A stretch of 35,721 bases of DNA from Gemmatimonadota bacterium (GTDB lineage Bacteria; Gemmatimonadota; Gemmatimonadetes; Longimicrobiales; Gaopeijiaceae): contig VXMI01000163.1 in the NCBI GenBank assembly GCA_009841165.1, positions 1 through 35,721 of the forward strand. Direction: 5' to 3'. Under the pieces are notes generated by a model. It saw only the letters and a program-made list of their open reading frames with translations. It was not told the origin of the DNA and did no database searches. This document shows, in pieces, positions 1 through 35,721 of this stretch (within the stretch, counting starts at the first letter, position 1; each line of letters starts with the position of its first letter). Made by a program: the position numbers and the translations under genes.

Positions 1-35
1 AAGCGGACACATTGCGTGCTCCGAAAAGCGGACAT
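1..35. repeat. Two direct AAGCGGACA repeats, possible IS21-type end
   Basis: AAGCGGACAC at 1-10 and AAGCGGACAT at 26-35 are direct repeats offset by exactly 25 bp at the very edge of the window. Short repeated terminal motifs are known from IS21-family ends, and motifs resembling AAGCGGACA are familiar there. No transposase is visible because the window starts here, so a mobile-element border is an inference. A regulator-binding site upstream of the Fic gene is the alternative. Confidence 0.3.
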
Positions 36-98
36 ATCATTTGCTCTCGACAGGCGTTCGCCAGCCCTGCGGCGGGGGGAGGACGACCCGGTGCGGCT

Positions 99-107
99 TG
101 CTATATT
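99..107 (+). promoter_or_regulatory. Extended -10 promoter candidate for the Fic gene
   Basis: TGCTATATT at 99-107 matches an extended -10 element (TGnTATAAT) with one mismatch and stands out in GC-rich surroundings. There is no convincing -35 hexamer 17 bp upstream, which is tolerated for extended -10 promoters. It would start transcription near 114, giving a short leader before the start codon at 143. Confidence 0.35.
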
Positions 108-142
108 CCCACATCGGTTTCCCCAATTCACACGGAGTGTAC

Positions 143-1054
143 ATGCCAGAGGACTCGCGGAGCGTCCCGGTGAGCCACTCCTGGCGCCCCATCGACGATC
201 TCCCCGAGGACTGGCGACGGCTCGTCGACCCTGACCTCCACCAGGTGGCCGATTACTGGCACGAGACCCGGGAAGAGCTTGGCGCAGAGGGGGCTATCGC
301 CGATTTCGCTGAGCGCCTGAAACGCGAGTGGGCGATCGAGACGGGCCTGATCGAACGGGTGTATACGCTGACTCGCGGCACGACCGAAGTCCTGATCGAG
401 CACGGCCTGCGCGAGGAGTTGATCCCGTCTTCAGCCACCGACCGGGACCCGGCGCTCGTTTTCGACATGATCCAGGACCATGCCGCCGCGGTGGACGGAC
501 TCTTCGACTTCGTGAAGCAGCGGCGCCGGTTGTCGACCAGCTATGTCAAGGAACTCCATGCGGTGCTTCTGGCCAACCAGGAGACCGCAAGCGCCCGGGA
601 CGTCTTCGGGCGTCGCGTGGAAATGCCGTTGACGAAAGGCGACTACAAGAAGCGACCGAACAACCCCGTGCGGTCGGACGGCCTGGTCCACGAGTACTGT
701 CCCCCGGAGCAGGTGGCGTCGGAAATGGACCGGCTGCTCGCGATGCACCTGGAGCATGAGGAGCGGGAAGTGGCGCCCGAGGTCGAAGCCGCCTGGCTTC
801 ATCATCGGTTCGTACAGATCCATCCCTTTCAGGACGGCAACGGCCGTGTGGCGCGCGCGCTGGCGACCCTGGTAGTGATCCGCGCCGGGTGGTTTCCGCT
901 CGTGGTGACCGATGCCGGTCGGCCGGACTACATCGATGCTCTGGAGCTGGCGGATGCAGGCAACCTTCGGCCGCTGGTGCGCCTGTTCGCCGGCATTCAG
1001 AGGCGCGCGTTCGAGGACGCGCTCAGGATCGCGCGCGACGCGACGGCCGGTTGA
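143..1054 (+). CDS. Fic family protein (probable AMP-transferase)
   Basis: This 303-residue protein carries the Fic catalytic motif HPFQDGNGRVAR at residues 227-238, which matches HxFx(D/E)GNGRxxR with no changed key residue. Fic enzymes transfer AMP, or less often another phosphate-containing group, from a nucleotide to a hydroxyl side chain of a target protein. An N-terminal helical part (about residues 40-100) contains an IETG segment that might serve as the auto-inhibitory region, but it does not fit the (S/T)xxxE(G/N) consensus cleanly. The start at 143 is chosen because GGAG lies at 134-137 with good spacing; an ATG at 41 lacks this. No antitoxin gene is adjacent: the next gene is convergent. 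It could be a solitary class II Fic or, with the repeats at 1-35, a transferred gene. The target is unknown. Confidence 0.9.
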   Translation: MPEDSRSVPVSHSWRPIDDLPEDWRRLVDPDLHQVADYWHETREELGAEGAIADFAERLKREWAIETGLIERVYTLTRGTTEVLIEHGLREELIPSSATDRDPALVFDMIQDHAAAVDGLFDFVKQRRRLSTSYVKELHAVLLANQETASARDVFGRRVEMPLTKGDYKKRPNNPVRSDGLVHEYCPPEQVASEMDRLLAMHLEHEEREVAPEVEAAWLHHRFVQIHPFQDGNGRVARALATLVVIRAGWFPLVVTDAGRPDYIDALELADAGNLRPLVRLFAGIQRRAFEDALRIARDATAG

Positions 1055-1069
1055 TGGGTCCGGCAGCGG

Positions 1070-1180
1070 GTGTCCCAATCGAGCATCGCCGTGTCCCTGC
1101 CCGTTTCTGCGGGACCGGATCTCACCGTCGTCGGGGCCGGTCGGCGGGCCCCGTGTCCCATCGAAGCATGGCCGTGACCC
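1070..1180. repeat. Imperfect 28-bp direct repeat in a convergent intergenic gap
   Basis: Positions 1070-1097 and 1153-1180 are two copies of a 28-bp sequence beginning GTGTCCCA and ending in GTGTCCC or GTGACCC. They share an ATCGA-GCAT core and differ by small indels and substitutions. They lie between the 3' ends of the Fic gene and the DoxX-like gene, 83 bp apart. No coding function is apparent. Confidence 0.4.
1132..1153. terminator. GC-rich hairpin between convergent genes
   Basis: CGGGGCC (1132-1138) pairs with GGCCCCG (1147-1153) around an 8-nt loop. It sits between the convergent ends at 1054 and 1211. There is no T-tract on either strand, so it is at best a Rho-assisted or non-canonical terminator. 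Confidence 0.3.
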
Positions 1181-1210
1181 GCGTCATCCCCGCGGAACCG
1201 CGCGCGTGGC

Positions 1211-1993
1211 CTACTCCCTGACCAGCACGACCGGGGACCCGCCTCCACTCGGCCGCAACTCGATTCGTCCCGGGTCGACGATCTCGCCTTCGTAAATCAG
1301 CCGGCCCTTTTCCATCCAGTCTGCCCACACGCGCACCCGACCGGAGTCGACCTCGAAGTGGTGGACGGCATCCCCGTCGGCGAACCGGAAGACGGCCATG
1401 TAGGCCCGATTGTACTCGAAGAACACCTGCTCGAGCGGCGCGCCGCCGTCCTCGACCGTCCAGACGCCATCGATCGGCGTGGGTTCACGGTTGTTGTAGT
1501 TGGCGAACCAGTACCCCAGTCCCCATGCCCCACCGAGTACGGCCACAACAGCGGCGGCTCGAAGCGTAACGCCTCTTCTGGACGACCTGATATCGAGCAA
1601 CACGGCGTCCGCCAGCCGCCGCCCGTGCGGCCGCAGGATGATCAATAGACAGATCAGGACCGTTATCGAGGCTGGCAGGGCGCCGACAAGAAAGAAGATG
1701 TCGGTCAGGATGATGTTCCCGACGACCGGCAGAAGAACAAGTGCGCCGATCAGGGAGGTGCGCGGCCAGATCAGCAGCAGCCCGCCGCCGATCTCGACCA
1801 GGGCGATGATCGTTCCGTAGACGGAGGAGAATCCGAAGTAGTACCAGGTCAGCCAGAACCCGCTGACTTCGCCCATCGGCCGCGTGAGCTCCGAGTCCAG
1901 CACCGTGAACTGGGACCCGGTCAGCTTCGCGAAGCCGTACGCGATCATGATCACCCCCGCCATCCATCTGGCGACGCGAACGCCCCTGCTCAT
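1211..1993 (-). CDS. DoxX-like membrane protein with C-terminal soluble domain
   Basis: This 260-residue protein has about four membrane helices (near residues 8-24, 57-76, 82-103 and 108-120) arranged as in the DoxX/DoxD family. A fifth helix follows at about 146-163, then a hydrophilic, beta-rich tail (170-260) with aromatic residues that should face the periplasm. DoxX-like proteins are linked to redox and quinone membrane functions, but the role of this one is unknown. A good ribosome site, AGGAGGG at 1999-2005, overlaps the fhs stop codon at 2004-2006, and only 10 nt separate the genes, so it is almost certainly translated from the fhs mRNA. The C-terminal extension is unusual for plain DoxX proteins of about 140 residues. 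Confidence 0.7.
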   Translation of the reverse strand: MSRGVRVARWMAGVIMIAYGFAKLTGSQFTVLDSELTRPMGEVSGFWLTWYYFGFSSVYGTIIALVEIGGGLLLIWPRTSLIGALVLLPVVGNIILTDIFFLVGALPASITVLICLLIILRPHGRRLADAVLLDIRSSRRGVTLRAAAVVAVLGGAWGLGYWFANYNNREPTPIDGVWTVEDGGAPLEQVFFEYNRAYMAVFRFADGDAVHHFEVDSGRVRVWADWMEKGRLIYEGEIVDPGRIELRPSGGGSPVVLVRE

Positions 1994-2003
1994 GCGTGCC
2001 CTC

Positions 2004-3671
2004 CTACATCAGCCCCGAGATCACCCCGTCCTCGTCGATCGTCATGTTGAGCGAGGCCGGCCTGGCCGCGAGCCCCGGCATCGTCATGATCGAGCCGGTC
2101 TTCACCACAACGAAGCCCGCGCCCGCCGACGGCGTGACCTCGCGGACGGTGATCCGGAAGCCGCGCGGGCGCCCCAGCAGCGCCGGGTTGTCCGAGAAGG
2201 AGTACTGCGTCTTGGCAATGCAGACGGGAGCGTTGGCCAGGCCGAACGACTCGAGGCGCTCGAGTTCTCCGGGTACGGCGGGCGCAAAGTCCACTCCGGA
2301 CGCACCGTAGATCTCGGTCGCCACGGTCTCGATCTTCTCCCTGAGCGGCATCTTGTCGGGGTAGAGGGGCCGGAAGTCGGCATCCCCGCTGTTGGCGATC
2401 TCCCAGACCGCGTCGGCAAGGTCGACGCACCCCGCGCCCCCGCCCCCGTGCGGATCGGCCTCCACGGCACGGATCCCGCGCGCCGCGCAGCCGTCCAGAA
2501 CGGCCGCGACTTCGGCAGGCGTGTCGCTGGCGAACCGGTTGAGCGCGACCACCGCCGGGACGCCGAACTTCGCCACGTTTTCGACGTGGCCGTAGAGGTT
2601 CTCGAGGCCGCGTCCGAGCGCCTCCACGTCCTCCGTCGCCAGACTGTCCTTCGATGCTCCCCCATTCATCTTGAGCGCGCGGATCGTCGCGACGATTGCG
2701 ACGGCATCGGGGCTGAGCCCGCCAAGGCGACACTTGATATCAAAGAACTTCTCGGCCCCCAGGTCGGCACCGAACCCGGCCTCCGTGACCACGATGTCGC
2801 CGAGCTTGAGCCCCGCGCGGGTCGCGATGAGCGAGTTGCAGCCGTGGGCGATGTTGGCGAACGGACCCCCGTGGATGAACGTCGGCGTGCCGCCCAGCGT
2901 CTGCACGAGGTTGGGGTGGAGCGCGTCGCGCATCAGGATGGTCATCGCCCTGTGGGCGCCGATGTCGCGGCAGCGCACCGGATCGCGGCTTCGCGTGTAC
3001 CCGATGATGATGTTGCCCAGCCGCTGCTCCAGGTCGGCCAGGTCGCGCGCGAGGCAGAAGATCGCCATGACCTCGGACGCGGCCGTGATCATGAACCCGT
3101 CCTCCCGCGGGATCCCGCCGAAGGGTCCGCCCAGGCCGACGATCACGTTGCGGAGCGCCCGGTCGTTCATGTCGACGGCGCGTCCCCAGGTGATGCGGCG
3201 GTGGTCCAGCCCCGTGCTGTTGGGCCGGAACAGGTGGTTGTCCAGCATGGCCGACAGCAGCGAGTGCGCCGACGTGATCGCGTGGAAGTCGCCGGTGAAG
3301 TGGAGGTTGATGTCCTCCATCGGCACGACCTGCGAGTAGCCCCCGCCGGCCGCCCCGCCCTTGATCCCGAACACGGGGCCCAGCGACGCCTCGCGGATGC
3401 ACAGCACAGGATTGCGCTCACGCACGTTGAGGGCGTCGGCGAGTCCCACCGAAGTGGTCGTCTTGCCCTCGCCGGCAGCGGTCGGGCTGCACCCGGTCAC
3501 CAGCACCAGCCTGGCGCCGCGGTCCGGTCGCGCCTGGACCACGTCGAGGGGGACCTTGGCCTTGTAGTGGCCGAACTGCAGAATCTCGTCTTCACCGAGG
3601 CCGACCTTGGCGGCGATCCCGGCGATGGGCTTCATTTCGTGGGCTTGTGCGATGTCAATGTCGGAGCGCAT
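2004..3671 (-). CDS. fhs: Formate--tetrahydrofolate ligase
   Basis: This enzyme joins formate to tetrahydrofolate using ATP, giving 10-formyl-THF for purine and one-carbon metabolism, in the cytoplasm. The 555-residue length from the ATG at 3671 equals the family norm. The P-loop TAAGEGKTT lies at residues 64-72, the signature GIKGGAAGGGY at 102-112, and the second signature VATIRALKMNGG in the C-terminal half. An upstream ATG at 3719 would add 16 poorly conserved residues; AGGA just before 3671 supports the shorter form. It is first in an operon with the DoxX-like gene. A formate dehydrogenase operon on the same strand starts upstream (5111-9583), which suggests a shared formate pool. No folD or fchA is visible in the window. 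Confidence 0.97.
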   Translation of the reverse strand: MRSDIDIAQAHEMKPIAGIAAKVGLGEDEILQFGHYKAKVPLDVVQARPDRGARLVLVTGCSPTAAGEGKTTTSVGLADALNVRERNPVLCIREASLGPVFGIKGGAAGGGYSQVVPMEDINLHFTGDFHAITSAHSLLSAMLDNHLFRPNSTGLDHRRITWGRAVDMNDRALRNVIVGLGGPFGGIPREDGFMITAASEVMAIFCLARDLADLEQRLGNIIIGYTRSRDPVRCRDIGAHRAMTILMRDALHPNLVQTLGGTPTFIHGGPFANIAHGCNSLIATRAGLKLGDIVVTEAGFGADLGAEKFFDIKCRLGGLSPDAVAIVATIRALKMNGGASKDSLATEDVEALGRGLENLYGHVENVAKFGVPAVVALNRFASDTPAEVAAVLDGCAARGIRAVEADPHGGGGAGCVDLADAVWEIANSGDADFRPLYPDKMPLREKIETVATEIYGASGVDFAPAVPGELERLESFGLANAPVCIAKTQYSFSDNPALLGRPRGFRITVREVTPSAGAGFVVVKTGSIMTMPGLAARPASLNMTIDEDGVISGLM

Positions 3672-3880
3672 GGGTGTCCTGTAGGGGATGCGGGATTGGG
3701 GAGAGTCGCGGCAGGGCAAAACGCGCCCGAAGTCTGGGGAAGAACGGGCGCGCGAGGCAAGGTTGGGGCGGCGGCGGGCCCATCGTACAACTCCAGGCCA
3801 CTGGGGAGCGTCACAGGTGGCGTGGGGAAGGGCGGGGCAACAGAGGAATCACGCACTCACAAGGCAATGAGGGACATCCC
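3672..3880. promoter_or_regulatory. Divergent control region with an inverted repeat
   Basis: This 209-bp gap separates the divergent starts of fhs and the beta-propeller gene and must hold both promoters, though I see no convincing -35/-10 pair. CGCGCCCG (3722-3729) and CGGGCGCG (3745-3752) form an 8-bp stem around a 15-nt loop. This could be a leader hairpin for fhs, whose start is about 50 nt away, or an operator. Confidence 0.35.
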
Positions 3881-5037
3881 ATGCATTTTGCAGTCCGAGC
3901 CGGAAGTATCCCTGCCATGGTCATCGGCGTGTTGCTCACTACAGTCACCCTTCCGGCCGATGCCCAACAGCGCAATAACCCTCTCGTCCGCGTCGACACC
4001 CTGAATGACGGACGGATCGTCGTATCCAACCCGGATTCTCCTCCGACCGGCGTGCAAGGGACCCCCGGGCTCGTCGAAGTGTTGCGCATCGGTTCGCTGG
4101 ACGGCACCTGCGACGCGTTTGGGGAGGTGACCTCAATCGCCGTGGACGCCGACGGCCGCATCTACGTGGCCGATCGGCAGGCGAACGAGATTCGCGTGTT
4201 CTCACCCACGGGCGAGTGCGTGAGAACCTTCGGGCGGTCCGGCGAAGGACCCGGGGAGTGCGCTGGCTGGCCGGCATCACCTGGCAGCCCCCCGGCTACC
4301 TGTGGGCGATCGACGCGATCCGGGACCGCTTCACGGTTTTCGACTCACTCGGGACTGTTCTGGCCACTCACCCCCTCCAGCTGGGCCGATCAGCCAGCCT
4401 GCCGTGGCCGATGTGGGTCGATGCCGAGCGGAGCCTCCACCTGTGGCTGCCCGCCACCCGCAGCATCGTGAAGTACGGCGTCGGTCCGGGGCTGGATTCT
4501 CTGGCGAGCCTCCAGGTGCCCGAGATCCCTCAGGAGATGTACACGACGCAGTCCGGTGGCATCACGGCACTATCCCCGATTCCGTATTCCCCGGACATCC
4601 GGTGGACCGTGGGCCCGACCGGAAACGTCTGGCTGGCCGACAACTCGGTCTTCGCCCTTCACGAAACCACCTACGGCGGGGATACGCTGCGCACACTGGA
4701 GTTGGACCGCCGGGCGCCGAGGCTGGAGGGTCGGGAAAGGGACAGTCTGGCCACCGCAACGGGAATCGCGGCGCGCAGTCTGCCGGCGCGGAAGACCGTC
4801 CTTCAATGGATTCACGCAGCCACTGATGGGTGGGTCTGGGTCCAGACGGACCGGCGAGTCATTCGGACGTGGGACGTCTTTGACGAGCACGGCCAATACC
4901 TGGGCCGCGTGACCCCGCCCGTGCCGATCGAGCGGAACCCTTTCCCGGTTTTCGGAACGGGTACGGTTACAGGCGTGACGTTGGGAGAACTGGGGGAGCC
5001 CTACGTGGTCCAGCTACACGTCATCCCCGGTCAGTAA
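3881..5037 (+). pseudogene. Secreted six-bladed beta-propeller protein, frameshifted
   Basis: The gene starts at the ATG at 3881 after GAGGGA (3869-3874). It encodes a signal peptide (residues 1-28, cleavage near ADA/QQ) and then NHL/6-bladed beta-propeller repeats such as DADGRIYVADRQANEIRVFSP and FGRSGEGPGE. At about 4258-4262 the reading frame breaks: the upstream frame ends in FGRSGEGPGEC and the continuation, RWLAGITWQPPGYLWAID, is one frame over, as if one base were missing after GAG (4256-4258). The second half runs intact to the stop at 5037. Restoring one base gives a protein of about 385 residues. Such proteins are abundant in Gemmatimonadota and probably act outside the cytoplasm; the ligand is unknown. 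It may be a true pseudogene or a base-calling/assembly error. Confidence 0.75.
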
Positions 5038-5075
5038 GCGCGCCGCCGCGATCAAGCCCTTTCCTCAGCTCGCTT

Positions 5076-5115
5076 ATGTAAACAGCAGTTTACATTCTGT
5101 CAACTACGGTTTACA
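5076..5115. promoter_or_regulatory. Two tandem TetR-like palindromes, 21 bp apart
   Basis: TGTAAAC-AGCA-GTTTACA (5077-5094) is a perfect inverted repeat with 7-bp arms and a 4-nt spacer, extended to 8-bp arms at 5076-5095. TGTCAAC-TACG-GTTTACA (5098-5115) is a second copy with one mismatch and the same spacer. The two are offset by exactly 21 bp, two helical turns. This is the look of a tandem operator for a dimeric regulator of the TetR type. It lies at the joint 3' end of the convergent beta-propeller and fdhA genes, and the second copy overlaps the fdhA stop codon. No gene starts here, so its target is unclear. Confidence 0.5.
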
Positions 5116-7900
5116 AGACGGATGCTCCCAGCGGCGACCCCGCCCCCACCTGCCCCAGCGCCGGCGGCGGTCCCACCGGCTTCAGCGCCACCGGACACGC
5201 CTTCAACGCAGCAGTCTGCGTCACCGGGTCGTACCCACCCCCGGTCAGCACGTTCACCGGCACGTCCTCGAAGGCGAACGACGCGAACACCGTCCCCTTC
5301 GGCGACTTCGTCGTCGCCCGCACCTTCACGTGCAGGCATCCACGCGGGTTGCTCATCTCGGCCCAGCCGCCGTCCTCCAGCCCCAGCCGCACGATGTCCT
5401 CCGGGTGCACCTCCAGCGTCTCCTCCGACAGCAGGTAGTCGATCCCGTCCGAACGCCCGGTCTGCGTCCGCGTGTGGTACTGCGGCAGCCGCCGGCCGGT
5501 CGTGAGCCACATCGGGTACTCGTCCGAAATGGTTTCCTCGGGGTCGCGGTACTCGAGCATCTTGAAGATCCCGCGTCCGTTTTCGAAGCGCTCCTCGTGC
5601 AGCCTCGGCGTCCCCGGGTGATCGCGGGTGGGCACGGGCCACTGGTACTCGCCACGGTCGATCCGATCCCAGTCGAGGCCGTTGTAGAGGGGTGAGAGGG
5701 CGCAGAGCTCGTTGAAGACCTCCTTGGCGGACCCGAAATCGAAGCCTTGCCAGCCCATTCGCCGGGCGAGCTGTGAGAGGATCCACCAATCGGGCTCCGC
5801 TTCGCCCGGCGGCGGCACTGCTGCGCGCAAGCGCTGGACGCGGCGTTCGGTGTTGGTGCAGACGCCGTCGGTCTCCGCCCAGGCCGTGGCCGGGAAAACC
5901 ACATCGGCCACCTTCGCCGTGTCGGTCATGAAGATGTCGATCACGACCAGGCAGTCCAGACTCTTGAGCGCGTGCTCGCAGTGGTGGCGGTCCGGGTCGG
6001 TGACGAGCGTGTTCTCGCCGTCGATGATCATCGCGTGAATGCCGTCGCCGCACAGGTCCAGCGCGGTGACCTTGGTCATGCCCGTCTCGAGGTCGACCTT
6101 GCGCCCGTACGCCCGGTGGAACTTCTCCTGGTGCGCGGGATCGGTGACGGTCTGGAAGCCGGGGTAGTTGTTCGGCAGCGCGCCCGCGTCGCCGGCGCCC
6201 TGGATGTTGTTCTGGCCGCGCATGGGGTTCACGCCGGTGCCCTCGCGGCCCAGGTTGCCGGTCATCAGCGCCAGGTTGCAGAGGCTCTGGACGTTGTCGA
6301 CGCCGCAGATGTGCTCGGTGATGCCGACCGTGTAGTAGATCGCGCCCCGGTCGGCCCCGCCGTAGAGCAGCGCCGCCTTCTCGATGTCCGCCGGATCGCA
6401 CTCGCAGATCTCGGCCGCCCACTCGGGGGTGTACTGCGCGACGTGCTGCATGAAGTCCTCGCCCTGCGTGGTGCGCTCGTCGATGAAGGCCTGGTCGACC
6501 AGCCCCTCGCGGGCGATCACATGCGCCATCGCCAGCAGCAGCGAGACGTCGGAGCCCACGCGCAGCGGAAGGTGCACATCCGCGATCTCCGCCAGCCCGA
6601 TCCGCCGCGGGTCCGCCACGATCATCTTCGCGCCCCGCGCGAGCGCCTTCTTGAGGCGCGTGGCCGCGACCGGGTGGCATTCGGTCATGTTGGTGCCGAT
6701 GCAGAAGATCACATCGGGCTTGTCCATGTCCGCGAGCGGGTTCGACATCGCCCCTCTTCCGATTGTTGCCGCCAGACCGGCGACTGTGGGGGCGTGTCAG
6801 GCACGGCTGCAGTTGTCGATGTGGTTCGTCCCCAATCCCGCCCGGATGAAGCGCTGCATCATGTAGGCGGCTTCGTGCGGCGCGCGTCCAGAGGCGATCC
6901 CGTAGACGGCGCGGCGCCCGTAATCCTTCACCACCTTGCGCAGCTTGCCGGCCGCGAAGTCCAGCGCCTCGTCCCACGACGCGGGGCGCAGCTCGCCCGA
7001 CGCCTCGTCGCGCACGAAGGGGGTGCTGAGACGGTCGGGGTGCCCCACGAAATCGAAGGCGAACTGCCCCTTCACGCATAGCGAGCCCTCGTTGGCCGGC
7101 CCGTCCATCCCGGGGAGGATGCCGACGATCTTCTCACCGCGTGTCATGATGTCGACCGAGCAGCCGACGCCGCAGTAGGGACAGATGGTGCGGGTCGTCT
7201 CCGTTTCGCCGGGAACGTCCTTGTTGGCCAGCGCCTTGAGGTCGCCGAGCGCACCGGTGGGGCACGTCTGGATGCACTGCCCGCAGAACGTGCACGCAGA
7301 GTCCTTCAGCGAGCCGCCGAACTCGGTGGTGATCTGGGTGTGGAAGCCGCGATTCATGACCGAGATCGCGTAGTCGCCCTCCTGCTCCGCGCAGACGCGC
7401 ACGCAGCGGTAGCAGGAGATGCAGTTCTCGTAGTCGCGCTTGATGAAGGGGTTGTCGTCGTCGGGACGGCTCGTGCCCGAAAGCGCGCCCTCGAACCGGC
7501 CCGTGCGGGCGTCGTAGCGGTCGAGCAGCTCGGCCATCTCCTGCGACGCATAGCCGTGCATGGGGTCGACGTCGGTGTCGCGGTTCTCCGACGCGACCAT
7601 CTCCATGAGGATGCGCCGCTGCACCTCGAGCGCGGCCGTCCGTGTGCGCACCCGCATTCCGGGCTGGGCCTCCATTGTACACGAGGCCACCGGGTTGCGC
7701 GCGCCCTCCAGCTCGACCACGCAGAGCCGGCAGCCTCCGAAGGGCTCGAGGCGGGGGTCGTAGCACAGCGTCGGGATTTCCCTGCCGTGCCGCTCCGCGA
7801 CTTCGTACAGGGTCTCGCCGCGTGAGAAGGTGACCCTCTCTCCGTCCAGCGTCAGGGTCAGCGCGGTACCGTTCTTCGAGGGGGAACCGTTTTGCTTCAT
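5111..7900 (-). CDS. fdhA: NAD-linked formate dehydrogenase catalytic subunit (selenoprotein)
   Basis: This subunit oxidises formate to CO2 at a bis-MGD Mo or W centre and passes electrons through FeS clusters to the diaphorase subunit. Read through the in-frame TGA at 6797-6799 as selenocysteine 368, the gene encodes 929 residues. A [2Fe-2S] ferredoxin domain has Cys 46, 57, 60 and 74. Two [4Fe-4S] motifs have Cys 160, 163, 166, 170 and Cys 203, 206, 209, 213. The FdhA cluster has Cys 240, 243, 247 and 275, followed by the molybdopterin domains. Residues 75-159 contain no Cys, so the extra His-Cys cluster of NuoG is absent. The context NCSRA-U-HAPTVAGLAA is the formate dehydrogenase active site. 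GAGGGAG lies directly before the ATG, with AAAGG about 10 nt upstream; the preceding gene ends 6 nt away. A conventional caller would split this gene into 7900-6797 and 6748-5111. Confidence 0.95.
6768..6799 (-). promoter_or_regulatory. Bacterial SECIS element directing UGA to selenocysteine
   Basis: After the UGA (6799-6797) come 12 nt, then the stem GUCGCC (6784-6779), the loop GGUCU (6778-6774) and the stem GGCGGC (6773-6768), giving 6 bp with one U-G wobble. The GGUCU apical loop, the 12-nt spacing and the CAC codon after UGA closely match what I recall of the E. coli fdhF SECIS. The hairpin lies inside the coding sequence, as bacterial SelB recognition requires. Confidence 0.9.
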
Positions 7901-7906
7901 CTCCCT

Positions 7907-9583
7907 CTATCCTTTCTCTACGTGCCTCCGAACACGGTCCGGGAAATACCGGATCAGGCTCTCGGTCAAAAGTGGGGCAGCCTGGCCCAGTCCGCACGCG
8001 CTCGTCTTCTTCATGACTTCGTTCAGGTCGGTGACTTCGTCAACCCACGCATCGACGGAACGGGGTCCGTCACCCTCCAGACGCTCGACCAGGCGCTGGG
8101 TTCCGATCCGGCAGGGGAAGCACTTTCCGCACGACTCCTCGGCGAAGAATTCCATGGATTCGCGGGTCACCCGGATCATGTCGCGGGAGTCGTCGAAGAC
8201 CATGATCCCGCCTGCGCCCAGGAAGCTCCCCTTCGAGCGGATCGACGGCTCGTCGAGTGTGACGTCGAGGTCGGCGCCGGCCAGGAAGCCGCCCGAGAGG
8301 CCCGCCATCGTGACCGCCTGAATCGTGCGCCCGGGGAGCGGTCCCCCGGCCAGGACGTGGAGCAGATCCCGCAGCGGCAGCCCGATCGGCACCTCGTAGT
8401 TGCCCGGGCGAGCGATGTCGCCCGAGAGGCTGATCACCTTGGTGCCAGCGTGGTCCCCCAGACCAAGCGCGCGGTACCAGTCGGCGCCGTGGACCACGAT
8501 CGGGGGCGCGGAGGCGAGCGTTTCGACGTTGTTCACCACCGTGGGCAGGTTTTCGTAGCCGTGCGTGACGGGGAAGGGGGGGCGGTTGCGAGGGAAGGGG
8601 TGCGTGCCCTCGAGCGAGTTCAGCAGCGACGTCTCCTCACCGCAGATGTAGGCGCCGGCGCCGCGCCGCACCATCAGGTCGAACGCGAAGTCCGTGCCGA
8701 GGATTCCGTCGCCCAGCAGCCCCGCCGCCTCCGCCTCCGCGATCGCGCCTTCCAGGATGTCGAAGGTCTCGGGGTACTCGTAGCGGAGGTATATGAAGCC
8801 GCGCACGGCACCCGTCGCGTAGGCGGCGAGCGCCATTCCCTCGATGGTGCCGTGGGGGTCATGGTCCATCAGCACCCGGTCCTTGAAGCAGCCGGGCTCG
8901 CCCTCGTCGGCGTTGCATACGATCGTCTTCGGGCCGCCCGGCGCGTCGGCCACCGCCCGCCACTTCCGCCCGGTGGGGAACCCCGCACCTCCGCGGCCCG
9001 CCAGCCCGCTGGCGTCGATCAGGTCGATGACTTCGCCGGGGGACATCGCGGTGACCGCGCGGATCAGCCCCTCGTAGCCGCCCTCGCTCCGGTATCCGGC
9101 CAGCGTGGCCCGGCCCGGATTGCGGATACCCGCGAAGACGCATTCCTCCACGCCCGCGGGGGCCGGAGGTGGCAGCGGCGAAGGTCCGCTGACGAGCGTG
9201 CTCGCCGTCCTGCCGGTCAGCACGGTGCCGCCGTGGATTACGGGGACCGGCTGGTCGCAGCGGCCGGGGCAGGGCATGACGTGCGGGTCGTGGCCCGCCG
9301 CCCGCAGGCTCGCGATCAGGACTTCGGTGCCGCGCATGGTGCACACGGGGCCGTTGCAGACTCGCGGCCGGTCCAGGCCGCCGGCGTCCCGCGAAAAGTG
9401 ATGGTAGAAGGTGACCGTGCCGAAGAGGTCGGCGATCGGGATCCGAAGTCCCTTCGAAACCGCCCGCAACGCCTCCTCCGAGAGGTGGCCGTCGCGCTCG
9501 TGGAAGTCGTGAAGGAGTGGCAGCAGGGGTGCCGGCTCGTCCTTCCAGCGCGCCACGAGTTCAGCGTTGGTCGGGTCTGGCAT
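7907..9583 (-). CDS. Formate dehydrogenase diaphorase subunit, NuoE-NuoF fusion
   Basis: This 558-residue protein joins two complex I-type modules. Residues 1-130 form a NuoE-like thioredoxin-fold domain with [2Fe-2S] ligands Cys 76, 81, 105 and 109. Residues 145-558 form a NuoF-like flavoprotein with the NADH site GRGGAGFPTGRKW (198-208), the FMN region NADEGEPGCFKDR (224-236), ICGEETSL (313-320), and [4Fe-4S] ligands Cys 485, 488, 491 and 530. It should accept electrons from FdhA and reduce NAD+. In many bacteria these are two genes (fdsG and fdsB). It is first in the operon and ends 6 nt before fdhA. The start at 9583 aligns with the NuoE domain but has only a weak ribosome site; an ATG at 9658 would add 25 unconserved residues. 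Confidence 0.93.
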   Translation of the reverse strand: MPDPTNAELVARWKDEPAPLLPLLHDFHERDGHLSEEALRAVSKGLRIPIADLFGTVTFYHHFSRDAGGLDRPRVCNGPVCTMRGTEVLIASLRAAGHDPHVMPCPGRCDQPVPVIHGGTVLTGRTASTLVSGPSPLPPPAPAGVEECVFAGIRNPGRATLAGYRSEGGYEGLIRAVTAMSPGEVIDLIDASGLAGRGGAGFPTGRKWRAVADAPGGPKTIVCNADEGEPGCFKDRVLMDHDPHGTIEGMALAAYATGAVRGFIYLRYEYPETFDILEGAIAEAEAAGLLGDGILGTDFAFDLMVRRGAGAYICGEETSLLNSLEGTHPFPRNRPPFPVTHGYENLPTVVNNVETLASAPPIVVHGADWYRALGLGDHAGTKVISLSGDIARPGNYEVPIGLPLRDLLHVLAGGPLPGRTIQAVTMAGLSGGFLAGADLDVTLDEPSIRSKGSFLGAGGIMVFDDSRDMIRVTRESMEFFAEESCGKCFPCRIGTQRLVERLEGDGPRSVDAWVDEVTDLNEVMKKTSACGLGQAAPLLTESLIRYFPDRVRRHVEKG

Positions 9584-9740
9584 CGAGTGGCCGGGTTTCG
9601 GGTTTGAAGTGCGCCGCGGTGGAAAGTGCGCCACAATAGATACAGGTATGGTAAACATTTGGCGAGTGCGGCGCGCGAGCGGCAGGCGTGCTGCGAGAAG
9701 GACCGCGCGCGACGAATCCGGGGGTGCTCACGTGACAACC
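9584..9740. promoter_or_regulatory. Divergent control region between FDH operon and fdhD
   Basis: This 157-bp region must drive the formate dehydrogenase operon leftward and fdhD-mobAB rightward. It holds a direct repeat AAGTGCGCC (9607-9615 and 9624-9632, 17-bp offset), a small palindrome ATAC-AG-GTAT (9640-9649) in an AT-rich island, and GTAAACA (9651-9657). The last resembles the half-site of the palindromes at 5077-5115. No clear -35/-10 pair is seen on either strand. Confidence 0.4.
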
Positions 9741-10601
9741 ATGTCCAGGCGCAGGGCGGCCAGGGTTCGTGTGCGGCGGATGAGGGGAGGATGGATCACG
9801 GAGAGGAGCGACAGCGTCGCCGTGGAGGAGCCCATGGAGGTCCGCCTCGAGGTGCGCGGCGACGAGGGAAAGCGCGAGCACCCCGTCTCGGTGACCATGC
9901 GGACACCTGGCGACGACTTCGAGTTGGCTGCCGGCTTCCTCTTCACCGAGGGGGTGATCACCGACCCGCACGCGCTCGGCGACGTGAGGTACTGCCGCGA
10001 CGTCGACCCTCAGGAGTACAACGTGGTGACCGCGTCGCTGCGCGACCCCGCCGCCTTCGACCCGTCGAGCCTGACCCGCAACTTCTACGTCACGTCGTCC
10101 TGCGGGGTGTGCGGGAAGGCGTCGCTCGAATCGGTCGAGGTGATGGGGTGCGCCGCGGTCCCGGACGGCACGCTGTCGGTGCAGGAGGCCGAGGTGCGCG
10201 CGCTGCCGGACCGCCTGCGGTCCGCCCAGCACGTCTTCGACCGGACGGGGGGCATCCACGCGGCCGGGCTCTTCGACGCGGAGGGGCGGATCGTCCTGGT
10301 CCGGGAGGACGTGGGGCGCCACAACGCCGTCGACAAGGTGGTCGGTGCGCTGGTGCTGTCGCGTTCCCTGCCGGGATCGGAGCGCGGGCTGGTCGTCTCG
10401 GGTCGGTCGTCGTTCGAGATCCTCCAGAAGGCCGCCATGGCGGGATTCCCGATGGTGGTGGCGGTGGGCGCGCCGTCGAGCCTGGCGGTATCCTTCGCGC
10501 GGCGCTTCAACATGACGCTGGTGGGCTTCGCGAAGCGCGACGGCTACAACGTCTACAGCGGCAGCGAGCGGATCGACGGCCTGGGAGGGAAGGCGGAATG
10601 A
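9741..10601 (+). CDS. fdhD: Formate dehydrogenase accessory sulfurtransferase FdhD
   Basis: FdhD moves sulfur from a cysteine desulfurase onto the bis-MGD cofactor before it is inserted into formate dehydrogenase, and the enzyme is inactive without it. The 286-residue protein has the required CGVC pair (Cys 121 and 124), the family segment SVAVEEPMEVRLEV near residues 25-38, and the TPGDDFELAAGFLFTEG block. Possible starts are ATG 9741, GTG 9732 and ATG 9780; none has an ideal ribosome site. 9741 keeps a length close to known FdhD proteins. It is divergent from the formate dehydrogenase operon and overlaps mobA by 4 nt (ATGA), so cofactor maturation is coupled. Confidence 0.93.
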   Translation: MSRRRAARVRVRRMRGGWITERSDSVAVEEPMEVRLEVRGDEGKREHPVSVTMRTPGDDFELAAGFLFTEGVITDPHALGDVRYCRDVDPQEYNVVTASLRDPAAFDPSSLTRNFYVTSSCGVCGKASLESVEVMGCAAVPDGTLSVQEAEVRALPDRLRSAQHVFDRTGGIHAAGLFDAEGRIVLVREDVGRHNAVDKVVGALVLSRSLPGSERGLVVSGRSSFEILQKAAMAGFPMVVAVGAPSSLAVSFARRFNMTLVGFAKRDGYNVYSGSERIDGLGGKAE

Positions 10602-11674
10602 CTCTGTTGGGTGCCATCCTGGCCGGGGGCGGCAGTCGGCGCTTCGGCTCACCCAAGACGCTGGCGCGCCTCCACGGTCAGCCGCTCTGGCAGGTCGCGG
10701 CCGAGCGGCTCGAGGCGGTGTGCGACGACGTGGTGGCCGTAGTCAACCACCCTCGCGTGGCGGACGAGGTGGAGCTCGAGACCCTTCCCGACCGGCGCCC
10801 GATGATGGGCCCCCTGGGGGGGATCGACGCAGCGCTCGGGCGTGCGCTGCGCGACGGCCACAAGGCGGTGCTGGCCCTGGCGGTCGACATGCCGTGGGTG
10901 AGCACCGACGCGCTACGCCGTCTTGCCGACGAGTGGCGCGCGCACGGCCGGCCCTGCGTCCCGCGCACCGGACCGCCGTGGGGCTTTCACCCGTTGTGCG
11001 CAGTCTACCCGCTGGAAACCCTCCACCGGATCACCGACGCCATGAACATGCGAAGGCTCGAGAGCGGACCCTTCGCGCGGTCTCTCGATCCGGTCGTGAT
11101 CGACACGGGACTCACCAGCAGTTGCTTCCGCAGCGTGAACCGGCCCGGGGATCTGCCTCCGCCGAGCTTTTCGATCATCGGGAACAAGAATTCGGGGAAG
11201 ACAACGCTGAGCGTGAGCGTCATCGCCGAACTGGCGGCGCGCGGCCGGCGGGTCATGTCGGTGAAGCACGGGCACCACTTCCGCCTGGATACACCCGGGA
11301 CGGATTCCTGGAGGCACCGGCACGAGGGGCGCGCCGAACGCGTGCTGCTGGCCGGGCCCACCGAGTTCGCCCTCGTGGGGGACTGGGGCCCCGAGGGGGA
11401 CCCTTCGCTCGACCTGCTCCTGACCCGCCACCTGTCGGAAGCCGAGATCGTGGTGGTGGAGGGGTTCCGCGACGCCCCGGTGCCCAAGATCGAGATCTAC
11501 CGCGCCGAAGCGCAGCCTGAGCCGGTCGTGCCGCCGGAGGAGGGACGGGATCGGCGCGTGCTGGGGGTGGTCACCGACCGTCCCGACCTTCCCTGGGCGG
11601 TGCCCGTCTTCGACGCCGACGCGCCCGATGTCGCGGCGCGCGTCGCCGACCTCGTGGAGGGGTGGCTGTTGTGA
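10598..11674 (+). CDS. mobA: MobA-MobB fusion: molybdenum cofactor guanylyltransferase
   Basis: The N-terminal half (residues 1-185) is MobA, which transfers GMP to Mo-molybdopterin to make the guanine dinucleotide cofactor. It shows the nucleotide site LAGGGSRRFGSPKTL at 8-22 and Asp 97 in VDMPW. The C-terminal half (190-358) is MobB, a GTP-binding partner with P-loop GNKNSGKTT at 195-203 and VKHGHH at 222-227. MobA and MobB are usually two genes; fused forms are known. The ATG overlaps the fdhD stop as ATGA, and GGGAGGGA lies just upstream. Together with fdhD it serves the formate dehydrogenase encoded on the other strand. Confidence 0.93.
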   Translation: MTLLGAILAGGGSRRFGSPKTLARLHGQPLWQVAAERLEAVCDDVVAVVNHPRVADEVELETLPDRRPMMGPLGGIDAALGRALRDGHKAVLALAVDMPWVSTDALRRLADEWRAHGRPCVPRTGPPWGFHPLCAVYPLETLHRITDAMNMRRLESGPFARSLDPVVIDTGLTSSCFRSVNRPGDLPPPSFSIIGNKNSGKTTLSVSVIAELAARGRRVMSVKHGHHFRLDTPGTDSWRHRHEGRAERVLLAGPTEFALVGDWGPEGDPSLDLLLTRHLSEAEIVVVEGFRDAPVPKIEIYRAEAQPEPVVPPEEGRDRRVLGVVTDRPDLPWAVPVFDADAPDVAARVADLVEGWLL

Positions 11675-12798
11675 CCGGCGCCGGGAGCGGGTCCGTACCC
11701 GGGCGGCTCACCTCGCTCGACGCCTTCCGGGGCCTCGCCATCGCCGGGATGATCCTGGTAAACAACCCGGGCAGCTGGGCGCACGTGTATCCGCCACTCC
11801 TCCACGCGACGTGGCACGGAGCCACGCCGACCGACCTGGTCTTCCCCTTCTTCCTGTTCGCGATCGGGGTGGCCATGTCGTTCTCGTTCGCATCCCGCGC
11901 GGCAAGGGGAGACACTCGTTCCCAACTGCTGCGCCACGTCGCGACGCGCGCGCTGATTCTGTACGGACTCGGCTTTCTCGGGGCCGCGTGGCCCTCCTTC
12001 GACCTCGCCACGGTTCGCCTGGTCGGCGTGCTCGCGCGCATCGCCGTGGTGTACCTGGTGGCCGGCACGCTGGTTCTGTTCCTGTCGCGGCGGGCCGTCT
12101 TCGCGGCGATGCTGGCGCTGCTCTTCGGCTACTGGGCGCTGATGACGCTGGTGCCCGTCCCCGGCTTCGGCGCGGGTGACCTGTCGCCCGAGGGCAATCT
12201 GGCCGCCTGGATAGACCGGGCGGTGCTGGGGGTGCACATGTGGAGCGGCGGAGGCGGCGTCTACGACCCCGAGGGCCTGCTGAGCACGCTGCCGGCCGTG
12301 TCGAGCACGCTGGCCGGGCTGTTCGCTGGCGACTACCTGCGGTCCGGCGGTGCCGCGACCGGCCGCCTGCTGGGACTCGGCGTGGTCCTGATCCTGATCG
12401 GCCATGCGTGGGACGTCGTGTTCCCGATCAACAAGCCGATCTGGACGAGTTCGTACGTCGCCTACACGACAGGGTGGGCGCTGGTGGCGCTGGGGGCGCT
12501 GTACTGGATCGTGGACGTGCGGGGCTGGCGCGCGTGGACACGCCCGCTGGTGGTCTACGGCATGAACGCCATTACGGTGTTCGTGGCGTCGGGGCTGGTC
12601 GCGAAGAGCCTTGTGCTGTGGCGAGTGACCCGCGGTGCAGGAGAGACCACGTCGGCCTACAACCTGATCTACGAGACCGCCTTCGCCTCGTGGGCGGGAC
12701 CGCTGAACGGCTCGCTGGCGTTTGCGGTCGCCATGGTTCTACTCTGGCTCGGAGTCGCCTGGGGCATGTATCTGCGGGGGATCTTCCTCAAGGTCTGA
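11671..12798 (+). CDS. NagX-like membrane acyltransferase (HGSNAT/DUF5009 type)
   Basis: This polytopic membrane protein of 375 residues has about ten hydrophobic segments. Its N-terminal signature RLTSLDAFRGLAIAGMILVN, followed by HATWHGATPTDLVFPFFLF, is that of the heparan-alpha-glucosaminide N-acetyltransferase/NagX family. Those proteins are thought to move acetyl groups across the membrane onto amino sugars; the bacterial substrate is not established. The GTG at 11671 is preferred over that at 11662: it forms a GTGA overlap with the mobA-mobB stop and has GGAGGGG at a proper distance. Cotranscription with molybdenum cofactor genes looks positional rather than functional. The last 60 nt overlap the convergent small gene. 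Confidence 0.8.
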   Translation: MTGAGSGSVPGRLTSLDAFRGLAIAGMILVNNPGSWAHVYPPLLHATWHGATPTDLVFPFFLFAIGVAMSFSFASRAARGDTRSQLLRHVATRALILYGLGFLGAAWPSFDLATVRLVGVLARIAVVYLVAGTLVLFLSRRAVFAAMLALLFGYWALMTLVPVPGFGAGDLSPEGNLAAWIDRAVLGVHMWSGGGGVYDPEGLLSTLPAVSSTLAGLFAGDYLRSGGAATGRLLGLGVVLILIGHAWDVVFPINKPIWTSSYVAYTTGWALVALGALYWIVDVRGWRAWTRPLVVYGMNAITVFVASGLVAKSLVLWRVTRGAGETTSAYNLIYETAFASWAGPLNGSLAFAVAMVLLWLGVAWGMYLRGIFLKV

Positions 12799-13071
12799 GC
12801 CCGCCCGCAGCTGGGCGTCGAACTCCGAAACCTCCACCAGGCGCTGCAGCGACCCCTGCACGTCGTCGAGCTGCTGCTCCAGCAGGGCCAGGCGGCGCTC
12901 GACGATCTGGACCGACTCCTCCGTGTCCTTGCCGTGCAGGTAGCGGTCCATCACCGACACGATCGGCTTCAGCGCGTAGCGCGCGGTCAAGCCCATGACC
13001 GGGATCAGCACGACCGATATCCCCATGATCACGGAAACGAGCCCTATGATGTCGACCGGCAGCACTTCCAT
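12739..13071 (-). CDS. Small membrane protein with coiled coil
   Basis: This 110-residue protein has one membrane helix (about residues 8-30), a basic turn, and a likely coiled coil (about 50-85, ERRLALLEQQLDDVQ), ending in an acidic, proline-containing tail. A strong ribosome site (AGGAGGGG, about 6 nt before the ATG) argues that it is real. I do not recognise a named family. Its last 20 codons lie antisense to the last 20 codons of the NagX-like gene. Confidence 0.65.
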   Translation of the reverse strand: MEVLPVDIIGLVSVIMGISVVLIPVMGLTARYALKPIVSVMDRYLHGKDTEESVQIVERRLALLEQQLDDVQGSLQRLVEVSEFDAQLRAGSDLEEDPPQIHAPGDSEPE

Positions 13072-13187
13072 GGCTTCCCCTCCTGGCTATCTGCGCCTTT
13101 ACCTCTGGTTCGCGAAACCTTCCCCGCGGCCGGGACCGTAGTTTGCCCCGACGGTTCCTCTCTCCCAATCCCGAAGGATATGTGACG
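13072..13187. promoter_or_regulatory. Divergent gap with quasi-palindrome
   Basis: This short region lies between the divergent starts of the small membrane protein and the DUF4097 gene. GGTT-CGCGA-AACC at 13107-13119 is nearly a perfect palindrome, lacking one T, and may be an operator. A possible -10 (TAGTTT, 13139-13144) has no good -35. Confidence 0.25.
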
Positions 13188-14294
13188 ATGACGAAATCCA
13201 CGACCTCGCGGTTCCAGGCCGGCCTGCTTGCCGCCTCCGCCCTCCTGCTCCCCGCCATCCCGTGGGCACCGGTCGGCGCCGTGCCCGGCACCGTTGTCCC
13301 GGCCCCGCTCGCCGCGCAGGAAGTCCATCGGCTGGATGGTCCCCGGGTGGCCATCTACAACCTCGCCGGCGAGGTCGAAGTCGTTCCCGGGAACGGATCG
13401 CAGGTCGTGGTCGAGGTGGCGCGCGGCGGGAGCGACGCTGCCCGGCTGACGGTCGAGACCGGGCGGATCGGCGATCACGAAACCCTCCGCATCCTCTATC
13501 CCGACGACCGGGTGGTGTACCGCGAGGGCGGCCGGGGGTCGAACACGACCCTGCATGTCCGCCGGGACGGGACGTTCTTCGGCGGGCGTGGAGGTGGGGA
13601 CCGGGTCCGGATCTCCGGCAGGGGTGGCGGACTGGAGGCTCACGCGGACCTGACGGTGAGGGTGCCGCGGGGGGTCGAGGTTGCGGTGAACCTGGGGGTC
13701 GGCGAAGGGCGTGTCCGCAACCTCGAGGCCGGCGTGACCTTCAGGACCGGGGCTGGTGACGTGGATGTCGCCGACGTCGAGGGCCGGGTCGAGGTCGATA
13801 CCGGCTCGGGGGCGGTGGCGATCTCGGACGTGCGGGGTGATGTCACCGTCGACACGGGCTCGGGAAGCGTCGTTCTGGAGCAGCTCACCGGTGCGCGCGT
13901 GTCCGTCGACACGGGCTCCGGGCGCATTGGGGGAATGGGCCTCATCGTGGAGGAGCTGGTGGTGGACACCGGGTCGGGGAGGATTGACCTCGAAGACGTG
14001 TCTTCGGCCCGCATCAGTTGCGACACCGGCAGCGGTGCGGTGCGGCTCGATCTGGCCGAGGACGTGGACCGCCTGATGGTGGATACGGGATCCGGATCGG
14101 TGGTGGTGGCGGTGCCCGCCGGTTTCGGCGCCGCGCTCGATCTGAGTTCCGGCAGTGGCCGGGTCTCGGTCGACGTCCCGGACGTGGAAACCGTGGAGTC
14201 GAAGCGCCGCCATTTCCGTGGTAGCGTGGGGGACGGCGACGGCCGGGTGGTGATCGACACGGGGTCCGGCGGAATCACCCTGCGCCGGAGCTGA
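13188..14294 (+). CDS. Secreted DUF4097 beta-solenoid protein with DTGSG repeats
   Basis: This 368-residue protein has a signal peptide (residues 1-43, cleavage near LAA/QE) and a DUF4097-type C-terminal half. That half is built from repeats of about 20 residues centred on DTGSG (seven exact copies, plus SSGSG and RTGAG variants), each followed by a short beta strand. This predicts a right-handed parallel beta solenoid with turn-forming DTGSG at each coil. DUF4097 proteins are often called putative adhesins, but no function is proven. The ATG at 13188 follows AAGGA (13174-13178); a GTG at 13182 is an alternative. Residues 110-150 form a Gly/Arg-rich insert. It should be periplasmic or surface-exposed. 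Confidence 0.8.
   Translation: MTKSTTSRFQAGLLAASALLLPAIPWAPVGAVPGTVVPAPLAAQEVHRLDGPRVAIYNLAGEVEVVPGNGSQVVVEVARGGSDAARLTVETGRIGDHETLRILYPDDRVVYREGGRGSNTTLHVRRDGTFFGGRGGGDRVRISGRGGGLEAHADLTVRVPRGVEVAVNLGVGEGRVRNLEAGVTFRTGAGDVDVADVEGRVEVDTGSGAVAISDVRGDVTVDTGSGSVVLEQLTGARVSVDTGSGRIGGMGLIVEELVVDTGSGRIDLEDVSSARISCDTGSGAVRLDLAEDVDRLMVDTGSGSVVVAVPAGFGAALDLSSGSGRVSVDVPDVETVESKRRHFRGSVGDGDGRVVIDTGSGGITLRRS
13797..14270 (+). repeat. Coding repeat: DTGSG solenoid units
   Basis: Seven codon-level copies of GA(C/T)AC(C/G)GG(C/G)(T/A)(C/G)(C/G)GG (DTGSG) occur between 13797 and 14270, mostly 54-63 nt apart. Synonymous differences between copies suggest old duplication kept by selection on protein rather than recent expansion. 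Confidence 0.7.
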
Positions 14295-14298
14295 AACG

Positions 14299-14339
14299 CG
14301 CGGCGGAGACCGGAGTCGCTGCTACCGGTCTCCGCCGCG
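14299..14339. terminator. Strong bidirectional hairpin between convergent genes
   Basis: A perfect 15-bp stem (14299-14313 with 14325-14339; inner arm GCGGCGGAGACCGG) closes an 11-nt loop. It lies between the DUF4097 stop at 14294 and the convergent DUF2911 stop at 14363. There is no long T-tract, but the position and stability suggest that it ends both transcripts. Confidence 0.65.
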
Positions 14340-14362
14340 AATCTACCGCCGGTGAGTTCCGG

Positions 14363-14932
14363 TCAGTTCTGCCGCGCGACCGGGATCTCGACCCTGTAGC
14401 CCTCCCAGCGCAGGACCAGCGTGGCTGCGTCGGCGGAGGCGTTCTCGAAGGTCATGTCCATCGTCTCCGTGTGGTCGTTGCCGAACGCAGGTGCCATGCC
14501 CGAACCGACGTCGCTGGCCATGACTTCGTCGGTAATGGGGATTCCCCACCGCTCCACGACGGAGTTGAGGTGAATCCCCCAGGAATCCGCGCCCGGGACG
14601 GTGTACAGGGAATAGGATCCCGCGGGGACCGCCGCACCCGCAACCGTGGCCGCGAAGGGCAGGTGGATGGAGGTCGCCTCGTTGGCTCCCGTCCGCCACG
14701 GCGCGCCGAATGGGTGGATGTCGCCGCCCACGAGCGTCCGATCCCTCGCCGAGGGAGCCCCGAAGCAGACCTTCACCATGTCTCCACCCATGCTGACCAC
14801 CGCCGAGTCCAGCGGGCTGGGGCGATCGGACGCGTCGCCGCGCGCGACCCAGCAACCCTGAGCTTCAAGACCCGCCGGGGCCACCGCAAACGCCGCTACG
14901 AGCGCGATCGTCGCAAAAACGGCTTTCTTCAT
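14363..14932 (-). CDS. Secreted DUF2911 family protein
   Basis: This 189-residue protein has a signal peptide (residues 1-24, cleavage near LEA/QG). The DUF2911 core contains VCFGAPSARDRTLVGG, then HPFGAPWRTGANEATSIHL and SYSLYTVPGADSWGIHLN. DUF2911 proteins are extracytoplasmic and common in Bacteroidota and Gemmatimonadota; no activity is established. The start is ATG 14932 with GGAG four nt upstream; a GTG at 14941 with AGGAGA would add three residues. It is transcribed away from the TPR gene and shares a 373-bp control region with it. Confidence 0.85.
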   Translation of the reverse strand: MKKAVFATIALVAAFAVAPAGLEAQGCWVARGDASDRPSPLDSAVVSMGGDMVKVCFGAPSARDRTLVGGDIHPFGAPWRTGANEATSIHLPFAATVAGAAVPAGSYSLYTVPGADSWGIHLNSVVERWGIPITDEVMASDVGSGMAPAFGNDHTETMDMTFENASADAATLVLRWEGYRVEIPVARQN

Positions 14933-15305
14933 ACTCTCCACTCTTCATTCTCCTGTTGGATTCATGCGGATTTGCGGGGGCGCCAACTCGGCCCACCCCG
15001 CTGCGTGCAACCGGAATCTGCAATGGGGAAGCCGGTGCGTCCAGATCGGGATGGACCCTTTTGGGCGAAACGCGGTAACAGGGAAACATGGAACCGGTGG
15101 AGCGGGCGCGGGGTAAAGCCCCGCTCTTCCTTGACCTTGCGCAAAAAGGGTCCATACATTACCAAGTCTGCCGTCCGAGGATTGCGTGGAACCCTGGCAC
15201 TGTCGTGCCGAGCCCCGTTGGAATGACCGGGGTCCGACACGCGGCGCCGGGTTTTGCGTTGTCGCTATACCCGACCGTGCAAATCTGAATGGAGAAAGAG
15301 GAACA
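14933..15305. promoter_or_regulatory. Divergent 373-bp control region with mirrored 12-bp element
   Basis: This gap has no convincing gene. ATGGACCCTTTT (15051-15062) and its exact reverse complement AAAAGGGTCCAT (15143-15154) face outward toward the DUF2911 and TPR genes, ending 118 and 151 nt from their start codons. The right copy lies between the -35 and -10 of a good promoter. A hairpin GCGGGG-taaag-CCCCGC lies between the copies at 15107-15123. The symmetry suggests one regulator controls both genes. Confidence 0.45.
15131..15160 (+). promoter_or_regulatory. Sigma-70-like promoter for the TPR gene
   Basis: TTGACC (15131-15136) and TACATT (15155-15160) are separated by 18 bp, the best -35/-10 pair I see in the window. 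Transcription would start near 15167, leaving a leader of about 140 nt before the ATG at 15306. The repeat AAAAGGGTCCAT covers the spacer end. Confidence 0.5.
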
Positions 15306-17060
15306 ATGAGGAGTCGGCTACGGATCGGAATTCTGAGTCTGGGTCTGCTTGCGCTGGCAGGCGGCCCTCTCCTGACGGCGCACGCGGGTGCGCAGGTCGC
15401 GGAGCGCGCGCGAGTAATGGTCACCAACCTGAAGCCCATCGACGATGCGAACAAGAACTTCGGCCGGGATCTCGCGAAGGAGTTGCGGGACCTGATCAAC
15501 CAGTCCCCCCGACACCAGCCGGTGGACGAGGGCGATGTTCGCGACGCCACCAGGCAGTACGACATCGAGTATGACGACCTGGACTGCACGCAGTCGCTCC
15601 AGCTGGCCAGTCTGGTCAACGCCGCGATCGTCTTCTGCGGAACGTCCACGGAAAACCGCGACGACAGGACGTTCACCCTGGGGGGTGTTCAGTTCGCGGC
15701 CCCCGGCGGTACCGCCCTGACCATCGAGGACAAGACCTGGAGCAGGGACGATCCCGAAATGGCCGCGCAGGAGATCATGGGGGCGTTCGAGACCTTCGTG
15801 CAGCAGTCTCTCGCGGCCGACTTCTGCGCCCAGTACTTCGACTCGCAGGATTGGGAGAGCGCCGAGGAGAACTGTACCAGGGCGCTGGACATGAACCCGG
15901 ACCATGCCCAGGTGCGGTTCATCTACGCCAACGTCCTCAGACAGACCGAACGGCCTCAGGAGGCGTACACGGAAACCCTGCGGGTGATCGAGCTCGATCC
16001 GCTTCACGAGGGCGCGCTCCAGTTGGCTGGCTTCCTGGCCGCGACCCTTGGCCTGGACGACGAGGCCCGCGAGCACTACTCCGCGTACCTGGTGTTGAAC
16101 CCGGGCAACGCGCAGGTACGGATGCGCATCGCCTTCGAACTGGCCCAGGCGGGTGATCCCGAGGGTGCCATGCTCCTCGCGGAGGAGGGGCTCGATATCG
16201 AGGCGGACAATGTGGACCTGCTCCTGCAGCACGCCTCTTTCGCCACGCGCGCGGCCCAGGACCGCATGAGCGAGGTGGCACCCGGAAGCCCGCTTTCGGC
16301 CGAAGCCGCCGAACTCTACCGCAAAGCCCAACAGTCCTACCAGGCTGCCTATCGGGAACGCGGCATAGAGATGGATATCGGGCACCTCAGGAACATGATC
16401 GCGATCTTCAACGAGCTGGGTCAGGTCGAGGAAGCCGTCGATATGGCCGAGCGGGTGCTGCAAACGCACGATGAGGAAGCGTCGCTGTGGTCGGTCTATG
16501 CCGACCTTCTCAAGGATGTCGGTCGAGTGGACGAGGCCATCACGGCCCTCAGCGAAGCCCAAACGCGCGACCCGGCCACCCGGGACGTGGAGTTCCGCCA
16601 GGGCAACTGGCTGGTCGAACTGGGGCGCGCGGAAGAGGCGCTTCCCTATCTGCAGCAGGCTGTCGAGAGCGGTGGCAGATCTGCCGACGACGCGGCAAGG
16701 ATCTTCTTTGCGGAAGCGGTCAACAACGGGATCAACGCCGAGCCTCCCGACCTCGACTATGGCCTGCGGCTCATCGGATTGGCGAAGGCCTTCGAAAACG
16801 AGCTCTCGGACGGATCCGCCGGCGAGATTGATTTCTGGCACGCCTACGCGCTTTACCAGCAGGCACTGGAACAGGAGAAGCCCCAGAACCTGCAGACGGC
16901 GCAACTGACCCTGCCCAAGTTCCAGCAGGCTGGCCGGCTCTTTGCTCTTCCCAGGGTAGCCGCTTACGCGGAAGGCCGGTCGATCAACCTGCAGCAGTTC
17001 CGCGACGCCACCCAGCAGTACATCGAGATTCAGGAGGCGATCATCCAGCGCGGTCTCTGA
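15306..17060 (+). CDS. Secreted tetratricopeptide repeat protein
   Basis: This 584-residue protein has a signal peptide (residues 1-30, AHAGAQ). Its N-terminal domain (about 33-165) contains VMVTNLKPIDDANKNFGRDLAKELRDLI, recalling the nucleotide-free alpha/beta domains of CsgG/TolB-N/FlgO-like periplasmic proteins. Tandem TPR helices follow from about 170 to 480, with patterns such as AEENCTRALDMNPDHAQ and ALPYLQQAVESGG. TPR arrays bind other proteins, so a scaffold in the periplasm is likely; the partner is unknown. Cys 94/111 and Cys 174/190 may form disulfides. GAGGA at 15297-15301 sets the start at 15306. It is monocistronic: a promoter lies upstream and a strong terminator follows. Confidence 0.82.
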   Translation: MRSRLRIGILSLGLLALAGGPLLTAHAGAQVAERARVMVTNLKPIDDANKNFGRDLAKELRDLINQSPRHQPVDEGDVRDATRQYDIEYDDLDCTQSLQLASLVNAAIVFCGTSTENRDDRTFTLGGVQFAAPGGTALTIEDKTWSRDDPEMAAQEIMGAFETFVQQSLAADFCAQYFDSQDWESAEENCTRALDMNPDHAQVRFIYANVLRQTERPQEAYTETLRVIELDPLHEGALQLAGFLAATLGLDDEAREHYSAYLVLNPGNAQVRMRIAFELAQAGDPEGAMLLAEEGLDIEADNVDLLLQHASFATRAAQDRMSEVAPGSPLSAEAAELYRKAQQSYQAAYRERGIEMDIGHLRNMIAIFNELGQVEEAVDMAERVLQTHDEEASLWSVYADLLKDVGRVDEAITALSEAQTRDPATRDVEFRQGNWLVELGRAEEALPYLQQAVESGGRSADDAARIFFAEAVNNGINAEPPDLDYGLRLIGLAKAFENELSDGSAGEIDFWHAYALYQQALEQEKPQNLQTAQLTLPKFQQAGRLFALPRVAAYAEGRSINLQQFRDATQQYIEIQEAIIQRGL

Positions 17061-17093
17061 TACTGCTCAGGGCCGGGCACCGCCTCCCGGACA

Positions 17094-17138
17094 ACGGGGG
17101 CGCCGCAGGGGATTAAACCCGCGGCGCCCCCGTTTTTT
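17094..17138 (+). terminator. Rho-independent terminator after the TPR gene
   Basis: CGGGGGCGCCGC-A-GGG pairs with CCCGCGGCGCCCCCG around a 7-nt GATTAAA loop, with a single bulged A, followed by TTTTTT (17133-17138). It ends the TPR transcript and insulates the division cluster, whose promoter begins some 60 nt on. Confidence 0.95.
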
Positions 17139-17195
17139 GCGCCCGAAGTTGGCGTTCACCCATTGCAAAAGCCGGTCCCAGTCCCATAGTATTGC

Positions 17196-17224
17196 TTGCG
17201 GGTGGGATAAAACTGTAGTAAGAT
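17196..17224 (+). promoter_or_regulatory. Promoter of the dcw cluster
   Basis: TTGCGG (17196-17201) and TAAGAT (17219-17224), 17 bp apart, form a moderate -35/-10 pair placing the start near 17231, within the MraZ repeats. TTGCTT at 17192 and TAAAAC at 17208 are weaker alternatives. Confidence 0.45.
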
Positions 17225-17248
17225 GGGGTCTAGTGGGATGAAATGGGG
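17203..17248 (+). promoter_or_regulatory. MraZ operator: TGGGN repeats
   Basis: TGGGG (17224-17228), TGGGA (17234-17238) and TGGGG (17244-17248) are direct repeats with a strict 10-bp period (5-nt spacers), as known for the MraZ-binding site upstream of mraZ. A fourth TGGGA lies 21 bp upstream at 17203-17207. Two inverted copies (TCCCA) occur at 17176-17180 and 17182-17186. The last repeat is also the only GGGG that could act as ribosome site for mraZ, so MraZ binding could regulate both steps. Confidence 0.85.
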
Positions 17249-17256
17249 CGCACAAC

Positions 17257-17685
17257 ATGTCCGGGTTCCTTGGCCGACACGAGTACCAGATCGACGGAAA
17301 GGGGAGGGTCAGCTTTCCCTCTCCGTTCCGCCGGGTTGTGTCCGGGGGACCGCTCGTCCTGCTCCAATGGCAGACCACCCATCTGGACCTGTTTCCACCC
17401 GAAAAGTGGGCGGAGATCCAGGAGAACCTCATTGCCCACCGAAGGGGGCGTGAGGACCGCGGCGCCTACATACGGACCGTCTCGTCGAACGCGACCGAAG
17501 TCGAACCCGACGCCCACGGCCGCATCCGCATTCCGCCGGGTCTGCGTGAGCGCGTAGGACTCGACGATGTCGCCCTGTTCATCGGGGCGCTGGACCGCAT
17601 CGAGATATGGAACCCCGCTCGCTTCGAAGAGCAGTTCGCACGCGAGGCGGAAGACGACGGATTCGCCGCACAGATCTTCGGATGA
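17257..17685 (+). CDS. mraZ: Transcriptional regulator MraZ
   Basis: MraZ is a ring-forming DNA-binding protein with two SpoVT/AbrB domains that controls its own division and cell wall cluster. The 142 residues contain both DxxGR motifs, DGKGR at 13-17 and DAHGR at 85-89, each followed by the expected (V/I)xxPxxxR segment. The start ATG at 17257 lies 8 nt after GGGG, inside its own operator. It is the first gene of the cluster; rsmH follows after 13 nt. Confidence 0.96.
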   Translation: MSGFLGRHEYQIDGKGRVSFPSPFRRVVSGGPLVLLQWQTTHLDLFPPEKWAEIQENLIAHRRGREDRGAYIRTVSSNATEVEPDAHGRIRIPPGLRERVGLDDVALFIGALDRIEIWNPARFEEQFAREAEDDGFAAQIFG

Positions 17686-17698
17686 GGGGGGTGTGGAT

Positions 17699-18625
17699 GT
17701 GCGTACCCCCGAATACCACCGCCCGGTGCTGGTGGACGAAGCCATGCGGTACCTGATCGGTGAGGGCGGTCTCTACCTCGATGGGACGGTAGGGGGAGGG
17801 GGGCACGCACACGCCGTTCTCGAACGGTGCCCGGGCTGCCGAGTGGTGGGTCTCGACCGCGACGGCGAGGCGCTCGAGGCGGCGCGCGCCCGGCTATCGG
17901 GCTTTCACGGTCGGGTCCGGCTGGTGCGGATGTCCTTCAGCGAGGTGGGGCACGACCTGCAACTGCGCGTTGAGGGGCTGGCTGGAGCACTCCTCGACCT
18001 GGGCGTGAGTTCGCGGCAACTCGACAGCGATCGTCGCGGCTTCACCTTCCGCCGCGGGGTCGCGCTCGACATGAGGATGGATCCGGAGGGGGCGCTCACG
18101 GCCGAGGGGTTTCTGGCCAGGGCGCCGAAGGGGGAACTGATGGCGGCGCTCCGCGCAGGACAGGCGCCCAGATGCGCGTCACTGGCCAACCGCATCGTGC
18201 GGCGCCGCGCGGAGCGTCCCCTCCGGACCAGCGACGACCTGGTGGCAGTCCTGGAGTCGGTACTGGCGCGCCGCGCCACCCACGCGGAGAAGGCGCGCCT
18301 CTTCCAGGCCCTCCGAATCCGGGTCAACGACGAGATCGAGGCCCTCACGGTCGCGCTCCCGGCGATCCGGGAGCTGCTCTGCCCGGGGGCCACGCTGGTC
18401 GTCATCTCCTACCACTCCGTCGAGGACGGGCTGGTGAAGCGTGCCTTCCGCGAGTGGAGCGACCCTGCGCACGGCCTGCCGCCGCGCCTGCCGGTTCGCG
18501 ACTCCGAACTGACCGCGCTGGGGACCGTGCTGACGAGGAAGCCGGTCAAGCCGAGTGCCGAGGAGATCGCGGCCAACCCGCGGGCGCGCCCCGCACGGCT
18601 CAGGGCATGGCGGAGGGCGGCATGA
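17699..18625 (+). CDS. rsmH: 16S rRNA (cytosine(1402)-N(4))-methyltransferase
   Basis: RsmH (MraW) methylates N4 of C1402 in 16S rRNA using SAM. The 308-residue length fits the family. The SAM motif DGTVGGGGH is at residues 28-36, and the family block ALLDLGVSSRQLDSDRRGFTFR follows. The C-terminal ISYHSVEDGLVKRAF is conserved. GTG 17699 (giving VRTPEYHRPVLVDEA) is chosen because of protein alignment and GAGGGG 9 nt upstream; GTG 17693 is an alternative. The usually Arg/Glu-rich segment before the second half reads LRAGQAPRCASLANRIV, a mild divergence. It overlaps ftsL by 4 nt (ATGA). Confidence 0.95.
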   Translation: MRTPEYHRPVLVDEAMRYLIGEGGLYLDGTVGGGGHAHAVLERCPGCRVVGLDRDGEALEAARARLSGFHGRVRLVRMSFSEVGHDLQLRVEGLAGALLDLGVSSRQLDSDRRGFTFRRGVALDMRMDPEGALTAEGFLARAPKGELMAALRAGQAPRCASLANRIVRRRAERPLRTSDDLVAVLESVLARRATHAEKARLFQALRIRVNDEIEALTVALPAIRELLCPGATLVVISYHSVEDGLVKRAFREWSDPAHGLPPRLPVRDSELTALGTVLTRKPVKPSAEEIAANPRARPARLRAWRRAA

Positions 18626-18906
18626 AGAACGCAAGGCTGCTCCCGAGGGCGATACTGCTGCTCGCGGTCGTGCTGGTTTCTCTCACTACGGTAGCGTGGC
18701 GCCAGTCCACGACCCGGGAGACGATGGAGGAGTTGGCAGGGGCCGAACGTGAGCTGGCGATAGCCATCGATGAGCGCGAAGAGCTGTCCCGCGAGCTGTC
18801 CGCGATGGAGACGCGCCCGTGGATCGGCGCGGAGGCTGCGAGGCGCCTGGGGATGCGCGCGCCGACCGAGAACGAGGTGGTGATCGCGCCCGGAGGTGAG
18901 AGGTGA
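18622..18906 (+). CDS. ftsL: Cell division protein FtsL
   Basis: This 94-residue bitopic protein has one membrane helix (about residues 8-26) and a periplasmic coiled coil (about 30-62), then a short conserved AAxxLGM-like end (RRLGMRAPTENEVV). FtsL pairs with FtsB and FtsQ to activate FtsW/FtsI. The sequence is poorly conserved; identity rests on size, topology and its place between rsmH and ftsI. GGAGGG lies 5 nt before the ATG. It overlaps both neighbours (ATGA and GTGA). Confidence 0.88.
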   Translation: MKNARLLPRAILLLAVVLVSLTTVAWRQSTTRETMEELAGAERELAIAIDEREELSRELSAMETRPWIGAEAARRLGMRAPTENEVVIAPGGER

Positions 18907-20900
18907 GGCCCGTGCGCAGGCCCGGCGGCAAGCGGCGCAACGTTCGTGCGCGGCGCCGGATGCTGCTGGTGTTCTGGCTCGTGCTGGCCGCCCTGATGAT
19001 CGCCCGCTCGGTCGAGGTGCAGGTGATCGAGCGGGACGCCTGGGTGCAGGACGCGCTCAGGCAGCACCGCATGACGCGGGTCGTGCCGGCGCCGCGCGGA
19101 CGCATTCTCGACCGCAACGGGGGTGAACTCGCGGTCAGTCACTGGAGGGCCCGGGTCGCCGTCGCGCCCAACGAAATCCTCGACCGTGAAGATGTCGCCG
19201 AGGCGCTGCTCGCGAATCTGGGCCTGTCTCGCGCGCAGGCCCGGCGCGTGTCCGGGCCGACACGAACGTGGCACGTGGTCCCCGGCCGGTACTCCATGAC
19301 ACAGGTGGCGGCGCTACGGGGGATCCGCGGAGTCCACGTCGAGGGCGAACTGCGCCGTCTCTACCCGCGTGAAGGGTTGGCCCGGGGCTTGCTTGGCATC
19401 GTGCTCGACGGAACAGGCAGGGAAGGGGTCGAGCAGTCCATGGATTCAGTGTTGGCGGGGCAGAGCGGCCGCGAGATTGTGGCGCGCAACTACCGCGGCC
19501 GCGAAATCCCCGGGCAGGTCGTAACGATGGAGCCTCCGGTTGCCGGGCGGGACGTGGTTCTCACCATCGATCAGGATCTGCAGGAGATCAGCGAGGAGAT
19601 GCTCGCCAACGCGCTGGAGTCCACCGGGGCGCGCGGCGGCGATCTCATCGTCACCGATCCCCGGACGGGTGAAATCCTGGCGATGACCTCGGTCGTCAAC
19701 GGTTCCGCCGGCGCTCTTTCAGCCGTGAACACGAGCTACGAGCCCGGATCCACGATCAAGCCTTTCACGACTGCGGCGCTGTTGAGGCACGGCGTGGCTT
19801 CGCTCGACGATTCGGTGGATACGGGCAACGGCAGCTGGGTCGTGAACGGGCGCACGATCACCGACATTCAGAGGGGTGGGTGGATGTCGCTGCACGATGT
19901 GGTCATCGAGTCGTCCAACGTCGGCATCGCCAAGTTCACCGACCGGCTGACCCGCGGCCAGCAGTACACCACACTGCGGGATTTCGGGTTCGGGACTCCG
20001 ACGGGCGTTCCGTTGCCGGCCGAAGCGACCGGTCTGCTCCGCCGGCCGGAAATGTGGAGCGAACAGTCCGCCCATTCCCTGGCGTTCGGATACGAGCTCT
20101 CGGTGACGCCGCTGCAGATGGCCATGGCATTCGGTGCGCTCGCCAACGGCGGTGTTCTCATGGAGCCGCTCCTGATCAAGGAGGTTCACAACCGGGCGGG
20201 AGAACCGGTCCGTTTCGGCAGACCGCGGGCGATCCGCCGGGTGATGCCGGAGTGGGTCAGCGAGACGCTGACACCCGTCCTGGTGGAGGTGGTCGACAAC
20301 GGCACCGGTACCCGGGCGCGCATGTCCTCGTTTCAGGTGGCCGGCAAGAGCGGAACCGCGCGAGCCACCGGCCGCAGCGGACGCTACGAGAGTGGAGCCT
20401 ACCACGCGTCCTTCGGAGCCTGGTTCCCGGCCGACGATCCGCAGCTGCTCTTCTTCGTCAAGCTGGACCGGCCCTCCGGTGTCTACTACGGCGGTGCGAC
20501 TGCGGCGCCGGTCACGCGCGCCACGCTGGAGAGTCTGCTTTCGGCCCGACAATCTCCGATCGATCGAGCCGCCCTGGCCCGAGCGCAACGCGACCGAAGG
20601 GGACCGCCGCCTGCAGAGCCGCTGGTTCGCTTCGCCGTGGCGACGGAGCAGGCTGTGGAGGAGAGGCCGGGTGAGATGAGGGCGTGGACCGGTGCCGGTG
20701 CCTCCTCGGCCGCACGCGACCGCGAGATGATCGTGCCCGACCTGCAGGGAGCTTCCCTGAGGGTAGCGCTGCGCAGACTCCACAAGATGGGCCTGAGGGT
20801 GCATCTCGAGGGGGGTGGTACGGTTGCCGCGACGCATCCGGGTGGCGGGACTGCGATTGGCGCGGGGGACACCATCCGCGTGGTGGGGCGGGGGAGGTGA
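18903..20900 (+). CDS. ftsI: Division transpeptidase FtsI (PBP3) with PASTA domain
   Basis: FtsI cross-links septal peptidoglycan together with the glycosyltransferase FtsW. The 665 residues have a cytoplasmic tail and membrane helix (20-36), a PBP dimerisation domain, and a transpeptidase domain with STIK (283-286, nucleophile Ser 283), SSN (337-339) and KSGT (482-485). A C-terminal PASTA domain (about 608-663, starting IVPDLQG) may bind muropeptides or stabilise the enzyme; it is typical of Gram-positive division PBPs and also known in some diderm phyla. A basic, Pro-rich linker (555-607) precedes it. The GTG start overlaps the ftsL stop (GTGA) behind a perfect GGAGGTGAG. Confidence 0.95.
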   Translation: MRPVRRPGGKRRNVRARRRMLLVFWLVLAALMIARSVEVQVIERDAWVQDALRQHRMTRVVPAPRGRILDRNGGELAVSHWRARVAVAPNEILDREDVAEALLANLGLSRAQARRVSGPTRTWHVVPGRYSMTQVAALRGIRGVHVEGELRRLYPREGLARGLLGIVLDGTGREGVEQSMDSVLAGQSGREIVARNYRGREIPGQVVTMEPPVAGRDVVLTIDQDLQEISEEMLANALESTGARGGDLIVTDPRTGEILAMTSVVNGSAGALSAVNTSYEPGSTIKPFTTAALLRHGVASLDDSVDTGNGSWVVNGRTITDIQRGGWMSLHDVVIESSNVGIAKFTDRLTRGQQYTTLRDFGFGTPTGVPLPAEATGLLRRPEMWSEQSAHSLAFGYELSVTPLQMAMAFGALANGGVLMEPLLIKEVHNRAGEPVRFGRPRAIRRVMPEWVSETLTPVLVEVVDNGTGTRARMSSFQVAGKSGTARATGRSGRYESGAYHASFGAWFPADDPQLLFFVKLDRPSGVYYGGATAAPVTRATLESLLSARQSPIDRAALARAQRDRRGPPPAEPLVRFAVATEQAVEERPGEMRAWTGAGASSAARDREMIVPDLQGASLRVALRRLHKMGLRVHLEGGGTVAATHPGGGTAIGAGDTIRVVGRGR

Positions 20901-20902
20901 CG

Positions 20903-22381
20903 GTGAGCATGGACCGGGTGGTCACCGCGCTGGAGGATGCGGGGGTCGGCGTCAGGGCAATGATCCCGGCAGATGGCGCCCTCGCGAACATCGCGGTGAA
21001 CGGCGTGCAGCAGGACTCTCGTGCGGTGGCGCCGGGCGACCTCTTCGTGGCGTGGTCGGGGCACGCGCACGACGCGCACGACTACCTGCCCGCGGCCGCG
21101 GCGGCAGGGGCTGCCGCTGCAATCGTCGAGAGGCTTGTCACGGATACGCCGCTGCCTCAGTTCCAGGTCGACAACGCGCGACTGGCCGCCGCGATCGCAT
21201 CCGGACTCGTGGCGGGCTCGCCGTGGCGGTCGCTTCGTACCGTGGGCGTGACCGGCACGAACGGCAAGACCACAACCGCGCTCCTGCTGCGTGAACTGCT
21301 GGCGCCGGAGGGACCTGCGGCGGCGATTGGCACGCTGGGCGTTGTCGGTGCGGATGGCCGGGTGTTGGACGGGACCGAAGGGCTCACGACGCCAGGCCCC
21401 GTCCAGATTGCGGCCCGGTTGGCTGAACTCGCGCGCGAGGGGGTCCGCGGCGTGGTACTGGAGACCTCGTCCCACGCGCTGGACCAGTTCCGGCTCGACG
21501 GAGTGCGCTTCGACGTCATGGCCTTCACCAACCTGACGCGAGACCACCTGGACTATCACGGCACCCTGGATCGCTACCTGGCCGCCAAGGCCCGGTTGCT
21601 GGAGCTGGGCAAGGAAGGCTCCACGGCGGTGCTCAACGCCGACGACCCCGCGTGGCACGCGTTGCGTCCGGCCGGGGCGACACTCACCTACGGCCTGGCT
21701 CCCGACGCCGACATTCGTGCGGATCGGCTCGAACTGTCGGCGCGCCATTCCCGCTTCGAGCTCGTCGCGCGGGGGGAGCGGGAGCCCGTCGTCCTTCCCC
21801 TGCCGGGCAGCTTCAACGTCTCGAACGCACTGTGCGCGGCCGCCGGTGCGCTGGCCCTCGGGCGCCCGCTCGCAGCCGTTGCAGCCGGCCTGCGGGGCGT
21901 GTCCCCCGTGCCCGGGCGCCTCGAACGCGTCGCCAGCGACCCCTTCGACGTGCTGGTCGACTTCGCCCACACCCCCGACGCCCTGGAGCAGATCCTGAAG
22001 ACCATGAAGCCGCTGGTCGCGGGGCGGCTGATCGTCGTCTTCGGCGCGGGCGGCGACCGCGACCCGACCAAGCGGCCCGCGATGGGAGCCGCCGTGGCGC
22101 GGCACGCCGACATCGCGGTCGTCACATCCGACAACCCCCGCACGGAGGACCCCGCGGCGATCGCGGCGGAGGTGTCGGCAGGCGTGCGAGGGTGCGAATC
22201 GGTCGAGATCGTCGACCGCCTGAGCGCCATCCACTGGGCGCTGGACGCGGCCCGGCCCGGCGACACCGTGATTCTCGCCGGGAAGGGGCACGAGACATAC
22301 CAGGTCGTAGGCACGGAAAAGCTCCCCTTCGAAGAGCGGCGCATCGTGGAGAAGCGCCTCGCGGGGAGGGTCGCGTCGTGA
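20903..22381 (+). CDS. murE: UDP-MurNAc-tripeptide synthetase, probably meso-DAP adding
   Basis: MurE adds the third stem amino acid to UDP-MurNAc-L-Ala-D-Glu. The 492 residues contain the ATP loop GTNGKTT (118-124), the TNLTRDHLDYHG block (209-220), and DNPR (410-413) with GKGHE (460-464). DNPR marks enzymes selecting meso-diaminopimelate over lysine, so the wall should be the DAP type. Start options are GTG 20897 (overlapping the ftsI stop), GTG 20903 and ATG 20909; 20903 has GGGGAGG at the best distance. Confidence 0.96.
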   Translation: MSMDRVVTALEDAGVGVRAMIPADGALANIAVNGVQQDSRAVAPGDLFVAWSGHAHDAHDYLPAAAAAGAAAAIVERLVTDTPLPQFQVDNARLAAAIASGLVAGSPWRSLRTVGVTGTNGKTTTALLLRELLAPEGPAAAIGTLGVVGADGRVLDGTEGLTTPGPVQIAARLAELAREGVRGVVLETSSHALDQFRLDGVRFDVMAFTNLTRDHLDYHGTLDRYLAAKARLLELGKEGSTAVLNADDPAWHALRPAGATLTYGLAPDADIRADRLELSARHSRFELVARGEREPVVLPLPGSFNVSNALCAAAGALALGRPLAAVAAGLRGVSPVPGRLERVASDPFDVLVDFAHTPDALEQILKTMKPLVAGRLIVVFGAGGDRDPTKRPAMGAAVARHADIAVVTSDNPRTEDPAAIAAEVSAGVRGCESVEIVDRLSAIHWALDAARPGDTVILAGKGHETYQVVGTEKLPFEERRIVEKRLAGRVAS

Positions 22382-23745
22382 GCGGCTTCCACTGGACCGA
22401 CGCGGAGGTGAGGCGCGCACTGGGGATGGTGGGGGGAGACTCCGCCGTGCGCTACCGCGGCATCTCCACCGACACCCGGACCCTGCGCCCCGGAGACATC
22501 TTCGTTGCGATCGCCGGCGAGCGCTTCGACGGTCACGACTTCATCCCTCGCGCGGTGCAGACAGGATGCGCGGCTCTCGTGACTTCGCGCGCGCCCGGTG
22601 ACCTGCCCGTCGCCATGTACCGGGTGCCCGACACCCTGAAGGCGCTGGGCGACCTCGCCCTTCACCGGCGCGTGCAGCTGGACGTGCCGGTCGTGGGGAT
22701 CACCGGTTCATCGGGCAAGACGACCGTCAAGGACCTCACCCTGGGCGCCCTCGGCGCGGCGCTCCGTCCACACGGCACGATCGCCAACGAGAACAACCGC
22801 GTCGGCACACCGCTCACCATCCTGTCCGCGCCCGAAGCCGCCCGTGCCCTGGTGCTCGAACTCGGCACCAACGAACCGGGCGAGATCGCCGAACTGGCCC
22901 GCATCGCGCGGCCCACGATCGGCGTCGTCACGACCGTATCCGAAACGCACGTCGAACGCCTCGGCGACTTCCAGGGCGTCCTCTCCGAAAAGCTCGACCT
23001 GCTCCGCGGCATGCACCCCGGCGGCCGGGCCGTGGTCGGCGACGAGCCCCCCGATCTCGCGGTGGCCTCCCGCGGCATCGACCCTGGCGTCGCGGTGGCC
23101 GGCCGTTCCCGGCGAGCCGATCCCGAACTGCGCCCTCGCGACGCCCGGCTGCGCGACAACGGCACGTACGACTTCACGTGGATGGGCCAGCCCGTCTCGT
23201 TGCGGATCCCCGGCGCGCACAACCTCTACAACGCGCTCCTGGCCCTGACCGTCGCACACCTGCTGGAAGTCGATCCCGCGGAAGCGGCGGCGGGCGTGTC
23301 CGCCGTGGGTCCGGGGCCGATGCGAGGTGAAGTGCGCAAGCTGCGAGGCCTGACCCTCCTCGTGGACTGCTACAACGCCAACGCGGCCGGTGTGGAGGCG
23401 GCGGTGCGCACCCTCGAGGAGATGGCCGCACCCGGCCGCCGCGTCGCCGTCCTGGGCACCATGCTGGAACTGGGCGAGCGCTCGGCGGCGATCCACTGCG
23501 ACACGCTCGCCCGCGTGCTGCGAGCCGGGATCGACCGGTACGTCCTGACCGGCGCCTTCGCACACGCCGCGCGCTGCTACCCGGACGACCGGATCGACCT
23601 GGTCGAGGGCGTGGACGAGCTGGCCGAGCGCCTTCCGGGTCTTGCCCGGCCCGGTGACACGCTGCTGCTGAAGGCCTCGCGTGGCGTCCGACTGGAACGG
23701 GCGATTCCGGCGCTGGAGTCCAGCTATGGGGGACGGGCCGACTGA
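22378..23745 (+). CDS. murF: UDP-MurNAc-tripeptide--D-Ala-D-Ala ligase
   Basis: MurF attaches D-Ala-D-Ala, completing the UDP-MurNAc-pentapeptide. The 455 residues show the ATP loop GSSGKTT (110-116), NENNRVGTPLT shortly after, ELGTNEPGEI, and the late DCYNANAAG motif. GTG 22378 overlaps the murE stop (GTGA), with GGGGAGGG 7 nt before it. The D-Ala-D-Ala ligase gene (ddl) is not in this cluster. Confidence 0.95.
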   Translation: MSGFHWTDAEVRRALGMVGGDSAVRYRGISTDTRTLRPGDIFVAIAGERFDGHDFIPRAVQTGCAALVTSRAPGDLPVAMYRVPDTLKALGDLALHRRVQLDVPVVGITGSSGKTTVKDLTLGALGAALRPHGTIANENNRVGTPLTILSAPEAARALVLELGTNEPGEIAELARIARPTIGVVTTVSETHVERLGDFQGVLSEKLDLLRGMHPGGRAVVGDEPPDLAVASRGIDPGVAVAGRSRRADPELRPRDARLRDNGTYDFTWMGQPVSLRIPGAHNLYNALLALTVAHLLEVDPAEAAAGVSAVGPGPMRGEVRKLRGLTLLVDCYNANAAGVEAAVRTLEEMAAPGRRVAVLGTMLELGERSAAIHCDTLARVLRAGIDRYVLTGAFAHAARCYPDDRIDLVEGVDELAERLPGLARPGDTLLLKASRGVRLERAIPALESSYGGRAD

Positions 23746-24851
23746 TGCTCTACCACCTTCTGCCCAGCCTGGAAGACCTCCACATCGTCTTCAACCTCTT
23801 CAACTACCTTACCGTCCGGTCGGCGGGGGCGATGGCCACGGGTCTGATCCTGACGCTGCTCCTGGGCGGCCGCTTCATCGCCTGGCTGAAGCGCCGCGGG
23901 ATCGTCGACGCCCCCAGGAGCGCCGCCGACGAGGAGGACGCGACGGGCCGAAAGGCCAACATGGGCGGCCTGCTCATCGTGGGCGTGGTTGCGGCGACGA
24001 CCGTCCTGTGGGCCGAGATGACCAACCCCTACACGATGATCGCCCTGGTGGTGATGCTGTGGATGGGAGCGCTGGGGTTCCTCGACGACTACCTGAAGGT
24101 GGTGCGGCGCTCGCCCCGCGGGCTCGTGCAGCGCTACAAGTGGGCGGGTTCGATCGTGCTGAGTCTCGCGCTCGGTCTCTATCTGGTCCTCTGGGGCCCT
24201 GATTCGCCGGTGGGCCCGACGACGACCAACCTTCCGGTGTTCGACGAGTGGCAGCTCGTCATCTGGCCTCCTGCCTACCTGCTGTGGGTCGCGCTGGTCA
24301 TCAACGGCTCGACGCACGGCGTGAACATGACCGACGGCCTCGACGGCCTGGCCCCGGGGCTCGTCGCGATCGCGGTCGGAACCTTCGGCGTCTTCGCCTA
24401 CGTGATCGGGCGCGTGGACACCTCGGACTACCTGGGGCTGCTCTATCTGCCCGGTGCGGGCGAACTGGCGGTCTTCGCCGCCGCGATCATGGGCACGGCG
24501 CTGGGGTTCCTGTGGTTCAACGCCCAGCCCGCCCGCGTGATCATGGGCGACACGGGGTCGCTCGCGCTGGGCGGGGCGATCGGCGCGATCGCGGTCCTGC
24601 TCAAGGCCGAACTCCTCCTGCTGGCGGTTGGCGGCGTGTTCGTCGTGGAGGCGGCCTCGGTGATCGTCCAGACGCGGTACTTCAAATACACGAAATGGCG
24701 ATATGGAGAGGGTCGGCGCGTGTTCAGGTGCGCGCCCGTTCATCACCACTTCCAGATGCTCGGGTGGAAGAACGAGCAGATCGTGGTGCGGTTCTGGATC
24801 CTCGGAATCCTCTGCGCGATGGTCGGCTTTGCGACCCTCAAGCTGCGTTGA
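23745..24851 (+). CDS. mraY: Phospho-MurNAc-pentapeptide transferase
   Basis: MraY moves phospho-MurNAc-pentapeptide to undecaprenyl phosphate in the inner membrane, forming lipid I. The 368 residues carry about ten membrane helices and all catalytic motifs: DD at 114-115 (FLDDYLKV), NMTDGLDG at 194-201, MGDTGSLALGG at 267-277, and PVHHHF at 331-336. The ATG shares one base with the murF stop (TGATG). Confidence 0.97.
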   Translation: MLYHLLPSLEDLHIVFNLFNYLTVRSAGAMATGLILTLLLGGRFIAWLKRRGIVDAPRSAADEEDATGRKANMGGLLIVGVVAATTVLWAEMTNPYTMIALVVMLWMGALGFLDDYLKVVRRSPRGLVQRYKWAGSIVLSLALGLYLVLWGPDSPVGPTTTNLPVFDEWQLVIWPPAYLLWVALVINGSTHGVNMTDGLDGLAPGLVAIAVGTFGVFAYVIGRVDTSDYLGLLYLPGAGELAVFAAAIMGTALGFLWFNAQPARVIMGDTGSLALGGAIGAIAVLLKAELLLLAVGGVFVVEAASVIVQTRYFKYTKWRYGEGRRVFRCAPVHHHFQMLGWKNEQIVVRFWILGILCAMVGFATLKLR

Positions 24852-24855
24852 AGGC

Positions 24856-26277
24856 GTGAAGGAGAAACAGGAAAAGGTTGCTGTCATCGGGCTCGGCGAG
24901 AGCGGTGAGGCCGCGGCGCGGCTGGCCCTGGCGAAAGGAGCACAGGTACATGTCACAGACACGCATGGCACGGACTCGGACGGTCACGACGCAATTGCAG
25001 CCCGTGGTGCAGCCCTCCGCGATCTCGGAGCCGATGTCCGGCTGGGAGCACACGCCGTGGAGGAGATCGCCAGGGCGGAAACCGTCGTCGTCAGTCCCGG
25101 AATCCCGCCCGGAGTACCCGTTCTCGCTGCCCTACATGCTCGGGGCGTCGATTGGATATCGGAGCCTGAGTTCGCCGGCCGGTTCATCGAGAGTCCACTG
25201 ACAATCGTGACCGGGACGAACGGGAAGACCACCACCGCCGCCCTGTGCGCGCATCTGCTTTGCGCGGGGGGCGTGGACGCGGCGCTGGGCGGCAACATCG
25301 GCGGAGGCCTGGGTCCGCCCGCCTCCGCCCTGGCGCTCGTCGACCCCGCCCCGGAGCGGATGGTGATGGAGCTGTCCTCGTTCCAGCTTGCGGACATCCG
25401 CGACCTGACACCCGACGTGGGCGTCATGACCAACCTCGGCGTCGATCACATGGACCGCTACGAGTCCGTGGACGACTACCACAGCGACAAGCGGCGGCTC
25501 TTCGAGGCCGGTGACGGGCACACGACCTGGGTACTGAACGGCGACGACCCCGCGGTCCTCGCGATGGCGGCCCCGTTCCCGGGCACGCGGCTCCGCTTTT
25601 CCCTGGACGAGCCTCTCGTACCCGGGGCGTGGCTGGAGAAAGGGCGGCTGATGGTGGACCTGGGTGACGCGGGGACTCCCTGCCGCGTGGCCGACGCCGG
25701 CGACGTGGCGCTGCTGGGTCGTCACAACCTCGCGAATGCCCTGGCCGCGCTCCTTGCGGCCATCGCGTCGGGGGCGGCCGATGCCCTCCTGGCGCCGGGG
25801 GCCGCCGCACCGGCGCTCAGCTCCCTTCCGCCGCTTCCCCATCGGCTCGAGCCCGTAGGGGCGGTGGGCGGCGTGCGCTGGGTGAACGACTCGAAGGCGA
25901 CCAACATCGCCGCGTCGGCGAGTGCGTTGCGCAGCCTCGACGGCCCGGTCGTTCTCCTCCTGGGCGGGACCGACAAGGGCGAGGACTTTCGAGGCCTTCT
26001 CCCATCGATGCGCGGCAGGGTCCGGGCCGTGATCACCTACGGAGCCGCCGGGGAGCGGGCCGCGCGGGAGATCGCGGACGCAGCGCCGGCGTTTCCGGTG
26101 CATCGGGTCGACGGCCCGTTCGAAGAGGTGGTCGCCGCCGGGCAGGAGCTGGCACGGCGCGACGATGTACTGCTGCTGGCGCCGGCGTGCTCCAGCTTCG
26201 ACATGTTCGACAACTACCAGCGGCGCGGCGACGCGTTTCGCGCGCTGGCCCGAGCTAGCGCGGAGGCGCCGGCGTGA
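24856..26277 (+). CDS. murD: UDP-MurNAc-L-alanine--D-glutamate ligase
   Basis: MurD adds D-Glu to UDP-MurNAc-L-Ala. The 473 residues begin with the MurD Rossmann motif VAVIGLGESG (8-17), then the ATP loop GTNGKTT (120-126), ELSSFQL, and NDSKATN in the last domain. The only sensible start is GTG 24856, four nt after mraY; its ribosome site is weak (AAGG close by), so translational coupling from mraY is likely. The first 100 nt are less GC-rich than the neighbours. Confidence 0.94.
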   Translation: MKEKQEKVAVIGLGESGEAAARLALAKGAQVHVTDTHGTDSDGHDAIAARGAALRDLGADVRLGAHAVEEIARAETVVVSPGIPPGVPVLAALHARGVDWISEPEFAGRFIESPLTIVTGTNGKTTTAALCAHLLCAGGVDAALGGNIGGGLGPPASALALVDPAPERMVMELSSFQLADIRDLTPDVGVMTNLGVDHMDRYESVDDYHSDKRRLFEAGDGHTTWVLNGDDPAVLAMAAPFPGTRLRFSLDEPLVPGAWLEKGRLMVDLGDAGTPCRVADAGDVALLGRHNLANALAALLAAIASGAADALLAPGAAAPALSSLPPLPHRLEPVGAVGGVRWVNDSKATNIAASASALRSLDGPVVLLLGGTDKGEDFRGLLPSMRGRVRAVITYGAAGERAAREIADAAPAFPVHRVDGPFEEVVAAGQELARRDDVLLLAPACSSFDMFDNYQRRGDAFRALARASAEAPA

Positions 26278-27500
26278 GGGCCGCCCGGCACCGACGTCGG
26301 CTGCGAAGCGGTCCCTGGGCCGTCGACGTCGCCGCCCGGATTCCCCGGTCCCTCCCGGAAACCGGTCTCGGCAGGGGGTGGGAGCCGGCCGCGATCGTCT
26401 TCATCACCGTGTCGCTGCTCGTCTTCGGGCTCATCACCCTGCACAGCGCCAGCTCGGTCATGGCCCAGCAGGGCGACCTTCCCCACTACCACTATGTCGC
26501 GCGGCAGGGAATCGGCGTCATGATCGGCCTGGCGATCATGGTCGTCTGCGCCTGCGTGCCGACCGAGTGGTGGAGGCAGATGGCCCACCACATCCTGCTG
26601 GCCTCGATTCTGCTCCTCGTCATCGTGGTGCTTCCCTTCACAGAGGCGATCGCTCCCAGCATCAACGGCGCGCGCAGATGGCTGAGACTGGGTATTACCG
26701 TCCAGCCGTCGGATCTCGCCAAGCTGGCCGTGTTGGTCTGGACCGCCACGGTGGCCGTCCGAAAGCGGGAGTACTTCCACAGTCTCGGAAGGGGATTGGC
26801 GCCCTTCCTCGTGGCGTGGTCGGTCGTGCTGGTTCTGGTCCTGCTCGAACCCGATCTGTCCACCGCCCTGCTCATCGCCGCCATGGGTGCGACCATCGTG
26901 GTCGTGGCGGGCGCGCGGCCGGCCCACTTCGTGTTTCTGGGTCTGCTCGCGGCGCCGTTCATCGCGCCCGCGGTCACCTCGGGCTACCGGCGGTCACGCT
27001 GGCAGTCGATCCTTCTCGAGCCCGGGACCGTTCCGGACGGGGCCACCTACCAGAGCTACCAGAGCCTGGTCGCCATCGGCTCGGGGGGCGTGACCGGGGT
27101 GGGATTCGGCGAAGGACGGCAGAAGTTCGGGTTTCTGCCCGAGGCTCACAACGACTTCATCTTCGCCATGATCGGCGAGGAGTGGGGACTCGTGGGCGCC
27201 CTGGCCGTGATCCTCTGCTACGTGGCCCTGATTGCGATGGCGTTCCGGGTCGCTCGCCGCGCAAGGAACCTGTTCAGCGAGCTGCTGGCCATCGGCATCG
27301 GCACGCTCATCGGCCTGCAGGCCTTTCTGCACATCGGGGTGGGGCTGGGCGTCTTTCCCACAACCGGGCTCTCGCTTCCATTCATCTCGTTCGGGCGCAC
27401 CAACCTGGTGACCATGCTCGCCGCCGTGGGAATCCTGCTGGCCGTCGCGCGCGAAACGCCGGAAGGCCGGACCGGCCGAGCCGCGACGGAGGGAGGGTGA
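26274..27500 (+). CDS. ftsW: Septal peptidoglycan glycosyltransferase FtsW
   Basis: FtsW is the SEDS polymerase that makes septal glycan strands with FtsI. The 408 residues contain a basic cytoplasmic N-terminus, about ten membrane helices, and SEDS signatures: LGITVQPSDLAKLA, LEPDLSTA, FGFLPEAHNDFIFAMIGEEWG and TGLSLPFISFG. The GTG start overlaps murD (GTGA) with GGAGG upstream. The usual SEDS aspartate lies in LEPDLSTA. Confidence 0.95.
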   Translation: MRAARHRRRLRSGPWAVDVAARIPRSLPETGLGRGWEPAAIVFITVSLLVFGLITLHSASSVMAQQGDLPHYHYVARQGIGVMIGLAIMVVCACVPTEWWRQMAHHILLASILLLVIVVLPFTEAIAPSINGARRWLRLGITVQPSDLAKLAVLVWTATVAVRKREYFHSLGRGLAPFLVAWSVVLVLVLLEPDLSTALLIAAMGATIVVVAGARPAHFVFLGLLAAPFIAPAVTSGYRRSRWQSILLEPGTVPDGATYQSYQSLVAIGSGGVTGVGFGEGRQKFGFLPEAHNDFIFAMIGEEWGLVGALAVILCYVALIAMAFRVARRARNLFSELLAIGIGTLIGLQAFLHIGVGLGVFPTTGLSLPFISFGRTNLVTMLAAVGILLAVARETPEGRTGRAATEGG

Positions 27501-27501
27501 C

Positions 27502-28653
27502 GTGGTGGTGGTCTTCTCCGGCGGCGGAACCGCGGGGCACTTTCATCCCGCACGGAACATTGCGGAGACCCTCGTCGACGTGCTTCCAGGGGCGGAGCCA
27601 TACTTCGTCGGGACAGAGGGACGGATCGAGGCCCGCGAGTTGCCGCATCTGGGCTACCCCTATCGGCTGCTGCGCGTGGCGGGGCTGAGTCACCCGTTCC
27701 GGGCCGGGCGTCCGCTTTCCGCGGCCGCGGCGAATGCGAGAGCCCTGTGGCTGCTCTTCCTGGCCGTCTGCAGACTCGTACCCGACCTTCACAGGCGTCG
27801 CGCGAGGGCCGTGGTGCTGACGGGCGGATACGTGTGCGCGCCGGCCGGGATCGCCGCCCGGCTGCTCGGGCTGCCCGTGATCCTCCAGGAGCAGAACACC
27901 CATCCGGGGAAGACCACGCGTCTGGTCGCGCGCTGGGCCCGGCAGATCCACGTCGCCTACCCGGAAGCGGCTTCGGCGCTCCCGGCGCGCGCCAGGGCAA
28001 GGGTTCTGGACACCGGCAACCCGATCCGCCCGCTTCCGGCCCCGGAAGCCCGCGCCGCCGCGGATGCCCGGCGCGCGCTGGGGCTGCCGGTGGACGGCCG
28101 GGTGATCCTGGTCGTGGGCGGCAGCCAGGGTGCCCGCAAGATGAATCGGGCAACGATGGAGATATTACAAGACGATCGATCGATCGATGGCCAGTTCGTC
28201 TTGTGGATCACCGGACCGGCGCACTACGACGCCATCGCCGCCGAACTGGGTGCGGTGCGGAGCCCACGCTACGCGGTGGTTCCCTACCTGGAGCCGGAGC
28301 GGATGTACCGCGCGCTGGCCGCAGCCGATGTCGCCGTGTCGCGCGCGGGCGCGATGGCCACCTCCGAGTTCCTGGCATGGGGGCTGCCGGCGATCCTGGT
28401 CCCGCTGCCGACGGCCGCCGCGGACCACCAGACGGCCAACGCGCGTTCCCTGGAAGCCGCCGGCGCGGCCGTGCACCTGCCGGAGACGGATCCGGAGGGT
28501 CGGGAGCTCACCGGCGAGAGGCTGTGGGGCGAGGTCACCAGGCTTCTCGACACCCCTGGCGTCCTCGCGGAAATGGCTCGCGCGGCCGGCCGGCGCGCCC
28601 GCCCCGGCGCGGCACGTCAGGTGGCGGCGGCGATCGCGGAGTTGATCGGGTGA
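27502..28653 (+). CDS. murG: UDP-GlcNAc--lipid I transferase MurG
   Basis: MurG adds GlcNAc to lipid I to give lipid II, at the inner membrane surface. Motifs are GGGTAGHFHPA (7-17), QEQNTHPG (129-136), GGSQGA in the middle, and SRAGAMATSEFLAWG with the donor-site segment DHQTANA. At 383 residues it is a little longer than most (about 355). GTG 27502 follows GGAGGG and sits one nt past the ftsW stop; GTG codons at 27505 and 27508 are possible alternatives. Confidence 0.95.
   Translation: MVVVFSGGGTAGHFHPARNIAETLVDVLPGAEPYFVGTEGRIEARELPHLGYPYRLLRVAGLSHPFRAGRPLSAAAANARALWLLFLAVCRLVPDLHRRRARAVVLTGGYVCAPAGIAARLLGLPVILQEQNTHPGKTTRLVARWARQIHVAYPEAASALPARARARVLDTGNPIRPLPAPEARAAADARRALGLPVDGRVILVVGGSQGARKMNRATMEILQDDRSIDGQFVLWITGPAHYDAIAAELGAVRSPRYAVVPYLEPERMYRALAAADVAVSRAGAMATSEFLAWGLPAILVPLPTAAADHQTANARSLEAAGAAVHLPETDPEGRELTGERLWGEVTRLLDTPGVLAEMARAAGRRARPGAARQVAAAIAELIG
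28173..28188. repeat. (CGAT)4 microsatellite inside murG
   Basis: Four perfect CGAT units lie in a locally AT-rich part of murG encoding DDRSID. Because 4 does not divide by 3, slippage here would frameshift murG. Confidence 0.6.
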
Positions 28654-30071
28654 GCGCCCGGACCGCCTTGCGCGCGCTAGCCGAACGCGGCCCGATCCAC
28701 TTCATGGGGGTCGGAGGTGCCGGGATGGCGCCGCTGGCCGAGATGGTGCTCCGCAGTGGCGCCACGGTCACCGGGTGCGACCTGGCGGACGGCCGGGCAG
28801 CCGAAGCGCTGGCCCGCATGGGGATGGCGTATACGCGCGGCCACGACCCGGCCCACGTGGAAGGCGTGGCCGCCGTCGTGGTCACTTCGGCCGTGCCGCC
28901 GGACCACGAGGAGCTGGCCGCCGCACGGGCCGCCGGGATTCCCGTGATCAAGCGTGCGGAGGCGCTGGGACAGTGGGTCAATGACGGGCGTGTCGCCGGG
29001 ATCGCCGGCACGCACGGCAAGACCACCACGACGGCGATGGCCACCCACATCCTGGAGGAGGGCGGCCTGGACCCGACCGGCGTGGTGGGCGGCGCGGTTC
29101 CGGCGTGGGGCGGAAACCTGCGGGCGGGCGAGTCCCGCGTCTTCGTCGTGGAGGCCGACGAGTACGACCACTCGTTTCTCTCACTCAAGCCGGAGGTGGC
29201 GGTCGTCAACAACCTCGAAGCCGACCACCTGGACATATACCGCGACCTCGACGGAGTCCGCGCCTCGTTCGCGAGCTTCGTCGACCGGCTGCTGCCCGAG
29301 GGCACGCTGTGGGTGTGCGGCGACGACCCCGGGGCCGCAAGGATCGGCGTGCAGGGGGGCTCCCGGACCCGCAGCTACGGCCTCGCCGCGGGCTCCCGGC
29401 TGCGCGCGGTCGAGGTGCGCGCCAACGGCCGCGGGAGCACGTTCACCGTGGTCGAGGACGGGGTGTTCGCGGGCCGGTTCACCGTTGCCGCCCCGGGCGT
29501 TCACAACGTCCGCAACGCGCTGGCGGCGGCGGGAGTGGCTCGCAGCTTCGGCGCCGGGTGGGATGCGGTACACGCAGGGCTCAAGGCGTTCCGGGGCGTG
29601 GGTCGCCGCTACGACGTCCTGGGGACCGCGGCAGGCGTCCAGGTCGTCGACGACTACGCGCATCACCCCACCGAGATCGCAGCCACCCTCGCCGCGGCGC
29701 GCGCGGCCAACCCGGACCGGCGCGTCGTGGCGGTCTTCCAGCCGCACCTGTACACGCGCACGCGCGACTTCTACAGCGAATTCGGGCGAGCCCTCGCCGC
29801 GGCCGACCGGATCTGGGTGACCGACGTGTACCCGGCCCGGGAAGAGCCGCTCTCCGGGATCACCGGGAAACTGGTCGCGTGCGCGGTCGCCGGGCCGGCG
29901 TCGAGGGTGTCGTACCATCCCGCGCTGGCGACGCTGGCCGAGGCGGTTGCGGCCGACCTGTACGAGGGAGATCTGTGCGTTCTCATGGGTGCGGGGTCGA
30001 TCGAGTCCACGGGTCCCGAGGTCCTGGCTTTCCTCCGGCGACGCTCCGCTGGTAAGGGGGAATCCGCATGA
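28650..30071 (+). CDS. murC: UDP-MurNAc--L-alanine ligase
   Basis: MurC adds the first stem residue, L-Ala, to UDP-MurNAc. The 473 residues show the UDP-binding GVGGAGM (20-26), the ATP loop GTHGKTT (120-126), VEADEYDHSFL, DDYAHHPTEI, and FQPHLYTRT. The GTG start overlaps murG (GTGA), with GGAG 8 nt upstream. murB, which usually follows or lies near murC, is absent here; ftsQ comes directly after. Confidence 0.96.
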   Translation: MSARTALRALAERGPIHFMGVGGAGMAPLAEMVLRSGATVTGCDLADGRAAEALARMGMAYTRGHDPAHVEGVAAVVVTSAVPPDHEELAAARAAGIPVIKRAEALGQWVNDGRVAGIAGTHGKTTTTAMATHILEEGGLDPTGVVGGAVPAWGGNLRAGESRVFVVEADEYDHSFLSLKPEVAVVNNLEADHLDIYRDLDGVRASFASFVDRLLPEGTLWVCGDDPGAARIGVQGGSRTRSYGLAAGSRLRAVEVRANGRGSTFTVVEDGVFAGRFTVAAPGVHNVRNALAAAGVARSFGAGWDAVHAGLKAFRGVGRRYDVLGTAAGVQVVDDYAHHPTEIAATLAAARAANPDRRVVAVFQPHLYTRTRDFYSEFGRALAAADRIWVTDVYPAREEPLSGITGKLVACAVAGPASRVSYHPALATLAEAVAADLYEGDLCVLMGAGSIESTGPEVLAFLRRRSAGKGESA

Positions 30072-30610
30072 AAGCCGGCTCGCGCGGACGAACGCTCGCC
30101 CTGGCAGCGGGCGCCGCCGGTCTCGTTGCGCTGGCCGCCTGCCTGCTTCTGCTGGCGGAAACCCCCGCACCCGAGGCGCGTCGCACCGACGACGCCCGGG
30201 CTCCGGTCGGCCTGGTGGCCTCGCCCGTCGTTGTGGCGGTCGACCGGCGGGGCAACGTCATGCCCGTCGACCCGGCGGACCCGGTGCTCGACCTCCCCGT
30301 GCTGTCGGTGCAGACGCCGAAAGCGGAGTCCCTCTGGGGACTGCGCATCCTCGCGCACGATGTCGGCCACATGGCCGGGATGGCTCCCGAAGTCTTCGCC
30401 GTCATCTCCGAGGCCCGGGTCGGCGACCGCGAAATCGCGCTCCTGCTCGGAGACTCGGGGATCCGGATCCGGTACGTGCCCCCGATCACCGAAGCGAGGC
30501 TGCGGGAGGGCATCGTCGCCCTCAACGACGCGGTCGAGCGCCTGGGCGAGGACCAACCGCGCGAGATCGATCTTCGTTTCGAGGACCAGGTCGTGGTGAG
30601 GACCCGATGA
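30068..30610 (+). CDS. ftsQ: FtsQ/DivIB-like division protein lacking a POTRA domain
   Basis: This 180-residue protein has one N-terminal membrane helix (about 9-31). A short linker follows, then a region matching the FtsQ beta domain: residues 47-80 (VGLVASPVVVAVDRRGNV ... LPVLS) and the C-terminal EIDLRFEDQVVVR (164-176). FtsQ proteins normally hold a POTRA domain of about 70 residues between helix and beta domain; here only about 15-20 residues separate them. In E. coli the beta domain binds FtsB/FtsL while the POTRA helps recruit upstream partners. Identity rests on position between murC and ftsA and on the C-terminal motif. It overlaps both neighbours (ATGA each). GGGGGA precedes the start. 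Confidence 0.8.
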   Translation: MKAGSRGRTLALAAGAAGLVALAACLLLLAETPAPEARRTDDARAPVGLVASPVVVAVDRRGNVMPVDPADPVLDLPVLSVQTPKAESLWGLRILAHDVGHMAGMAPEVFAVISEARVGDREIALLLGDSGIRIRYVPPITEARLREGIVALNDAVERLGEDQPREIDLRFEDQVVVRTR

Positions 30611-31833
30611 GATCGGCGCTGATTGCGGGGCTCGACGTGGGCTCGACGCACACCCGCGCGGTCATCGGCGAGTACGTGCCCAGGTACAGACGGCCCGAAC
30701 TGCGGGTTCTCGGAGTCGGAGCCACCGGCACAGTCGGTGTCCGCAAGGACGTCATCACGGACCTGGACGCCGCCACGGAGTGCATTCGGGGGGCGGTGAC
30801 GGAGGCGGAGGTGATGGCGGGCGTCCGGGTCGATCGCGTGTACGTCGGGGTCGCAGGCGATCACATCGAGGTGAGACGCTCCGAAGGGGTTGTGGCCGTT
30901 GCGGCCGAGGAAATCGTGCTGGACGACGTGGACCGCGTGAACGAGGTCGCACAGGCCGTGCCGCTGGCCCACGATCGGGAACTGATCCATGCCATCCCGC
31001 AGGACTACTCGGTCGACCACTACGGCGGGATACAGGATCCGGTCGGGATGACCGGCACCCGCCTGGAGACCGAACTCTGCATCGTTACCGGCTGTTCCGC
31101 GGTCGTAGGCAACCTCACCAGGGCGGTCGAGAGGGCGGGCTACCGCGTGCAGGATCGGCTGCTGGAGCCGCTGGCGGCCGCTCGCGCCGTGCTCGCCGAG
31201 GACGAGAGGGAGCTCGGCGTCGTCCTGATCGACATGGGGGCTGCGTCCACGGGAATGGGCCTCTACTACGAAGGGAAGATCCGCGATCTGACGGTGTTCC
31301 CGTTCGGCGGATCGGCCATCACGAGCGACCTGATCCGAGGCTTGTCGGTTCCTTTTGCGCAGGCGGCGAGAATCAAGGAAGAAAACGGATCGGCCCGTCC
31401 GCGTTCGGTGGACCCGGTCGAGGTGATCGAAGTGCCGACGGGCAACGGCCGTCCCAGAAGAGTGGCGCGCAGGTACGTTGCCGAGCTCATCGAGGAGCGG
31501 CTGAAGAACATGTTCCTGCAGATCGAACGCAGGCTGAGCCGGACGTGCAATCCACAGGCCCTGGGGGCGGGCGTCGTGATCACGGGCGGCGTCACGGCCA
31601 CCCCGGGAATCGCCAGGCTGGCGAGCGAATGCCTCGGGGTGGCGGCCCGGATCGGGGTTCCCGGGGAAGGACTTCGGGGTCTGGCGGATCTGGTGGCGCG
31701 CCCGGGGTTCGCGACCGCCGCCGGGCTCGCCCTTTACGGGGCCGACTACTTCATAGATACGGGCGAGGGAGCGTCCACTCTGGCTTCGGGTGTGGTCACC
31801 CGCGTGGGCGCATGGCTCAAGGAGTTCTTCTAG
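30607..31833 (+). CDS. ftsA: Cell division protein FtsA
   Basis: FtsA is the actin-like ATPase that tethers FtsZ to the membrane and recruits later division proteins. The 408 residues begin with the phosphate-1 motif GLDVGSTHTRAVIGE (8-22), include LIDMGAAST and TGGVTATPG, and end in an amphipathic membrane-targeting helix (VVTRVGAWLKEFF). GAGGA lies 4 nt before the ATG, which overlaps the ftsQ stop (ATGA). ftsZ follows after 61 nt, the largest gap of the cluster. Confidence 0.96.
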   Translation: MRSALIAGLDVGSTHTRAVIGEYVPRYRRPELRVLGVGATGTVGVRKDVITDLDAATECIRGAVTEAEVMAGVRVDRVYVGVAGDHIEVRRSEGVVAVAAEEIVLDDVDRVNEVAQAVPLAHDRELIHAIPQDYSVDHYGGIQDPVGMTGTRLETELCIVTGCSAVVGNLTRAVERAGYRVQDRLLEPLAAARAVLAEDERELGVVLIDMGAASTGMGLYYEGKIRDLTVFPFGGSAITSDLIRGLSVPFAQAARIKEENGSARPRSVDPVEVIEVPTGNGRPRRVARRYVAELIEERLKNMFLQIERRLSRTCNPQALGAGVVITGGVTATPGIARLASECLGVAARIGVPGEGLRGLADLVARPGFATAAGLALYGADYFIDTGEGASTLASGVVTRVGAWLKEFF

Positions 31834-31854
31834 CGATTCGGATGTACGAGCGAA

Positions 31855-31879
31855 GGTTGCCAACCGGGACGGAGGTCCC
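31855..31879 (+). promoter_or_regulatory. Two small hairpins in the ftsA-ftsZ gap
   Basis: GGTTG-C-CAACC (31855-31865) and GGGAC-GGAG-GTCCC (31866-31879) are adjacent inverted repeats just before the ftsZ ribosome site (AGGAG, 31882-31886). They could tune ftsZ translation or mark an RNA processing site. Confidence 0.35.
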
Positions 31880-31894
31880 AGAGGAGATGACGCG

Positions 31895-33250
31895 ATGATG
31901 TTTCAACTGGACGACGCTCCCCGCAAGGGCGCCCTGATGAGGGTGATCGGTGTCGGTGGAGCCGGCGGCAACGCCGTCAACAGGATGATCGACGAGAACC
32001 TGGAAGGGGTCGAGTTCATCTCGGCCAACACGGATGCGCAGGCACTGGCCATGTCGAGGGCCGAAAACGTGATTCAGCTGGGCAAGAAGCTGACCCGTGG
32101 CCTCGGAGCAGGGGCACGGCCCGGGATCGGCCGCCAGGCCGTGGCGGAGGACGCCGACGAGGTGCGCCGCCTGCTGGAGGGGGCCGACCTGATCTTCATC
32201 GCCGCGGGGATGGGCGGCGGCACGGGCACCGGAGCCGCGCCGGTGATCGGGGAGATGGCCAGGGAACTGGGCGCCCTGACCGTCGCGGTGGTGACGAAGC
32301 CGTTCTCGTTCGAGGGGAAGAAGCGCATGCGTCAGGCCGATCAGGGGCTGGCCGAGCTTCGCCGCACCGTCGACACCACGGTGGTCGTGCCGAACGATCG
32401 CCTTCTTTCGGTCGTCGGGAAGGGCACGTCCTTCCAGGACGCGCTGAAGAAGGCCGACGAGGTGCTCCTGCACGCCACCCAGGGGATCAGCGACCTGATC
32501 CGCGTGAGCGGGGAAGTCAACGTCGACTTTGCGGACGTGCGCACCGTCATGTCCTCTTGCGGGGCCGCACTCATGGGCACCGGCGTGGGGCAGGGAGAGA
32601 ACCGCGCGTTGAACGCGGCGCAGGACGCGGTCACCTCTCCGCTCCTGGACAACGTGTCCATCCGTGGGGCGAAGGGCGTGCTGATCAACATCACCGGGGG
32701 ATCGGATCTGGCGATCGACGAGGTCACCGACATCTCGACCATGATCCAGGAGGAAGCCGGCGACGATGCCGAAATCATCTTCGGCGCGGTACAGGACTCG
32801 GCCATGGAGGGAGAGATCAGGGTAACCCTCATCGCCACGGGATTCGACGACGCCGCAACAAAGACAAAGCCGATGATCAGCCCGCAGTTCGGCTATCAGG
32901 AAGAAGCCCGGGGAGTGGGCGACGCCCGCCAGGTGATGCCCAGGGCCGTAGGCGACACCCGACAGGCACGCATGGTTGAGCGCTCCCCGCTCGCGGCTCC
33001 CCGGCCGGCACAGCAACCGGCGCGAATGCAGGCCTCGGCTCCAACGCCCTTCCGGGCGCCCCTGGAGTCCGCCGCGCCGGCTCCGCGAGGTCCCACTGCC
33101 CGGCCGGGAGACATCGGAACCGCGGCCGCGCCCCACACACCGATGCCGAGGACGGTGAGCCGCGAAGGAAGCGCGCACGGGAGGACCCGTGATATGTTTG
33201 GAGTCAGGGAACTGGAGCTGCCGACCTTCATCAGGAGGTTCAACGCCTGA
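31895..33250 (+). CDS. ftsZ: Cell division protein FtsZ
   Basis: FtsZ is the tubulin-like GTPase that forms the division ring. The 451 residues contain the GTP signature GGGTGTG (107-113), the T7 synergy loop NVDFADV (209-215), a long Ala/Pro-rich disordered linker (about 325-435), and the C-terminal peptide ELPTFIRRFNA (441-451), which should bind FtsA and others. The ATG at 31895 follows AGGAG by 8 nt; the adjacent ATG 31898 is possible. Arg 447-448 are coded AGG AGG, forming a strong ribosome site for the next gene. Confidence 0.98.
   Translation: MMFQLDDAPRKGALMRVIGVGGAGGNAVNRMIDENLEGVEFISANTDAQALAMSRAENVIQLGKKLTRGLGAGARPGIGRQAVAEDADEVRRLLEGADLIFIAAGMGGGTGTGAAPVIGEMARELGALTVAVVTKPFSFEGKKRMRQADQGLAELRRTVDTTVVVPNDRLLSVVGKGTSFQDALKKADEVLLHATQGISDLIRVSGEVNVDFADVRTVMSSCGAALMGTGVGQGENRALNAAQDAVTSPLLDNVSIRGAKGVLINITGGSDLAIDEVTDISTMIQEEAGDDAEIIFGAVQDSAMEGEIRVTLIATGFDDAATKTKPMISPQFGYQEEARGVGDARQVMPRAVGDTRQARMVERSPLAAPRPAQQPARMQASAPTPFRAPLESAAPAPRGPTARPGDIGTAAAPHTPMPRTVSREGSAHGRTRDMFGVRELELPTFIRRFNA
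33233..33249 (+). promoter_or_regulatory. Ribosome site inside ftsZ pointing to a CTG codon
   Basis: AGGAGG (33233-33238), within the FtsZ C-terminal codons, stands 8 nt before CTG (33247-33249). That CTG overlaps the ftsZ stop as CTGA and is in frame with the M23 peptidase gene. All other junctions here use ATGA or GTGA overlaps, so this may be a CTG start adding 11 residues to the peptidase. Confidence 0.4.
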
Positions 33251-33279
33251 AGAGCAATGCCGTCACCAGGCCGGCCGCG

Positions 33280-34545
33280 ATGCGGATGGCCCTCGTGGCC
33301 GTCGCCGGAACGGCCATTGCCGCTGCCATCGGGGTCGTCGGCCTCTCGGATCGGGTCCCCGAGTCGGAGGAACTGGACGGGGTGTTCGCGCTTGCGCCCT
33401 TCAGGGAGGAGGTGCGCGAACTCTCCTTCGGCATGACCTTCGGGCAGATCCTGAATGACGCAGGCGTGGGTGCGACGGAACAGCAGGACATCCTCCTGGC
33501 CTTCCGCGAACACCACAGCCCCAGGCGGCTTCGCGACGGCACCGAGATACGGGTGCGCTGGCACCCGGATGCCGAGTCACCGCATGGGATAAGCGTCGGT
33601 CTCGACAAGGACAACACGCTGCTCCTCAGCCGCACGCCCGGGGGCCGATGGAATTCGTCGGTTGCGGTTCTGCCCACGACGGTCGACACCGTCTTCGCGG
33701 CCGGAGAGATCACGACCGACCTGTGGACCGCGATCATGACCGATCCGGTCCTCTCCGAAATGCCCCGCAACGACCGGGTCAGCTTCGTCGACCGGCTGGA
33801 CCGCGTCTTCCAGTGGCGGATCGACTTCTTCCGGAGCATCCGGGTGGGCGACACCTACCGCTTCGTCTTCGAACGCGAGAAGCGGCCCGACGGGAGCATG
33901 CGCTCCGGGAGCCTGCTGGCGGCGGAACTGGTCAACGCCGGCAATCCCTACTACGCCATCCTCTTCGACCCCAACGGCGACGGCCGGGGCACCTGGTACG
34001 ACCTGGAGGGCGAGTCGGTGCGCCGCGCCTTCCTCATGCGGCCGCTGCGGTTCAGCCGCATTTCGTCGCGCTATACCAACAGCCGCTTCCATCCGATCCT
34101 GCGCACCTGGCGGGCGCACCGCGGCGTCGACTACGCGGCAGACCCGGGCACACCAGTCGAGGTCACCGCCGACGGCGTGATCGCGCGCAGGGGATGGAGC
34201 GACACCTACGGCCGCGTCATCGACGTGCGCCACGGCAACGGCTTTCTCACCCGGTACGCCCACCTGCAGGGATTCGGCCCCGGGACCGCCGTCGGCTCGC
34301 GCGTGCGCCAGGGCGAGACCATCGGCTACGTCGGCATGACCGGGATGGCGACCGGGTACCACCTGCACTACGAGATGCACGTGGGCGGACGCCCGGTCGA
34401 TCCGCTCGCCATCGAGTTGCCCGCAGACGACCCGGTCCCGGGCGACGCCTTCGATCGCTGGATACTCGAGAAGAATGCGCGGTTCGCGCTGCTGATGAAG
34501 GCTCCCGGCCCCGACCGGATACGCAGCCGCCGCGCGGATCAGTGA
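33280..34545 (+). CDS. M23 (LytM-type) peptidase, membrane-anchored
   Basis: This 421-residue protein (from ATG 33280) has an N-terminal membrane anchor (about 4-22), a domain with LytM-N/OapA-like features (about 40-230), and a C-terminal M23 domain. The zinc ligands H280xxxD284 (HRGVDYAADPGTP) and H361xH363 (GYHLHYEMH) are present, plus His 328, so it should be an active endopeptidase cutting peptide cross-links or, less likely, an activator. Position after ftsZ suggests septum splitting. The ATG at 33280 has only a weak AGG site; a CTG at 33247 with AGGAGG is an alternative start that adds a basic N-terminus. Confidence 0.88.
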   Translation: MRMALVAVAGTAIAAAIGVVGLSDRVPESEELDGVFALAPFREEVRELSFGMTFGQILNDAGVGATEQQDILLAFREHHSPRRLRDGTEIRVRWHPDAESPHGISVGLDKDNTLLLSRTPGGRWNSSVAVLPTTVDTVFAAGEITTDLWTAIMTDPVLSEMPRNDRVSFVDRLDRVFQWRIDFFRSIRVGDTYRFVFEREKRPDGSMRSGSLLAAELVNAGNPYYAILFDPNGDGRGTWYDLEGESVRRAFLMRPLRFSRISSRYTNSRFHPILRTWRAHRGVDYAADPGTPVEVTADGVIARRGWSDTYGRVIDVRHGNGFLTRYAHLQGFGPGTAVGSRVRQGETIGYVGMTGMATGYHLHYEMHVGGRPVDPLAIELPADDPVPGDAFDRWILEKNARFALLMKAPGPDRIRSRRADQ

Positions 34546-34589
34546 AGCCCGTGCCGGAAATCCCTCCCGCGGGCTCCTGACGGGCACAC

Positions 34590-35721
34590 GTGGCCGCTCT
34601 TCTGCTGGTCGTCACCCTCCTGCTCGCGGGAGGATTCTGCGCCTGGGTCTACTACCGCCGCGAGTTCGACGTGCGGAGCCGCCCCATTCTCCTCGCCGCG
34701 AGGCTGATCGCCGTGGCGGGCGTGGTGGCCCTCCTCTGGAACCCGGTGCTCCCCACCGGACCGCGCGGCGACGCCCCCGACCGTTACGTCATCCTCGACG
34801 CGAGCGCGTCCATGGGCGCGCGCGCCGCCGACGGAACAGTGCTCTGGGAGACCGCCGTGCAGCGGGCCCTGGCGGAGGCCGAAGACGGCGCCCGCGTGCT
34901 GGTGGCCGACCAGGTCATGCGCGCGCTCGATCCCGACTATCTCGACGGGCTCACCCCGTCGGGCGTGGAGTCGCTCCTGGCCGAGGCGGTGGCCGTCGCG
35001 GCCGAAGCCGGGGCCCGCGAGGTCGTCCTGATCACCGACCGCAGGCTGCACGATCCGGTCGCGACCGCACTCGCGGCCCGCCGCCTGGGCGTGAGCCTCG
35101 CCGTCGACGCCCTCGCGGAGGCGGGTGACAATCTCGGGATCGGCCGCCTGATCCTGCCGGCTTCGACGGCGAGCGGAGACGAGGTGCGGGGCAGGGTGGA
35201 GGTCGAGGGCGCGTCCGGCGCCGACACGGTCACGGTGGCGATCAGCATCGATGGCCAGCCGCACCAGACCCTCCGCCTGGCAGCGCCGCGGGGAGGGGGC
35301 ACGAGCGGCGCCGACTTCACCTTCGGAACCGGTCTGGAGGCGGGCACCCGCCTGGTCACCGCGCGCCTCGACCGCCCCGACGCCTTCGAAGCGGACGACG
35401 AGCGCACCGCGGTCGTTCAGGTCGATCCGGAGGAGACCGGCGTCCTCCTCGTTTCCTTCGCGCCCGATTGGGAGCCGCGCTTCCTCCTCCCCGTGCTCGA
35501 CCAGGTGACCGGCCTTCCGGTGCGGGGATTCCTCCGCACGGGCCCCGGCCGCTACCACCCCATGGACGCCGGAGCCTCTGGCAGCACCGCCGCGATCGAC
35601 GAGGCCGCCATGGAGCGCCTCATGCGCCGGGCCGAGATGGTGGTGGCGATGGGCGTGGACGGATCCACCGCCGGGCTGGTCGAAGCCGCGACGTCGCGCA
35701 CCGCTCGCCTCCTGATTTTCC
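34590..35721 (+). CDS. Membrane-anchored VWA-domain protein (partial)
   Basis: An open frame runs from GTG 34590 to the window edge without a stop (377 codons seen). It predicts two membrane helices (about residues 2-22 and 33-50), then a von Willebrand A domain whose metal site reads DASAS (Asp 70, Ser 72, Ser 74), and a beta-rich segment that ends in the window. This layout recalls BatA/aerotolerance-type or DUF-VWA membrane proteins common in Gemmatimonadota, usually next to MoxR ATPases; none is visible here. The frame has a stop at 34578-34580, so GTG 34590 is the first usable start, though its ribosome site is weak. The same-region minus-strand frame is a shadow. Confidence 0.75.
   Translation, partial: MAALLLVVTLLLAGGFCAWVYYRREFDVRSRPILLAARLIAVAGVVALLWNPVLPTGPRGDAPDRYVILDASASMGARAADGTVLWETAVQRALAEAEDGARVLVADQVMRALDPDYLDGLTPSGVESLLAEAVAVAAEAGAREVVLITDRRLHDPVATALAARRLGVSLAVDALAEAGDNLGIGRLILPASTASGDEVRGRVEVEGASGADTVTVAISIDGQPHQTLRLAAPRGGGTSGADFTFGTGLEAGTRLVTARLDRPDAFEADDERTAVVQVDPEETGVLLVSFAPDWEPRFLLPVLDQVTGLPVRGFLRTGPGRYHPMDAGASGSTAAIDEAAMERLMRRAEMVVAMGVDGSTAGLVEAATSRTARLLIF

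Follow-up and report, generated by a model that had tools for sequence, protein, structure and literature searches.

Can a protein that stands in the place of FtsQ, but is too short for the POTRA domain, still be FtsQ, and how would such a protein reach the division site? The question is raised by a 180-residue open reading frame at positions 30068–30610 (+ strand) of the window, by which we mean the whole 35,721-nucleotide stretch of Gemmatimonadota DNA that was analysed. In E. coli, ftsQ lies ahead of ftsA and FtsQ has a single membrane helix. In the window the reading frame lies directly ahead of ftsA in a division and cell wall cluster with the order murC–ftsQ–ftsA, where murC (28650–30071, + strand) was identified by its translation, and ftsA (30607–31833, + strand) by its translation from an ATG at 30607 and by a Pfam FtsA match at 6.3e-33. 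Four-base overlaps occur at both of its ends, with the stop of murC and with the start of ftsA, so that there is no space for a POTRA domain, and since its frame stays open over no more than 184 codons there is no further in-frame coding sequence upstream. A sequence-only reading had assigned this reading frame to ftsQ, and the assignment is borne out by the two neighbours together with a match at 6.8e-55 to a profile of 35 full-length FtsQs from which the window protein was left out.

This match covers only positions 102–241 of the 249 in the profile, i.e. the β domain, and a POTRA profile run against all six frames of the window gave no match (best E value 0.42). The protein consists of a membrane helix, a short linker and a β domain, and POTRA is absent. 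The helix comprises approximately residues 10–30 (30095–30157, + strand), with a Kyte–Doolittle maximum of 2.47 at residues 12–30; a single N-terminal hydropathy maximum of 2.20–2.66 was found across the five short proteins described below, and the AlphaFold2 model of the window protein has a helix at residues 14–29, at low confidence. In the alignment of FtsQs, the linker (residues 31–45; 30158–30202, + strand) takes the place of the POTRA domain of the relatives, and it is mostly low-confidence coil in the model. The β domain (residues 46–180; 30203–30607, + strand) was delimited by VIA-align against E. coli FtsQ 6h9o_A, and its C-terminal strand DLRFEDQVVVR (residues 168–178; 30569–30601, + strand) was recognized by its conservation and equated by eye with the FtsB-binding strand. 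The model has a mean pLDDT of 80.6, with ten-residue blocks at 94–97 for residues 91–180, 82–87 for residues 41–90 and below 50 for residues 1–40; the β domain is confidently predicted and no β-α-α-β-β POTRA fold is present. In contrast, when a full FtsQ of the sister group was modelled (L011, mean pLDDT 92.5), this fold was present at residues 43–105, and the β-domain elements of that model follow in the same order as in the window model.

With the window model as the query, all nine Foldseek matches at E ≤0.001 were FtsQ structures, and VIA-align placed model residues 40–180 on residues 124–257 of E. coli FtsQ (6h9o_A; Z 12.4, rmsd 4.0, 128 residues aligned), the solved FtsQ structures matching over the β domain only. 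Hydropathy, model and structural comparisons thus agree with the earlier proposal of a membrane helix plus β domain, and the profile match confined to the β domain, the six empty frames and a structure prediction of FtsQ alone, free of any compact POTRA fold, agree with its claim that POTRA is missing. Both the homology of the β domain and its fold are those of FtsQ/DivIB. No curated family model recognized the protein, with 0 matches in either Pfam or NCBIfam; when five full-length relatives were scanned, all five passed POTRA_1 and none passed FtsQ_DivIB_C. We file the window protein as derived from FtsQ by descent but devoid of POTRA, and not as canonical FtsQ.

Among 59 genomes of the order, including that of the window, 58 gave a match at E ≤1, and the murC–ftsA junction was read in 57, leaving out G010 (no match) and G049 (weak match, E 0.0875). 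The POTRA profile matched 52 of the 57 junction proteins, 22 of these 52 being outside the set from which the profile was built; the five without POTRA came from the window genome (G000) and from G002, G006, G009 and G014. These five are 178–184 amino acids long compared with 242–295 amino acids in the rest (one full-group protein of 215 amino acids is cut by a contig start), and the distance from murC to ftsA is 530–548 bp in the five compared with 727–1066 bp in the 50 others in which it was measurable. In all five species the short ftsQ is intact between murC and ftsA, and in the alignment of FtsQs the other four proteins have 58–96% identity with that of the window. Four of the five short loci were found under separate public accessions (L124, L125, L127 and L139), all of them MAGs, and the clade is, by those records, apparently uncultured. 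A set of 67 named loci, mostly from Gemmatimonadota, had an adjacent POTRA in 61, none in four, which belong to the short clade, and a cut by a contig end in two. The MAG origin of these four records might suggest an artefact of assembly or gene calling; however, the same state recurs in five genomes, four with separate public accessions, which form a clean clade with open frames, and no POTRA turned up when the forward frames of the four accessioned loci and all six frames of the window were scanned, which leaves an artefact with a negligible chance. The sequence-only reading had taken full FtsQ at this locus in relatives as the sign of a local deletion. Relatives do carry the full protein, at 52 of the 57 junctions, but a local accident does not fit a form shared by a five-species clade and maintained under selection.

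Over the phylum, PF08478 (POTRA_1) was found at an E value threshold of 1e-4 in 183 of 200 genomes that were at least 90% complete, matches anywhere in the genome being counted, whether inside ftsQ or elsewhere. Five of the 17 genomes without a match are in this genus (G000, G002, G006, G009 and G010). Of the remaining 12, FtsQ is matched in eight: in seven the protein reads as full-length and its POTRA as divergent, and in the eighth a contig end cuts the gene. The last four (G119, G135, G137 and G223) have no FtsQ match nor, in three cases, an FtsA match, FtsA being matched partially in the other. No second clear loss of POTRA was seen among the 200 genomes, the latter four of which are without a readable ftsQ. 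In the assembly of G010 no ftsA was found, nor did it give a match for the window protein at this locus; FtsB and FtsK of G010 differ little from their G006 counterparts, with which they are nearly identical. In another genus of the same family (g12; L116–L120) POTRA is present but was missed by PF08478 in all five genomes surveyed, and is perhaps a relaxed or intermediate form.

A tree built from MurC and FtsA of 34 genomes places the five short-FtsQ genomes together in one clade with a support of 100/100, and in every one of 200 bootstrap trees the POTRA state requires a single change. The clade is nested in the genus, whose other 17 readable members all have POTRA. As the five form a single supported clade inside a POTRA-bearing genus, POTRA was lost once, and the POTRA-less FtsQ is a new, clade-fixed form of a known protein. 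In this MurC and FtsA tree the branch of G009 is longish (0.47), with its placement inside the short clade supported at 97/93; the short FtsQ of G009 (L017) has a GTG start and the longest linker of the five, possibly helical. Full FtsQs of the same genus (e.g. that of G022, locus L011) share the β domain and synteny with the window protein, which has 54–57% identity with those of the sister group and G017, but they have POTRA and, in most cases, a longer tail past the last strand.

The dN/dS values (NG86) were 0.14–0.40 in six pairs of short FtsQs compared with 0.24–0.42 in six full pairs, synonymous sites being near saturation in three distant pairs (pS 0.50–0.57). The N-terminal pN/pS exceeded that of the β domain in five of the six short pairs and was about equal to it in the sixth (L005–L017), and the β-domain values were 0.10–0.55. 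The C-terminal strand D168-L-R-F171...V177 is nearly invariant in 40 aligned FtsQs, with D168 invariant and R170, F171, Q174 and V175–V177 each at 90% or more. In E. coli FtsQ, FtsB is held by the strand that contains D245, R247 and Y248, and the Y248F variant still complements (PMC6134095). Judged by substitution patterns, the short FtsQ is under purifying selection. One could instead regard the short reading frame as a decaying remnant of ftsQ in a clade whose division has become independent of FtsQ, given that the protein is shorter and that evolution of the N-terminal part can be rapid (pN/pS 0.96, L001–L005); however, the gene is intact in five species at the identities given above, its β domain and FtsB-binding strand are constrained, and its four-base overlaps with murC and ftsA persist in the window, all of which makes decay highly improbable. 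The N-terminal part also contains LAAC at residues 22–25, which we take to fit the lipobox rule, as it does in the two closest relatives of the window protein, so that the β domain might be lipid-anchored rather than held by a helix. This candidate was rejected because the motif is not conserved, the G006 protein having ALC and the G009 protein no cysteine at this place; hydrophobic residues also run on past the cysteine in the manner of a membrane helix, and a lipoprotein has only a slim chance of being the right description. We consider it likely that the gene is ftsQ by descent, that POTRA went in one ancestral in-frame loss and that the product, under purifying selection, works as a stripped FtsQ.

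The missing domain might be made good by a POTRA acting in trans, on a different protein encoded in the genome. PF08478 exceeded its cut-off in nine of 15 genomes of the genus, exactly those with a full FtsQ, and the six without were the five short-FtsQ genomes and G010. A lineage POTRA profile was run on 11 genomes, i.e. these six and five controls, and gave 1.5e-9 to 1.5e-32 in the controls; its best matches in the six were 0.009 (G010), 0.010 (G006) and 0.036 (G009), and 0.80–1.3 in the other three. All three matches below 0.05 are in Omp85 proteins: the G006 and G009 proteins match Omp85 and PF07244 of Pfam, and the G010 protein is nearly identical to that of G006. A stand-alone FtsQ-type POTRA was thus not found with PF08478 or the lineage profile in the six genomes, and the separate POTRA protein for which the earlier note had suggested searching was rejected. 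The Omp85 proteins do contain weak POTRA-like matches, and with the genomes 92–97% complete a gene could be missed, but only Omp85 matches fall below E 0.05, where the same profile finds the FtsQ POTRAs of all five controls at 1.5e-9 or better; supply in trans is very unlikely.

The genes for FtsB, FtsL and FtsK are retained in the clade. The stretch of FtsB from GGxxS to RDGExLY is gapless in 23 of 23 genomes of the genus, all five short ones included, and by eye the FtsB of the window genome (L075) has equivalents of E. coli R72, R79, E82 and Y85, with leucine for F84. This leucine occurs in all 23 FtsBs of the genus; F84A is non-functional in E. coli (PMC6134095). The gene for L075 lies on a different contig from the division cluster. 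FtsL, a 94-amino-acid partner in the FtsQ–FtsB–FtsL complex, is encoded at 18622–18906 (+ strand) and was identified by its position, a coil length as in relatives and a Pfam FtsL match (E 0.0012, 19.3 bits) under the cut-off of 22.9. It scores higher with the FtsB/DivIC model (22.9 bits) than with the FtsL model, both under their cut-offs, and automatic annotation may therefore swap the FtsL and FtsB names. In the 18 of 23 genus genomes compared, the spacing from W to RLGxR in FtsL was 54 residues in five of five short-FtsQ genomes and 53–54 in 13 of 13 full ones. Compensation through a shorter FtsL/FtsB coil was rejected on this account: since the spacings are unchanged, the coiled coil has not been shortened to reach a membrane-proximal β domain. 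The linker, of roughly 15–22 residues, could itself span tens of angstroms.

An FtsK-like match was present in 23 of 23 genomes of the genus. The FtsK N-terminal alignment was of genus sequences only, 20 of the 23 (G013, G015 and G018 left out), and all 20 keep an NPxG loop that follows the first hydrophobic stretch; the short clade, if G010 is included, accounts for six of these. From this alignment of genus FtsKs we read the loop as a probable counterpart of the W51–H57 loop of E. coli FtsK. Co-loss or decay of FtsK was rejected with these counts, and as the loop is kept there is no sign that FtsK has adapted to the loss of POTRA.

What, then, might recruitment look like? In E. coli, FtsQ recruitment needs FtsK, and β2/α3 of POTRA are predicted to bind the FtsK loop W51–H57 (PMC7614612); the recruiting residues V92, Q108, V111 and K113 are in POTRA (PMC10076392, PMC7614612). 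The main FtsB contact is in the β domain, and POTRA contains another hot spot, around R75, which concerns FtsL (PMC6134095); POTRA or the preceding loop has also been tied to contacts with FtsW, FtsN and FtsI (PMC8998562). POTRA is seen as linking, via FtsK, the septal wall-synthesis complex to the earlier divisome (PMC8998562, PMC7614612). We propose that the single in-frame loss of POTRA, about 70 residues, in the ancestor of a subclade in one Gemmatimonadota genus left a β domain that is anchored in the membrane through one helix, with a flexible linker between the two. This domain would bind the C-terminal helix-strand of FtsB and cap the FtsB–FtsL coiled coil, which would in turn regulate FtsW–FtsI, and the short FtsQ presumably still forms the FtsB/FtsL complex and is essential. 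What POTRA is credited with in E. coli (docking of FtsK and parts of the FtsW, FtsN and FtsL contacts) is not possible in the same way, and with these contacts gone, recruitment or positioning would probably proceed via FtsB/FtsL–FtsW, the membrane helix and the β domain. The FtsQ complex might thus arrive at the septum with FtsW/FtsL or through other contacts. As the FtsK loop is retained and the lengths of FtsB and FtsL are unchanged, the different recruitment route proposed in the sequence-only reading goes beyond these results, and the mode of recruitment is one that we infer: the β domain, FtsB/FtsL and the membrane helix are probably what brings FtsQ in or keeps it in place.

A stronger proposition, to which we give even weight for and against, is that FtsQ here arrives without POTRA–FtsK docking, that the essential core consists entirely of the β domain together with FtsB/FtsL and that the FtsK-to-FtsQ step in the order of recruitment has been lost or transferred to a different contact. 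If so, a step regarded as central in E. coli would be bypassed naturally in this clade. The main rival is that little ever depended on the POTRA–FtsK contact in this lineage, where FtsB/FtsL and FtsW already held FtsQ, so that POTRA was trimmed near-neutrally and the recruitment route is unchanged; it is the main rival because recruitment of FtsQ by FtsK may not apply to this phylum. Near-neutral trimming would agree with the lack of a compensating change in FtsK with its loop, FtsB and FtsL, and with the P. aeruginosa cryo-EM work, where the mask of the last refinement excluded POTRA (PMC7614612). The FtsQ chains of 8bh1 and 8p1u are in a similar vein, having 132 and 99 residues, aligned from 142 and 172 on respectively. 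However, POTRA is kept at 52 of 57 junctions of the order, and POTRA_1 in 183 of 200 phylum genomes (matches anywhere in the genome), and a domain kept so widely seems to be under constraint in the rest of the phylum. We regard near-neutral trimming as a possible explanation, though a rather doubtful one. Under either explanation, a clade without POTRA but with FtsB, FtsL and FtsK poses directly the question of whether POTRA, or the β domain alone, serves midcell arrival and FtsWI regulation, and its minimal FtsQ β domain, of about 135 residues, would be usable for reconstitution.

Compared with known systems, the window protein has the same β-domain fold and the same D-L-R-aromatic FtsB-binding strand as FtsQ of E. 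coli and P. aeruginosa (6h9o, 2vh1, 8hhf and 8bh1), but it is without their POTRA of ~70 residues, with a short linker instead, and has a short cytoplasmic tail. Canonical DivIB of Gram-positive bacteria has POTRA and a γ tail; DivIB (1yr1) shares part of the β-domain fold with the window protein (Z 6.8, rmsd 3.6, 101 residues aligned). The nearest precedent that we found is the chlamydial FtsQ (Ct764), which has no identifiable POTRA and for which a different recruitment strategy was proposed; its periplasmic domain is described as large and was matched by Phyre2 to E. coli FtsQ, and the organism lacks FtsZ (PMC4643143). We read its POTRA region as diverged rather than deleted, in contrast with the deletion in the window clade. 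Among the matches listed in our literature search, seen as titles and starts of abstracts and including few subscription papers and no bioRxiv preprints, there was no report of a POTRA-deleted FtsQ. Searches based on POTRA_1 or FtsQ_DivIB_C would score ftsQ as absent in such genomes. Finally, downstream of ftsZ, at 33280–34542 of the window, lies a gene for a peptidase with the domains M23 and Csd3_N2 (Pfam 4.5e-29 and 5.5e-10), whose product, beside the division cluster, is a candidate septal or cell-shape peptidase.
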